Origin: an uncultured Thermodesulfobacterium sp.
Lineage (GTDB): Bacteria > Desulfobacterota > Thermodesulfobacteria > Thermodesulfobacteriales > Thermodesulfobacteriaceae
Reading direction: 5' to 3'
DNA: 64,000 bases
Assembly (NCBI GenBank): GCA_938091335.1
Contig: CALLJG010000007.1
Span: forward strand, 1-64,000
Shown here: one piece after another, positions 1-64,000 of the stretch
Layout of the letters: the number at the start of each line of letters is the position of its first letter
Position numbering within the stretch: position 1 is the first letter of the stretch
Position numbers and translations under genes: made by a program
Notes under the pieces: model-generated
The model's database searches: none
Told to the model about the DNA's origin: nothing
Seen by the model: the letters and a program-made list of their open reading frames with translations, nothing else

Positions 1-32
1 TCCTTAGCTCACCCATTTCTTACCTCCTTTCC

Positions 33-479
33 TTATCTCCTAAATTTTATTTCTCTCCATTTTTTTAATTGCTCTTCTGTTAATAAGTTGTCAATCTTTC
101 TTCCTGCCTCAATTTCTAATAAAACAAGATCTGCTCTCAAAGAAAAAATATCCTTTACCTTTTTCCTTACTACTTTCATATCACCACCTTTCTCAAGAAG
201 TTCCCTTATCTCTTTATCAAGAAGAATTATCTTTTCTCTTAAAGGCTTTGCCTCTTTCTCAAAATCATCAATTATTTTTCTAATCTTTTGAACTTGATCT
301 TCCGTTAAAGAAAGCTCTCCCTTAAAATCTAATATCGTCTTTGCCCTAATCTGAGTCTGATTGCTTTGACCAAAACAAAGTGATGTAAAGAGATTGAAAA
401 TATTAAAAAATAAAAATATTAAATAAAAAATTTTTCTTTTCATATTAATTTTTTTTATTAAATACTCTTTAAAAGTCAA
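33..479 (-). CDS. Spy/CpxP-like periplasmic LTxxQ-type protein
   Basis: Signal peptide, then helical protein with LSLTEDQVQKIRKI and LLTEEQLKKWREI repeats typical of Spy/CpxP. Confidence 0.6.
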   Translation of the reverse strand: MTFKEYLIKKINMKRKIFYLIFLFFNIFNLFTSLCFGQSNQTQIRAKTILDFKGELSLTEDQVQKIRKIIDDFEKEAKPLREKIILLDKEIRELLEKGGDMKVVRKKVKDIFSLRADLVLLEIEAGRKIDNLLTEEQLKKWREIKFRR

Positions 480-589
480 GTTTAATTTTTTTATTTTTTT
501 TATTTTTTTAATTTTTTAAAAAATTAGGTATTTAATTATAGTATCCTTTTATACTATCTTTTTATAGTTAGACTTTACCAATATTTCTC

Positions 590-1459
590 TTAAAAGTGAA
601 AAATTGATGGAATGTAAGTGTTTATTTCTTTTATTATTTTTGTTGCGAATCTAGGGTTTATAAGATTGGCGGTTCCAATCTGAAAAGCTTTAGCTCCACA
701 AAGTAAATATTCTAAAGCATCCCTTCCAGAAATTATTCCTCCGCATCCTATTATAGGAATTTCAAGCTTTTTAGAAATTTCATATACTAATCTTAAAGTT
801 AAAGGTTTTATAGCTGGACCTGAAAGACCTCCTTTTAAAACCTTTAAAGGTTTTAATTCTAAAACTTTTAAAGCTGGATATGTATTTGCTATAACTATTG
901 CATCTGCTTCTTCTTTCTGACAAATTTCAGCAATTTCAAAAACTGGACCAACTGGAGAAAGTTTAATTGATAAAAATTTATCCCATTTTTTCCTTAATCT
1001 TCTCACTAAGATTTTCACTGCAGCAGGATCTAAAAAAAAATAAATTCCTCCTTTTTCTACATTTGGGCAAGATATGTTTATTTCTATACCTTCTATACTT
1101 TCATTTTTGAGTTCTTCTGCAAGATCTATAAAATCTTCTATCTTTTCTCCATGCAAGTTTACAATTAAAGGAACTCCAAATTTTAATAAATTAGGTAAAT
1201 AATTTTTCTTAAAACTAATTATTCCTGGGTTTTCAAGTCCTATAAAATTAATTAAACCACAAGGAGTTTCAGATATTCTTGGAGGTGGATTCCCTTCACA
1301 AGGGTAAAGAGAGATTCCTTTTGTCACCAAAGCTCCTATATTTTTTTTAATATCTTTAGGTTTTAAAAATTGAGCTAAATTCTCACCTAATCCCCAAGTA
1401 CCTGAAGCAAGCATTAAAGGAGTTTTTAATTCTAAATTTTTTATCTTAACTGATAGCAT
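590..1459 (-). CDS. pyrD: Dihydroorotate dehydrogenase catalytic subunit
   Basis: LMLASGTWG, EINISCPNVEKGG, IIGCGGIISGRDALEYLLCGAKAFQIGTA motifs; adjacent pyrK. Confidence 0.93.
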   Translation of the reverse strand: MLSVKIKNLELKTPLMLASGTWGLGENLAQFLKPKDIKKNIGALVTKGISLYPCEGNPPPRISETPCGLINFIGLENPGIISFKKNYLPNLLKFGVPLIVNLHGEKIEDFIDLAEELKNESIEGIEINISCPNVEKGGIYFFLDPAAVKILVRRLRKKWDKFLSIKLSPVGPVFEIAEICQKEEADAIVIANTYPALKVLELKPLKVLKGGLSGPAIKPLTLRLVYEISKKLEIPIIGCGGIISGRDALEYLLCGAKAFQIGTANLINPRFATKIIKEINTYIPSIFHF

Positions 1460-2207
1460 TTAAATCAATCTCACGAGATAAAAAGGTTGGTCCATCTATA
1501 CATAAATGAGAATATCCTCCTTTTTTTAAAGGAATTACACAACCTCTACAAAAACCTATCCCACAAGCTAAAAAAGTTTCCATTACTAAATAGGCATCCA
1601 CTTTAAAATTTTCTGCTATTTCAGCTATTTTTTTTAACATTCCAAATGGACCACAGGCTAAAATAGTTTTTGGCTCTTTTTTAATTTCCTTTTCTAAAAG
1701 TTCAGTAATAAACCCTTTATATCCTTTAGATCCATCATCAGTAGATATTTTTATTGGGATATGAAATTTTTTAAGAAAATTAAGTCTTACCAAATCCTTT
1801 TTAGTCTTTGCACCGTAAAAGATTTTATAAGGTAAATTATCCTTATTTTTTTGTAAAAGGTATCCAAATCCTGCAATTCCTATTCCTCCTGCACATAATA
1901 TATAATCTTTTAACTGAGGGAAAGGCTTCCCCAAAGGCCCCAAAAACTCAATAATATCTCCTTTTTTTAATCTGCTTAAATTTTTTGTTCCCTTTCCAAT
2001 TACTTGATAAAGAATATACAAAATATCATCCTCTATAGCATGAATACTAAAAGGTCGAGGAATAAGAGGATCTAACTTCTCATCTAATTTTATTTTTAAA
2101 AATTGACCTGGTTCAAATTTTTTCAAAATATTTTTTAAAACTTTTATTCCTAAAAGATAAATACTATCTGATTCTTTTTTATTTAATACTATTTTAGCTT
2201 TATACAT
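1446..2207 (-). CDS. pyrK: Dihydroorotate dehydrogenase electron transfer subunit
   Basis: FAD/NAD domains, C-terminal 2Fe-2S Cys motif (CGIGFCRGCVIP...C); overlaps pyrD. Confidence 0.9.
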   Translation of the reverse strand: MYKAKIVLNKKESDSIYLLGIKVLKNILKKFEPGQFLKIKLDEKLDPLIPRPFSIHAIEDDILYILYQVIGKGTKNLSRLKKGDIIEFLGPLGKPFPQLKDYILCAGGIGIAGFGYLLQKNKDNLPYKIFYGAKTKKDLVRLNFLKKFHIPIKISTDDGSKGYKGFITELLEKEIKKEPKTILACGPFGMLKKIAEIAENFKVDAYLVMETFLACGIGFCRGCVIPLKKGGYSHLCIDGPTFLSREIDLNAIS

Positions 2208-2208
2208 T

Positions 2209-2964
2209 TTAAAAAATCTCTTTAAGGAAACTTAAGGATTCATATTTTCGAAATTCACTTCTTAATTTTTGTAATAATTCTCTAAAGGTAATTTCATTTT
2301 CTATATAGGTTCTATATAAAGTTCCTACCCATTTTTTTAAGTCTTTTTCTTCTGGTAAAATAGGCAATTCATCTACATCTAAATTATTTAAAAGATATTC
2401 TGGAACATCTTCTACAGTTTCTTTTTTATAGTGATATAAAAATTTAATAAGGTCAAAAAGATTCCCATATAGACCTCCAAGATCTATATTTTCTACCAAT
2501 TGTAAAGAAAGAGTACTTATTTGAAAAAGAAAATAAGGAAGTTCTGCTTGGGCACTACCTTTACATTCAATAGTGGAAGCCATAATTCTACACATAAGAG
2601 GTCTTCTTTCATATATTTTACATAAGTTTTGAGAAGTCAAAAAAGGACAAGGACCTATATCTTCTGACATTTCTTCTAAAGATGGTTCTGAACCCTCTTT
2701 ATAACAAAGTAAAATTTGATTATGAGTGAGTTTAGGTCGGGGATATCCTTTGAGTGAAAAAATTTTTTCCATATCTTTTTCATTAAGAATTTCAAAAATA
2801 TAATAAGTTTCTATAGAGGTAGCAAAAATTTTTTGAGTACAACATAAACTACATCCTGGTTTACATGCCAGTGGATACTTATTATAGGTATCTTCTATAT
2901 GTTGATATAAAATCTCTAATAGTTTAATTTTTTCAGAAATAGCAAAATCTAAAACTGTATTAAT
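2209..2964 (-). CDS. YkgJ-family cysteine cluster protein, extended upstream of the ORF-track start (2772)
   Basis: Listed ORF lacks the N-terminal CKPGCSLCC motif, but the same frame upstream of 2772 encodes it with no stop; GPCPFL..LCKIYERRPLMCR downstream. Probable ATT start at 2964. Confidence 0.75.
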   Translation of the reverse strand: MNTVLDFAISEKIKLLEILYQHIEDTYNKYPLACKPGCSLCCTQKIFATSIETYYIFEILNEKDMEKIFSLKGYPRPKLTHNQILLCYKEGSEPSLEEMSEDIGPCPFLTSQNLCKIYERRPLMCRIMASTIECKGSAQAELPYFLFQISTLSLQLVENIDLGGLYGNLFDLIKFLYHYKKETVEDVPEYLLNNLDVDELPILPEEKDLKKWVGTLYRTYIENEITFRELLQKLRSEFRKYESLSFLKEIF

Positions 2965-2985
2965 AGTATTTTCCTCTTGTAAAAA

Positions 2986-4542
2986 TTAGCTTTTTCTTAA
3001 AATTCTTAAAAATCTTTCAAAAAATAAATATGTCTCCTGAGGTCCAAAAAGTTTACAAAATGAAATAAAAACCAAGGCTCCTATAGGAATACCTAAAATA
3101 AGTATTAAAATTTTATTAATTATAAGAAGTTTTAAAATTTTTAGAATTCCCATAAGAAAAATTCCTGCAATAGCTAAGGTAAAAAGACTTTTTAAAATAA
3201 AAATTTTTTCTGGAACCCCAAGATAATAAAATCCTATAATTAATAAAAAAAGAGATTGGATAAAAAGAGAAAAACTTGTTCCTAATGCAACTGCATTAAT
3301 TCCCATTTTTTTAATAGTTAATAAAATAACAGTTATATTAGTAATTACAGCTATTATACTTCCTATAGCTGGAATTATAGTTTTGCCTAAAGAATAAAAT
3401 AAAGGAACTGTTGTTTTAGAAAATCCATAAAAAGGAAGTCCCAAAGCTAAAATTTCTAATATTTTACTGGTATTTATTGTATCATAAAAAGTAAATTTTC
3501 CTCTTTCAAAAAGGAGAGCTATTAATGGATGGGAAAGCATAAAAAGTCCTATAGCAGAAGGAAGGGATAAACTTAATGAAATGATTAAAGCTCTTGAAAA
3601 AGTATCTTTTGCAAGGATAAAATCTTTTTTGGCAATTTGTCTTGAAAGTTCAGGCAAAAGAGCTTGAGAAAGTCCTACTCCAAAAAGACCTAAGGGAACA
3701 TACATAATTCTAAAAGCATAGGAATACCAGGAAACTGCTCCTTCTCCACAAGAAGTAGCAAAAAAAGTATTAATAAATATATTTATTTGTACTACAGAAA
3801 GACCTAAAATTACAGGAAGGATAAGTCTTAAAACTTCCTTAAAATTAGGATCCTTAAAATTTGGACAAAACTTAAAAATGAAACCCTTTTTCCTTATTAT
3901 TGGATATTGAAATAAAACTTGAGATAATCCACCAAGAGTAACTCCTATTGCCATAGCATGGATAGGATCCATATTTAATTTTATAAAAATAAAATATCCA
4001 AAAATACCTATTATAATAGATACAAGATTAAAAAGCCCTGAAGAAAATGCAGGAAGAAAAAATATTCTAAAAGAATTTAACATTCCTGCAAAAATAGAAG
4101 CTAAACTTATAAATAACAAAAAAGGCATCATTATTTGGGTAAGCCTAACAGTTAGATTAAATTTATAAAGGTCTTTTTTGAATTCCGGGGCAATAATAGA
4201 TACTACTGCATTAGCAAATAAAATACCTAAAATTATAGTTATAGTAAGAATGATTATAAAATTTGAGATAAGTATTTGAGCTATTTTAAAGCTTTTTTCT
4301 TCTCCTTCTTTTTCAAGGCTGGAACTAAAAACTTTTACAAAAGCTGAACCAAGGGCTCCTTCTGCAAAAAGATCTCTCAAAAGATTGGGTATTCTGTATC
4401 CTACAACAAAGGCATCCATACTTTTACCCGCTCCAAAAAAATAAGCAAGTACCTGTTCTCTTACAAGCCCAAGAATTCTACTTATGAAAACAGCAATAGT
4501 AACTGATAAAGCTGAGCTAGTTACACTTTCAATTTTTTTCAT
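2986..4542 (-). CDS. murJ: Lipid II flippase MurJ/MviN
   Basis: Multi-TM; SRILGLVREQVLAYFFGAGKSMDAFVVGYRIPNLLRDLFAEGAL. Confidence 0.93.
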   Translation of the reverse strand: MKKIESVTSSALSVTIAVFISRILGLVREQVLAYFFGAGKSMDAFVVGYRIPNLLRDLFAEGALGSAFVKVFSSSLEKEGEEKSFKIAQILISNFIIILTITIILGILFANAVVSIIAPEFKKDLYKFNLTVRLTQIMMPFLLFISLASIFAGMLNSFRIFFLPAFSSGLFNLVSIIIGIFGYFIFIKLNMDPIHAMAIGVTLGGLSQVLFQYPIIRKKGFIFKFCPNFKDPNFKEVLRLILPVILGLSVVQINIFINTFFATSCGEGAVSWYSYAFRIMYVPLGLFGVGLSQALLPELSRQIAKKDFILAKDTFSRALIISLSLSLPSAIGLFMLSHPLIALLFERGKFTFYDTINTSKILEILALGLPFYGFSKTTVPLFYSLGKTIIPAIGSIIAVITNITVILLTIKKMGINAVALGTSFSLFIQSLFLLIIGFYYLGVPEKIFILKSLFTLAIAGIFLMGILKILKLLIINKILILILGIPIGALVFISFCKLFGPQETYLFFERFLRILRKS

Positions 4543-4625
4543 CTTTCTCTTGGCAAAATATTAACAAAGATTATTATAATTAAAATATCTCTTCATACAA
4601 AATAAAAATAAAAAAGGAGGTTTTA

Positions 4626-5828
4626 ATGCCTATCAGTACAATTGAAGAAGCTCTGGAAGATTTAAAACAAGGAAAAATGATAATTGTAGTAGATGATGAA
4701 GATAGAGAAAACGAAGGAGATCTGGTATTACCAGCAGAAAAGGTAATACCTGAAGCTATAAATTTTATGGCAAAATATGGTAGAGGTCTCATTTGTCTGG
4801 CAATTACTCAAGAAATAGCTGAAAGATTAGAGCTTCCTTTACAACCAAGAAGAGGTATAGATCCCTATGGAACTGCTTTCACTGTTTCTATAGATGCTCG
4901 CTATGGGATTACTACTGGAATTTCAGCTTATGATAGAGCTCATACTATAAAACTTGTTATTGATGAAAATAGCAAACCTCAAGATTTTATCACCCCAGGT
5001 CATGTATTTCCTATAATAGCAAGAAAAGGAGGAGTATTAGTAAGAGCTGGGCATACAGAAGCAGCTGTAGATCTTGCAAGACTTGCAAATTTAAAACCAG
5101 CTGGAGTTATATGTGAAATTATGAAAGATGATGGTACTATGGCACGACTTCCTGATTTAGAAAAGTTTGCTGAACAACATAATCTTAAAATCATAACTAT
5201 CAAAGATTTAATAGCATATAGAATAAGAATGGAAAGTCTTGTAAAAAGGGAGGTTGAGACCTATCTTCCTACCTCTTATGGAATTTTTAAACTAATAGCT
5301 TATTCCAATTTTATAGATAAAGCTACCCATATAGCTTTAGTAATGGGAGAGATAGATGAAAATCCTGTTTTAGTAAGAGTTCATTCTGAATGTTTAACAG
5401 GAGATGTATTTAATTCTTTAAGATGTGATTGTGGGCTTCAACTTAAAAAAGCTATGGAGTTAATTGGTAAAGAAGGAAAGGGTGTACTTCTTTATTTAAG
5501 GCAAGAAGGAAGAGGAATAGGACTCTTAAACAAACTTAAGGCTTATAAACTACAAGATGAAGGAAAAGACACTGTTGAGGCTAATATTGCTTTAGGATTT
5601 AAGCCAGATCTAAGGGATTATGGAATTGGGGCTCAGATTTTGAGAGATCTTGGAGTAAGACAAATGAGGCTTATGACAAATAATCCAAGAAAAATTGTAG
5701 GATTAGAAGGTTATGGGATGAAAGTAATAGAAAGAGTACCTCTTGAAATTCCACCTAGACCAGAAAATTATAATTATTTAAAAGCAAAAAAAGAAAAACT
5801 GGGACATTTAATTAATTGTTTAAAATAA
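4626..5828 (+). CDS. ribBA: Bifunctional DHBP synthase / GTP cyclohydrolase II
   Basis: [64 protein letters not shown]. Confidence 0.95.
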
Positions 5829-5838
5829 CTCAAAAATC

Positions 5839-5866
5839 TTGACAAAAATCTAAAATATAATATTTT
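5839..5866 (+). promoter_or_regulatory. Sigma70-like promoter for tRNA-Phe
   Basis: TTGACA (5839-5844), 16-nt spacer, TATTTT (5861-5866), ~10 nt upstream of the tRNA. Confidence 0.5.
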
Positions 5867-5876
5867 ATATTAGGCT

Positions 5877-5949
<73 letters not shown>

Positions 5950-5963
5950 CCTCCATTCCTTAA

Positions 5964-6230
5964 TTAAAGTTCCAAATCCTTTCCACGATAAAATCTTACT
6001 ACCTTTTTAGCAGGAATAGTAATCTCCTCTCTTGTTCTGGGATTTCTTCCCTTTCTTTGTTTTCTGGTTACCACTTTAAAAGTACCAAATCCTATAAGCC
6101 TTACATCCTCCCCCTTTTTTAAAGTCTCTTTAACTGTGTCTAGAAAAGCATCAAGACATTTTTTAGCTATAGCTTGTTTAACCTCTGCTTTAGAAGCAAT
6201 TGCTTTTACAAGCTCCTCCTTTGTCATCAC
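5964..6230 (-). CDS. hup: HU-family DNA-binding protein
   Basis: MTKEELVKAIA...GFGTFKVVTRKQRKGRNPRTREEITIPAKKVVRFYRGKDL. Confidence 0.95.
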   Translation of the reverse strand: MMTKEELVKAIASKAEVKQAIAKKCLDAFLDTVKETLKKGEDVRLIGFGTFKVVTRKQRKGRNPRTREEITIPAKKVVRFYRGKDLEL

Positions 6231-6372
6231 TCAATCACCTCCTTTTAGTATTTTTTTATTATAATAATAAAATATAAGAAAAAATCAAGAATATAAAAAT
6301 TTAAAAATTTCATTTAATAAACAGAATTTTTATGAAAAAAAAATATAAAATTTCTATAAGAAGAAGTTAATT

Positions 6373-6900
6373 TTAAATTATTACTTCAAAAAGTGATTTT
6401 TGTGTCTTAAAATATTCATCAAACTCAACAATTAAGTTTGGTAAATTTTTAAAATCTAAGTTAACCTTTTCGGTGTCTTCAGAACCTGAACATAAAACTT
6501 GAATATATTGAAAAGCTAAATCTAAATCAGGATGTCCTTTTATTGTGTCTAAGTATCTATATTCTTTTAATGAACTTATGTGTGAAAATAAATCTGATAA
6601 AAATAGTAATCCTATTTTCCCTTTTTGAGGGTTATCAAATTGAAGTCCTAATAAAATTAAAGCATGGTACACTGAACTTATCCTTTGAGGAAATCCATAT
6701 AATGGAGAATTGGCAACTTTTAGTATCTTCAGTGTAAGTAAAGGATGAGATTCAATTTCTTTTGCTAAAATAGTTAAATCTATTTTCTCATCTTTAATTG
6801 CATTATCAATTTTTTCTATTAAATTAAGTGGAACTGAACACTTAATGTCTCTTTCCAAAATATTTTTTACTGCTTTTAAGATTAATCTTCTTTTTTCCAC
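6373..6900 (-). CDS. Truncated HDOD-domain-like protein with unrelated C-terminal part
   Basis: HPLLTLKILKVANSPLYGFPQRISSVYHALILLG is HDOD-like; the following residues do not continue the domain as I know it. Confidence 0.5.
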   Translation of the reverse strand: MEKRRLILKAVKNILERDIKCSVPLNLIEKIDNAIKDEKIDLTILAKEIESHPLLTLKILKVANSPLYGFPQRISSVYHALILLGLQFDNPQKGKIGLLFLSDLFSHISSLKEYRYLDTIKGHPDLDLAFQYIQVLCSGSEDTEKVNLDFKNLPNLIVEFDEYFKTQKSLFEVII

Positions 6901-7011
6901 TTTTCTCTCTTAGTTTACAAAGACAAAGCTTTTTTAAAATTAAAATCGGAAAAAACTAAATTTATATTAAAATTTTATAATTGAATAAGAATTTTTTAGG
7001 GAGGTGATTAT

Positions 7012-8160
7012 ATGGAAAATTTTACTTTTTATAATCCAACAAAAATTATATTCGGTAAAGGAGAAGAAAACAAAATAGGAGAAATTTTAAAAAAGGATAA
7101 CATAAAAAAAGTTCTTTTCATTTACGGAAAAGGGTCTATTAAAAAAATAGGGCTCTATGATAAAGTGGTAGAATCTCTAAAGAAAGCTAATATTGAATTC
7201 ATAGAATATTCTGGGGTTAGACCAAATCCTATATTATCTCATACTTTAGAAGGGATTAAATTAGCTAAACATGAAAAGGTTGAAGCTATTTTAGCTGTTG
7301 GTGGAGGTTCTGTAATTGATGAAGGAAAAGCTATAGCAGTAGGAGCTGTAACAGAAGAAAATGTCTGGGTCTATTTCAAACATGAAAAGGAAGTGCAAGC
7401 TGCTCTTCCTTTATATGCTATTTTAACTTTAGCTGCTACAGGCACTGAAATGAACGGTAATGCAGTTATTACAAATGAAGAAACTAAAGAAAAGCTTTAT
7501 ATTAGTTCTCCTTTTATTTATCCAAAGGTTTCTATTTTAAATCCTGAGCTTACTTTTACAGTGCCTTTAAAATACCAAGCTTATGCTGCGGTAGATGTTA
7601 TTGCTCATACAATTGAACTTTATTTTAGTGGGGAAACTTGTCCTAAAATTCAAAGTAGATTTATTGAAGCACTTATAAAAACTGTTATGGAAAGTACACA
7701 AAAAATTTTGGAAAATCCTCAAGATTATGAAGCCAGAGCTGAATTTATGTGGGCTTCTACACTTGCTTTAAATGGACTTGTTCAAATTGGAATTAAAGGT
7801 GGGGCTTTCCATAATCATATGATAGCTCATGCAATCGGTGGTCTTTATGATTTACCTCATGGAGCTTGTTTAAGCATAGTTATACCTGCATGGATGAACT
7901 GGTTTAAACAAAAAAATATTAAACAGTTTGAACGCTTTGCCCAAAAAATATTTAACAAATCTTCAGTTGAAGAAGGAATAGAATCCTTAAAAACCTGGTT
8001 TAAAAAAATAGGTGCACCTGTTAGTCTTTCTGAAGCTGGACTTCCATCAAATGCTATAGATGAAATTACTAAAATTGTAATAAAAATTGCTCCTATCTGG
8101 AATTTAAGTCATATCTATAATGAAGATGCAATTAGAGAAATCCTCTCTTTTGCTAAATAA
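7012..8160 (+). CDS. Iron-containing alcohol dehydrogenase (NADPH-dependent butanol dehydrogenase-like)
   Basis: NPTKIIFGKG, GGGSVIDEGKAIA, AATGTEMNGNAVI, HNHMIAHAIGGLYDLPHGACLSIVIPAWM. Confidence 0.92.
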   Translation: MENFTFYNPTKIIFGKGEENKIGEILKKDNIKKVLFIYGKGSIKKIGLYDKVVESLKKANIEFIEYSGVRPNPILSHTLEGIKLAKHEKVEAILAVGGGSVIDEGKAIAVGAVTEENVWVYFKHEKEVQAALPLYAILTLAATGTEMNGNAVITNEETKEKLYISSPFIYPKVSILNPELTFTVPLKYQAYAAVDVIAHTIELYFSGETCPKIQSRFIEALIKTVMESTQKILENPQDYEARAEFMWASTLALNGLVQIGIKGGAFHNHMIAHAIGGLYDLPHGACLSIVIPAWMNWFKQKNIKQFERFAQKIFNKSSVEEGIESLKTWFKKIGAPVSLSEAGLPSNAIDEITKIVIKIAPIWNLSHIYNEDAIREILSFAK

Positions 8161-8164
8161 TTAA

Positions 8165-8582
8165 ATGGCAAAAATAAAGGAAAGAATCTCTCTTTCAGAA
8201 TGTGAAAAGATAGTTCAAAAAATTGAAAAAATTTTGAATAAAGAAAACATTAAATTTGGAATTTATGGATCTTACATAAGAAAGGAACAAACTATCGGAG
8301 ATATTGATATTTTAGTTAATGAAAAAGATTATGAAAAAACAAAAAATATTTTAAAAGCCTTTCCTTTTTATGAAAGACTTGAAATATATTTTTTACCTGA
8401 AGAATACAAAAATTCATGGGAAAGTTTTGCTCTTTATTTGATTGGTTCAGGAAAATTCAATATATGGCTTCGAGGAATAGCAAAAAGAAGAAATTTTTAA
8501 AACCCTTGGTATTAAATTTATTCCCTATGAAAAAAGAAAGGAGATTTTTAAAAAAGAATGGAAAAATTATTTACTGTTTTGA
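8165..8582 (+). pseudogene. PolX (DNA polymerase beta family) palm/thumb remnant with internal deletion and frameshift
   Basis: FGIYGSYIRKEQTIGDIDILV (nucleotidyltransferase) and FNIWLRGIAKRR (thumb) in frame 1; EEIFKTLGIKFIPYEKRKEIFKKEW continues immediately in +1 frame. Confidence 0.65.
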
Positions 8583-9608
8583 TCTTATAGTATTTATTAT
8601 AGGTATTTTTCTTTTACAATTGGGGCACTCCTTATTAAAGGATAGATTATATTCTATTAACTTTAAGGCGTATCTTCTTATTAAAAGAAAGTTACATTCT
8701 GGACAATAGGTATTTTCAAAGGGATGACCAGGCACATTTCCACAATATACATATTCAAGTCCTTCTTCTTTACCTAAATTTCTTGCTTTTTCTAAGGTTT
8801 TAATAGGTGTAGGAGGGATATAAACTTCCCATTCAAATTTATATGCAGGAAAGTAGCGGTTTATATGCCAAGGAGTATCTTTCCCAAGTTCATTTTTTAT
8901 CCTCTTTGCAATACCTCTCAAAATATCTTCGCTATCATTAATTCCGGGAATTACAAGAGTAGTAATCTCAACCCATACCCCCTTTTTTTTAGCTATCTTG
9001 GCATTTCTCCAAATCTTTTCCACATCAACTCCACAATAATGAGCTACAACTTCCTTATTTCCTTTTATATCAATATTCATACCATCAAGTCCTGCTTCTA
9101 TAAGTAAATTTAAAGCTTGTTCAGTCATATACCCATTAGTTACATAAGTATTATAATATCCGTAAAATTTTGCCAATTTAAAAACATCTATAGAATATTC
9201 TAAAAGCAAGGTAGGTTCATTAAAGGATATACTTGTTCCTTGACAATTGTATATTTTCACAAGTTCAATAAATTTCTCAGGAGAAAGATAAATCCCTTGT
9301 CCTATTTTTTCAGGGAATTTACTAATTTCATAATTTTGGCACCACGGACAAGTGAAATTACATCCCCATGTCCCTACAGTCAAAGCTTTACTTCCTGGGA
9401 AAAAATGATATAAAGGTTTTTTTTCTATGGGATTAGCATTTAAAGATGATATCTCTCCATAAACTAAGGTATAAATTTTACCTTTTATATTCTTTCGGGT
9501 TTTACAAAATCCGGTTTTGTCTTCAGGTATTACACATTTTCTTTCACAAACCAAACACCGAACTTCTTTTCCTAAGTTTTCTTGTAAAATAGCTTCCTTA
9601 ATAGCCAT
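8571..9608 (-). CDS. amrS: AmmeMemoRadiSam-type radical SAM enzyme with C-terminal zinc ribbon
   Basis: TVGTWGCNFTCPWCQNYEIS; C-terminal CPEC...CPNC. Confidence 0.88.
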   Translation of the reverse strand: MAIKEAILQENLGKEVRCLVCERKCVIPEDKTGFCKTRKNIKGKIYTLVYGEISSLNANPIEKKPLYHFFPGSKALTVGTWGCNFTCPWCQNYEISKFPEKIGQGIYLSPEKFIELVKIYNCQGTSISFNEPTLLLEYSIDVFKLAKFYGYYNTYVTNGYMTEQALNLLIEAGLDGMNIDIKGNKEVVAHYCGVDVEKIWRNAKIAKKKGVWVEITTLVIPGINDSEDILRGIAKRIKNELGKDTPWHINRYFPAYKFEWEVYIPPTPIKTLEKARNLGKEEGLEYVYCGNVPGHPFENTYCPECNFLLIRRYALKLIEYNLSFNKECPNCKRKIPIINTIRSKQ

Positions 9609-9613
9609 TTAAA

Positions 9614-10099
9614 CTAAATTCTTAGATTAATCCATCTTTTAACAGATTTTTTATAATTTCTATAAAGGTCTCCAAAATTTTTTTCTAAGAAAGGTTCTTC
9701 ATATTTGATTATCCAAAGAATACTTACAGGAATAACTATAAAAAGGAAAAAAATAAATAAACTTATAGATTGAAGAATTATTGATTCACCTATAAATATA
9801 AGCCAAGCTGCTAAGGTCATAGGATTCCTTGAATATTTATAAGGACCTGTAATAACAAGTTTCTTAGGTGGATAAAGAAAAGAAGGGGTTCCATTTCCTT
9901 TTTTCCATAAAACTATTACACACCACATTCCTAAAATAATACCTAATAATATTAAAAGAATCCCCAAACTCTTAACCAAAGAAGAAAATTCCATTTGAAA
10001 TATAAAAAAATTATCAACTTTTTTACAGAAAAAAGGAATAAAAATAAAAATCAAAAAAAGATATATACACCAAATTATAAAAGCAACTAATCTAAACAT
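9614..10099 (-). CDS. Isoprenylcysteine carboxyl methyltransferase-like membrane protein
   Basis: GPYKYSRNPMTLAAWLIFIGESI, ...YEEPFLEKNFGDLYRNYKKSVKRWI. Confidence 0.75.
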   Translation of the reverse strand: MFRLVAFIIWCIYLFLIFIFIPFFCKKVDNFFIFQMEFSSLVKSLGILLILLGIILGMWCVIVLWKKGNGTPSFLYPPKKLVITGPYKYSRNPMTLAAWLIFIGESIILQSISLFIFFLFIVIPVSILWIIKYEEPFLEKNFGDLYRNYKKSVKRWINLRI

Positions 10100-10149
10100 A
10101 CTGTCTTATATTATAATTTTTAAAAAAAGAATTTAAAATATTTATAAAT

Positions 10150-11073
10150 ATGGATCCTAAACTGGATATAGATAATCTTATAGATTTTCTTTCTTATTAT
10201 CTTCATGGAAAGGGAAGAGCTTTAAAACTTTGTATAATCGCACTTTTAGCTGAAGGTCATTTACTTATAGAAGATTTACCAGGGGTTGGTAAAACTACAC
10301 TTGCTATTGCTATAGCACGATGTTTTGGACTTAATTTTGCAAGAATTCAAGCAACTTCAGACCTTCTTCCTTCTGATATCACTGGAATTTCTATATATAA
10401 TAAAAATACAGGAGAGTTTGAATTTCATCCAGGACCTATTTTTAATAACATCGTTCTTGTAGATGAAATAAACCGAACAACACCTAAAACTCAAAGTGCT
10501 CTTCTTGAAGCTATGGGAGAAAAACAAGTTACTATAGAGGGAAAGACCTATAAACTCCCTCAACCTTTTTTTGTGATAGCTACTCAAAATCCTATAGAAA
10601 TTTATGGAACCTTTCCTCTTCCTGAAGCACAACTTGATAGATTTATTATGAAAATTTCTATAGGTTATCCTCCAAGATCAGCAGAAAAAGAAATATTAAA
10701 AGGTGGAAGCAAAAGAGAAGAACTCCATAATATTAAACCTTTTCTCTCTAAGGAGGAAATTATATCTATTCAAAAACAAGTAAAAGAAGTTTATATATCT
10801 GATAAAATTACAGAATATATTTTGGATATTGTAGAAGCTACAAGGAAAAATAAATATCTTTATGCAGGGCTTTCAACTAGAGGAGCTCTTGCTATTGTTA
10901 ATACAGCTAAAGCTAATGCTTATCTTAATAAAAGGGATTTTGTTATCCCAGAAGATATAAAAGATTTAGCAGAATATGTTATTACTCATAGGGTTATTTT
11001 TAAAGAAGAATATGAAGGAACAAAGGAGGAAATTATAAAATCCTTATTAGAAAATATAAAGACACCAGTTTAA
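10150..11073 (+). CDS. MoxR-family AAA ATPase
   Basis: GVGKTTLA, VLVDEINRTTPKTQSALLEAMGEKQVTIEG, ATQNPIEIYGTFPLPEAQLDRF. Confidence 0.95.
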   Translation: MDPKLDIDNLIDFLSYYLHGKGRALKLCIIALLAEGHLLIEDLPGVGKTTLAIAIARCFGLNFARIQATSDLLPSDITGISIYNKNTGEFEFHPGPIFNNIVLVDEINRTTPKTQSALLEAMGEKQVTIEGKTYKLPQPFFVIATQNPIEIYGTFPLPEAQLDRFIMKISIGYPPRSAEKEILKGGSKREELHNIKPFLSKEEIISIQKQVKEVYISDKITEYILDIVEATRKNKYLYAGLSTRGALAIVNTAKANAYLNKRDFVIPEDIKDLAEYVITHRVIFKEEYEGTKEEIIKSLLENIKTPV

Positions 11074-11930
11074 TCAAATTAACTAAAGCTGGTTGGTTAT
11101 ATATTGTTATCACTATAGCTTTAGGAGCTGCCTCAGTAAATACTGGAAATAATCTTTTATATCTAATAACTTCTGTTTTTTTGAGTTTTATGTTACTTGC
11201 CGGGATTTTTGGTAAAAAAAATATATCAAATTTAGATATGGAAATAACCTTTCCTCAAGAAATTTACGCCAAGAGAGAAACCCTTATAACTTTAAAAATA
11301 ATCAATAAAAAAAAGTATTTTCCAGCTTTTTTAATAAGAGTTATCCTAAAAGATCATAAAATCTCATTACTTTCCCTTTATTTTGAAAAAGAAAAAACTT
11401 TCTATTTTTCTATTAAACCAGAATATAGAGGTTTTAACAACCTAAAAGAAATTTATGTGACTTCTGTTTTCCCTTTTAATTTTTTTGTTAGATCAAAAAA
11501 ATTAAACAAAGAATTTGTCTATCTTGTTTTCCCAGAACCTAAAAAATACTATTTATTTACACATCTTGAGAAAAAATCTAAAGGGGAAAAGGATTCAGAA
11601 AAAACAGGTTCAGAAGGAGATTTATTATCCATAAAAGATTATGTAGAAGGAATACCCATAAAATACATACATTGGAAAGCTACTGCCAAAACAGATAAAC
11701 TTAAAATGAAACAACTCTCAGATTTCTCTTCCCAACCCCTTGTAATAGATTTAACAAAATTAAATATTCCTAATAAAGAAGAAAAGCTAAGTTATGCTAC
11801 CTACCTAATTCTTGAAGCTATTAAAAAAGGAATACCTGTAGGGTTAAAAACTAAAACCAAATTTTATAAGCCTAATTTATCTTATAAGCATAAATTAACT
11901 TTACTTACAGAGCTTGCTTTATATGATTAA
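11046..11930 (+). CDS. DUF58 protein; start is upstream of the ORF-track ATG at 11181
   Basis: Conserved N-terminal LTKAGWLYIVITIALGAASVNTGNNLLYL is encoded in frame upstream of 11181; DYVEGIPIKYIHWKATAKTDKLKMKQ is the DUF58 core. Exact start uncertain. Confidence 0.8.
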   Translation: MRKYKDTSLIKLTKAGWLYIVITIALGAASVNTGNNLLYLITSVFLSFMLLAGIFGKKNISNLDMEITFPQEIYAKRETLITLKIINKKKYFPAFLIRVILKDHKISLLSLYFEKEKTFYFSIKPEYRGFNNLKEIYVTSVFPFNFFVRSKKLNKEFVYLVFPEPKKYYLFTHLEKKSKGEKDSEKTGSEGDLLSIKDYVEGIPIKYIHWKATAKTDKLKMKQLSDFSSQPLVIDLTKLNIPNKEEKLSYATYLILEAIKKGIPVGLKTKTKFYKPNLSYKHKLTLLTELALYD

Positions 11931-13860
11931 ATTAAACAAAACCTATAAAATAGAGACAGCAGTAAAACTATTCACTTATTGGGCTGGAGCTTTTACTTTT
12001 ATAATACTTTTAGGAAAAGTATCCTTTTTTTATTATTTAATCTCTTTAACACTTTTTTTATTTTCTCTGTTTTTAGAATATAAAAAAATATATCTTAATC
12101 GGACTTTTATTAATATTTCAGCTTTCTTTTTTATTATTTTAAAATTAACCTCTCTTGATTTAGAAACCCTTATTATTTCTTTTCTTGAAATTCTTCTATT
12201 TCTTCTCTCTTTGAAATTTTTAGAAAATAAAAAATTTAGAGATTATATGCAAATCTATCTTCTTTCTGTTATTATCTTTGCAGGAAGCACTTTAATTTTT
12301 TTTGATATTACTTTTTTAGTATATCTTTTCCTTTTTATTATTATCTTGAATGCTTCTATTGTTTTTTTGACCTATTATTCTCAAGATCCTGAAATTTCCC
12401 TTCCTGAACAAATTCTAATAAAAATATTCCTGAAGACTGGTCTTATTCCTTTATTAGCTATTCCTTTTACTGCTTTATTTTTTATTATTCTTCCAAGAAC
12501 AGATTCTCCCTTTTTTGGTTTTTTAAACAAATCTATCAAAGCTAAATCTGGTTTTTCTGAAAATGTAAAACTTGGAGATGTTTCAGAAATTCAAGAAGAA
12601 GACCTTATAGTTTTTAGAGTAAAGATGATGAAAATAAATGAAGATCTTCTTTATTGGAGAGGAATTGTATTAGATTCCTTTGATGGAAAGACTTGGTTTT
12701 CTAGTATCAAAAAAAATGAAGAAAAAATAGAATTAAAGGGAACACCTATACTTCAGACTATTTATTTAGAAGCCTATGGAGATAAGTATTTATTTGGATT
12801 AGATAAACCCTATAAAATAAATTATAACTCGCCTTTTCAAAATATAAATAAAAAGGACCTTACCTTTTACCTTTCCTCTGATATTACTTCACGAATAAAA
12901 TATGAAGTTCTTTCTTTTTTAACTTCTTCTATTTATGAAAGCAAAATTAATAAAGACAAATATTTACAACTCCCTCAAAATTTATCGGAGAGAATTAAAA
13001 ATTTAGCTAAAAGTTTAAAAGGAACTACAAAGGAAGAAACCATAAAAAATACTCTAAGATTTTTAAAATATGGAGAATATAAATATTCTTTGATTAATTT
13101 ACCTTTATCTTCTAATGCTTTGGAAGATTTTCTTTTTAAGTATAAATATGGTAATTGTGAATATTTTGCTTCTTCTATGGCAATTTTGTTAAGAATTAAT
13201 CATATTCCCTCAAGACTTGTAGCAGGATACAAAGGAGGAATTTATAATGAAGTTGGAAAATATTATTTAATTAGACAAAAGGACGCCCATGTATGGGTAG
13301 AAGCCTATATAGAAAATAAAGGTTGGATTAGATACGATCCTACCCCCCTTTTAGCTATTCAAGCATACAAAAAACCAAAATTTTCTAAAATAGGATTGTT
13401 ATTTGAAACCATTAACTATTATTATATAAATTTTGTTTTAAATTATGATTTAAAAAAACAATTATCTGTTGTTAAAAGCATTTCAACTCCTTTTAAAGTT
13501 TTTAATTTAAAAATAATTTTAAATAATAAGACTATCTTTTTATATTCTTCGATTTTTATTTTATCAATAATAATGGGTAGTTTTTTTATACTCTCTTTTT
13601 TAAAGAAACTAAAAATAAGAAAAGAAGAAAGACTTATTAAGGAATTTTTAAGAATTTTAGAAAATAAGGGCTATAAAAAAAATCCTGCAGAAGGATTAGA
13701 GGAATTTGCTTCAAAAATAAAAGAAGAGAATCTAAAATTGAAAGTTTTTAATTTTGTAAAAATTTTTGAAGAAATTTATTATAAAAATATCCCTCTTACT
13801 GAAAAAGTAAGTAAAAAATTAAAAACCCTTATAAAAGAGATTAAAAATCAAAAGATTTAG
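11914..13860 (+). CDS. TgpA-like transglutaminase-core membrane protein
   Basis: Multi-TM N-terminus; GNCEYFASSMAILLRINHIPSRLVAGYKGG...AHVWVEAYIENKGWIRYDPTP. Confidence 0.92.
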   Translation: MLYMIKLNKTYKIETAVKLFTYWAGAFTFIILLGKVSFFYYLISLTLFLFSLFLEYKKIYLNRTFINISAFFFIILKLTSLDLETLIISFLEILLFLLSLKFLENKKFRDYMQIYLLSVIIFAGSTLIFFDITFLVYLFLFIIILNASIVFLTYYSQDPEISLPEQILIKIFLKTGLIPLLAIPFTALFFIILPRTDSPFFGFLNKSIKAKSGFSENVKLGDVSEIQEEDLIVFRVKMMKINEDLLYWRGIVLDSFDGKTWFSSIKKNEEKIELKGTPILQTIYLEAYGDKYLFGLDKPYKINYNSPFQNINKKDLTFYLSSDITSRIKYEVLSFLTSSIYESKINKDKYLQLPQNLSERIKNLAKSLKGTTKEETIKNTLRFLKYGEYKYSLINLPLSSNALEDFLFKYKYGNCEYFASSMAILLRINHIPSRLVAGYKGGIYNEVGKYYLIRQKDAHVWVEAYIENKGWIRYDPTPLLAIQAYKKPKFSKIGLLFETINYYYINFVLNYDLKKQLSVVKSISTPFKVFNLKIILNNKTIFLYSSIFILSIIMGSFFILSFLKKLKIRKEERLIKEFLRILENKGYKKNPAEGLEEFASKIKEENLKLKVFNFVKIFEEIYYKNIPLTEKVSKKLKTLIKEIKNQKI

Positions 13861-13868
13861 GCAATTGA

Positions 13869-14975
13869 TTAATTAGATTCTTCTATTTCTCTTTCTTTTT
13901 GCTTTTTCATAAACTCTTGAGAAGGAAGAAGAGGTTCTCCTCTTTGTTTTATTTCTTCAATTTCCTGAATTGTTTTTTCAATAAAGACAAATCTCTCAGG
14001 AGTACTTGGATGGGTAGCAAGAAATATTTCTGCTATGGTATGAGGAAATTCAACTGCTATACGTCTCCAAAATTCAGCTGCATCACTTATATCATATCCA
14101 CCTCTTGCTGCTATATAAGTACCTATATAATCAGCTTCTTTTTCAAATTCTTTAGAAAAAACTAAAGCTCCAAGTTGTTGAAAAGCTCCTTGAGTATTTA
14201 TTCCAGTAGTAGCAGCAATAAGAATATCAATAACAGAACCAAGTATTACATTAGCCATTTTTTTTGTAATATGACCTAATACATGATGAGCAAGTTCATG
14301 TCCTAATACAAAAGCTAATTCTTTTTCTGAATGAAGAAATCTTATAAGTCCAGTTGTAACAAAAACTTTTCCAGAAGGAGCAGCCCAAGCATTTATAGAT
14401 TCATCAAAAATAAGATATACTTGATAATTACATCCTTTTATAGGCTGTATTTTAAAATCTAAAATCTCTCCTCCTCTTTCTATTACTAGTCCAATTTCTT
14501 TAGAATTTTTGATAATTTCCAAAAATTCTTCTATATTTTTAGGTTCCTTAGAATTTATTTTTAAGATTTTATCATTTACCTGTAATCCTGCTTTTGCTGC
14601 TGGAAGATCAGGATGAACATACCATATAGTAAATTTTTCATCAAGAAGGTATTTTTCACTTAAAAGTTTAATATCTTCTTCTTTATACATTTTTTTATTA
14701 TGCACTTCAAATCCATATACAGGAGAAAGGTTTTTCTCACAAAAAGGAGTTGCTCCTATTAAAAGCTTATACCATACATTATTAAGTTTTTCATTCCTTT
14801 CAAAATAAGTAAAAAGTGCTATTTTCCTTTGTTTGAGTCTTTCTGCTTCTACTATTTCTTTAGAAACTTCTGGAACTTTTAAAGAAGGAGCACATCCCCA
14901 AAAGATTAGTAAAGAGAAAATAAGAAATACCTTATTAAATTTTTTTATAAACTTGTGAAATGAAAAATAGATCAT
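13869..14975 (-). CDS. M48-family metallopeptidase with PDZ-like domain, lipoprotein signal
   Basis: IFWGCAPS lipobox; PAAKAGLQVNDKI PDZ; LGHELAHHVLGH zinc motif. Confidence 0.88.
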   Translation of the reverse strand: MIYFSFHKFIKKFNKVFLIFSLLIFWGCAPSLKVPEVSKEIVEAERLKQRKIALFTYFERNEKLNNVWYKLLIGATPFCEKNLSPVYGFEVHNKKMYKEEDIKLLSEKYLLDEKFTIWYVHPDLPAAKAGLQVNDKILKINSKEPKNIEEFLEIIKNSKEIGLVIERGGEILDFKIQPIKGCNYQVYLIFDESINAWAAPSGKVFVTTGLIRFLHSEKELAFVLGHELAHHVLGHITKKMANVILGSVIDILIAATTGINTQGAFQQLGALVFSKEFEKEADYIGTYIAARGGYDISDAAEFWRRIAVEFPHTIAEIFLATHPSTPERFVFIEKTIQEIEEIKQRGEPLLPSQEFMKKQKEREIEESN

Positions 14976-15101
14976 TCTCTCTTATTGAACCCCTTTCTTA
15001 TTTTTCTTAGGTTTATAGAAAAAATCATAAAATAGTTTTCAGTAACACACAAAAATAACCCTCTTATTTTTAAATTATATTATACTTACAATTAAGTCAA
15101 C

Positions 15102-15135
15102 CTAAAATTCCCACTTCGTAAGTGGGAAAATTTAG
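15102..15135. repeat. Long inverted repeat / hairpin in a divergent intergenic region
   Basis: CTAAAATTCCCACTT CGT AAGTGGGAAAATTTAG. Confidence 0.75.
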
Positions 15136-15169
15136 TATTGGTTTTAAATTATAATAATTTTAAATTGAT

Positions 15170-15198
15170 TTGACAAAAATTTAGATAAAGTTTAAAAT
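15170..15198 (+). promoter_or_regulatory. Sigma70-like promoter of the TrmH-family gene
   Basis: TTGACA (15170-15175), 17-nt spacer, TAAAAT (15193-15198), 8 nt before ATG. Confidence 0.6.
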
Positions 15199-15206
15199 TT
15201 TTAAAA

Positions 15207-16031
15207 ATGCAAGTTCGACCAGTTGCAGAATCTGTGTATGCTAATCTTTCTAATATTGCTGTAATTCTTGTAAATCCCATATATAGTGAAAATATAGGTT
15301 CTACTGCAAGAGCTTGTGCAAATTTTGGAATAGAAAATTTAATTTTAGTAAATCCTGAACCTATTGATGAAGAAAAAATAAAAGCTATGGCAACAAAAGC
15401 TGGAATACCTATTTTAAAAAAAATGAAGATCTATAATAATCTCTCAAGTGCATTAAAAGAATTTAATTATGTAATAGGAACTACTGCTAGACTTGGAAAA
15501 CATCGTTTAGTTTATCAAACTCCTAAAGAAATTACTTCTTATATATGTGAACTTTCTATAAAAAATAAAATTGCTATTCTTTTTGGAAACGAAAGATTCG
15601 GGCTTTCAAACGAAGAACTTTCTTATTGCGATAAGGTAATAACTATTCCAACCACCGAAAATGCCTCCTTAAATCTATCCCAAGCAGTAGTTATTATTCT
15701 TTACGAAATTTTTCAAAGCTCAAGCATTCCTCGAATTCCCAAGCCTCAACTTGCAACTCAAAAGGAAATAAACATAATGTATGCCATTATTGAAAAAACT
15801 TTAGAAGCTATTGATTACATACCTCATAGTAATAAAGTTCTTTGGTTCACTAATATAAAAAGATTTCTTTCTAAACTTGAACTAACTTCAAAAGAAGTAA
15901 AAATAATCCAGGGATTTTGTAAACAACTCCTTTGGTCTCTTGGTAAAAAAATCACTTTATCTTTTCCAAAAGAACCACTGTCTCAAAATGATAGGTCTGT
16001 GGAAACATGTCAAAAAGATATATCTTCATAG
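15207..16031 (+). CDS. trmJ: TrmH/SpoU-family tRNA methyltransferase (TrmJ-like)
   Basis: VILVNPIYSENIGSTARACANFG, ILFGNERFGLSNEEL, IPTTENASLNLSQAV. Confidence 0.85.
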   Translation: MQVRPVAESVYANLSNIAVILVNPIYSENIGSTARACANFGIENLILVNPEPIDEEKIKAMATKAGIPILKKMKIYNNLSSALKEFNYVIGTTARLGKHRLVYQTPKEITSYICELSIKNKIAILFGNERFGLSNEELSYCDKVITIPTTENASLNLSQAVVIILYEIFQSSSIPRIPKPQLATQKEINIMYAIIEKTLEAIDYIPHSNKVLWFTNIKRFLSKLELTSKEVKIIQGFCKQLLWSLGKKITLSFPKEPLSQNDRSVETCQKDISS

Positions 16032-17250
16032 GAACATATTTTAGCTCTCTCAAATCTAATAAATCTCTTACTAAAGTTGGCGCATCACAAGAAATATAAA
16101 TAATATATTTTTCAGCTACTTCAGGTAAAAGTTTCATTAATTCTTTACACCCTCCTCGAGGGGGATCAAGAATAACTAAATCATATTTTTCTCCTTCTTT
16201 AATAGCAGAATAAAGAGCTTCTATAGCACTCATATTTCTTAAATCTAACCTTCCATTTATACCAGCTTTTTCTGCAGTATAAATACCATCTTCTATAGCC
16301 CTTAAATCTATATCTACACCTAAAAATTTTTTGATATTTTTATTTTGGATAAAAGCAAAAAGAAAATTTCCCATTCCAGAATATAAATCTAGAACTTTTT
16401 CTATAGATAAGTTTAAAGATTTGATAATCTCCATTATAGCACAATTAATATCCCAATTGGCTTGAATAAATACTCCTGGTTGAACATAATAGAATAATCC
16501 GTCTACATTTTTGAAAACCCTTCTTCCTCCATGTAAACTATTTTCTGGAAAAGGACCCTTTGGTCTTTCTCCTTTGATCCAATAAAATACTGATTTTAAT
16601 TCTTTTATAGAAAAAAGATTTTCTAAATCTCTTCTTTTTGGCTTTAAAGATGTCCAAAAAAGTAAGGTAACTTTATTTTCCTCTGGAGAACTTTCAATTT
16701 TCATCCTTTTACTATAAACAGAAAGCTTTAACCAAGAAGGATTTTTATAAAGTTCCAAAAGTACTTTATTAAGATTTTTTTCACCTAAAAGGCAACTCTC
16801 TATCTTTAAAACTTCATGGGTTTTTCTTTTAATAAATCCCATTTTTAGATCCTCATTTTCTATATGAAAACGCAAACGATTTCTGTAAAAAAATTCTTTA
16901 GGAGATGGAATAACCTTATCTAATGGAATATCTTCCTTCCATCCCAGTCTTTTAAATGTTTCAATAAGTATTTGTTCTTTAAGAACTATTTGATAGGAAT
17001 ACCTAATATGTTGAAATTGACATCCTCCACAAATTCCATAATACTCACATAAAGGATCTATTCTTTCAGAAGATCTCTCTAAAATTTTTTTAGCTTTTCC
17101 TTCTATATAGTCTCCATAATCTCTAATTAATTCTACTTCTACAATCTCTCCAGGAATGGTGTATGGAATAAATACTATTTTCCCATTAGGTAAACGAGCA
17201 AGTCCATCTCCACCAAAAATAATTTTTTCAATTTTTAACACCGAATTCAT
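15952..17250 (-). CDS. Class I SAM-dependent RNA (uracil-C5) methyltransferase, TrmA/RumA family
   Basis: CGGCQFQHIRYSYQ, DLYSGMGNF, DPPRGGCKELM, YISCDAPTLVRDL, DMFPQTYHFETVVLL. Confidence 0.92.
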   Translation of the reverse strand: MNSVLKIEKIIFGGDGLARLPNGKIVFIPYTIPGEIVEVELIRDYGDYIEGKAKKILERSSERIDPLCEYYGICGGCQFQHIRYSYQIVLKEQILIETFKRLGWKEDIPLDKVIPSPKEFFYRNRLRFHIENEDLKMGFIKRKTHEVLKIESCLLGEKNLNKVLLELYKNPSWLKLSVYSKRMKIESSPEENKVTLLFWTSLKPKRRDLENLFSIKELKSVFYWIKGERPKGPFPENSLHGGRRVFKNVDGLFYYVQPGVFIQANWDINCAIMEIIKSLNLSIEKVLDLYSGMGNFLFAFIQNKNIKKFLGVDIDLRAIEDGIYTAEKAGINGRLDLRNMSAIEALYSAIKEGEKYDLVILDPPRGGCKELMKLLPEVAEKYIIYISCDAPTLVRDLLDLRELKYVPMKIYLFDMFPQTYHFETVVLLEKIK

Positions 17251-17343
17251 TTTTAAATTAAAGTATTGAATTTTTATTGAAAAATTTTGGGTTTTTAATT
17301 AAAATTATATATTATATTTTCTTTCTCAAAAAGAGGTTTTTTA

Positions 17344-20300
17344 ATGAATTATGTAGGACTCGATGTAGGTTCAGGAACTGGCAAGATAGTTGTAATTGAC
17401 AAAAATAAAAATATTCTGTTTTGGCAGTACGAAAAAACTCACGGTCAACCTATAGAAACTGCAGAAAAATTTCTTTCTATAGTAGAAAGAGAATTTAATT
17501 ATAACCTTTTTGGTATCACTTGTACAGGAACTGCTGGAAAAACAATTTCTCAAATTCTTGGTTGCGCTTTTGTAAATGAAATAATGGCTCATACTAAAGC
17601 TGCTACTTTTTTTTATCCAGAAGTTAAAACCATTATTGATATAGGTGGAGAGGATTCCAAATTAATTTTTATTACTCATGAAAGGGGAATCCCTGAAATT
17701 GAAGATTTTGCACTAAATACCCTTTGCGCAGCAGGAACTGGTGCTTTCTTAGAACAGCAAGCAGCAAGACTTGGTTATACTATAGAAGAATTTTCCCAGT
17801 TAGCTTTAAAGGCTAAAAATATCCCCAGAATAGCAGGAAGATGTACAGTTTTTGCTAAATCTGACATGATTCATCTTCAACAAGCAGCTGTCCCTGACGA
17901 AGAAATTATTGCAGGTTTATGTTATGCTATTATAAGAAATCTTAAAAGTAATTTGGCTAAGGGTAAGGAGGTATTACCTCCTCTTATTTTACAAGGTGGA
18001 GTTGCTGCCAATTTTGGTGTTAGAAAAGCTGTAAAAGAGGTTTTTAAATTACAAGATCACGAATTAATAATTCCTGAACATTTTAAAATAATGGGAGCAC
18101 TTGGAGCTGCTCTTTATGGATTAGAAGGGAAAAAATCCTCTCCTTATAAAGGATCTGATATTCTAAGAACTTATTTAAAAGAAAGAAAATTTGATCCTCC
18201 CAGACACCCTACATTAATTCCTTTTGAATCATTAAAAATTTCCGAAAAGATAACACATAATTATAAAAAAAAGTTTTATTTTCACATTTCTCAAGAAGAA
18301 GAAGAAATCTATTTAGGAATAGATGTAGGGTCTGTAAGTACTAAACTAGTTGCTATCAATGAAAAGGGAACTCTTTTAGCTAAAATATATATGCTTCATC
18401 ATGGAAAGCCTTTAGAAAGTATTAAAAAAGGACTTCTTGAATTAAGAGAAAAATTAGCTCCTAAAATAAAATTAAAAGGAGTTGGAGTTACAGGATCTGG
18501 AAGATATTTAATAGGAGATTTTGTAGGAGCTGACGTAATAAGAAACGAAATTACTGCTCAAGCTTATGGAGCTCTTTTTATTGATCCAGAAGTTGATACT
18601 ATTTTTGAGATCGGTGGTCAAGATTCTAAATATATTTATCTAGATAAAGGTACTATCTCCAACTTCACTATGAATAAAGCTTGTGCAGCAGGAACTGGCT
18701 CTTTTTTACAAGAGCAAGCAGTAAAATTAGGAATAGAAATTGAAAAATTTGGAGAAATAGCTTTAAAAAGTTTAGCACCTCTCAAACTTGGTGAAAGATG
18801 TACAGTATTTATGCAATCAGATTTATTACATTATCAACAACAAGGACTTCCTAAGGAAGATCTTATAGCAGGCTTATGTTATGCCATTGTTTATAACTAT
18901 TTAAATAAAGTAGTAGAAGATCGGAAAATAGGAAAAAAAATTTTCTTTCAAGGAGCTGTAGCTTTTAATAAAGGAGTAATAGCTGCTTTTGAAAAAGTTC
19001 TTGGAACTCCAATTATAGTTCCACCTCATTGTGAAGTAACTGGAGCAATTGGAGCTGCACTTTTAGCTAAGGAAGAAGCAAAAAACAAAACCAATTTTAA
19101 AGGTTTTAATTTAGCTAAGGTTAACTATCAAATTAAAGCTTTTGAATGTAAAGGTTGTCCTAATCAATGCGAAATACATGAAGTAATTATAGAAGACGGA
19201 AATCCTTATTTTTATGGAGGTAGATGTGAGAAATATGAAATAGATCATAGAAAACCACCTTCTCATATACCTAATTTAGTTTTAGAACGAGAAGAAAAGT
19301 TACTTTCTTATGTAAAACCAGTAGAAAATGATATTTTGTCTTCTAAAATTATAGGAATCCCAAGAATTTTACAATTTTTTGAATGGTTACCTCTTTTTGG
19401 TACTTTTTTTCAAGAATTAGGATATAAAGTAGTTCTCTCTCCTCCCACTTCAAAAGATATCATAAAAAGAGGATGTGAACTTACCCCTGCTGAGCCTTGC
19501 TTTCCTATAAAAATTGCTATAGGGCATGTGAGAACTTTAATAGATATGGGAATAAAAAATATATTTATACCTCAGATAACAGATTTACCTCCAGAACATC
19601 CTCAATTAGAGGTAGGAAAAGTTTGCCCTTATGTACAGAGTATTCCTTGGATAAGCCCAGCTTCTATAAAATTTTCAGAAAATATTAAAATTCTGAATCC
19701 TGTTTTACATCTTGGAAGAAAAAGAATAATTTTAAATGAAGAAATTAAAAATTTAGCAAATTTACTTGAAGAACCTATAGAAAAAGTTAAAAAAGCTTGG
19801 CAATTAGGAGAAGAAGCTCAGAGAGATTTTCATAAGTGGCTTAAAATAAGAGGAAAGGAAATTTTAGAAGAATTTAAAGATCAGATAATACTTGTTATCA
19901 TTGGAAGACCTTACAATGCTTTTGATCCAGGAGCAAATCTTGGCATTCACTATAAAATAAGAAAACTTGGATTAGTAGGATTACCTGTAGATATGTTATC
20001 TTTAGAAGAGATCTCGGAAGTAAACTATTTGGAAGGAATGTATTGGGAATATGGACAAAGATTTTTACTTGCTGCCCAAATAATTAGAGAGACTCCAAAT
20101 CTTTTCCCTATTTATTTCACCAATTTTTCTTGTGGTCCAGATTCATTTATTGAACACTTTTTTAAGGATATTTTAGAAAATAAACCTTTTATTGAATTAG
20201 AAATAGATGAACACAGTGCTGAAGCTGGAATTATCACAAGATTGGAAGCTTTTGTAGATAGTATAAAAAATAAAATCAAACATTATCCAATTTACAAATC

Positions 20301-21549
20301 TTATGAAGTTATTAGAGCAAAACCTACTGAAAAAAGAACTATTTATATTCCTTATATGTGTGACCATGCTATTGCTTTAGCTGCTGCTTTTAGGGCATGT
20401 GGAGTAAATGCTCAAGCTCTTCCTGAACCTGATGAAAAAAGTTTAGAACTTGGAAGAAGATTTACCTCTGGAAAAGAGTGTTATCCTACTATTCTAACTA
20501 CAGGAGATCTTCTTAAATTAATCAACTCTTCATCTTTTGATCCAAATAAAAGTATCTTTTTTATGCCAGATAGTGGAGGACCTTGTAGGTTTGGTCAATA
20601 CAATAGATTTCATAAAAAATTACTTAAAGACCTTGGAATAAATATGCCTATATATTCTCTTCAACAAGATATGAAGTTTTATGAAGACTTAGATATTTTA
20701 GGTAGAGATTTTATGAAAATCGCTTGGAGAGGCATTGTTGCTGTAGATATTTTAGATAAGCTATTTAGAGAAACTCGCCCTTATGCGAAAAACAAAAAAG
20801 AGGTAGAAATTATTTATCAGGACTCTCTCAAAAAAATAGAAAAAACTATAGAAGAAAAAAAAGATATAATACAAACTCTATTGGAAATAAAAAAAGCTTT
20901 TCAAAAAATATCCGTTGATGAAGAAAAAAAGCCTGTTGTAGGAATAGTGGGAGAAATTTATGTGAGAAATAATAGATTTGCTAATGAAAATCTATATCGA
21001 TTTTTAGAAGACCTGGGCTTAGAAATCTGGCTTCCTCCCATTACTGAATGGATCTATTTTATAAATTATACTTCCAAAAGATGGGCTACCAAATTAGGAT
21101 GGTTTAGAACTGTTTTAAGATACATTATAGAAACTCAATACCTAAAATGGGAAGAAAAAAAATTTATAAATCTTGTTAAAGATACACTTAATATGCCTGA
21201 AGAAAAAGATGTGGAAGAATTAGTAAAGCTTACCCAAAAATATATACATCCTGAATTTGAAGGAGGAGAGGTACTTTTATCAGTTGGCAAAACAGTAGAA
21301 TATTTAAGTTATGGTGCTTGCGGTATTGTTAATGTAATTCCTTTTGCTTGTATGCCAGGAAATATAGTTACTGCTATTTTTAAAAAAATGAAAGAAATAG
21401 ACGGAATAAAAGTACCTACTTTAACAGTTTCTTGTGATGGACAAAAATCTTTGGGTACCAAAATGAGAATAGAAGCTTTTGCAGAACAAGTTAAAGAATT
21501 TTATTATAATAAAAATAACAAAATTTTAAAAAAATTAAAGTTAAAGTAA
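17344..21549 (+). CDS. Acyl-CoA dehydratase activase fusion: two BadF/HgdC ASKHA domains plus DUF2229/HgdB-like region
   Basis: Two ASKHA copies (GLDVGSGTGKIVVID; GIDVGSVSTKLVAIN), ALNTLCAAGTGAFLEQQAARLG and NKACAAGTGSFLQEQAVKLG, then Cys-rich C-terminal half. Confidence 0.9.
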   Translation: MNYVGLDVGSGTGKIVVIDKNKNILFWQYEKTHGQPIETAEKFLSIVEREFNYNLFGITCTGTAGKTISQILGCAFVNEIMAHTKAATFFYPEVKTIIDIGGEDSKLIFITHERGIPEIEDFALNTLCAAGTGAFLEQQAARLGYTIEEFSQLALKAKNIPRIAGRCTVFAKSDMIHLQQAAVPDEEIIAGLCYAIIRNLKSNLAKGKEVLPPLILQGGVAANFGVRKAVKEVFKLQDHELIIPEHFKIMGALGAALYGLEGKKSSPYKGSDILRTYLKERKFDPPRHPTLIPFESLKISEKITHNYKKKFYFHISQEEEEIYLGIDVGSVSTKLVAINEKGTLLAKIYMLHHGKPLESIKKGLLELREKLAPKIKLKGVGVTGSGRYLIGDFVGADVIRNEITAQAYGALFIDPEVDTIFEIGGQDSKYIYLDKGTISNFTMNKACAAGTGSFLQEQAVKLGIEIEKFGEIALKSLAPLKLGERCTVFMQSDLLHYQQQGLPKEDLIAGLCYAIVYNYLNKVVEDRKIGKKIFFQGAVAFNKGVIAAFEKVLGTPIIVPPHCEVTGAIGAALLAKEEAKNKTNFKGFNLAKVNYQIKAFECKGCPNQCEIHEVIIEDGNPYFYGGRCEKYEIDHRKPPSHIPNLVLEREEKLLSYVKPVENDILSSKIIGIPRILQFFEWLPLFGTFFQELGYKVVLSPPTSKDIIKRGCELTPAEPCFPIKIAIGHVRTLIDMGIKNIFIPQITDLPPEHPQLEVGKVCPYVQSIPWISPASIKFSENIKILNPVLHLGRKRIILNEEIKNLANLLEEPIEKVKKAWQLGEEAQRDFHKWLKIRGKEILEEFKDQIILVIIGRPYNAFDPGANLGIHYKIRKLGLVGLPVDMLSLEEISEVNYLEGMYWEYGQRFLLAAQIIRETPNLFPIYFTNFSCGPDSFIEHFFKDILENKPFIELEIDEHSAEAGIITRLEAFVDSIKNKIKHYPIYKSYEVIRAKPTEKRTIYIPYMCDHAIALAAAFRACGVNAQALPEPDEKSLELGRRFTSGKECYPTILTTGDLLKLINSSSFDPNKSIFFMPDSGGPCRFGQYNRFHKKLLKDLGINMPIYSLQQDMKFYEDLDILGRDFMKIAWRGIVAVDILDKLFRETRPYAKNKKEVEIIYQDSLKKIEKTIEEKKDIIQTLLEIKKAFQKISVDEEKKPVVGIVGEIYVRNNRFANENLYRFLEDLGLEIWLPPITEWIYFINYTSKRWATKLGWFRTVLRYIIETQYLKWEEKKFINLVKDTLNMPEEKDVEELVKLTQKYIHPEFEGGEVLLSVGKTVEYLSYGACGIVNVIPFACMPGNIVTAIFKKMKEIDGIKVPTLTVSCDGQKSLGTKMRIEAFAEQVKEFYYNKNNKILKKLKLK

Positions 21550-21638
21550 AATTTTTTAACTATATTTTTATTTTACTGTTAATTTTATAAAATTTTTAAT
21601 AGTTGATTTTTTAAAAAAACTATTTAAATACTTATAAG

Positions 21639-21890
21639 TTGAAAGAAAAAAAACAAAACAGTTTTAAGTTTTTATTTAGTATTTTAATAGAAAGTTTTAG
21701 TATTAGTCTTGCAGTTATTGGTTCAATTATTGCAGGAGCTATAGTAGGTTGGTTAATTGATGAAAAAGTATTTAAAGGAAAGTATTTTCCTTGGATAACT
21801 ACAGTTTTTATTATTTTTGGAGCAATGGGAGGTATTAAAAACCTTATTTGGTATAGTAAAAAAAGAATGAAAGAAATTGAAAAAAAATGA
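21639..21890 (+). CDS. atpZ: AtpZ/AtpI-type small membrane protein
   Basis: Two-TM protein with GSIIAGAIVGWLIDEKV at the head of an atp cluster; TTG start. Confidence 0.7.
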   Translation: MKEKKQNSFKFLFSILIESFSISLAVIGSIIAGAIVGWLIDEKVFKGKYFPWITTVFIIFGAMGGIKNLIWYSKKRMKEIEKK

Positions 21891-22312
21891 AAAAACTTGA
21901 ATCTATAGAAGAATTTTTTAGACGCATAGAAATTCTTCTATTTTTGGTAATAATTTTAGGTTCCTTATTATGTTTACTAATTAGTAAAAATCTAATGTGG
22001 GGAATTGCTTTTTTCTTTGGAGGTTTATTAGGGTTTCTAAATTTTAGAAGTACTAAAAGAGAAGGAATCATTTTTATAAGAAAGGTTCAAGAAAGTTTAA
22101 AATTTCATAAAGAGGCTTCCATTTATAAAGAAAAGAATATCTTCATTTTAAAGCTATTTTTAAAACTTATAGCTACTGGTATAATTCTTTTTGTGTTAAT
22201 TGCTAAATTTCATTTTCATCCTGTTATAATTTTATTTTCCTTTTTTACCATATATGCTTCTATAATTTTAATAACTCTTAAATATCTTATATTCGATAAA
22301 CTCTTTATTTAA
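21887..22312 (+). CDS. ATP synthase subunit I-like protein
   Basis: 4-TM small protein between atpZ and atpB. Confidence 0.65.
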   Translation: MKKLESIEEFFRRIEILLFLVIILGSLLCLLISKNLMWGIAFFFGGLLGFLNFRSTKREGIIFIRKVQESLKFHKEASIYKEKNIFILKLFLKLIATGIILFVLIAKFHFHPVIILFSFFTIYASIILITLKYLIFDKLFI

Positions 22313-22322
22313 GGAGGGGAAT

Positions 22323-23075
22323 ATGGAACATCCAATATTGTTTTTATGTGTAATTTTAGAAAAATTGGGAATTCCTTCAGGATGGATCTATTATGAACAT
22401 GCGGACAAATACGGAATCTTAGCCAAAATTTTCGCTCCCCATATGGTTCACAGCTATTTTGTATGTTTACTTTTGATTATTCTTGCTTTTTTAGGAACGA
22501 GAAAAAAAGAATTTATACCAAAGGGGACTCAGAATGTATTAGAATATATTATCCAATTTATTTATAACTTTACAAAAGAAAATGTTCCTCATGGAGAAAA
22601 CCATAGTCCAAATATCGTACCCTTAGTTTTTCCTTTAATTATATTTTATGCTTTTTATATTCTTATTTGTAATTTTTTGGGATTAATCCCTGGTTTTATG
22701 TCTCCTACAGCTAACATAAATGTAACGCTTGGTTTAACTTTAATTACTATCACCTATTATCATTTTCTTGGATTTAGATTTAAAGGAATTAAATATCTTA
22801 AAGATTTTTTAGGTCCTATTCCCTGGCTTATTCCTTTAATGCTTCCTACTGAAATATTTTCTCATATAGGAAGAATTATTTCTCTTTCTGTTCGATTATT
22901 TGGAAATTTAGTTTCAAAAGAATTACTCTTAGGATTATTAACTACCTTAGCTGGAAAATTTTTTGCTCCTTTACCAGTAATGCTTCTTGGAGTTTTAGTA
23001 AGTGTTATTCAGACACTTATTTTTGTTCTTTTAAGCCTGGTTTATTTTGCTGGAGCCGTAGAGGAACACCATTAA
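22323..23075 (+). CDS. atpB: F0F1 ATP synthase subunit a
   Basis: LSVRLFGNLVSKELLL, NFLGLIPGFMSPTANINVTLGL. Confidence 0.95.
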   Translation: MEHPILFLCVILEKLGIPSGWIYYEHADKYGILAKIFAPHMVHSYFVCLLLIILAFLGTRKKEFIPKGTQNVLEYIIQFIYNFTKENVPHGENHSPNIVPLVFPLIIFYAFYILICNFLGLIPGFMSPTANINVTLGLTLITITYYHFLGFRFKGIKYLKDFLGPIPWLIPLMLPTEIFSHIGRIISLSVRLFGNLVSKELLLGLLTTLAGKFFAPLPVMLLGVLVSVIQTLIFVLLSLVYFAGAVEEHH

Positions 23076-23090
23076 AAAATTTTTAAATTT

Positions 23091-23119
23091 TTATCAGGGG
23101 GGAAAAACCCTTCTGATAA
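23091..23119 (+). promoter_or_regulatory. Hairpin in the atpB-atpE intergenic region
   Basis: TTATCAGGGGGG AAAAA CCCTTCTGATAA: 12-bp stem including two G-U pairs. Confidence 0.75.
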
Positions 23120-23138
23120 AATACTTTTTAAAATTTAA

Positions 23139-23534
<396 letters not shown>

Positions 23535-23562
23535 AAATAAAAAAATCTTTTGATAAAAAAAT

Positions 23563-23600
23563 AAAAAAGGCCATAGGGTTAACGCCTTATGGCCTTTTTT
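23563..23600 (+). terminator. Intrinsic terminator after atpE
   Basis: AAAAAAGGCCATAGGGTTAACGCCTTATGGCCTTTTTT. Confidence 0.92.
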
Positions 23601-23610
23601 ATTCTAAAAA

Positions 23611-25146
23611 ATGCTTTCTAAAACTTTAAGTTTTACTATTTTAGGTATCGAAGCCTTTTTGGTAGAAATTGAAGTTGACCTTACCTTAGGTCTTCCAGGA
23701 ATAATTATTGTAGGATTACCAGATAGTTCTATAAAAGAGAGTAGAGAAAGAATAAGATCTGCTCTAAAAAACTGTGGATTTCAATTGCCAATGAAAAAAA
23801 TTACTATTAATCTTGCTCCAGCAGATTTAAAAAAAGAAGGAAGTGGTTTTGATCTTGCTATCGCTATAGCTTTACTTGCTGGAATGGAAATTTTACCAAG
23901 AGAAAATTTATATAAAAAAGCCTTTTTAGGTGAGCTTGCCTTAGATGGCAGAATTAAAGGAACTAAAGGAATCTTACCTGCAGTAATTAAAGCTAAAGAA
24001 TTAAATTTAGAAGAAATTATAATACCCTTTGAAAATTTAAAAGAAGCCTCTTTAATCAAAGATTTTAAAATAATTGGAGTAAAACATTTAAGAGAAATTA
24101 CAGATTATTTAAGAGGAGAATATTTTCCTAAAACACCACATTTTGAAATTGAGACTTCTTTCTATGAAAAGTATGAAGTAGATTTTGTTGAAGTTTTAGG
24201 ACAAGAATTAGCTAAAAGGGCTTTTGAAGTAGCAGTAGCTGGAGGTCATAATATTTTAATGATAGGACCACCTGGAACAGGAAAAACTATGCTTGCTCAG
24301 AGAATTCCTACTATATTACCTCCTATGAGTCATGAAGAAGTTCTTGAAACTACAAAAATTTATTCTGTAGCAGGACTTCTTACACCTGAAACCCCTTTTG
24401 TTTTTACTCGCCCTTTTAGGAATCCCCATTTTGCAATTTCAGAAGCAGGTATGATAGGAGGAGGAAGTTATCCTAAACCAGGAGAAGTTAGTCTAGCTCA
24501 TAATGGAGTTCTATTTTTAGATGAATTTCCTGAATTTAGAAGGGATGTAATTGAAGCTTTGAGACAACCTTTAGAAGACGGAAAAGTTACTATAACCCGT
24601 GCCCATTATACTGTGACTTATCCTTCTAAATTTATGTTAATTTGTGCTATGAATCCTTGTAGATGTGGATATTTTGGACATCCTACAAAACCCTGTCAAT
24701 GTAGTTTTCAAGAGATTAAAAAATATAGAACCAAACTTTCAGGACCTATAATAGACAGAATTGACATCCATTTAGAAATTCCATCAGTTGATTTAAAAAA
24801 CTTAATAAAAACTGATACTAAAACATCTTTAGACTCAAAATCCATTAGAGAAAAAGTAATAAAGGCAAGAAAAATACAAGAAAAAAGATATGGTTCTCCT
24901 TTTAAAATTAACGCAAGATTAAAACCAAAAGAAATTAAAAAATATTGTGTATTAGATTTAGGAGCTCAGGAATTTCTAGAAAAAGCCTCAGAAAAATTTC
25001 ATTTTTCTGCAAGATCCCTTCATAAAATTTTAAAAGTTTCTAGAACTATTGCAGATTTAGAAGATTGTGAAATAATATTAAAACATCATATTGCTGAAGC
25101 TATACAATATAGAATTTTAGAAAAACCACTCTTATGGGAAAATTAA
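23611..25146 (+). CDS. comM: YifB/ComM-family Mg chelatase-like AAA ATPase
   Basis: GLPGIIIVGLPDSSIKESRERIRSALKN, MIGPPGTGKTMLA, MNPCRCGYFG. Confidence 0.95.
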   Translation: MLSKTLSFTILGIEAFLVEIEVDLTLGLPGIIIVGLPDSSIKESRERIRSALKNCGFQLPMKKITINLAPADLKKEGSGFDLAIAIALLAGMEILPRENLYKKAFLGELALDGRIKGTKGILPAVIKAKELNLEEIIIPFENLKEASLIKDFKIIGVKHLREITDYLRGEYFPKTPHFEIETSFYEKYEVDFVEVLGQELAKRAFEVAVAGGHNILMIGPPGTGKTMLAQRIPTILPPMSHEEVLETTKIYSVAGLLTPETPFVFTRPFRNPHFAISEAGMIGGGSYPKPGEVSLAHNGVLFLDEFPEFRRDVIEALRQPLEDGKVTITRAHYTVTYPSKFMLICAMNPCRCGYFGHPTKPCQCSFQEIKKYRTKLSGPIIDRIDIHLEIPSVDLKNLIKTDTKTSLDSKSIREKVIKARKIQEKRYGSPFKINARLKPKEIKKYCVLDLGAQEFLEKASEKFHFSARSLHKILKVSRTIADLEDCEIILKHHIAEAIQYRILEKPLLWEN

Positions 25147-25724
25147 CCCTTAATGAAGCTATTAAAAATGCTGCCCAACCTTTACTTTTACCAATAGTGA
25201 AAATTTTAGCAAGCTGGGGTGTACATCCAAACACAGTTACTATAACTTGTCTTGTAGGATTTATTATAAGTTCTGTTTTTATTGCCTTTGGTAATCTTTT
25301 GTTAGGTGGAATAGCACTTTTACTTTTCTCACCTCTTGATGCCATAGATGGGCTTCTTGCAAGATATTCCAAAAAAGTAACCTCTTTCGGAGCATTTTTA
25401 GATTCAACACTTGATAGATATGGAGAAATTTTTTTGTTTCTTGCTTTTACCTATTATTTTTTACTTCAAAAATCTTTTTATGGAGTAATTTTAAGCTTTT
25501 TAGCTATTACAGGTTCTTTTATGGTAAGTTATACAAGAGCAAGAGCAGAAGGAATAGGATCTGAATGTAAAATAGGATTTTTAACCAGATTTGAAAGGGT
25601 TCTTCTTTTGATTATTGCTCTTGTTTTTAATATATGCATCCCTCTTTTAATATTTATAGCTATTTTCACTCATTTTACAGCATTACAAAGAATTATCTAT
25701 GTTTATAAATTCTATAGGAGGTAA
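25134..25724 (+). CDS. CDP-alcohol phosphatidyltransferase, archaetidylinositol-phosphate-synthase-like
   Basis: DAIDGLLARYSKKVTSFGAFLDSTLDRYGE CDP-OH-P motif, SYTRARAEGIGSECKIGFLTRFER. Confidence 0.8.
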   Translation: MGKLTLNEAIKNAAQPLLLPIVKILASWGVHPNTVTITCLVGFIISSVFIAFGNLLLGGIALLLFSPLDAIDGLLARYSKKVTSFGAFLDSTLDRYGEIFLFLAFTYYFLLQKSFYGVILSFLAITGSFMVSYTRARAEGIGSECKIGFLTRFERVLLLIIALVFNICIPLLIFIAIFTHFTALQRIIYVYKFYRR

Positions 25725-25726
25725 AA

Positions 25727-25966
25727 ATGTGTTTAGCTTACCCTTATAAGATTGTAGAAATAAAAAATGAATGGACCGCTATAGCAGAAACTCAAGGAGT
25801 AAAAACTGAGGTATCATTACATTTATTACCTGAACCTGTAAAAGTAGGAGATTGGGTGCTTGTTCATGTAGGATTTGCTATAAGAAAAATAAATGAAGAA
25901 GATGCTCAAGAAAATTTGAGGTATTGGGATGAAATATTCAAATACTTTGAACAACCTATGGAATAA
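25727..25966 (+). CDS. hypC: Hydrogenase assembly chaperone HypC
   Basis: MCLAYPYKIVEI...VGDWVLVHVGFAIRKINEEDA. Confidence 0.94.
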   Translation: MCLAYPYKIVEIKNEWTAIAETQGVKTEVSLHLLPEPVKVGDWVLVHVGFAIRKINEEDAQENLRYWDEIFKYFEQPME

Positions 25967-27056
25967 ATTTAAAGACCCAGAAAGAGTTAAAAAATTAGTT
26001 TCTCTTATCCAAAAAGAAGTAGAAATTTATGGAAAATCAATAAATATAATGGAATTTTGCGGAGGACATACTCATGTAATATTAAGAAATGGACTTGATG
26101 AACTTTTAAAAGGATATATCAATTTTATTCATGGTCCAGGATGTCCTGTATGTGTAATTGCCTTAGAAAGAATAGATATGGCTATAGAACTTGCCAAATT
26201 ACCTAATGTAATTTTGTGTACTTATGGAGATCTTATGAGGGTTCCTGGATCTAATAAAATAAATCTTTTAAAATTAAGAGCAGAAGGATATGAAATAAGA
26301 CCTGTTTTTTCAGCTATGGAAACCTTAAAACTTGCTTTAGAAAATCCAGATAAAAAGATCATTTTTTTTGCTATAGGATTTGAAACCACCTCCCCTCATA
26401 CTGCAGTATTAATAAAACAAGCAAAAAATTTAAACATCAAAAATCTATGGATTGTTTGTAATCATATCCTTGCTTTGGTTGTTTTAGAATATCTTTTGCA
26501 AAGTGAAGAAAAACCTTTAATTGATGCTTTTATAGGACCTGGGCACGTAAGTACCATTACAGGAAGTAACGTCTACAAACCTATAGTTGAAAAATATCAA
26601 AAACCTATAGTAATTTCTGGATTTGAGCCTTTAGATCTTATTCAAGCTATTTATCTTATAGTAAAACAATTTAGAGAGAATAGATGTGAAGTAGAAATTC
26701 AATATATTCGCTCAGTCACACCAGAAGGAAATATTAAAGCCAAAGAACTTTTAAACGAAGTCTTTACTATCAGAAACACTTTCCCCTGGCGAGGACTTGG
26801 TCAAATTCCATATAGCGCTTATAAAATAAAAGAAAAATATCAAGAATTAGATGGGGAAAATTTTTTTAAAATTTCTATTAATTCCACTAAAGAAAATCCT
26901 TTATGTCTTTGCGGAAAAGTAATAAAAGGATTAAGTAAACCTTTTGAATGTAAATTATTTGGTAAAATCTGCACCCCTCAAAATCCTATAGGACCTTGTA
27001 TGGTTTCCTCTGAAGGAGCTTGTTTAGCTTATTATAAATATAAAAAAGGGGGGTAA
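25929..27056 (+). CDS. hypD: Hydrogenase maturation factor HypD
   Basis: MEFCGGHTHVI, HGPGCPVCV, GFETTSPHTA, GPGHVSTI; downstream of hypC. Start may be a little downstream. Confidence 0.94.
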   Translation: MKYSNTLNNLWNKFKDPERVKKLVSLIQKEVEIYGKSINIMEFCGGHTHVILRNGLDELLKGYINFIHGPGCPVCVIALERIDMAIELAKLPNVILCTYGDLMRVPGSNKINLLKLRAEGYEIRPVFSAMETLKLALENPDKKIIFFAIGFETTSPHTAVLIKQAKNLNIKNLWIVCNHILALVVLEYLLQSEEKPLIDAFIGPGHVSTITGSNVYKPIVEKYQKPIVISGFEPLDLIQAIYLIVKQFRENRCEVEIQYIRSVTPEGNIKAKELLNEVFTIRNTFPWRGLGQIPYSAYKIKEKYQELDGENFFKISINSTKENPLCLCGKVIKGLSKPFECKLFGKICTPQNPIGPCMVSSEGACLAYYKYKKGG

Positions 27057-27076
27057 AAATTTTACCCCCCTTAAAA
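27042..27076. terminator. Bidirectional terminator between convergent hypD and hydrogenase large subunit
   Basis: AAGGGGGGTAAAA-AT-TTTACCCCCCTT stem flanked by A/T runs; includes the hypD stop. Confidence 0.85.
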
Positions 27077-27092
27077 TAGCCTTAACATTTTA

Positions 27093-28790
27093 TTACAAGA
27101 CCTTTACCCTTTTTATCTCCCTTCCGGTAGTATCAAGAATATGAACTGCACAGGCAATACATGGGTCAAAGGAGTGAATAGTTCTTAAAACTTCTAATGG
27201 TTTTTTAGGATCAACAATAGGATTATCAATTAAACTTGCTTCATAAGGACCCATTTTACCTTTACTACATCTTGGACTCACATTCCAAGTAGAAGGAACT
27301 ACACACTGATAATTCTTAATCTTTCCTTTTTCAATTACTACCCAATGAGATAAAGTTCCTCTAGGTGCTTCATGAAATCCAAATCCCTTAATCTCTCCGG
27401 TAGGGAAAGTAGGCTTATTCCAAATCGCTAAATCTCCTTTTGCAATATTTGCTTCTAAAAGATCAAGGTGTTTTAAAGCAAGATCACAAAGAACAGATGC
27501 TCTAATTGCTCTTGCCAAATGTCTTCCAATAGTGGAATGTAAATCATCTACTGTAAGAGTAACACCAAGAGCTTTTGCCTTTTCAATAGAATAATTTAAC
27601 CATTTCATTGTAAGCTCATGTTTAGAAGCAATACCCATTAACACTTGAGCAAGAGGACCAACTTGCATAGGTTCACCTTTAAATCTTGGAGCCTTAGACC
27701 AGCTATATTTTCCAGTAGGATTAAAATCTGTATAATTGGGAACTGTTTCTCCTTCCCATGGATGCCTTGGTCCTGTATCTTTATACCAAGAATGAATAAC
27801 ATCTTCAGTTACATTATCTCTAAAGTATGGATCATTAAAGCTCTTAATAGGTGTATAGGTTTTTAAATCTCCATTAAATATGGTTCCACCAGGTAAATCA
27901 AATTGAGTCCCTTTAGTATCAAGAGGCATATCAGGAACAGCTAAATAATTGGTAACACCTTTCCCAATTTTAACCCAATCTTTATAAAGACACCCTACAG
28001 CTATAACATCATTAAGATATACTTTCTGAATAAAATCTTTTACTTGCAATAATACCTCTCGAGCAAGATCTAATCTTTCTTTATTTAAAGCTGCTTGTTC
28101 ATTTGGATCAATAGCTAATGCTATTCCACCAACTGCTAAAGTTTGAATACTAGGTGTTTTTGCTCCAAAAATAGCAACTGCTTTATTAGGTAAAAATTGA
28201 TATTCAAGAGCAGCAAGATAATGAGCCACTGCCATTAAATTAGCCTCAGGAGGAAGCTTCATTTGAGGATGACCCCAATAACCATTAGTAAAAGGACCTA
28301 TTTGTCCACTCTCTACAAAGGCTTTTAATTTATCTTGAACAGCCTTAAACCAAGTTTCACTATTCCCCTCCCAATCAGATAATTTTTGAGCAAGTTCTGC
28401 TGTTTTCTTAGGATCAGCTTTTAAAGCTGATACAATATCAACCCAGTCAAGAGCAGAAAGATGATAAAAATGAACTAAATGATCATGAATCCCGTGAGCT
28501 GCTATAATAATATTTCTAACTAATTGAGCATTAAGAGGAATTTCCATTCCTAAAGCATTTTCTACTGCTCTTACAGAAGTTATAGCATGAACAGTGGTAC
28601 AGACATTGCAAATTCTTTGAGTAATTAACCACGCATCCCTTGGATCCCTTCCTTTCAAAATAACCTCAAATCCCCTCCACATTTGTGAAGAAGACCAAGC
28701 ATTTACTACTTTTCCACCATCTACTTCCACATCTATTCTTAAGTGACCTTCAATTCTTGTTATTGGATCAACTGTTATTTTCTTACCCAT
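27093..28790 (-). CDS. [NiFe] hydrogenase large subunit
   Basis: RICNVCTTVHAITSVRAVENAL (L1) and DPCIACAVHILDTTGREIKRVKVL (L2 plus C-terminal extension). Confidence 0.94.
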   Translation of the reverse strand: MGKKITVDPITRIEGHLRIDVEVDGGKVVNAWSSSQMWRGFEVILKGRDPRDAWLITQRICNVCTTVHAITSVRAVENALGMEIPLNAQLVRNIIIAAHGIHDHLVHFYHLSALDWVDIVSALKADPKKTAELAQKLSDWEGNSETWFKAVQDKLKAFVESGQIGPFTNGYWGHPQMKLPPEANLMAVAHYLAALEYQFLPNKAVAIFGAKTPSIQTLAVGGIALAIDPNEQAALNKERLDLAREVLLQVKDFIQKVYLNDVIAVGCLYKDWVKIGKGVTNYLAVPDMPLDTKGTQFDLPGGTIFNGDLKTYTPIKSFNDPYFRDNVTEDVIHSWYKDTGPRHPWEGETVPNYTDFNPTGKYSWSKAPRFKGEPMQVGPLAQVLMGIASKHELTMKWLNYSIEKAKALGVTLTVDDLHSTIGRHLARAIRASVLCDLALKHLDLLEANIAKGDLAIWNKPTFPTGEIKGFGFHEAPRGTLSHWVVIEKGKIKNYQCVVPSTWNVSPRCSKGKMGPYEASLIDNPIVDPKKPLEVLRTIHSFDPCIACAVHILDTTGREIKRVKVL

Positions 28791-28821
28791 AGCTAACCTC
28801 CTTTATTTAAAATTTTTATTA

Positions 28822-29739
28822 TTATCCTAAAGACTCATAAAATGGACTCATATTATCCCAAAAATTAGGTTCAGTACAACCAATACAGGGGTGACCTGAA
28901 CCCACAGGCCAAGTTCCTACATCACAAAATCTAATCACAGGACAATTAGCATAGGTAACAGGACCTTTACACCCTAATTTATATACACAATATCCTTTTC
29001 TATGCCCTTCATCTCCAAAAGCATTTGCAAATCTTCCTTCATCAAAATGGGCTCTTCTCTCACAATGATCATGAATTAGTCTTCCATAAGCAAATTTAGG
29101 TCTCCTCAAATTGTCAAGCTCAGGAAGTTTACCAAAAGTCAAAATATAACTTACTGTAGCTAAGAAATTATAAGGATTGGGTGGGCATCCTGGAATATTT
29201 ATAACTTTATCTTTACCAATCACTTCCCCAATTCCTACTGCACCTGTTGGATTAGGAGCTGCTGCCTGAACCCCTCCAAAAGAAGCACAAGTTCCAATAG
29301 CAATAGTCAACATAGCATCCTTAGTAACCTCTTTTAAAATCTGAATCGCTGGTTTACCTGCAATTTTACAATAAATTCCTCCATCTTTTGTAGAAACTGC
29401 CCCTTCCACTACACATATATATTTTCCTTTATATTTTTCCATAGTCTGATGAAGGACCTCTTCAGCTTGCTTTCCTGCTGCAGCCATTAAAGTTTCATGA
29501 TACTCTAAATTAATAATGTCTAACACTAATCTTCCAATAGGTGGATGCGAAGCTCTTAAAAGAGATTCAGTACATCCAGTACACTCCATAAAATGAAGCC
29601 ATATCACTGTGGGTTTGGGACCTTTTTTCATTGCTGCTTCTACTTTTTCTACCATAGAATAAGGTAAACCCATAGTAGCTGTTACAATAGTACATATTTT
29701 AAGAAAATCACGCCTACTTAATTCTTTTAAATAGAGCAT
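28822..29739 (-). CDS. [NiFe] hydrogenase small subunit, Tat signal
   Basis: ELSRRDFLK Tat motif; CTGCTESLLR; GCPPNPYNFLATV; HPCIGCTEPNFWD. Confidence 0.94.
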   Translation of the reverse strand: MLYLKELSRRDFLKICTIVTATMGLPYSMVEKVEAAMKKGPKPTVIWLHFMECTGCTESLLRASHPPIGRLVLDIINLEYHETLMAAAGKQAEEVLHQTMEKYKGKYICVVEGAVSTKDGGIYCKIAGKPAIQILKEVTKDAMLTIAIGTCASFGGVQAAAPNPTGAVGIGEVIGKDKVINIPGCPPNPYNFLATVSYILTFGKLPELDNLRRPKFAYGRLIHDHCERRAHFDEGRFANAFGDEGHRKGYCVYKLGCKGPVTYANCPVIRFCDVGTWPVGSGHPCIGCTEPNFWDNMSPFYESLG

Positions 29740-29893
29740 AGTTAACCTCCTTTAATATTATATAATATTAATATTATATTATTTAATTATGTGAAAAAGA
29801 CAAGAGTAAATTAGAATTGAATTTTTTAATTTTGGTTTAATTTAAAAAATTTTTAAAATTATTTTTTTTCTTATAAATTTTTTTTAAATTTTT

Positions 29894-31867
29894 TTAAAAA
29901 TTTTTTAAAGATGAAAAATCAATTCCTACATAGTAAAGGTAACTTAAAAAGAATCTTTCAAACCATTCTTGATAAGCTCTTCTTTTGTCTTTAGAAAATT
30001 TAGCAACCCATTTTTGAATTTGAAGCTCTTCTGCCAATGTATAAAAGATGTCTATAGCTCTTTCTCCTTCTAATGGTTTAGGTATAGAATTTGCTTTTAT
30101 ATTATAAAGAGCTATATTTTTATAGATCTCTTTAGTTTTTTCTTCAAAATCATTGGGGTCAATTTCATAAATGGAATAAAGGGAACTAAGAATGTTTTCA
30201 GCCCAACCTCTATGAAACCTACAAAAACCAGCATTAGAAATAGCAAGTTCTTTAATAGCTCTTTCATAAACAACTTTTACAAAATCTTCTGGTTCAGTAA
30301 AAACTAATCCATATTCAGTCCAATATTTACCAGATACAAAAATAGGAATAAAAAATCCAAGAGTCCAATAAAAATTAGGAGTCATATATCCTTCTTCTCC
30401 ATAAGGTTGATATAAAATAATATCTTCAAAGGAAACTCCAACATTTTCTATTCTTTCTTCAAATCTTTCATTTAGAATTTTAATAGCTTTTCTTAAACCC
30501 TTTTTTGCTATGTTTTCTAAAACCCAAGTTTTTTTATTAAGAAGATTATAGATAATTTCGATAGCTAAAGCTCCATTTTTTTTCCATTTTTCAGGATTCA
30601 GAATTAGAGGATCAAGATTAGGAAAAGATGAAATTCCTATTTCTTCGGGCATTAATAGACCTTTGGTTACTGCTTCCAAAAGAAAAGAAATTATGTGTCC
30701 TGTGGTTATAGCATCAAGTCCTGCATTATCTATTATTTCAACTATTTTAGAAGCTATTTCTAGATCAAAAATACCTATTAAAGGTCCTACTCCTTGAAAT
30801 GGTTCATAATCTACTTTTTTTCTTTTCCAGATTTTTTTACAGACAACTGGGCAGGGTTCACCGCAAGTTTTCCAGCTTCTTGTTTTTATAAAGGTTTCTT
30901 CTTTAAAAGGTTCCCAGTAATTTTTTAAAGTTATTTCAGAAATTTTTTTCCTTATTTCTTTTTTTAAATAAATACTATTATATCCAAATGTAGGAAGCCA
31001 TTCTTTATAAAAAGGATAATTACAGCCAAAAGTTCCACCAGCTCCTATTTTAGGATCAAAACGATATTTGGTAGTTGCCATATTCACTGCACTGATAAAA
31101 TCTCTCCCTGTTAAATTTTTAAAAAACTCATTAAATTTTTTTAAATCTCTTATTTTTTCTGGAACTTTTGATTTTATTTTTCCACCTACAATAATACCTG
31201 CTACATTATGAGCTTGAGCTAAAATTGAACCTGCTCCTGCTCTTCCTGCAAAATCTTCACTTCCAATAACTAAATCCTTTATCCTTGGATTTACATCTAT
31301 AGAAACAAGCGTACCAAATCGTGTTTCCCAAGCTCCAGGACCTACTACTATTGATCTTGCATCGTTTTTTAAAAAAAATTCATAATAAATATCAAGAAGC
31401 CACTTAGTTAATGCATAAGCACCAAAATAATTCCCATAACCTTTATAAATTTTGTCAAGATTTTCTTTTGAGATTTTTTCAAACCTTATCTTAACCTCTT
31501 TTTCTCCCTCTATAAAAATTAAAACTGGCTCATCACTTTTACCTAAAATAACAATTCCATTTACCCCAGAACTTATAAACTTATACGCTGCACCCCCTAA
31601 TTCAGAAACATGAAGCCCTAAAGTCTCAGGACTTCTAAAAACTGCAACTAATCTATGAGTCCCAAAAATCTTTCCTCCTGCAAAAGGACCAGTTCCAATA
31701 AATAAAACATTTTTAAAATCAAAAACGTCATACTTCCAACTTTCAAACTCTTCTAAATGAATTTTTAATCCAATCTCAATAGGACCTAAATAAGGAGGAA
31801 TAGAATATTCTTTTATTTCCCCTTTTAAAAATGATACATCAATAAAATAAACTTTGTATTCAAACAT
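29894..31867 (-). CDS. Aldehyde ferredoxin oxidoreductase superfamily, GAPOR-like (tungstopterin)
   Basis: GTGPFAGGKIFGTHRLVAVFRSPETLGLHVSELGGAAYKFISSGVNGIVILGK; VIGSEDFAGRAGAGSILAQAHNVAGIIVGGK; C-X3-C-X3-C at CGEPCPVVC and a later Cys (FCRFHRGW). Confidence 0.8.
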   Translation of the reverse strand: MFEYKVYFIDVSFLKGEIKEYSIPPYLGPIEIGLKIHLEEFESWKYDVFDFKNVLFIGTGPFAGGKIFGTHRLVAVFRSPETLGLHVSELGGAAYKFISSGVNGIVILGKSDEPVLIFIEGEKEVKIRFEKISKENLDKIYKGYGNYFGAYALTKWLLDIYYEFFLKNDARSIVVGPGAWETRFGTLVSIDVNPRIKDLVIGSEDFAGRAGAGSILAQAHNVAGIIVGGKIKSKVPEKIRDLKKFNEFFKNLTGRDFISAVNMATTKYRFDPKIGAGGTFGCNYPFYKEWLPTFGYNSIYLKKEIRKKISEITLKNYWEPFKEETFIKTRSWKTCGEPCPVVCKKIWKRKKVDYEPFQGVGPLIGIFDLEIASKIVEIIDNAGLDAITTGHIISFLLEAVTKGLLMPEEIGISSFPNLDPLILNPEKWKKNGALAIEIIYNLLNKKTWVLENIAKKGLRKAIKILNERFEERIENVGVSFEDIILYQPYGEEGYMTPNFYWTLGFFIPIFVSGKYWTEYGLVFTEPEDFVKVVYERAIKELAISNAGFCRFHRGWAENILSSLYSIYEIDPNDFEEKTKEIYKNIALYNIKANSIPKPLEGERAIDIFYTLAEELQIQKWVAKFSKDKRRAYQEWFERFFLSYLYYVGIDFSSLKNF

Positions 31868-31946
31868 AAAAAGCTTCCAAAAAACACAACTTTACCAAAT
31901 TTAACATAAAAAAGCTAAAAATCTACTAATAACTTATTAAAAAATT

Positions 31947-31964
31947 ATATAAAAAATTTTATAT
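31947..31964. promoter_or_regulatory. Upstream palindrome, candidate ArsR operator
   Basis: ATATAAAA AA TTTTATAT. Confidence 0.4.
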
Positions 31965-31993
31965 TTTTTAAAAATATTTTTTTAAAAAAAATC

Positions 31994-32021
31994 TTGACAT
32001 TTATAAAAAATTTTTTATATT
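31994..32021 (+). promoter_or_regulatory. arsR promoter with overlapping operator palindrome
   Basis: TTGACA (31994-31999), 16-nt spacer, TATATT (32016-32021); perfect 18-bp palindrome TATAAAAAATTTTTTATA at 32002-32019. Confidence 0.6.
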
Positions 32022-32030
32022 TTTTATTTT

Positions 32031-32327
32031 ATGCAGGAATTAGTAAAAATTTTTAAAGCGCTTTCTGATGAAACAAGATTAAAAATATTAAAAATTTTAG
32101 AAAAAGGAGAAGTGTGTGTTTGTGATTTAGTTGTATTTTTAAAGACCTCTCAACCTAAAGTATCTTTTCATTTAAATATTTTAAGACAAGCTAAATTAGT
32201 AAAAACAAGAAAAGAGGGTTCTCGTATCTTTTATTTTCTTAATGATGAAGATCTTTTTAAAAGATTTTTAATTTTATCAGTGCTTGAGAAAATGAAATCA
32301 GAAGATATTTTTCAAAAAAAGAGTTAA
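32031..32327 (+). CDS. arsR: ArsR-family metalloregulator
   Basis: LSDETRLKILKILEKGEVCVCDL...SQPKVSFHLNILRQAKLV wHTH with CxC motif. Confidence 0.92.
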   Translation: MQELVKIFKALSDETRLKILKILEKGEVCVCDLVVFLKTSQPKVSFHLNILRQAKLVKTRKEGSRIFYFLNDEDLFKRFLILSVLEKMKSEDIFQKKS

Positions 32328-32342
32328 AGGAGGTAAGATCAA

Positions 32343-33389
32343 ATGTTTTTTAAAGAGTTGTTAATGGCAGGAGTATTTGCATTAGAGGATTATATTGCTA
32401 AACATGTTATTACTTGTCTTATTCCTGCTTTTTTATTGGCTGGTGCTATGGTAACTTTTATTAGCAAGGAGGTAATTCTTAGATATTTGGGGTCTGAGGC
32501 TAATAAATTTAAGTCTTTTTCTTTAGCAAGCTTATCCAGTTTTTTGTTAGCTGCTTGTTCTTGTACAGTAATTCCTGTAGCAAGTGGGCTTTATTATGTT
32601 GGAGCAAGTGTTGGAGCAGCTTTTATTATCCTTTGGGTTGCTCCTGCAGCTAATATCTTAGCCCTTATTTATACAGGTGCTATTTTAGGATCTAAAATGG
32701 TGTTAGCAAGAATAGTAGCTGCCATATTAATGGCTTTTATTGTTGGTTTTGTAATGGTCTTATTTTTTGAAAGAACTGCTAAAAAACCTTTATTAATTAC
32801 TGAATATAAAAAGGGGTCTATTATTCCTAAGAACTATTTAATTTTGATAATTTTGATACTTATTTCTTTACTTGCACCTAACTATTTAGTAAGAAGTGGA
32901 CCTTATTGGTATAAAGTAGTAGTTTGGGCTTTCTTTACTTTAATAATGGCTCTTTATGCTTTTATCAATATTCCTAAAGATAAAATGAAAGATTGGCTCA
33001 GAGAGACATGGTGGTTTGTAAAGCTTATTTTTCCTCTTCTTTTAATTGGAGTTTTTGTAGTAGGAATAATAGGAAAAATTTTACCTGAAATGTGGATAAG
33101 ATCTTATCTAGGTGGTAAAAGTTTATCAGCTTCCTTTTTAGCAACTCTTATAGGTGCCGTTAGTTATTTTGCTACCATGACTGAGGCTCCTTTTGTAGAT
33201 ACTCTTATGAAATTAGGTATGGGTAAAGGACCAGCTTTAGCTTTATTATTAACAGGACCTGGGATAAGTCTACCTAATTGGTTAGCTGTAGCTAGGGTTT
33301 TTGGAATTAAAAAAGCATTGGTGTATATTCCAACTATAATAATTTTAGGAACTTTAGTAGGCTGGTTTTTTGGAAATTTTATATTTTAA
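32343..33389 (+). CDS. DUF318/ArsP-like permease (SO_0444-type efflux family)
   Basis: Multi-TM; AACSCTVIPVASGLYYVGASVGAAFIILWVAPAANILAL; APFVDTLMKLGMGKGPALALLLTGPGISLP. Confidence 0.82.
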   Translation: MFFKELLMAGVFALEDYIAKHVITCLIPAFLLAGAMVTFISKEVILRYLGSEANKFKSFSLASLSSFLLAACSCTVIPVASGLYYVGASVGAAFIILWVAPAANILALIYTGAILGSKMVLARIVAAILMAFIVGFVMVLFFERTAKKPLLITEYKKGSIIPKNYLILIILILISLLAPNYLVRSGPYWYKVVVWAFFTLIMALYAFINIPKDKMKDWLRETWWFVKLIFPLLLIGVFVVGIIGKILPEMWIRSYLGGKSLSASFLATLIGAVSYFATMTEAPFVDTLMKLGMGKGPALALLLTGPGISLPNWLAVARVFGIKKALVYIPTIIILGTLVGWFFGNFIF

Positions 33390-33419
33390 TTTAAATAAAT
33401 AAATAGGAGGTGAAGCTCT

Positions 33420-33668
33420 ATGAAGATAGTAATAGCGGGACCAGGATGTCCAAGATGTATAACTACAGAAAATAATGTTAAAAAAGCCTGTGAGGAATTA
33501 GGAATTACTGCAGAAATTACTCATGTTTATGATATAAAAGAATTTCCAAAATTAGGAGTAGTATTTACACCTGCTGTAATAATTAATGGAGAGGTCGTAT
33601 TTTCTGGAAAAGTACCTACTGTGGAAGAGATAAAAGATTTCTTATTAAAAATAACTGGTCAAAAATAA
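33420..33668 (+). CDS. Small thioredoxin/glutaredoxin-like protein (redox-active disulfide type)
   Basis: MKIVIAGPGCPRCITTENNVKKACEELG...VVFTPAVIINGEVVFSGKVPTVEEI. Confidence 0.88.
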   Translation: MKIVIAGPGCPRCITTENNVKKACEELGITAEITHVYDIKEFPKLGVVFTPAVIINGEVVFSGKVPTVEEIKDFLLKITGQK

Positions 33669-33716
33669 AAATTAAATTTAGAGTCAATTAATTAAAACTA
33701 ATTGAGAGAGAATTTT

Positions 33717-34457
33717 ATGCTTAAAATATTAAAAAAAATATGTTTTTTAGTTATTTTAATTCTTTTGAGCTTTTTATCTTATTCAAAGCTCAAAGCTTGT
33801 GATAGTTTTTCTTCAGATTGGTATTATCCAGAATGGATAGTTAAGGCTAAATATAATACTCCAATAAAAGTTCTTGATACTGAAAGTGCTTTAGGAAGAT
33901 ATGCACTTAAACCTAAAGAAATAGGACTTAAAGATTTAGTAAAATTTCATGGCCACCTTTGTGATGGACTAGTTATTGCATACATAGAAATTAAGGAAGT
34001 ACTCAATTTATTATTTCCAGATGGAATAGTTGACAGAACTGATTTAAGAGCTGTATCAAAAAATGGACCTTGTTGGATAGATGCAGTAATGTATATGACT
34101 GGTGCAAGAATAAATTTTAAAACTCTAAGAGTGGATAATTCTATAGGAGATGGATTTATAATTCAAAAAATATCTACTGGAGAAGCCTATTCAGTTCATT
34201 TAAAACCTGGGGTTTTTCCAAAAGAAATGAGTGAACTTGAAGCCAAAATAAAAAAATTCAGATTTGAAAATAAACCAGTGTCTCCTGAAGATATAGATAC
34301 ACTTGAAAAAATGGCAGAACAATTGATAAAAAAACTTTTAAATACCCCCCCTTCTGAAATTTTAGAAATTAAAAAATTAGAAAATTATCAATTTATTTCT
34401 ATAGATCTTTTTGGAGAACGCACAGACATTTTAAACAAAAATATACCAAGAAAATAA
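33717..34457 (+). CDS. FmdE-domain protein with N-terminal signal peptide
   Basis: LKDLVKFHGHLCDGLVIAYIEIKEVL motif; hydrophobic N-terminus; fourth gene after arsR. Confidence 0.78.
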   Translation: MLKILKKICFLVILILLSFLSYSKLKACDSFSSDWYYPEWIVKAKYNTPIKVLDTESALGRYALKPKEIGLKDLVKFHGHLCDGLVIAYIEIKEVLNLLFPDGIVDRTDLRAVSKNGPCWIDAVMYMTGARINFKTLRVDNSIGDGFIIQKISTGEAYSVHLKPGVFPKEMSELEAKIKKFRFENKPVSPEDIDTLEKMAEQLIKKLLNTPPSEILEIKKLENYQFISIDLFGERTDILNKNIPRK

Positions 34458-34609
34458 AGTACTTTTGGATTTGCAAAAAAAGTAGTCTTTACTTTGCTTA
34501 TAGGCTTTTTAAACTTATTAAAAGGAAAAAGAAAATTTAAAGTGGCTTGGTTTTTTGGGAGATTTTTAAAATTGTTTTTTTTCTTACTATTGCTATATTT
34601 ATATATTAA

Positions 34610-36643
34610 ATGGTATATAAAAAATTTCTTTTTTGTGTTTGCTCATTAATTTTTATATTATTTTTTACTTTAATAATTTATTCTTTTTATCCATATGATC
34701 CAGGAATTGGAGTAACTGGGGCTACTGAAATTAAAAATTTGGGTGGTTTTTTAGGTGCTTATTTAGCTTCACTATTTTTCTTTTTATTCGGATTTGTAGC
34801 TATTTTATTTCCTCCTCTTATTTTTTTTCTTTTTATTACTCCTTTTTTAAAGATTTCTTTTAAAAAATTTGCTTTCCCATTTTTATTACTTACTATTTGG
34901 TTATCTCTTACATTGTCTTATTTTTTTCAAAATTTAGGAATTAAAAATCTTTATTTATTAGGAAGATATCCTTTAAATGGCGGAATAATAGGTGAGTTAT
35001 CTAGTTTTATAATTTATTTTTTGGGAATTCAAGGATTTTTTCTTTTTCTTCTTTTAGTTTTAATTTTCATATTATTTTGGAGTTTTGAAAACCTAAGAAA
35101 TATTTTACTTAGTCCATTAAAAATTTTTAATTTTAAAGGGGAAAAAACAACTACAGGTAAAATAATAGAAGTAAAAGATGAATTTAGTGAGGAAGAATTA
35201 AAGGAAAAGAGGGAAAGAGTTTTATTTTCTTATAAATTTAAAAAAATGAGTTTTCCACCACCAATTGAGCTTTTAAATGATCCTCCAAGTTTTTCTTACA
35301 AAGTAAAACCTGAAGAATTAAAAGAGCGAGCTCTTCTTCTTGTTTCCAAGTTAAAAGAATTTGGTATAGAAGGAGAGGTATTAGGAATACATCCAGGACC
35401 AGTAATTACAGTATTTGAGTTTAAACCTTTCCCAGGAATAAAACTTAGTAAAATTTTAAGTTTAGTTGATGATTTAGCACTTGGACTTTCTGCAAAAAGT
35501 GTAAGAATTGTGGCTCCTATACCTGGTAAAAACGTAGTAGGAATTGAGATCTCAAATCCACAAAGGGAATGGGTTTATTTAAAAGAAATTCTTCAGAGCC
35601 CTGTTTTCAAAAATTCTAATTCTCCTTTAACTATAGCATTAGGAAAAGATATTTCTGGCAATCCTGTAATAACCGATTTAAAAAAACTTCCTCATCTTTT
35701 AATTGCAGGAAGTACAGGTTCTGGCAAAAGTATATTTCTTCATGGTGTAATTTTAAGCTTAATTTATAAAAGCACTCCAGAAAATATTAAATTTTTAATG
35801 ATAGATCCTAAAAGGATTGAACTTTCTGTTTATGATGGAATTCCTCATTTACTTCATCCAGTGGTTTTAGAACCTAAAATGGCAACAAAAGCTTTAAGGT
35901 GGTTGGTAAATGAAATGGAAAGAAGATATGCAATCTTTGAGGAAGTAGGAGCAAGAAATTTAGATTCTTATAATGAAAATTTTGAAGAGAAATTACCTTA
36001 TATTGTAGTTATTATTGATGAATTAGCCGACCTTATGGTAGTTTCTTCAAAAGAAGTAGAAACTCTTTTAACAAGGCTTGCTCAAATGGCAAGAGCAGCA
36101 GGAATACATCTTTTGGTTGCTACTCAAAGACCTTCGGTAGATGTTATCACAGGTGTAATAAAGGTAAATTTTCCTGCAAGGATTTCTTTTCAAGTAACTT
36201 CAAAAGTAGATTCTAGAACCATTCTGGACACTCAAGGTGCTGAAAGACTTTTAGGTGCAGGAGATATGCTTTTTATGCCTCCAGGCTCTTCATATTTAGA
36301 ACGTATTCACGCAGCTTATGTCTCAGAAAAGGAAGTTAAAAAAATAGTAAAGCACCTTAAAATCTTCGGGGAACCAGAGTACTTAACAGATTTAACTACT
36401 TATGAAGAGGAAAGAGAAAAATCTGATGAAACTTTTGAAGACTGGGATGATGAATTATATCAAGAGGCATTGAAAATTGCTTATAAATATGGTAAAATTT
36501 CTGTATCCATGCTTCAAAGAAAATTAAGAATAGGATATAATAGAGCTGCAAGGCTTGTAGAAAAAATGGAGGAGGAAGGAATTGTTGGCCCAAGTGATGG
36601 TGTTCGTCCTCGTCCTGTTATTGGCCCTCGTAAATCCTTTTAA
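34610..36643 (+). CDS. ftsK: DNA translocase FtsK/SpoIIIE
   Basis: N-terminal TMs; IAGSTGSGKSIFLH; IDELADLMV; RPSVDVITGVIKVNFPARISF; C-terminal gamma wHTH. Confidence 0.95.
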   Translation: MVYKKFLFCVCSLIFILFFTLIIYSFYPYDPGIGVTGATEIKNLGGFLGAYLASLFFFLFGFVAILFPPLIFFLFITPFLKISFKKFAFPFLLLTIWLSLTLSYFFQNLGIKNLYLLGRYPLNGGIIGELSSFIIYFLGIQGFFLFLLLVLIFILFWSFENLRNILLSPLKIFNFKGEKTTTGKIIEVKDEFSEEELKEKRERVLFSYKFKKMSFPPPIELLNDPPSFSYKVKPEELKERALLLVSKLKEFGIEGEVLGIHPGPVITVFEFKPFPGIKLSKILSLVDDLALGLSAKSVRIVAPIPGKNVVGIEISNPQREWVYLKEILQSPVFKNSNSPLTIALGKDISGNPVITDLKKLPHLLIAGSTGSGKSIFLHGVILSLIYKSTPENIKFLMIDPKRIELSVYDGIPHLLHPVVLEPKMATKALRWLVNEMERRYAIFEEVGARNLDSYNENFEEKLPYIVVIIDELADLMVVSSKEVETLLTRLAQMARAAGIHLLVATQRPSVDVITGVIKVNFPARISFQVTSKVDSRTILDTQGAERLLGAGDMLFMPPGSSYLERIHAAYVSEKEVKKIVKHLKIFGEPEYLTDLTTYEEEREKSDETFEDWDDELYQEALKIAYKYGKISVSMLQRKLRIGYNRAARLVEKMEEEGIVGPSDGVRPRPVIGPRKSF

Positions 36644-37244
36644 AATTTTGTTTGCCCAAAATTTAGAAACTATTTTGGACAAAATTCAATATTTTTATAA
36701 AAATATTCAAACCATTCAAGCTGACTTTTTTCAAGAAACCACTTTTTCTGATAAAAGTAAGGAAATCAGATCAGGTAAACTTTGGATAAAAAATCCAGGA
36801 AATTTTCGTTGGGAATATCAGACACCAGAAAAGTTTTTAATTATTTCTGATGGAAAAAAATTTTTTGTTTATTATCCTGAAGAAAAGGAAGTTTTGATTT
36901 ATCCTTCTAGAAAATTGATTTCTTCTCAATTAGCACTTGAATTTATGAATGGAAGAGGAGATATCAAAAAAGATTTAAAGCTTGAAACTTATAAAATTTT
37001 AGATAAAAAAACTTGGGAAATATCTTTTTTACCCCTTACTCAAGATAATTATGTAGAAAAATTAGTTTTGATTGTAAATATTGAAACTGGAGAGGTAAAG
37101 GAATTTCATTTTATAAATACCTTAGGAGAAAAAACAAGAATCCTTTTTAAAAATTTGAAATATAATATAAAACTTGATAATAAACTTTTTACTTTTATCC
37201 CTCCAAAAGATTTAAAAATATTGAATTTTTCTTCAGAAAATTAA
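36582..37244 (+). CDS. lolA: Outer-membrane lipoprotein carrier LolA-like
   Basis: Signal peptide; ADFFQETTFSDKSKEIRSGKLWIKNPGNFRWEYQTPEKFLIISDGKKFFVY; start uncertain (TTG 36582/36585 or ATG 36597). Confidence 0.85.
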   Translation: MLAQVMVFVLVLLLALVNPFKILFAQNLETILDKIQYFYKNIQTIQADFFQETTFSDKSKEIRSGKLWIKNPGNFRWEYQTPEKFLIISDGKKFFVYYPEEKEVLIYPSRKLISSQLALEFMNGRGDIKKDLKLETYKILDKKTWEISFLPLTQDNYVEKLVLIVNIETGEVKEFHFINTLGEKTRILFKNLKYNIKLDNKLFTFIPPKDLKILNFSSEN

Positions 37245-37325
37245 TTATTTTTTTTATAATCTTTAAATCTTACATAAAAAAATATTAAAATTAAGCAAAA
37301 TATTATAATTCCATAGGATCCTTTT

Positions 37326-37865
37326 TCAAGAACTTCCTTTAAAAGGAGTTGATTTTGACCTAGAAAATAACCACAAAAAGGCTAAAAAGCTACACCATAT
37401 ACCAGCTCCTAAGATAGTAAAAAAAGAAAAAAGAAAAAGATTCATTTTTGCCAAACCAGCAGGTATAGAAATTACGTGTCTAAACCCAGGAAGTAATCTT
37501 CCTATAAAAATACTTATGTGGCCATGGATATTCCAAAAATTTTCTATTTTATAAAAAGATTTTTGAGAAAGTAAAAGGTATTTTCCATATTTTTTAATAA
37601 AATAAATAGTTGCAGGCCGACCAAGCTTTAAAGCTATAAAATAATTTAACAAAGATCCAGCTAAACTTCCTAAAGTTCCAAAAAAAATAACTCCTGATAA
37701 AGACAATTCTCCTTTATAGGCTAAATAAGCTGCAGGAGGAATAATAAATTCACTGGGAATAGGAATTAAAGTTGATTCTAAAAGCATAAGAAAAAAGACC
37801 CCCAAATATCCAGTTTTTTCAAAAATTGAAATAAATTGATTTAAAAATTCAATAATAAATTGCAT
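37326..37865 (-). CDS. DedA-family membrane protein
   Basis: LLESTLIPIPSEFIIPPAAYLA...GRLLPGFRHVISIPAGLAKM. Confidence 0.92.
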   Translation of the reverse strand: MQFIIEFLNQFISIFEKTGYLGVFFLMLLESTLIPIPSEFIIPPAAYLAYKGELSLSGVIFFGTLGSLAGSLLNYFIALKLGRPATIYFIKKYGKYLLLSQKSFYKIENFWNIHGHISIFIGRLLPGFRHVISIPAGLAKMNLFLFSFFTILGAGIWCSFLAFLWLFSRSKSTPFKGSS

Positions 37866-37925
37866 TTTAATAAATTTATCTTAAAATTATTAAAATAAAA
37901 GAATATTAAGATAAGGAGGAGAAGA

Positions 37926-38339
37926 ATGCAAAAAATTTTAAAGAAGTGGATAGGCTTTTTAATTATATTTTTGTTTTCTGTTAGTCTTTTTACAGGATGT
38001 ATTCCTGAAACAGGTGAAAAAACAAAAGAAGGAGCTACTGTAGGAGCAGTTGCTGGAGCTGCTCTTGGAGCCTTAATAGACAAAAATAATCGTTGGAGAG
38101 GAGCAGTAATAGGTGCTGCTGCTGGAGCCTTGATTGGAGGAACAGCAGGATATATAATGGAAAAAGCTTCTAAAGAAGCTGCAACTACAAAAAAGCCTGT
38201 TACTTATGTAAGTGAAGATGGAATTCAAAAAGTTTATGCAGAGCCTATTAAATCTGAAGGAAAATGTGAGTGGGTTACAGTTCAATATTACGAATATGGG
38301 AAATTAGTAAAAGAAGAAAAAAAGTTAGTTTGTCCTTAA
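37926..38339 (+). CDS. Glycine-zipper 2TM lipoprotein
   Basis: VSLFTGCIPE lipobox; GATVGAVAGAALGALID...GAVIGAAAGALIGGTAGYIM. Confidence 0.82.
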   Translation: MQKILKKWIGFLIIFLFSVSLFTGCIPETGEKTKEGATVGAVAGAALGALIDKNNRWRGAVIGAAAGALIGGTAGYIMEKASKEAATTKKPVTYVSEDGIQKVYAEPIKSEGKCEWVTVQYYEYGKLVKEEKKLVCP

Positions 38340-38341
38340 AA

Positions 38342-39541
38342 TTATTTAAGCTTTTCTAAAGCCATTTTTATCTGAAATACAGCTTTTTTAAGATTTTCCT
38401 CTGAATTAGCAAAGGATATTCTTATAAACTCATCATCACCAAAGGCTATTCCTGGAACTATTGCTACTTTAGCAAATTCAAGAATATATTCGGAAAAATC
38501 AACAGATCCTTTTATTTTTTTACCATCAAGGGTTTTTTTATCATAATAGGCTGATACTTTAGTAAAAAGATAAAAAGCCCCTTGAGGTGGAACAAATTCA
38601 ATTCCTGGAATTTCTTTTAAAAGGCTTGTTAAAAGATTTGCTCTTTTAGAAAAAATCTTACACATTTTTTCAACTTCTTCTTGGGAAAAACTTAAAGCCA
38701 CTTCTGCACCTTTCTGAGCAAAACTTGTAGGATGAGAGGTACTTTGCCCTTGAATATGGGAACAAATTTTTATTATTTCTGAAGGACCTATTAACCAACC
38801 TATTCTCCAACCTGTCATAGCATAAGTTTTAGAAACTCCATTTACTATAAAAACTTGATCCCTTAATTCAGGAGCAAAAGATAAAATATTTTGAGGAGGT
38901 TTAGAATCGAATCTTAATTTGTCATATATATCATCACTCAAAACCCAAAGATTATATTTTTTTACTAATTCCGCTACCCCTCTTAAGAACTCTTCAGAAT
39001 AAATATGTCCTGTTGGATTGGAGGGACTATTTAAAATTATACCTACTGTTTTTGGGGTAATGTATTTCTCTATATCTGAAAGATCTGGTTCAAAAAACTT
39101 CTCCATCAAAGAAGGAATTATTTTAGGAATTCCCTGTGCTAATTCCACCATAGATGGATAAGAAACCCAAAAGGGAGATAAAATTAACACCTCTTCTCCT
39201 GGATTAACTACTGCCATAAGAAAATTAAAAATAGCTTGTTTAGCTCCAGTAGTAACTAATACTTCTTCTGGACTATATTTAAACCCGTAATCCATCTCTA
39301 ATCTTTCACAAATAGCTTTTCTCAAACTTAAAAGTCCAGAGGTTGGAGTATATTTGGTTAAACCTTCATCTAAAGCTTTTTTACAAGCAAACTTTATATG
39401 ATTTGGTGTATCAAAATCAGGTTCTCCTGCAGATAAATTTATAATATCTATGCCTTGAGATTTTAAAATTTTAGCTTTAGCATTAACTGCTAAAGTTACA
39501 GAAGGCTTTAAGTTTTTCACTCTATCAGCTATTTTAACCAT
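38342..39541 (-). CDS. Aspartate/aromatic aminotransferase (class I PLP)
   Basis: NLSAGEPDFDTP, SPSNPTG, NGVSKTYAMTGWRIGW. Confidence 0.94.
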   Translation of the reverse strand: MVKIADRVKNLKPSVTLAVNAKAKILKSQGIDIINLSAGEPDFDTPNHIKFACKKALDEGLTKYTPTSGLLSLRKAICERLEMDYGFKYSPEEVLVTTGAKQAIFNFLMAVVNPGEEVLILSPFWVSYPSMVELAQGIPKIIPSLMEKFFEPDLSDIEKYITPKTVGIILNSPSNPTGHIYSEEFLRGVAELVKKYNLWVLSDDIYDKLRFDSKPPQNILSFAPELRDQVFIVNGVSKTYAMTGWRIGWLIGPSEIIKICSHIQGQSTSHPTSFAQKGAEVALSFSQEEVEKMCKIFSKRANLLTSLLKEIPGIEFVPPQGAFYLFTKVSAYYDKKTLDGKKIKGSVDFSEYILEFAKVAIVPGIAFGDDEFIRISFANSEENLKKAVFQIKMALEKLK

Positions 39542-39551
39542 ACCTTTTCTC

Positions 39552-40265
39552 CTACTTTATTTTTCCTATTCCTTCTGCTTTAAATTCAACTATTACTTTA
39601 ATCTTTTTATTTATAGGTAAAGGAGACGAAGCTTTTAAACATCTTTGAATAGCCTTGTTAAATTCGAAATCAGAGGCTTCTTTCAAAAATTGATATGTCA
39701 AAATTTTACCCTCAGATGAAATTTCCATCTCCACCAAAGCATAAAGGTCCTTTTTACTTCTTAAATAAATGGGAACCTCAAAATTATTTTCCAGTTGCCT
39801 TTTTATTAAAAGCAGATACTCTATCTCAATTTTTTCTTTTGTATCCCCAAAAAATGAACCTTCTTGTGAAATTTTTTGATATTTTCCTTTTTGCAAAACT
39901 GCCATTTTTTCTTTAATAGTTTTTAACTCTTCTTCTGAAAGTAGATTTTCCTCCTTAGGTAAATCAGAGGAAATCCTTTCTTTAATTTGAGCAAGTTTTT
40001 TTGTTAACACTATTTCTTCATGTTTTTCTTCTATAATCTTTCTTTGATTTATTGGAAATATTTGATTTATTTCTTTTTTATTTTCTTTTAATGGCATTTT
40101 TTCTTCTAATGATTGCGGAGCTACTTCAACTCCTGAAATTACTTTAACTTTTATTTTATTTTCAGTTGGTTTTACAAAATGTAAGGTAGAAAAAAAAACA
40201 AATAAAAATAAAAGATTAATCAAAATTGAAAAAAAATAGGATAAGATTTCATACTTAATGGACAT
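39552..40265 (-). CDS. TonB-like energy transducer
   Basis: N-terminal TM, charged linker, C-terminal YALVEMEISSEGKILTYQFLKEAS.FEFNKAIQRCLKASSPLP; next to exbD. Confidence 0.75.
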   Translation of the reverse strand: MSIKYEILSYFFSILINLLFLFVFFSTLHFVKPTENKIKVKVISGVEVAPQSLEEKMPLKENKKEINQIFPINQRKIIEEKHEEIVLTKKLAQIKERISSDLPKEENLLSEEELKTIKEKMAVLQKGKYQKISQEGSFFGDTKEKIEIEYLLLIKRQLENNFEVPIYLRSKKDLYALVEMEISSEGKILTYQFLKEASDFEFNKAIQRCLKASSPLPINKKIKVIVEFKAEGIGKIK

Positions 40266-40269
40266 ATTT

Positions 40270-40668
40270 TTAGGTTTCTGGTTGGGTTAGTAATCCTAAT
40301 TCTTCAATCCCTGCTTTTTTCAATTCAGAAAGAACTTTAGCTACGATTCCATATGGACAGTTTTTATCTGCTTCAATCTGAACTTCTTTTATTAACTCCT
40401 TGCTTTTAGCTTCTTCAATCCAAGAAACTAAATTTTCTAAGACAATTTCTTCTCCATAAACTTTAATTTTTCCTTCTTGAGTTATAGTAATTTTAAGAGG
40501 CCGACTTTCTTTTTGAGAAAGAGGTATATCTTTAGTTCTGGGAAGTTCCACCTCAATACCGGAGGTAAGAAGTGGAGCAGTGATCATAAAAATAATAAGG
40601 ATTACAAGAACTATATCCACTAAAGGAATAACATTTATTTCTCCTTGTAAATCTTTTCCTATTTTCAT
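40270..40668 (-). CDS. exbD: ExbD/TolR biopolymer transport protein
   Basis: INVIPLVDIVLVILIIFMITAPLLTSGIEVELP. Confidence 0.93.
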   Translation of the reverse strand: MKIGKDLQGEINVIPLVDIVLVILIIFMITAPLLTSGIEVELPRTKDIPLSQKESRPLKITITQEGKIKVYGEEIVLENLVSWIEEAKSKELIKEVQIEADKNCPYGIVAKVLSELKKAGIEELGLLTQPET

Positions 40669-40670
40669 TT

Positions 40671-41402
40671 TTAAATCATGTTTTCTTCAGTTAAGATTTT
40701 ATCTCTAATATATTTCAATCCCAATTCTAATAATTTTTCATCTGTTAATTCTGCTATTTCTGACAAGAAAAAATTATCTATTTCTTTTTCTTTTATAAGA
40801 TTGCGAAATTCATCTAAATCATAAGCCAGGGTAAAAATCAAATCAAGCATATCTCCAGTTAAAGGAGTATCTGAAAATTTTTGTCTTTTAATTACTATTT
40901 CGCCCCAAAGATCATTAAAAAATAAATAGAGCTCAAGATCTTGTTCTTTAAGATAGTCTTTTATTTTTATGGGACGATTTTCATAATGGCCTTTGCAATG
41001 AGTTTCTCTTATAATTTTAAATATTTCTTCATTTTTTCCTTCTTTATTTTTTATTAAATATCGTACTAAGGGATAAAGTCTACAAGAAGCAGGTCTATCT
41101 TGATAAACTTTACATCCTTCTTTTTCATTAAGAAAAGGACATGCAAATGTATAGGGATCCATATTTACAGAAATCAAAGGAAGTTGAGTTACTTCTCCCA
41201 AATATACCTCACCATATCTTTCAATAAATTCTTGTATCCCTAGATTAAGCGATCTTCTTAATCTTAAAAATTCATATGGAGATAGCACTAATTTAACATC
41301 ATAACAACATTGATTGAAACATATTATTCCTTTATAACAGTAAAATTTTATTGTATCTTCTAAGGTATATTCTTGGGGGTCAAATATATAGGGTTGGATC
41401 AT
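40671..41402 (-). CDS. YkgJ-family cysteine cluster protein
   Basis: CYKGIICFNQCCYDVKL; FACPFLNEKEGCKVYQDRPASCRLYPL. Confidence 0.88.
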   Translation of the reverse strand: MIQPYIFDPQEYTLEDTIKFYCYKGIICFNQCCYDVKLVLSPYEFLRLRRSLNLGIQEFIERYGEVYLGEVTQLPLISVNMDPYTFACPFLNEKEGCKVYQDRPASCRLYPLVRYLIKNKEGKNEEIFKIIRETHCKGHYENRPIKIKDYLKEQDLELYLFFNDLWGEIVIKRQKFSDTPLTGDMLDLIFTLAYDLDEFRNLIKEKEIDNFFLSEIAELTDEKLLELGLKYIRDKILTEENMI

Positions 41403-42505
41403 TTTTTAGCTTCCACTAATTTAAATCTATCTTTTAACTTTTCCAAAACTTTAGGAAGTGTAGTATATTCCATTTCTTCAGGTGGTAGTCTATGTGGCTC
41501 AAAAATCCCTTGTCTTCTTAATATATCGGCTATGTTATTACAACTTCTACGAGCCTCATCAAAAGCAGGGTCATCAAAAAGATCGGATGGTCCAATAAAA
41601 TATCCATCTGTTATTTGATATCCAGCAGCAATAACACGTGGGGGACCATCAAATCTTGTAGGTTTGGCATTTTTAAAAGAAACAGGCATAAGAGGACCAG
41701 TATGAGAACCCCTCATCCAACCTTCTACTAACCAAGGACGAGCAAAAGGTTCTAAGATTTCTCCTATAGCTGGAAATCCAGATTGTGCTCTTACTATTAA
41801 AACCGGATCATCTTTACCTACATATTTCCCAGCCATTAAAGATAACTTTTGGGTAGAAGCTACAGCTGCAATCTCTCCATCAGATTTTCTATAAATAGAC
41901 CTTATAACATATCTACTTGTGGCTCCAATAAAAACTAATAAATCATAAATTTCTTCAGGAGCTTTAAGCAAAATACCCATTCCAGTATATACATCCATTA
42001 CATCAAAAATAAATCCCTCATGCATAGAAGGATCAATTACCAATCCTGCTGTATTCATAGGGTCAGCAAAAATTTCATACAAAGGAAGATTCCAAGCACT
42101 AGGAGAGGTTTTGTCTGCAAAAAAAATTACAATGGGTTCACTTTTCCTTTCTTCAAATTCCATTTCTGCAACTCCTGGTCCCATTCCTTTAACATTTCCA
42201 GAAAAAGCATCTGTTAAAAGATCTTGACCCGCACCATACATTTTTAGTCTCTTAGAAACTTCGGTACCCTCTTTAAAAGCATTCCAAGCAAGTTCATGTA
42301 TTTCTGAAGAATCTACTCCCTTAGTATGAGTCATCACTAATGCAATATCATCTCCACATACCAAAACTGATAAGTCTCTTATTATCCCTTTATCTTTCCC
42401 TTCCTCAGCTACTTCTTTTACTTTTTCTACTATCTCTTTATGTACAGAGGAATGACCTATAAATCCTCCTATATCTGCTTTTATAACTGATAAGGTGAGC
42501 TTCAT
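41399..42505 (-). CDS. Fructose-1,6-bisphosphate aldolase/phosphatase (archaeal type)
   Basis: MKLTLSVIKADIGGFIGHSSVH; HTKG; YGAGQDLLTDAFSGNVKGMGPGVAEMEFEER. Confidence 0.95.
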   Translation of the reverse strand: MKLTLSVIKADIGGFIGHSSVHKEIVEKVKEVAEEGKDKGIIRDLSVLVCGDDIALVMTHTKGVDSSEIHELAWNAFKEGTEVSKRLKMYGAGQDLLTDAFSGNVKGMGPGVAEMEFEERKSEPIVIFFADKTSPSAWNLPLYEIFADPMNTAGLVIDPSMHEGFIFDVMDVYTGMGILLKAPEEIYDLLVFIGATSRYVIRSIYRKSDGEIAAVASTQKLSLMAGKYVGKDDPVLIVRAQSGFPAIGEILEPFARPWLVEGWMRGSHTGPLMPVSFKNAKPTRFDGPPRVIAAGYQITDGYFIGPSDLFDDPAFDEARRSCNNIADILRRQGIFEPHRLPPEEMEYTTLPKVLEKLKDRFKLVEAKK

Positions 42506-42603
42506 GGGACACCCCCCTTTTACAACCTTTAAATTATACCGAAAATTATTAATATAAAAAAATTATAGCATAGGCTTAAAAATATGTAAACTTAGAAATT
42601 ATT

Positions 42604-42894
42604 ATGGATAAAGAAGAAAAGCTTGCAGTGGCATTACAATATAAAATAAAAGATCCGGCTCCAAAAGTCATTGCTAAAGGTAGAGGATATTTAGCAGAAC
42701 TTATTTTAAGGATAGCCAAAAATCATAATATCCCTATAAAAAAAGATTCAAAAATAGTAAAAAAACTATACAAACTGGAAATAGATCATCCCATCCCTCC
42801 TGAGTTATACAAGGCTGTTGCTGTGATATTAGTATGGGCTTATAATGTTAATCAAAAATTTAAAGAAAAAATTTTAAAAAATTTCTCTTTTTAG
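42604..42894 (+). CDS. Stand-alone FlhB/EscU C-terminal-domain-like protein (FlhX type)
   Basis: AVALQYKIKDPAPKVIAKGRGYLAELILRIAKNHNIPI...IPPELYKAVAVILVWAY; no NPTH. Confidence 0.85.
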   Translation: MDKEEKLAVALQYKIKDPAPKVIAKGRGYLAELILRIAKNHNIPIKKDSKIVKKLYKLEIDHPIPPELYKAVAVILVWAYNVNQKFKEKILKNFSF

Positions 42895-42954
42895 GTCTTG
42901 CTATTTTTTAAAAACTGGATATAAAACACTAAAATATTTGAAGGAGGTTTATAA

Positions 42955-43383
42955 ATGTTTAAATTCCCTGAAGATAGGCTATATTCTGAAACTCATCTAT
43001 GGGTAAAGAAAAGAAAAAAGAAAATAGTTAGAATAGGGGTTACAGATTATTTTAATATGAAAAATTGGGAAATTGTGGAAATTGACCTTCCAGAAGAGGA
43101 AGAAGAATTTGAAAAAGATGAAATTTTCGGAAGTATCGAAACTGTTGAAGAGGTGTTTGATTTGATTATGCCTGTCTCAGGGAAAATTATTGCAGTAAAT
43201 GAAAAGGTTTTAGAAGAAACAGATATTTTAAAAGAAGATCCATATGAAGAAGGATGGCTTGTAGAAGTTGAACTTTTAAATTCTTCTGAATTAGAAGAAC
43301 TTTTACCTCCAGAAGATTATGAAATGAAGTTTTTGGAAGAAGCAGAAGAAATCCCTGAAGAAAAAATTATAGAAGAAGAATAA
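42955..43383 (+). CDS. Glycine cleavage H-protein-like protein lacking the lipoylation lysine
   Basis: ETHLWV...VGVTDY-like, FGSIETVEEVFDLIMPVSGKIIAVNE...EDPYEEGWLVEVEL; expected ESVKA is ETVEE. Confidence 0.88.
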   Translation: MFKFPEDRLYSETHLWVKKRKKKIVRIGVTDYFNMKNWEIVEIDLPEEEEEFEKDEIFGSIETVEEVFDLIMPVSGKIIAVNEKVLEETDILKEDPYEEGWLVEVELLNSSELEELLPPEDYEMKFLEEAEEIPEEKIIEEE

Positions 43384-43385
43384 TA

Positions 43386-44315
43386 ATGGAAACATTTGCT
43401 ATAGTTTTCCCTGGTCAAGGTTCTCAATATATAGGAATGGGAAGAGATTTTTTTGAAAATTCTATAAAAATTAAAGAGCTTTTTAATAAGGCAGAAGAGC
43501 TCACAAATATTCCCATTAAAAAACTTTGTTTTGAAGGTCCTTTAGAAGAACTTACATTAACTAAAAATTTACAAGTATGCCTAACTTTAGTAAATATTGC
43601 TTGTTATGAAGTTTTAAAAGAAGTTTTAAAAGAAAAAAACTTAATTCCCTCTTATGTAGCTGGTCATAGTTTAGGAGAATTTAGTGCTCTTTATGGATCA
43701 GAAGTTCTTTCTTTTGAAGATACTATTATTGCTGTAAAAGAAAGGGGGAAATTAATGGGAGAAGAAGCAGGACCTTCTACTATGTATGCCATAATAGGTT
43801 TACCTTTAGAGATTGTTCAAAATTTATTAAGTAACCAAAAAGAGGTGGTAATTTCTAATTATAATTCTCCAAAGCAATTTGTAATAAGTGGAAAAATTCC
43901 AAAAGTAGATGAAATAGCACAAGAGGCTAAAGAATTAGGAGCAAAAGTTGTAAGGCTTAAAGTAAGTGCAGGTTTTCATAGTCCTTTTATGAAATCTATA
44001 GAGGAAAAATTTAGTCAAATTCTTGAAAATCTTACTTGGAAAAATGCCAAAATTCCCTTTGTAAGTAATATAAGTGGAAAAGAAGAAATGGAAGGATCTA
44101 TTATAAAAGAACTTATGAAAAAACAAATTGTTTCTTCTGTTAGATGGATTGAATGCATTAATTATATGTATAATAAGGGGGTAAAAACTTTTATAGAAGT
44201 TGGTCCCAAAAGAGTACTTTTTGGCCTAATTTCTCAAATTTTAGAAGGAAAAAAATATAAAATATATAACATAGAAAACTCTGAAACCTTAGAAAATTTC
44301 ATAAAGAGTTTTTAA
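43386..44315 (+). CDS. fabD: Malonyl-CoA:ACP transacylase
   Basis: FPGQGSQYIGMGRD; GHSLGEFSAL; AGFHSPFM. Confidence 0.95.
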   Translation: METFAIVFPGQGSQYIGMGRDFFENSIKIKELFNKAEELTNIPIKKLCFEGPLEELTLTKNLQVCLTLVNIACYEVLKEVLKEKNLIPSYVAGHSLGEFSALYGSEVLSFEDTIIAVKERGKLMGEEAGPSTMYAIIGLPLEIVQNLLSNQKEVVISNYNSPKQFVISGKIPKVDEIAQEAKELGAKVVRLKVSAGFHSPFMKSIEEKFSQILENLTWKNAKIPFVSNISGKEEMEGSIIKELMKKQIVSSVRWIECINYMYNKGVKTFIEVGPKRVLFGLISQILEGKKYKIYNIENSETLENFIKSF

Positions 44316-44327
44316 GGAGGAAAAAGA

Positions 44328-44543
44328 ATTTTCCAAATAAAAATTTTGGAAGAAAGATGTAAAGCATGTGGTCTTTGTATTCATTTTTGTCCTAAAAAAG
44401 TATTGGATCTTTCTAACAAAAGAAATAAACAAGGATATAAAGTAATATATCCTAAGTACCCAGAAAGATGTAACATTTGTGGTATTTGTTATTTAATGTG
44501 TCCTGATGTAGTGTTTATAATGGATAAAAAAGATGAAAGCTAA
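44328..44543 (+). CDS. korD: 2x[4Fe-4S] ferredoxin subunit of 2-oxoacid:ferredoxin oxidoreductase (KorD-like), probable ATT start
   Basis: CKACGLCIHFCPK and CNICGICYLMCPD; AGGAGG at 44315-44320, 7 nt before ATT at 44328; ORF track begins at TTG 44346. Confidence 0.85.
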   Translation: MFQIKILEERCKACGLCIHFCPKKVLDLSNKRNKQGYKVIYPKYPERCNICGICYLMCPDVVFIMDKKDES

Positions 44544-45594
44544 AAAAATTTTGGTTAAAGGGGTAGAAGCTATTGCTCTTGGTGCATTAGAAGCAAATTG
44601 TAAGTGCTATTTTGGATATCCTATTACTCCACAAAATGAAATACCTGAAATGATGGCAAGAGAGTTGCCAAAAAGGGGTGGAGTTTTTTTACAAGCTGAA
44701 AGTGAACTTTCTGCAATAAATATGGTATTAGGAGCTTGTGCAGTAGGGGTAAGGGCAATGACTAGTTCCTCAAGTCCTGGCATTTCTCTTATGTGTGAAA
44801 GCTTTTCTTATATTGCGGCTTTAGAATTACCTGCGGTAGTAGTAAATGTAATGAGGGGAGGACCAGGACTTGGAGGGATAGAAGCTTCTCAAGGAGATTA
44901 TTTTCAAGCGGTAAAAAGTCCAGGACATGGAGATTTTCACTTTATGGTATTAGCCCCCTATAATGCTCAAGAAGCCTATGAACTTACTGCTAAAGCATTT
45001 GAATTAGCAGAAAAATATAGAAACCCTGTAATGATTTTATCTGATGCTATTTTAGGACAAATGAAAGAACCTATAATTTTGAAAAATCTTAAGATTAAAG
45101 AATATCCTAAGAATGATTGGGCATTAACAGGAGCTAAAAATAGACCAAGTAGAATAATTAGAAGCCTTTTTCTAGACTCTCAAGAATTAAAAAAACGAAA
45201 TTTAAAGTTAAAAAACAAATATAAAAAAATGGAAAAGGAAATACTTTTTGAGGTATCAGTAGAAAATAATGAAAAAGCAATTTTAGTTGCCTTTGGCTCA
45301 ATGGCACGTATTGTAAAGGAAGTTTACTTTATTTTAAAAAATAAAGGATATCCTGTTGGATTTTTTAGACCCATCACTCTTTTCCCTTTTCCTGTAAAAC
45401 CTATTCAGAAGATTTTACATAATGCTAAAAATCCCTTAAAATTTTTGGTTATTGAACTTAATTGTGGCCAAATGGTAGAAGATGTAAAATTAGCTGTAAA
45501 TGGAAAGGCTGAAGTTATTTCTTTATTCTATCCTCCAAGTGTAATCCCTTTTCCGGAAGAATTAGAAAGGAAAATCAAAAAATGGATAAAATAG
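44533..45594 (+). CDS. korA: 2-oxoacid:ferredoxin oxidoreductase alpha subunit
   Basis: GYPITPQNEIPEMMARELPKRGGVFLQAESELSAINMVLGA. Confidence 0.92.
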   Translation: MKAKKILVKGVEAIALGALEANCKCYFGYPITPQNEIPEMMARELPKRGGVFLQAESELSAINMVLGACAVGVRAMTSSSSPGISLMCESFSYIAALELPAVVVNVMRGGPGLGGIEASQGDYFQAVKSPGHGDFHFMVLAPYNAQEAYELTAKAFELAEKYRNPVMILSDAILGQMKEPIILKNLKIKEYPKNDWALTGAKNRPSRIIRSLFLDSQELKKRNLKLKNKYKKMEKEILFEVSVENNEKAILVAFGSMARIVKEVYFILKNKGYPVGFFRPITLFPFPVKPIQKILHNAKNPLKFLVIELNCGQMVEDVKLAVNGKAEVISLFYPPSVIPFPEELERKIKKWIK

Positions 45595-46346
45595 CTTTTA
45601 AATTTCCTAAAAGCTTAAAATCTACACTTTTTCACTATTGTCCAGGATGCCATCATAGTATTGTACACAGACTACTTTGTGAAGTAATAGATGAACTGGA
45701 AATACAAGAAAAAAGTGTAGGGATTGCCTCAATTGGATGTGCCTGTTTTCTATATTTTTATATAGATGTGGATATTTTAGAAGCTCCTCATGGAAGAGCC
45801 TGTGCTGCAGCTACAGGTATTAAAAGAGCTAAGCCAGAATTAATAGTTTTTACCTATCAAGGGGATGGAGATTTTGCAGCTATTGGATTTAATGAAAGTT
45901 TTCATTCTGCCTTAAGAGGTGAAAAAATAACAGCTATTATGATTAACAATACACTTTATGGAATGACTGGAGGTCAGGTATCTCCAACTACTGTTCCTTA
46001 TCAAAAAACCACCACTACTCCTGAAGGCAAAAATCCTGCTTATTATGGCTATCCACCTAAAATAGCAGAAATTTTTTCTAATTTAGAAGGAGTTGCCTTT
46101 TCTGGTAGATTTGCAGTAAATACTCCTAAAAGAGTTTTAGAAACTAAAAGAGCTCTTAAAAAGGCCTTTCTTGCTCAAATTTATAATTTGGGATTTGGAT
46201 ATATAGAAATATTATCTTCCTGTCCTGTAAACTGGAAACTTGATCCTATAAAAGCTAATAAAAAGATAGATGAACTCATTAATTTTTATACTTTAGGTGT
46301 TTTCAAAGACAAAGTAGAAAATTTTTTAAAAAAAGAAAAAAATTGA
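45582..46346 (+). CDS. korB: 2-oxoacid:ferredoxin oxidoreductase beta subunit (TPP)
   Basis: YCPGCHHSIVHRLL; GDGDFAAIGFNESFHSALRGEKITAIMINNTLYGMTGGQ. Confidence 0.93.
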   Translation: MDKIAFKFPKSLKSTLFHYCPGCHHSIVHRLLCEVIDELEIQEKSVGIASIGCACFLYFYIDVDILEAPHGRACAAATGIKRAKPELIVFTYQGDGDFAAIGFNESFHSALRGEKITAIMINNTLYGMTGGQVSPTTVPYQKTTTTPEGKNPAYYGYPPKIAEIFSNLEGVAFSGRFAVNTPKRVLETKRALKKAFLAQIYNLGFGYIEILSSCPVNWKLDPIKANKKIDELINFYTLGVFKDKVENFLKKEKN

Positions 46347-46909
46347 GAATAGAACTAATAATTTCTGGATTTGGAGGACAAGGGATTCTTTTTGCAGGTA
46401 ATCTTATTGCTCTTTCTGCTATGAAAGAAGGACATCAAGTTACTTACCTTCCTGTTTATGGACCAGAAATGAGAGGAGGAACTTGTAATTGTACCATTAT
46501 TATATCCCAAAATGAAATTGCCTCTCCTTTGGTTTACCATCCATCTTTCTTAATAATTATGAATTATCCATCTTTTTTAAAATTTATGCCTAATCTTAAA
46601 AAAGGAGGATCCAGTATAATAAATTCTGATTTGGTGAAACCAGAAGAAATCAAAAACCTTCAAATTTTACAAAAGAAATATAAATTATATTTTGTTCCTG
46701 TAAATTCTTTAGCTGAAACTATAAATGCTCCTATGTTAGCAAATCTGTGTGCATTAGGGGCATTTTATCAAATAACTAAAATATTTAATCTAAAAAATTT
46801 CAAAGAAGCCTTAAAAGAAACCTTGGGAAGCGAAAGGTCTCATCTTTTTGAACCCAATTTAAAAGCATTTAATCTAGGAGCAAAATATATTAATCAAAAT
46901 TTTAAATGA
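46343..46909 (+). CDS. korC: 2-oxoacid:ferredoxin oxidoreductase gamma subunit
   Basis: SGFGGQGILFAGNLIALSAM...YGPEMRGGTCNCTIIIS. Confidence 0.93.
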   Translation: MRIELIISGFGGQGILFAGNLIALSAMKEGHQVTYLPVYGPEMRGGTCNCTIIISQNEIASPLVYHPSFLIIMNYPSFLKFMPNLKKGGSSIINSDLVKPEEIKNLQILQKKYKLYFVPVNSLAETINAPMLANLCALGAFYQITKIFNLKNFKEALKETLGSERSHLFEPNLKAFNLGAKYINQNFK

Positions 46910-47370
46910 AAGTCATAATCCAAAGAGTAAAAAGTGCAGAATTAATAATAAATTCAAAGATCATTTCAAAAATAAAGCAAGGATTAGTTGTGTTTGCTTG
47001 CGTTGAAAAAGGAGATGATCTAAATACTATAGATTGGTTTGCTGAAAAGTTGACAAATCTTAGAGTTTTTCCTGATAAAGATGGAAAGTTCAATCTGAGT
47101 GTAAAGGAAATAGGAGGAGAAATTTTATTAGTTTCAAATTTTACTATATGCGGGATCTTAAAAAAGGGAACAAGACCAAGTTTTCACAATGCAGAAAATC
47201 CAGAAATAGCTAAAAATTTATTAGAAATCTTGGCAAAAAAAATAAGAGATAAAGGAATTTCGGTTAAAGAGGGGGTTTTCGGAGCTCATATGAAAATAAA
47301 ATTAATCAATGATGGTCCTGTAACTTTATATATAGAAAAACAAGTTAAATATTCAAATGAGCTTAATTGA
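46906..47370 (+). CDS. dtd: D-aminoacyl-tRNA deacylase
   Basis: MKVIIQRVKSAEL...LLVSNFTICGILKKGTRPSFHNA...GVFGAHMKIKLINDGPVTL. Confidence 0.94.
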   Translation: MKVIIQRVKSAELIINSKIISKIKQGLVVFACVEKGDDLNTIDWFAEKLTNLRVFPDKDGKFNLSVKEIGGEILLVSNFTICGILKKGTRPSFHNAENPEIAKNLLEILAKKIRDKGISVKEGVFGAHMKIKLINDGPVTLYIEKQVKYSNELN

Positions 47371-48670
47371 AAGATTATTTAAATTAAAAGAGAGAAATAC
47401 AGATTTTAAGACTGAAGTTTTAGCAGGTACTACTACTTTTGTTACTCTGGCTTATATAATATTTGTAAATCCACAGATTTTAAGCGAAGCCGGGATTTCC
47501 AAAGAAGCTGCAATTGCTTCTACTATATGGTCTTCAGCAATTGCTACAACTCTTATGGCTTTTTTAGCAAATTATCCTATTGCTGTTGCCCCAGGCATGG
47601 GACTTAATGCCTTTTTTACTTATACAGTGGTTAAGCAGTTTGAAGTGCACTGGACAGTAGCTTTAGGAGCTGTATTTTTTTCAGGGATAGTATTTTTAAT
47701 TCTCACTATCACTAAGATAAGAAACTGGATAATAGAAGCTGTTCCTATTTCACTAAGGTCAGCCATTCCTGTAGGGATTGGACTTTTTATAGCTTTTATA
47801 GGGCTCATAAATACTGGAATAGTTGTAAAATCTCATGCTACTTTAGTAGCCTTTGGTAATATTTCAAATCCAAAAACTCTTCTTTCGGTTTTTGGACTTA
47901 TCCTGGCAGCTGTTCTCATATCTAAAGGAACTAGAGGAGCTCTTATTATATCAATTTTAACTACCACAGCAATAGCTATGATATTTGGTATTTCACCTTA
48001 TCCAAAAAGGATAGAAGATGTGATAAGTCTTCATATTATATGGAGCCTTACTCCCACATTTGGAAAACTTGATATTAAAGGTGCTTTTCATTATGGGCTT
48101 TTAAATATAATTTTTACTTTCACCATAGTTGAACTTTTTGACAATATGGGAACTTTAATGGGGCTTCTTAAGAAAGCAGGGTTATTAGGAGAAAAAGGTG
48201 AACCACCAGCTTTAGGTAAAGCCTTTATCTCTGATTCTATTGGAACAATTATTTCGCCTATTTTAGGAACATGTACTGTGACTTCTTATATCGAAAGTGC
48301 TGCCGGAATTGCAGAAGGAGGAAAAACTGGATTGACAAGCCTTACGGTAGCAGTATTTTTTTTACTATCACTTTTCATAGCTCCCTTGATAAGGTTAGTT
48401 CCCACATTTGCTACAGCGTCAGCTTTAATAATAGTTGGAGCTTTAATGATGACAGAGATAGTTAATATAAACTTTAAAGACTTCACAGAAGCTTTTCCTG
48501 CCTTTATTTCTATAATAGGAATGCCCTTAACTTACAGCATTGCTACAGGATTAGGGTTAGGGTTTACCTCTTATACATTGATTAAAATATTATCAGGAAG
48601 AGGTAGAGAAATACACTGGATGATGTACATAATTGCCGCTATTTTTACAATAAATTTTGTTTTAAGATAA
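47357..48670 (+). CDS. NCS2-family (AzgA/PbuG-like) nucleobase permease
   Basis: TEVLAGTTTFVTLAYIIFVNPQIL; VAPGMGLNAFFTYTVV; ESAAGIAEGGKTGLTS. Confidence 0.94.
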   Translation: MSLIERLFKLKERNTDFKTEVLAGTTTFVTLAYIIFVNPQILSEAGISKEAAIASTIWSSAIATTLMAFLANYPIAVAPGMGLNAFFTYTVVKQFEVHWTVALGAVFFSGIVFLILTITKIRNWIIEAVPISLRSAIPVGIGLFIAFIGLINTGIVVKSHATLVAFGNISNPKTLLSVFGLILAAVLISKGTRGALIISILTTTAIAMIFGISPYPKRIEDVISLHIIWSLTPTFGKLDIKGAFHYGLLNIIFTFTIVELFDNMGTLMGLLKKAGLLGEKGEPPALGKAFISDSIGTIISPILGTCTVTSYIESAAGIAEGGKTGLTSLTVAVFFLLSLFIAPLIRLVPTFATASALIIVGALMMTEIVNINFKDFTEAFPAFISIIGMPLTYSIATGLGLGFTSYTLIKILSGRGREIHWMMYIIAAIFTINFVLR

Positions 48671-48764
48671 AAAGGATAATTACCCCTGTTCATCAAAATT
48701 TGAAGGAGGAATTTTTATTAAAAAACTCAAAAAGGTATTATGATAATGGATAATATCTAAAATA

Positions 48765-48950
48765 TTTAAGCAATTAGAAGTATACGGATATTTTAGATGA
48801 ATTTACAAAAAAGGCAGATAGGTATTACCTTGTTATTAAGTCTTTCATTTTGGATAGACTGGATTTTTTTTACTTTCTTTAGAATATTTCTATCTAAAAG
48901 AACAAAAATTGCTAATTTCAAAAAAAATTAGCAGTAAAAGTATCAAATTT
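48765..48950 (+). pseudogene. Decayed coding remnant with homopolymer frameshift
   Basis: KYTDILDEFTKKADRYYLVIKSFILDRLDFF continues as LLSLEYFYLKEQKLLISKKISSKSIKF after a shift at a T8 tract. Confidence 0.4.
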
Positions 48951-49919
48951 ATGAAAAAATTAATAACTATTGGATTCTCTACTCATAGGATTGAAACACT
49001 TCCTTTTGCAAAACAACTTATGGAAAACCATGACATTATAATCCTTGAAGAACCTTATAATCCAGCATTTTATGAGTTTTTAAAAGATAATCTTTCTTTA
49101 GAAGAATATCTTAAAACTACAGATTTTTGGTTCCCTCAATTTATAAAAGAATCTTGTCTAATTCTAAAAGAATTTTATAAAAAGGGAAAAATAATTTTTC
49201 AAATAGAACCTTATTTAGAAATATTAGCAAAGATTTACCAAAAAATTACAAAAGAAGAAAAAATAGAAGATATTTTAGAAGATTCTGAGTTAAGAGAAAT
49301 TTATTTGGTTGAAAATAAAACCATTGGAAAGCTTCTTGAATTTTATCAAATTTCATTAAAAGGGAACTTTTTTGAAATTATTAAAGCAGTAAAAACTTTT
49401 TCTAAAGCTGATGCCGAAAGATTTCGTTTAAGAGATCTTCTTCGAGCAAAAGCAATTTTAAAAATTTTACCTGAAAAAGGAAATATTTATATAGAAGCAG
49501 GAACTATTCATCTTTATTTTAAAAGGCTTCTCCATTATTATTTAGACAAAAATTGGAAAATTTCTCACAAATTTTTATTGGAAAAATTTTTAAAGCCTCT
49601 TACTGGAAAAGCTTGGATTTTCCCACCAGGGGAACTTCTTACTTTAAGATATATTTTAAAAAGAAAAGAAGATACAAAAATAGAGAACCTTTTAGCAGCA
49701 AGATCTTTAATTTATATCAAAATTATCCCTAAAGAAGAACTCATTCCTTCTTCTAAAGAACCTTATCCTCATATAAAGAAAGAACTAAAAGCTATAGAAA
49801 TGGTAAATAAACTTTCCTTCGAAGATTGTGCCAAACTTTATAAAAAATTATTTTTTGTGAAAGATCCAGAAACAGCTGAAAAAATTGTACAAGAGTATTT
49901 AAATTCGTTTAATAATTAA
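48951..49919 (+). CDS. Hypothetical protein (possible TraB/ChaN-like fold); likely true start ATG 48951
   Basis: Long ORF; MKKLITIGFSTHRIETLPFAKQL... and IYIEAGTIHLYF are only weakly suggestive. Confidence 0.6.
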   Translation: MKKLITIGFSTHRIETLPFAKQLMENHDIIILEEPYNPAFYEFLKDNLSLEEYLKTTDFWFPQFIKESCLILKEFYKKGKIIFQIEPYLEILAKIYQKITKEEKIEDILEDSELREIYLVENKTIGKLLEFYQISLKGNFFEIIKAVKTFSKADAERFRLRDLLRAKAILKILPEKGNIYIEAGTIHLYFKRLLHYYLDKNWKISHKFLLEKFLKPLTGKAWIFPPGELLTLRYILKRKEDTKIENLLAARSLIYIKIIPKEELIPSSKEPYPHIKKELKAIEMVNKLSFEDCAKLYKKLFFVKDPETAEKIVQEYLNSFNN

Positions 49920-50474
49920 TTTACCAATTTGATATCCAATAAAGGCACCTCCCATAATATCTGAAGGAAAATGCGATAAAACTATTAATCTTTGAATAGC
50001 AATCAGAAGAGCAAAAAAATAAAATAAATATCTATACCTAGTATATTGATGGGAAAAAATTTTAGCCATAGTAAAAATAAATAAGGTATGTCCTGATGGA
50101 AAAGAAGCATATTCATATTCTAAATTTGGTCCTATAAATAAGGTTTCTATAGTAATCTTAGGTCTGGCTCTTCCAAAAAGGTATTTTATCTGAGATAAAA
50201 TTCCTGCTATTATAATTCCTAATATTAAATGTTTACCTAAAATTTTATTTTCGAATATATAATTATATATTCCTATTAAAATACTACTTATTATAAATAT
50301 TTTATAAAATTTTTCTGTTAAGTTCGCAAAAATTTTTATATAAAATATTGTATCTTTATAATCAATTTGTAAAATTTTTAAAAAGGAAACTATTTTTTGA
50401 TCTAAATACAAAAAAAATAAAAATAAAATAAACAAAAAAAATAAAAGATCTTTATATTTTGCTTTAAATTTCAT
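49899..50474 (-). CDS. PAP2-family phosphatase
   Basis: KYLFGRARP; SFPSGHTLFIFTMAK; SHFPSDIMGGAFIGYQIG. Confidence 0.92.
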   Translation of the reverse strand: MKFKAKYKDLLFFLFILFLFFLYLDQKIVSFLKILQIDYKDTIFYIKIFANLTEKFYKIFIISSILIGIYNYIFENKILGKHLILGIIIAGILSQIKYLFGRARPKITIETLFIGPNLEYEYASFPSGHTLFIFTMAKIFSHQYTRYRYLFYFFALLIAIQRLIVLSHFPSDIMGGAFIGYQIGKLIIKRI

Positions 50475-50530
50475 ATTGAAATGAAATTATAACTTGAAAG
50501 ATGTTTTTGAAAATGCTATAATCTATTTAA

Positions 50531-51553
<1,023 letters not shown>

Positions 51554-51559
51554 AAAAAA

Positions 51560-52843
51560 TTAATGCATTTCTTTTAAAACATCATATATAGCTACTATGG
51601 TTTTGTCTATTTCTTCCTCTTCATGAGCAAGAGATATGAACCAGGCTTCAAATTGAGAAGGTGGAATATATATTCCTTTATCAAGCATTTTTTGCCAAAA
51701 AATAGCAAATTTTTGTGTATCTGAACTTAAAACACTTTGAAAATCTATTACTTCTTTTTCAGTAAAAAATAAGGTAAACATGGAAGCAACTCTATTAAGC
51801 TGATAAGATAATTTTAATTTTTTTAATACTTCTTTTATACCTTCTTCAAGTCTCTTAGATAAACTTTCCAATTTTTCATAAGTTCCTGGTTTTATCAATT
51901 CTTTTAAAGTTGCAAGCCCTGCAGAAACTGCAACAGGATTTCCTGATAAAGTTCCTGCTTGATAAACCGGTCCCTCTGGGGCAATAAAATTCATAATTTC
52001 TTCTTTTCCTCCATAAGCACCTACAGGAAGTCCTCCTCCTATAATTTTACCTAGACAAGTGAGATCAGGAATAATTCCATATTTACCTTGGGCTCCAGAA
52101 AGCCCTATCCTAAAACCTGTTATAACTTCATCAAAAATAAGAAGAGCTTCATATTTTATGGTAATTTCTCTTAAAAATTCCAGAAATCCATCTTTTGGTA
52201 AAACTACCCCCATATTTCCTGGAACAGGTTCTACTATAATAGCTGCTATTTCTTTCCCATATTCTTTAAAAATTTTTTCTATGGCAGAAAAATCATTGAA
52301 AGGAAGATTTAAAGTATGGATAGTAAGTTCTTCGGGAATCCCAGGACTTGAAGGAATACCAAAAGTTATAAGTCCAGAACCCGCTTTTACCAATAAAGAA
52401 TCCACATGCCCATGATAACATCCTTCAAATTTAACAATTTTTTTTCTCTTTGTATAAGCCCTTGCTAACCTTATAGCACTCATAGTAGCTTCAGTTCCTG
52501 AATTTACGAGACGAATTTTTTCAATAGAAGGAATACAACTTTTAATAAGCTCAGCTAATTCTACTTCTTGCCAGGTAGGAGCGCCAAAGCTTGTTCCTTT
52601 TTTAATTGCAAAATAGACATTTGCAATAACTTCAGGATGAGAATGTCCTAAAATAAGTGGTCCCCAAGAACAAACATAATCAATATATCTATTTCCATCT
52701 ACATCAATTAAGTACGGACCTTCACCTCTTTCAAAAAAAATAGGATCTGATTTAACCGCTTTACATGCTCTTACAGGACTATTAACTCCACCTGGAATAG
52801 ATTTTAATGCTCTTTCATAAAATAATTTAGATCTTATTCTCAT
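51560..52843 (-). CDS. hemL: Glutamate-1-semialdehyde 2,1-aminomutase
   Basis: [48 protein letters not shown]. Confidence 0.95.
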
Positions 52844-53405
52844 TCTTTACTCCTCCAAAATTTTTTAATAAATATTCTATTTTGCAAATTTTTTCAAGAA
52901 TTAAAGTAAAATTTACAGCTTCTTCAATATTTTCACCCCAAGTTAAAGCTCCATGCCTACTTAATACCATAATTTTATACACATCAGAAAAACTTGATAC
53001 AATATTAGCCAATTCTTCAGAACCAGGCTTAAGATATGGTAAGACTTTTATTTTATTTAAAATAAGTCCTGCTTCAGGAAGAACAAATGAATCAAAGTTA
53101 AAACCTAAAAAATCAAGTAATAACACATAAATAGGATGGGTATGAATTACAGATTTAGTCAAGGGATTTTTAAGATATATTTTCCAATGCATAATCCATT
53201 CAGAGGAAGGATTTCCTTTTAAAGATTTTCCTTCCCAATTAACAAAAGAAATATCTTTAGGATTAAGTAACTCTTTTATCTTTTTTGAAGGGGTTATCCA
53301 AAATCCATCTTTATCTCTTATGGAAATATTACCTTCTGAACCTATTATTAATCCTTTTTTTGAAAGATATTCGGCAAAAAAACAAAGCTCGTTTAACTTT
53401 TTCAT
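52827..53405 (-). CDS. Class II aldolase/adducin-family protein; likely start at 53405 (TAATG overlap with the upstream epimerase)
   Basis: [40 protein letters not shown]. Confidence 0.88.
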
Positions 53406-54388
53406 TAGACTCTTATACTTTTTATCAATTCTATATTTTCTAAACTCCATTCAACTGTTCTTTTAAGTCCCTCATTTATATCCACTAAAGGAGTCCAATC
53501 CAAAATCTTTTTTGCCTTTTCTATATCTGCCCAAGTAGTTTTTGTATCTGCTTTATGAAAAGAGAGATATTCTTTTTTAGCTTTTTTACCTATCAACTCT
53601 TCTAAAATTTCAATTATCTTATTAATAGAAACTGGATTTTTTCCCCCTCCTAAGTTAATAATTTGATATCCCAAAGGTTTTAAAGCCAAAATAGTTCCTT
53701 TTGCGATATCATCAATATAAGTAAAATCTCTTGCTTGAGTTCCATCTCCATAAATCTTAACTGGTTTTTCTTCATAAATCCATTTTATAAATCGAAAAAT
53801 GCTCATATCTGGTCTTCCTGCTGGTCCATAAACCGTAAAATATCTAAGAACAGAAATATCAAGATCGTAAAGATAATGGTAAGTATAAGCTAAAAGTTCT
53901 GCACTTTTTTTTGTGGCTGCATATGGAGAAAGAGGAGTGTCTACCTTTAAATCTTCATGAAATGGAGGGTTCTGTCCAGCATACACAGAAGAAGTGGAAG
54001 CAAGCACCATTTTTTTAACATGAAAATCTTTAGAAAGTTCCAAAAGATTAAGAGTCCCAGTAATATTAGAACTGATATATGCCCATGGATTATCTAAACT
54101 TTTTCTAACTCCCGCCATCGCTCCAAGATGAATAATAGCCTTTATAGGATTAATTTTAAAAATTTCTTTAAGAGCTAAAAAGTTTTCCATATCAATTTTA
54201 TAAAATCTAAAATTAGAAAATTTTTTAAGTTGATTAATTCTCCATTCTTTAAGCCTTACATCATAAGCATCATTTAAATTATCTATACCTAAAACTTTTT
54301 TACCTTCTTTTAATAAAAATTCACTAACTTTCCATCCTATAAAACCTGCAGATCCAGTTACTAAATAATATTCTTTCCCCATTTTCAT
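53405..54388 (-). CDS. NAD-dependent epimerase/dehydratase (UDP-glucuronate 4-epimerase-like)
   Basis: VTGSAGFIGWKVSEFLL; YAATKKSAELLAYTYHYLY; FTVYGPAGRPDMSIFRF. Confidence 0.92.
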   Translation of the reverse strand: MKMGKEYYLVTGSAGFIGWKVSEFLLKEGKKVLGIDNLNDAYDVRLKEWRINQLKKFSNFRFYKIDMENFLALKEIFKINPIKAIIHLGAMAGVRKSLDNPWAYISSNITGTLNLLELSKDFHVKKMVLASTSSVYAGQNPPFHEDLKVDTPLSPYAATKKSAELLAYTYHYLYDLDISVLRYFTVYGPAGRPDMSIFRFIKWIYEEKPVKIYGDGTQARDFTYIDDIAKGTILALKPLGYQIINLGGGKNPVSINKIIEILEELIGKKAKKEYLSFHKADTKTTWADIEKAKKILDWTPLVDINEGLKRTVEWSLENIELIKSIRV

Positions 54389-54906
54389 TTATTTAAATGT
54401 AAACAGGGAATTAGATATTTTTTATTTATATAATCACTTATCTGAAAACTTAAAACTGCTTCTTCTTCTATAGTTTGTTGAATTTTTACTAAATTTTCAT
54501 GTCCCAAAAATTTTGAAAGTTTTTCACAAAAAAAATTTCTACAAAAAATTGGCACAAGTATAAGAACACATCCCGAATTACCTAAGAATAAACAATCTAA
54601 AGGTCTTTCCAAATTAAATAATAGATCATATTTTGTTTCCTCTGCTAATAATAAATTTATAAAAAATTCACTAGCACCTAGTTTTAATTCCACACCTGCT
54701 AAACAACATTTCTCACCAGATTGCGCACATTTTGCACAAAAAGAAAAAGAACCTGTATCTTCAAAAATTTTTTTGGTGTTTTTAATAGCATTTATAAGTA
54801 AATCCAGTTTTTCTGTTATAAAATTATCTTCTTTAAGTTTTTTTCTAAAAAAATTATGATACAGAGTTTTTAAACGAAAAAAATACTTATAATTTTCATT
54901 TATCAT
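54385..54906 (-). CDS. Cysteine-rich protein, YkgJ-like
   Basis: FCAKCAQSGEKCCLAGVEL...RPLDCLFLGNSGCVLILVPIFCRNFFC. Confidence 0.6.
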   Translation of the reverse strand: MINENYKYFFRLKTLYHNFFRKKLKEDNFITEKLDLLINAIKNTKKIFEDTGSFSFCAKCAQSGEKCCLAGVELKLGASEFFINLLLAEETKYDLLFNLERPLDCLFLGNSGCVLILVPIFCRNFFCEKLSKFLGHENLVKIQQTIEEEAVLSFQISDYINKKYLIPCLHLNK

Positions 54907-54908
54907 AG

Positions 54909-56177
54909 TTAAAGATAAAATTTTATATATTCTCCCTTTATTTCATTCAAAATCAGGCCTGTCAAAATTTTAGGATAAAAATAAGTACATTTATGAGGCA
55001 TCAACTTTTTAGCTTCTGTAACTTTTTTTAAGATTTGAGGAGATGTATAAGGAAAAATAATCCCTAAAGCTCCTTTCTTTACTTCTTTTAATAGTTCTTT
55101 AACATCTGAAACAAATTTTACTTTATTTTCTTTTCTAAGTTTTTCTTCTTTTAATTTAATAATTTCTTCACTGACTTTTAAGAAGTTGTAAAGAGGAATT
55201 TCAGAAAGAATGGGTTCCTCTTCTTTTATTTTTTCAAAAATATATTTTTTTAGCAAAAAAAATAAGGCTTGATTTCCTTTTAAAAAAATCCAATTTCTAA
55301 AAAAATTTTTTTGTAAGTAGTGATGAAAATTTTGATTTATTTCATTGAGATTTTTTATTTCAAAAGCTTCAATTATTTCAGCTATTTCATAAAATTTTTT
55401 TATCACTTCATTTGGATTTTCTAAATAATATGCCCTATAAGTAGGTAACATAAGTAAATTCTTATCTTCTAATGGAGATAGATACATACTTACATAATTA
55501 TAATCTTTAAACTCATCCTTTCCGTAAAAATCTTCCATATATTCTTTAAATTTAAGTGCAGTAAGATATCTATGATGTCCATCAGCGATATAAAGTTTTT
55601 TATTTTTAAAATAACTTAATAAATCTTTTATAAATTTTTTTTCTGAAATTCTATAAAGTCTATGTATTTCTTTTTCGTATTTAATCTCATAAAGGAGGTT
55701 CTTTTCTTTATTAATATTTTCAATGCTTTCAAGAGAGGAATCCTCATAAAGAGCAAAAATCTGACTAAATTGAAACTTAGTTTCTTTTAGAAGTTCCAAT
55801 CTTTTTTCAGCAACTTCTTTGTAAGTTTTTTCATGAGGGAAAATATTTCCCTCATCAAAATAACTAAGTTTTACTAAAAGTATAAATCCTTTTCTTGAAA
55901 AGTTTTGATTGAGATGAAAAAAATCAAGCTCATAAAAATAAACACTTGGATTTTTTTCTTTTATAAGAATTTGATTTTTAATCCAGTCATCTAAAAGGTT
56001 TTTAGCTTTTTTACTATTAATAGAAAGTTCTAAATGAAAAATATTATAAGAACTTTTATTTTTATAATATTCCACTTCATCTTCAGAAACTACATCATAA
56101 GGAGGAGCCACTACTTCTTCTATTCTTACTTTAAGTGGATTATATCTCCAAGCGCAAAAAGGAAGACATTCTGGCAT
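54909..56177 (-). CDS. DUF1015-family protein (SerK-like)
   Basis: FCAWRYNP...VVAPPYDVVSEDEVEYY; YIADGHHRYLTAL. Confidence 0.93.
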   Translation of the reverse strand: MPECLPFCAWRYNPLKVRIEEVVAPPYDVVSEDEVEYYKNKSSYNIFHLELSINSKKAKNLLDDWIKNQILIKEKNPSVYFYELDFFHLNQNFSRKGFILLVKLSYFDEGNIFPHEKTYKEVAEKRLELLKETKFQFSQIFALYEDSSLESIENINKEKNLLYEIKYEKEIHRLYRISEKKFIKDLLSYFKNKKLYIADGHHRYLTALKFKEYMEDFYGKDEFKDYNYVSMYLSPLEDKNLLMLPTYRAYYLENPNEVIKKFYEIAEIIEAFEIKNLNEINQNFHHYLQKNFFRNWIFLKGNQALFFLLKKYIFEKIKEEEPILSEIPLYNFLKVSEEIIKLKEEKLRKENKVKFVSDVKELLKEVKKGALGIIFPYTSPQILKKVTEAKKLMPHKCTYFYPKILTGLILNEIKGEYIKFYL

Positions 56178-56267
56178 TTATTTTCCATTTTTTCTAAAAA
56201 TTTTCCCTAAAGTCTACCAAAATTTTTTGCTTTATCAACTTGAGAGTCTACGGTAAAATATTTAATA

Positions 56268-57020
56268 ATGAGTTATAAGCTTAAAAAGAAATGGGGGCAA
56301 CACTTACTTATTGCTTCAGGAATTATAAAAAAAATGACAGAATTTATACAAATAAACTCTGGAGAAACAATAGTAGAAATTGGTCCAGGAACTGGTAATT
56401 TAACTAAAGAACTTTTAAAAACTAACTTAGGGAAACTTTATCTTATTGAAATAGATCCAGAAATGATAGAAATTCTTGAAAGAGAAATTAAGGATGAAAG
56501 AGTAATTATCCTATATGCAGATGCAACCAATTTTGATTTTTCTTCTTTAAAAGAAAAAAGTCTAAAATTAGTAGGAAATTTGCCATATAATTTTGCAAGT
56601 CTTATTATAGAAAATACAGTATTTAATAAAGATTATATCCCTTTTGCATTTTATATGATTCAAAAAGAGGTAGCAGAAAGACTAATAAATGGAAAGTCTT
56701 GGCTTTCCATTTTTGTTCAAACCTTTTATGAATTAAAATATCTTATGAGTATTCCTTCCAAGTATTTTATTCCACAACCTAAAGTAGTATCTGCATTTGT
56801 AAAATTTAAACGAAGGAATTATAGTGAAGTTACGGATCTAAAAACCTATAAAGAATTTTTAATAAGATTATTTTCACAAAAAAGAAAAATGTTAAAACAT
56901 AAAATTAATAAAACTTATTTACAACGCCTTAATATTTCTGAAAAAAAACGAGTAGAGGAATTAGAACTTAAAGATTTTCTTTCTCTTTATCTTTCTTTTC
57001 TAAACGAATCGCAGAAATAG
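56268..57020 (+). CDS. rsmA: 16S rRNA dimethyladenosine transferase
   Basis: KKWGQHLLIASGII; IGPGTGNLTKELL; LVGNLPYNFAS. Confidence 0.95.
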   Translation: MSYKLKKKWGQHLLIASGIIKKMTEFIQINSGETIVEIGPGTGNLTKELLKTNLGKLYLIEIDPEMIEILEREIKDERVIILYADATNFDFSSLKEKSLKLVGNLPYNFASLIIENTVFNKDYIPFAFYMIQKEVAERLINGKSWLSIFVQTFYELKYLMSIPSKYFIPQPKVVSAFVKFKRRNYSEVTDLKTYKEFLIRLFSQKRKMLKHKINKTYLQRLNISEKKRVEELELKDFLSLYLSFLNESQK

Positions 57021-57987
57021 CTTTAAGGTGTTCCTTATAAGTTTTAGAAAAATAGTGAGTACCATCCCCTTTAGCTACAAAATAAAGATAAGGTACTTTA
57101 GCTGGAAATAATACTGCTTTAATACTTTCTTCTCCAGGATTACATATAGGAGTAGGAGGTAATCCATCATTTAGATAGGTATTATACGGACTTTTTACAG
57201 AATAATAGTCTTTATATGTAAGTTTTCTAAAATCTTTTAAAGCGTAATTAATTGTAGGATCTGCCTGCAAAGGCATACCCTTTTTTAACCTATTCCAATA
57301 GACTCCTGCAATAATGGGTTTTTCTTTGGAATCAAAAGCTTCTTTTTCTACTATAGAAGCCAATGTTATTATAAGTTTAAGGGATTTTCCCTTTTTTTCT
57401 GCTATATTTTTATATTTTTCCCAATGCTCCCAAAAATTTTTTACCATTTTTTGAATAATTATTTGAGGAGGTGTATCTTTATGAAAAAAGTAAGTATCTG
57501 GATAAAGATAACCTTCTAAGGTAGGACCTGGTAATCCAAAAGATTTCGCAATCTCAGAGTCTTCTGCCAAGAATAAAAATTGTTCTTTTTTACAAATTTT
57601 GTTATTTTCTAAAATTTCCGCAATTTGCCAAATTGTTGATCCCTCTGGAATAGTAACTTTACGAAGATATACTTTTCCTTCAATAAGAAAAGTTAATATC
57701 TCTTTTAGATTTTGATATGGATAAAAGGCATATTCCCCTGCTTTTATCTTATGGTAAGCTCCTGTTCTAATTGCCTCAAAAATAAATACCAATTCACTTC
57801 TTATAACGCCTTTTCCTTTCAATTTTTTAGCAATTTTAAAAATATTATCTCCTTTACTAATTTCTACAATTTGAGGTTCTAGATTTTTAATCTTTGGTTT
57901 AGGGAGAAGATAGCTAAAATAAAGATAAATAACTAACAGAAATCCAAAAAGAAAAAGTATTATTAATTTATATCTTGAGAACTTCAT
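56968..57987 (-). CDS. mltG: Endolytic transglycosylase MltG
   Basis: LEGYLYPDTYFF; ASIVEKEAFDSKEKPIIAGVYWNRLKKGMPLQADPTINYAL; YNTYLNDGLPPTPICNPG. Confidence 0.95.
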   Translation of the reverse strand: MKFSRYKLIILFLFGFLLVIYLYFSYLLPKPKIKNLEPQIVEISKGDNIFKIAKKLKGKGVIRSELVFIFEAIRTGAYHKIKAGEYAFYPYQNLKEILTFLIEGKVYLRKVTIPEGSTIWQIAEILENNKICKKEQFLFLAEDSEIAKSFGLPGPTLEGYLYPDTYFFHKDTPPQIIIQKMVKNFWEHWEKYKNIAEKKGKSLKLIITLASIVEKEAFDSKEKPIIAGVYWNRLKKGMPLQADPTINYALKDFRKLTYKDYYSVKSPYNTYLNDGLPPTPICNPGEESIKAVLFPAKVPYLYFVAKGDGTHYFSKTYKEHLKAISAIRLEKKDKEKENL

Positions 57988-58029
57988 AATAAGTGTTATT
58001 TTTTATTCAAATATTTAAAGAGATTTTTT

Positions 58030-58638
58030 ATGATTTCGGAAGAAATATTAAAAATTTTAGAACAAGAAGCCATAGAAAATCCTCATTCAGTTTTAGCTCA
58101 CCATAGATTGGCTATAGCATACTTTAATTTAGGAAAATTTCAAGAGGCAAAAGAAACTTTTAAAAAAGTATTACAACTTGATCCTTTTCATTTTGAAGCT
58201 ATGATAAATCTAGGAATTTTACTAGCTCAAGAAGGAGAACTTGAAGAAGCTAAAAAAGCTTTTTCTTTTACTTTAAAATACTATCCTAATTCTTTAGAAG
58301 CATGGAATAATCTAGGACTTGTTGAATTTGAATTAGGAAATTTAGATGAGGCAGAAAAGTGTTACAAAAAAGCTATAGAAATAAATGAGAATTTTCCTGA
58401 TGCATGGATTAACCTTGCTAATGTATTAATTGAAAAGGGTCTTTTTGAAGATGCCATATTCTCTCTTGAAAAAGCAAAAACTTATGCTCCTGAAATGTCT
58501 GTAATTTATAATAATTTAGCCGTAGCATATTATTATTTAGGAGAAAGAGAACTGGCTCTTCAGAACCTTAACAAAGCTAAAAACATGGGATATCCAATAA
58601 ATCCAGATTTTGAAAGGTTATTAAATGAAAACTCCTAA
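58030..58638 (+). CDS. TPR-repeat protein
   Basis: Multiple 34-aa TPR units. Confidence 0.9.
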   Translation: MISEEILKILEQEAIENPHSVLAHHRLAIAYFNLGKFQEAKETFKKVLQLDPFHFEAMINLGILLAQEGELEEAKKAFSFTLKYYPNSLEAWNNLGLVEFELGNLDEAEKCYKKAIEINENFPDAWINLANVLIEKGLFEDAIFSLEKAKTYAPEMSVIYNNLAVAYYYLGERELALQNLNKAKNMGYPINPDFERLLNENS

Positions 58639-59710
58639 ACCCCCTAACTGCCCTTTTTGCGGTAGAATTATCGATAAACCTTCTTATCTGCCTATAGGAT
58701 TTTCTGATTTAGAAGCAGGAATCTGTGAATGTGGAAGTGTATATGTATGTGATATTACCGGGCATAATAGAGGAACTGCTTTTTTAGAAGCACTATTTAT
58801 TGCATGTGCAGGAGATTGGGATTTGGCTCTAAGTTTGGAATTAGACGAAGATTATAAAGAAATTTGGGTAGAAAATTATGATCTAAGTTCTCATTCCATT
58901 ATACCTTATTTATCTTCAGAAAAAAAATGGAGTGGGGTCCTTTTATTTATAAAATTGGTTGATGAATTAAGAGATTATGAAATGGAAAAAATTAAAAAAC
59001 TTTTAATTAAAGAAAAGGATATTATTCCTCAAGTAGAAAAAAAGAAATTAAGAAAAAATGAAATAGAGGAATTAATAAATAAAGAGGAAATTTCTCTTTT
59101 AATTGCTTATCATATAGCTGAGCCACTTAATTTAAATATTTTTCAGAAACTACTTTATCATCCTGATCCCATATTTAGAAAAAAAGTAATTATTACCTTA
59201 GGAAAGGTTTCAAAAAATCTTGTAAATATTTATCCAGAAAAAATACTTGAACTGTTAAAAAGATTAATTTATGCAAGTGCAGATTCTGCAGCTTCTGCAT
59301 GGGGAGCTTTAGAAGCTGTAGGAGAAATTATAAGAAATACTGAGGAAAGATTTGCTACCTTTATAACAAATCTTTTAGCTTTTATGAAATATCCTGATCA
59401 ACGGCCTTATGCACTTTATGCAATTTATAGAGTAGCAGAAAAAAATCCTCAGTTATTAAAAAGATATAGTTATTTGAAATTGCTTAATTATATAGAAGAT
59501 TCATCTCCTCTAATTCAAGGCCTTATTTTAAAAATTTTTGAAGTTCTAAAATCTAGAGAAATTTTTTCTTATTTAAATAAAGTTTATTTAAATGAAACTT
59601 TTGACTTTTTTAATTATGAAACCTTAGCTTTTGAAAAAATTTCGTTAAAAACTTTAGTAGATAAAATTTCTAAAGGAGCAATAGCAAATGGAAAAAATTC
59701 TTCGAAATAA
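58625..59710 (+). CDS. HEAT-repeat-like protein with N-terminal zinc-binding segment (DVU0298-like)
   Basis: CPFCGRIIDKPSYLPIGFSDLEAGICECGSVYVCDITGHNRG then helical repeats. Confidence 0.65.
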   Translation: MKTPKPPNCPFCGRIIDKPSYLPIGFSDLEAGICECGSVYVCDITGHNRGTAFLEALFIACAGDWDLALSLELDEDYKEIWVENYDLSSHSIIPYLSSEKKWSGVLLFIKLVDELRDYEMEKIKKLLIKEKDIIPQVEKKKLRKNEIEELINKEEISLLIAYHIAEPLNLNIFQKLLYHPDPIFRKKVIITLGKVSKNLVNIYPEKILELLKRLIYASADSAASAWGALEAVGEIIRNTEERFATFITNLLAFMKYPDQRPYALYAIYRVAEKNPQLLKRYSYLKLLNYIEDSSPLIQGLILKIFEVLKSREIFSYLNKVYLNETFDFFNYETLAFEKISLKTLVDKISKGAIANGKNSSK

Positions 59711-60284
59711 AGAAAACCAGATTATTTTTGAATTAGCAGGAGTTTCTCAGGATTTAATTCCTGCTTATGAACTCTGCTTAAAAGCTTTCCATTTTTGGAA
59801 ACAAGGACGTATTTTTGATACTATTGAATGTTTAGAAAAAGCCTTAGATGAATTTCAAAAGTTTAAAGCTTATAAAGAAGTAGCTAATATTTTAGATTTT
59901 TTAGGAGATCTTTACCAAAGTAGAGGCAATCTAGAAAAAGCTTTAAAAGCTTATAAAGGATGTCTTGATATATGTGAAAACTTTGAAGATGAATTAAGCA
60001 CTATAATAATAGCAGAAAAAATTACTCAAATATATCGGGAAAAAAAAGATTATGAAAAGATGCTTACCTATCTTTATAGAATATTGGAAATCGCTGAAAA
60101 ATATAAAGATGCTCACAGGGCAGCAAGAGCTATGGCAGGAATAGGAGATATATATACCTATAAAAAGGATTATCAAACTGCTAAAGAAGCTTATGAAATC
60201 GCTTTTAAAATTTATAAAAATTTAGGTGCAAAGGAACAGGCTGAGATTGTTAAAAAAGCTATTGATAATTTACCAAATTTTTAA
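59688..60284 (+). CDS. TPR-repeat protein
   Basis: ANILDFLGDLYQSRGNLEKALKAYKGCLDI; GDIYTYKKDYQTAKEAYEIAFKIYK. Confidence 0.85.
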   Translation: MEKILRNKENQIIFELAGVSQDLIPAYELCLKAFHFWKQGRIFDTIECLEKALDEFQKFKAYKEVANILDFLGDLYQSRGNLEKALKAYKGCLDICENFEDELSTIIIAEKITQIYREKKDYEKMLTYLYRILEIAEKYKDAHRAARAMAGIGDIYTYKKDYQTAKEAYEIAFKIYKNLGAKEQAEIVKKAIDNLPNF

Positions 60285-60929
60285 AGACTCAAAAATGTTT
60301 TTAAAAGATTCCCCTTTATAAAGATAAGTTTGAAATCCTAACTCTTCAGCAGGCTTAATATCTTCTTCTAAACTATTTCCTATCATTAAGCTTTCTTTAG
60401 ATTTAACTTTTAATGTATATAAAGCTTTTAAAAAGATATTTGGATGAGGTTTAAAATATCCTATTTCACAACCAAGAAAAATACCATCAAAAAATCTCAA
60501 AATCTTATATTCTTTAAGGATATCATAAAGCCTTTCATCCCAATTAGAAATTATACCAATTTTTATTTTCTTTTTTTTAAGATTTTCTAAAATTTCCAAA
60601 AGCCCAGGAGCCATTTTAATATATTTCGTGGTTGAAAAAAGTCCATAAGTTTTTTCAAAAACCTTTTTTAACAAATTCTTTTCATTAATAAAATCAAAAA
60701 CTAGTTCAAATAATTTTCCCCAAGCATCTCTACATTTTGAAGAATCCCATTTACTTTCACTGTAATTCAAAAATATTTTACAATAAACTTCCTCAAATCT
60801 CTCTTGAAGAAACTGAGGAGAAAAAAAATAGCCAAATTCTTCCCAAACTTTGGAATAAATTTCTCCAACAGATGGATAAATTTTTAAAATTGTTCCTTCT
60901 ACATCAAAAAATACAGCCTTAATATTCAT
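60270..60929 (-). CDS. HAD-superfamily hydrolase
   Basis: VFFDVEGTIL; GIISNWDERL; KPHPNIFLKAL...MIGNSLEEDIKPAEELGF. Confidence 0.9.
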   Translation of the reverse strand: MNIKAVFFDVEGTILKIYPSVGEIYSKVWEEFGYFFSPQFLQERFEEVYCKIFLNYSESKWDSSKCRDAWGKLFELVFDFINEKNLLKKVFEKTYGLFSTTKYIKMAPGLLEILENLKKKKIKIGIISNWDERLYDILKEYKILRFFDGIFLGCEIGYFKPHPNIFLKALYTLKVKSKESLMIGNSLEEDIKPAEELGFQTYLYKGESFKNIFESLKIW

Positions 60930-60934
60930 TTAAT

Positions 60935-61192
60935 TTATTTATCATATCCTGGAAGTTCTAAATGAGTACAACTTCCTGTAGGACAAGAGTAACTTTCAGT
61001 AATTCTTGGTTTTTCAGAAGAACTTCCAGAATCACTTACTATTGAATTAACTATACTCATTAATCTTGTAATATTTTCACTATCGCAGTTTTTACATTTT
61101 ACCTTTGATATTTCTTCTTTATTTTTAAAAAATACCTCAAATTCTGTTCCACAATTTTGACATTTAAATTCATATATAGGCATTTTTATCAC
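60935..61192 (-). CDS. FmdB-family zinc ribbon protein
   Basis: MPIYEFKCQNCGTEFEVFFK...VKCKNCDSENITRLMS. Confidence 0.92.
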   Translation of the reverse strand: MIKMPIYEFKCQNCGTEFEVFFKNKEEISKVKCKNCDSENITRLMSIVNSIVSDSGSSSEKPRITESYSCPTGSCTHLELPGYDK

Positions 61193-61199
61193 CTCTTTT

Positions 61200-61451
61200 T
61201 TACAAATTATTATTTCTTCCTGTACATATTTTACAAACTTTAGTTTTTATTTTATAAGATTTTACAAAATATCCAATGAAAATATCTAAAAATCCAAAAT
61301 AAGCCTCCCTTATTCTCCGGAAATCTAATATAATTTTTCGTTCATTTTTGAGAGCTTCTTCTATTATATATTTTAATTTATTTGCCTTATCAGGATGATA
61401 AGCTATACATTCCTGAGTAACTTCAAAAATATCAATTATTTTGTTTTTCAT
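61200..61451 (-). CDS. Small STAS-like/DUF4325-like hypothetical protein
   Basis: KIILDFRRIREAYFGFLDIFIGYFVKSY resembles a STAS-like core. Confidence 0.4.
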   Translation of the reverse strand: MKNKIIDIFEVTQECIAYHPDKANKLKYIIEEALKNERKIILDFRRIREAYFGFLDIFIGYFVKSYKIKTKVCKICTGRNNNL

Positions 61452-61601
61452 TAAATTTGTTTCTTAAAATTTTCGAAAACAATTTAATCACTTTTCAATA
61501 TTTTAAAAGACCTTTTTATTTTTTGATTATCAAATTTTTTAACTTTTATATAGACTCATAGAAATTCCAATAGAAAAGGATAAAGCAAGATACTCTACCA
61601 A

Positions 61602-61689
61602 TGCCCGGGGCCGGACTCGAACCGGCACGGAGGTTTTACCTCCAGTGGATTTTAAGTCCACAGCGTCTACCTAATTCCGCCACCCGGGC
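61602..61689 (-). tRNA. tRNA-Leu (anticodon UAA)
   Basis: GCCCGGG/CCCGGGC acceptor, GTGGA-CTTAAAA-TCCAC anticodon arm, long variable arm (TGGAGGTAAAACCTCCG); CCA not encoded. Confidence 0.95.
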
Positions 61690-61849
61690 AAAAATAAAAT
61701 CTTTTAAAATAATAACCTAATTTAAAAAATTAACAAGATTATCTAAATCTAAACCTGATATTTACCACCCTAAAGCCTTGTAAAGAAAAGCAAAATTATT
61801 AAAACCCCAACTTTAAGCTGACAAATTTAATTGAAAAATTGGATATCAA

Positions 61850-62470
61850 AAAGAACCAAATCATCTACCAATTCCTCTTTAAAACTTATTTTCTAAAAGT
61901 TCCATAAATCTTTTTAAATCTTCAAATAAACTTTTTTCCCCTCATTCAATAAAAGCTAATACTATACCAAGTTCAGATGGACATTTTCTTACTATTTGCA
62001 TACAATTATTAAGATTCCATTTTGACTTATCTACATTTTTTTCTTATTTCAAAATATATATTAATATTTGCTCTCTCACTTAAATCAGCTATATTTATTA
62101 ACATAAATCATATTGAAAACTTCATTTATTAATTATTTTATTGTCCGGGAAAAAATTTCTTTTCAAGATTTTTAAAAATTTCTCTTGCTTTTACAGAAAC
62201 AATTTTTTATCAAAATTATTGGATCAATAAAAATTTGTAAAACAAAACCTTTTAAGCCATAATATCCTTTTTAGTTATTTCAAAACCAATATTGAAATAA
62301 ATCTCTTTCTTCGCTTTTGTATTCTCAAAATTTGTTTAGAAGTTTTATAAGTAAATAAAAAATCCATTTCGCTCTTCTTTACTTAATGTTTTTTAAAATT
62401 TAGCTATAGTGTATTTAAAAAACTTTTAGTATTTTCATATTCATCCTGATAGGGCTTTGTTTCAAAAAAT
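61850..62470 (-). pseudogene. Decayed gene remnant
   Basis: Coding-like fragments broken by stops/frameshifts: LINIADLSERANINIYFEIR, KNVDKSKWNLNNCMQIVRKCPSELGIVLAFIE*GEKSLFEDLKRFMELLENKF, AREIFKNLEKKFFPGQ. Confidence 0.5.
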
Positions 62471-62482
62471 AAAAATTTTTTA

Positions 62483-63076
62483 TTAAATTTTTAAGGTTCC
62501 ATTAATGAAAATATCTACATAGACATCAAGAACTTCATTGAAATCATAATCATTTTTATGAATATTAAGGCATTCTCTAATCTCTTTAGCATAAAAGTAT
62601 GAAAAAAACATTCCAAGAAAAGCTCTTGCCGCTAAATTACTATTAAATTTTCTTAAAACATCCTTTTTTTGTAAAGTATCAAAATACTCGGAAAGTAATC
62701 TTAATGTATTCTCTATAACATTTTCATGAATTTTTTTGATTTTTTCAGGATACCTTTGCATTTCAGAATGCATAATCTTCACAAGATCCTTTTTAGATTC
62801 CAAAAGTTTGATAAATTCATAAGCAATAATCTTAAGAGCCTTTTCATAGGAAATATTTTTAACATTTTCAAGAATTTCTTTAAGTTTAGGTAAAAAGGAA
62901 TAGGTATTTATAACTTCTTCAAATAAATTTTCTTTAGAAGGAAAATACCTGAACAGCGTTACTTCTGTTATTTTTGCTTCCTTAGCAATCTCTTTAGTGG
63001 TAGCTCCCAAATAACCTTTTTGAGAAAAAAGTTTTAGAGCCGATTCTAAAATCTTTTTCTTAGTTATTTCAGACAA
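62483..63076 (-). CDS. TetR-family transcriptional regulator
   Basis: KKKILESALKLFSQKGYLGATTKEIAKEAKITEVTLFRYFPSKENLFEEVI. Confidence 0.93.
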   Translation of the reverse strand: MSEITKKKILESALKLFSQKGYLGATTKEIAKEAKITEVTLFRYFPSKENLFEEVINTYSFLPKLKEILENVKNISYEKALKIIAYEFIKLLESKKDLVKIMHSEMQRYPEKIKKIHENVIENTLRLLSEYFDTLQKKDVLRKFNSNLAARAFLGMFFSYFYAKEIRECLNIHKNDYDFNEVLDVYVDIFINGTLKI

Positions 63077-63150
63077 TTTTTTTCCTTTTGCAAGTACTTA
63101 CTTTAATCTTATATTAATACCAAATTTTTTCAACTAATTTTTGCTAATTC

Positions 63151-63822
63151 TTGACTTTTCTTTTTTATTCTATAAAATTTAGTAATATTTTAAATATGAA
63201 TTTGACAGGGAAAAAAGAGTATTTTGAAAAGTTTTATACTCCCTTTGGGGTACTTCTATATAAACTTCATTTTCCTGCTAACTTTGTCACTTTACTGTCT
63301 CTTTTAGTTGGAACTGCTTCAGCTTTAGCTTATAAAAGTGAAAATCTACTTTTAGGTATGTCTCTTTTAATAATTTCTGGAATTTTGGACTTATCAGATG
63401 GAGTAGTAGCAAGACTTTCTGGGAAACCAACTAAATTTGGAGCTATTTTTGATTGGGTAACAGATAAATGGATAGATGGTGTAATACTTGGAACAGTAGG
63501 TTATTTTTATGCTGGTCCATTTTGGGCTATTTTAGTGGTTAATACTTCAATGTTACATTCTTTTATTAAGCCAGTAGTTTATGCAGAAATTGGATATTTA
63601 GTAAAAATAAAGGGAAAAATCCGAGATCCTTTAGAAAATATAGGATTTTTTGGAAGACCAGAAACTTATATTTTTCTTGTCATTTTTACTATTTTAGAAA
63701 AATTTAATACTCAAATAGGTTTAAATTATGGAATAAAATTAATTGCACTTCTTACTTTATTTTCCTTATTTCAAAGAATAGGATATCTTTATAAAAATTT
63801 TGCCAAATCTTATGATGAATAA
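63151..63822 (+). CDS. CDP-alcohol phosphatidyltransferase-family membrane protein (start may be ATG 63196)
   Basis: LDLSDGVVARLSGKPTKFGAIFDWVTDKWIDG CDP-OH-P motif. Confidence 0.88.
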   Translation: MTFLFYSIKFSNILNMNLTGKKEYFEKFYTPFGVLLYKLHFPANFVTLLSLLVGTASALAYKSENLLLGMSLLIISGILDLSDGVVARLSGKPTKFGAIFDWVTDKWIDGVILGTVGYFYAGPFWAILVVNTSMLHSFIKPVVYAEIGYLVKIKGKIRDPLENIGFFGRPETYIFLVIFTILEKFNTQIGLNYGIKLIALLTLFSLFQRIGYLYKNFAKSYDE

Positions 63823-64000
63823 ACCTTATATAACCATAGTATCTGAAGTAACTGTGGATGGGAAACTCACTCTTTATAGAGGAGCATCAAGTAAAGAACT
63901 TATGAGCATCATGACAAAAGAGGTTTATAAATATCTTCACAGTATAAGAGCTCAGGTTGATGGAATAATGGTAGGTTGTGAAACGGTAAGAACTGATGAT
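63812..64000 (+). CDS. RibD C-terminal-like reductase (archaeal/Rib7-like), truncated at window edge
   Basis: MMNKPYITIVSEVTVDGKLTLYRGASSKELM...HSIRAQVDGIMVGCETVRTDD; not in the ORF track. Confidence 0.7.
   Translation, partial: MMNKPYITIVSEVTVDGKLTLYRGASSKELMSIMTKEVYKYLHSIRAQVDGIMVGCETVRTDD

Follow-up and report, generated by a model that had tools for sequence, protein, structure and literature searches.

The open reading frame at positions 42955–43383 (+) of the window, the whole 64,000-nt stretch of DNA analyzed here, encodes a 142-residue protein in which the GcvH fold is intact and the lipoyl-lysine is replaced by glutamate. A GcvH-like protein without this lysine cannot be a lipoyl carrier. 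Sequence comparison assigns it to a single, old, lysine-less GcvH subfamily of the Desulfobacterota-type phylum. The gene is conserved under strong selection throughout an order of heat-loving bacteria that lacks lipoate enzymes, where it directly precedes the only fabD gene, and the protein therefore probably has a different, cofactor-free job. The best overall explanation, to which we give an even chance, is an old lysine-less subfamily acting as an armless acidic binding module, with FabD as its candidate partner.

The coding sequence was defined by translation, Pfam, AlphaFold modeling, and orthologue alignment, and its ATG lies 6 bases 3′ of a Shine–Dalgarno sequence, AAGGAGGT (42941–42948, +). 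A stand-alone FlhB C-terminal domain (PF01312 positions 261–334) is encoded just 5′ of the gene, at window positions 42604–42894. The preliminary description, made from the DNA letters, had proposed an intact GcvH-like fold, a GAA codon in place of the lipoyl-lysine codon, and an acidic tail, and all three proposals were borne out. Pfam GCV_H (PF01597) matched residues 9–125 with an E-value of 8.5e-30, and the AlphaFold model (mean pLDDT 85) gave a target-normalised TM-score of ~0.9 to solved H-proteins, with identities of ~30–37% in most structure matches. Core residues are kept as in GcvH (H14, W16, G28, E62, P73, G76, N82, and W101), and the protein contains no cysteine. The β-hairpin that bears the lipoyl-lysine in H-proteins was assigned to codons 57–71 (43123–43167, +) from the model and from alignment to solved H-proteins; its modeled strands comprise residues 57–63 and 67–71, and the motif FGSIETVEEVFDLIMPVSGK spans residues 58–77. 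In pairwise alignments, residue 65 (GAA, 43147–43149, +) falls on the lipoyl-lysine of the pea and Thermotoga H-proteins. The published lipoyl motif of GcvH is Ex2Kx10G (quoted in PMC4518038), and its counterpart in the window protein reads E62-x2-E65-x10-G76, with glutamate at the lysine position. An acidic C-terminal extension, delimited by alignment and by the model, comprises residues 124–142 (43324–43380, +), of which the last nine are disordered (pLDDT <50).

Orthologues were sought in 60 relatives and by one GTDB-wide pattern scan. The gene is present in 40 of 41 Thermodesulfobacteriales genomes, including named loci of Thermodesulfobacterium, Caldimicrobium, and Thermodesulfatator; the one exception is a genome (G040) that is 76% complete. 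Across these 40 genomes, the lipoyl site is occupied by E in 21, R in 10, Q in 7, and D and H in one each, and never by K. Because all 40 genomes agree on a residue other than lysine, Glu65 is not a read error, one of two circumstances that the preliminary description had named as counting against its reading. The other, lipoylation of a different lysine in the hairpin loop, also fell away: no position of the family alignment has an invariant lysine, and no lipoylation enzyme scored above cut-off.

Partner enzymes were sought in 39 genomes of the order for GcvP, LipA, LplA/LipB, and lipoylated 2-oxoacid dehydrogenase E2, and in 36 for GcvT; in each search, 10–12 of 14 control genomes scored above cut-off. 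Within these samples, LipA, LplA/LipB-type enzymes, and GcvP had no matches above cut-off (sub-threshold matches only for GcvP, for which two genomes outside the order were positive), and GcvT and lipoylated E2 were absent. As the order yielded no lipoyl synthase, ligase, or transferase that passed its cut-off, known enzymes could lipoylate no other lysine either, which widens the basis for the initial statement that lipoylation is impossible at residue 65. In the source genome, the only sub-threshold LplA-like match looks like a biotin ligase from its motifs. A check for a canonical gcvH and for gcvPT had been suggested, and neither was found there: the window protein is the sole GcvH, and the second GCV_H match is the biotinyl domain (ESMKME) of a carboxylase subunit. 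The source genome is 92% complete, and GcvP and GcvT are missing from complete relatives too. Thus, nothing known lipoylates the window protein, and there is no glycine cleavage system for it to serve; the absence of LipA, LplA/LipB, GcvP, GcvT, and lipoylated E2s indicates that it serves neither in glycine cleavage nor as a decoy for lipoate.

A wider survey, consisting of a profile search over 395 genomes of the phylum and a reading of ~40 loci, found further lysine-less members, whose site residue is S, M, V, R, D, L, N, G, F, or E. The subfamily extends to at least eight additional families of the phylum, and in some of these a lysine-bearing GcvH is present as well. No lipoate enzymes occur in f80, f50, f63, f9, f7, f14, or four of five f20 genomes, but f12 and f53 have them. 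Because f12 genomes hold both lysine-less and lysine-bearing copies, the lysine-less protein is a distinct paralogue. In a tree built without the loop columns (140 columns, with some long branches present), one branch separates 46 rows of the lysine-less clade from 53 others, with UFBoot/SH-aLRT support of 97/87 and recovery in 96% of bootstrap trees. One sequence inside the lysine-less clade has K at the site (L140, f80), and one within the lysine-bearing clade has T (L146). Since a single branch holds them, the lysine-less proteins appear to be one old subfamily rather than products of repeated decay; independent repeated losses within the clade were rejected, as the tree needs one change. 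A single clade of fabD-linked proteins was not recovered in the best tree, but a topology containing it was not rejected (p-AU 0.395).

A second tree omitted two further groups. One comprises GcvH-like proteins of Bdellovibrionota with Asp at the lipoyl site (ETDDG), which form a long separate branch and are another apparent lysine loss (L091:542-943, L102:5971-6369, L107, and L110–L112). The other, too divergent for inclusion, is a second lysine-less kind of GCV_H-domain protein of ~230–350 residues with the loop ‘ALxRQGHKA’; the site is Gly in all six that were aligned, and several genomes of the phylum encode these ‘RQGH’ proteins in tandem (L206, L212, L213, and L214; G046:C10:28329-31021; G118:C16 and C29; and G175:C21). 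A separate genome, G239 (97% complete), encodes a lysine-bearing GcvH (L138), yet neither LipA nor LplA/LipB was found in it.

The former lipoyl site is free to vary, and the remainder of the protein is under strong purifying selection. Ratios of dN/dS (YN00) for the GcvH-like gene were 0.05–0.16 in the 12 pairs listed; those for fabD were 0.11–0.13 in the three computable pairs. Several columns that are invariant or almost so in lysine-bearing GcvH vary here, namely 33 (A), 34 (Q), 37 (L), 41 (V), 63 (S), and 65 (K), and column 68 (S) is loosened to a lesser degree. By alignment, positions 15, 33, 37, and 65 correspond to pea Glu14, Ala31, Leu35, and Lys63, the first three of which presumably border the pocket in which the loaded lipoyl arm sits. 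Positions 48 (E), 50 (E/D), 51 (E), 115 (E/D), and 123 (E) are mostly acidic in the lysine-less proteins. Mean net charge was −34 for the lysine-less proteins versus −21, a comparison that is indicative only, as it includes Bdellovibrionota and fragments of differing length.

Two bases past the stop codon of the gcvH-like gene begins fabD (43386–44315, +), the only fabD of the genome, which by domain and motif evidence encodes malonyl-CoA:ACP transacylase with an intact GHSLGE motif. It is followed by genes for a korD-like 2x[4Fe-4S] ferredoxin with a TTG start (44346–44543, +), a korA-like alpha subunit of 2-oxoacid:ferredoxin oxidoreductase (44533–45594, +), a korB-like subunit with a TPP enzyme C domain (45582–46346, +), and a korC-like gamma subunit (46343–46909, +), as the preliminary description had said of the downstream genes. 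Its suggestion that GcvH paralogues be surveyed for linkage to fabD and kor gave a divided answer, very strong for fabD and inconstant for kor. In 39 of 40 genomes fabD lies directly 3′ of the gcvH-like gene, and in the remaining one the contig ends; fabD is single-copy wherever it was found in the order. The korDABC genes are 3′ of fabD in most Thermodesulfobacteriaceae and are missing beside the gene at L035, L037, L044, L114, and L120. The first two of these loci, from two Thermodesulfobacterium-type lineages, have a fabD–dtd interval without korDABC and an unchanged gcvH-like–fabD pair. Upstream neighbors in the order also change (the FlhB-like ORF, moaA, or others).

The gcvH-like gene is thus fixed directly upstream of the only fabD and is often translationally coupled to it. 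Several loci have a 4-base overlap of the TGATTG type between the two genes, and in many loci the terminal Glu codons of the gcvH-like gene (e.g. GAAGAGGAGGAA) double as the fabD Shine–Dalgarno sequence; at the window locus, the gap is 2 bases and the fabD Shine–Dalgarno sequence is weak. Because these final Glu codons form the Shine–Dalgarno sequence, the very end of the acidic tail is in part a feature of the nucleic acid, and the overlapping ribosome-binding site accounts for some of the tail. Outside the order, fabD adjoins the lysine-less gene in f20 (5/5, with korA), f80 (4/4), f50, and f63. The orthologues of f7, f12, f53, and f9 are not beside fabD; neighbors are lspA-lgt and a SIR2 gene in f12 and resB-ccsA in f53 and f9. 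At L135 (3977-5173), L139, and L141, a SIR2 (sirtuin) gene lies directly 3′ of the lysine-less gene, in a setting between ileS-lspA-lgt and tol genes that recalls, and does not match, SirTM/GcvH-L operons.

Several other explanations of these observations were weighed. A relic of an earlier glycine-cleavage H protein, in decay but retained by chance since the loss of lipoate metabolism, would account for the missing glycine-cleavage and lipoate genes and for the freely varying active-site column, but retention in 40 of 41 genomes at dN/dS ratios of 0.05–0.16 makes it highly improbable. Moreover, the f12 members of the clade come from genomes that retain lipoate enzymes and a lysine-bearing GcvH, and thus the lysine disappeared before the pathway did or independently of it. 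The ORF could instead serve mainly as a leader whose translation is coupled to that of fabD, with the protein itself of little import, as the stop/start overlaps and the Glu-codon tail might suggest; we consider this very improbable given the conservation of the whole fold and the low dN/dS, and orthologues without fabD downstream retain both fold and acidic tail. Neither a mere leader peptide nor a relic agrees with the constraint on the fold and the existence of members away from fabD. The lipoate-transfer decoy raised in the preliminary description, or a regulator of such transfer, draws on the role of GcvH as a lipoyl/octanoyl acceptor hub in other bacteria. With lipoyl ligase, transferase, and synthase absent from the order, it is scarcely credible, and for the source genome the missing machinery rules it out, barring some unknown ligase; a decoy role could still hold in f12 and f53, which have lipoate enzymes.

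Two rivals give the protein a partner or task other than FabD. It might be an accessory subunit of the adjacent 2-oxoacid:ferredoxin oxidoreductase (Kor/Vor), standing in for a lipoyl-bearing partner, in keeping with korDABC downstream of fabD in many Thermodesulfobacteriaceae and f20. Such enzymes work with ferredoxin and CoA and do not require a carrier, however, and kor is gone from the locus at the five loci named above and in f80/f50 whereas fabD stays, so that we judge this reading quite improbable. A less improbable, though still unlikely, alternative is a cofactor-free module with some general function in the cell envelope or in protein quality that has nothing to do with FabD, in which case the fabD linkage would be inherited gene order; the ileS-lspA-lgt, sirtuin-tolQRAB, and resB-ccsA contexts fit this view. 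Against it, at least five families keep the linkage to fabD although the genes on the upstream side shift (moaA, lspA-lgt, or others), making fabD the more constant neighbor.

As the most constant neighbor, FabD is the prime candidate for a partner of the lysine-less protein, a candidacy that rests on gene order and coupling, although gene order may reflect shared regulation only. FabD may not be the universal partner, as four families have orthologues away from fabD. The lysine-less GcvH-like protein is likely a small, acidic module that binds proteins and functions with no swinging arm, and the scaffold or regulator role put forward initially is favored. In fabD-linked lineages, its partner may be FabD or a complex that FabD visits, with the malonyl-loading step of fatty-acid synthesis tuned or organized, a reading we hold only tentatively. 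Beside lgt, the sirtuin gene, or resB-ccsA, the partner could differ, or the position could be uninformative. Recruitment of GcvH-fold proteins in the phylum ancestor as cofactor-free FabD accessory subunits, with a regulatory or channelling function unknown elsewhere, seems rather unlikely; if true, fatty-acid initiation in these bacteria would have a FabD subunit unknown elsewhere. The family offers a clean and testable example of a swinging-arm protein that became an armless binding module. A whole order lacking both lipoate and glycine cleavage retains the carrier shape minus the cofactor site, and selection on it matches that on fabD in strength.

GcvH is regarded as a lipoyl carrier, and automatic annotation labels it a subunit of the glycine cleavage system. 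The window protein resembles glycine-cleavage GcvH (PF01597, NF002270/TIGR00527) in fold, core residues, and length, but it lacks the lipoyl-lysine, its arm-site columns are altered, and its host lacks GcvP, GcvT, and lipoylation enzymes. The TIGR00527 equivalog model rejects it (95.3 versus a cut-off of 115.85 bits) and NF002270 accepts it by 2 bits (119 versus 117). Most relatives scanned also pass NF002270, and genome annotations therefore tend to misreport a glycine-cleavage component. An automatic ‘GcvH’ call of this kind leads to a wrong metabolic prediction when counted as evidence for glycine cleavage or lipoate. Scores for NF045810 (GcvH_rel_desulf; 42.3 bits, and ~38–52 for relatives scanned, versus a cut-off of 150) and TIGR03077 (not_gcvH; 56.8 versus 144.05 bits) were far lower. 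Chlamydial not_gcvH is a GcvH relative in organisms without GcvP/GcvT and sits with lplA, whereas the genome of the window organism has no ligase. Simiate/FAM206A (Abitram), which presumably lacks the lipoyl-lysine, is a precedent for a GcvH-derived protein in a non-metabolic role, differing in being eukaryotic and unlinked to fabD. This GCV_H-like protein has protist forms ~20% identical to GcvH (PMC3859600). Our literature searches found no paper joining GcvH with Thermodesulfobacterium and no title or abstract describing a lysine-less bacterial GcvH family. The LbpA lipoate-binding proteins of sulfur oxidisers keep the lysine, mostly have two cysteines, and have their own ligase (PMC6067878, PMC10332631); the window protein is likewise GcvH-like and outside the glycine cleavage system, but with neither the site lysine nor any cysteine it does not class with sHdr-associated LbpA. 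In GcvH-L of the SirTM operon (PDB 5a35), which has LplA2 and macrodomain partners, LplA2 lipoylates Lys56 and the protein acts through that lipoyl group (PMC4518038). This separates it from the window protein, with no site lysine and no ligase in its genome; the two are alike in being GcvH-like proteins with a role outside glycine cleavage, and the f12 relatives have a sirtuin gene next door.
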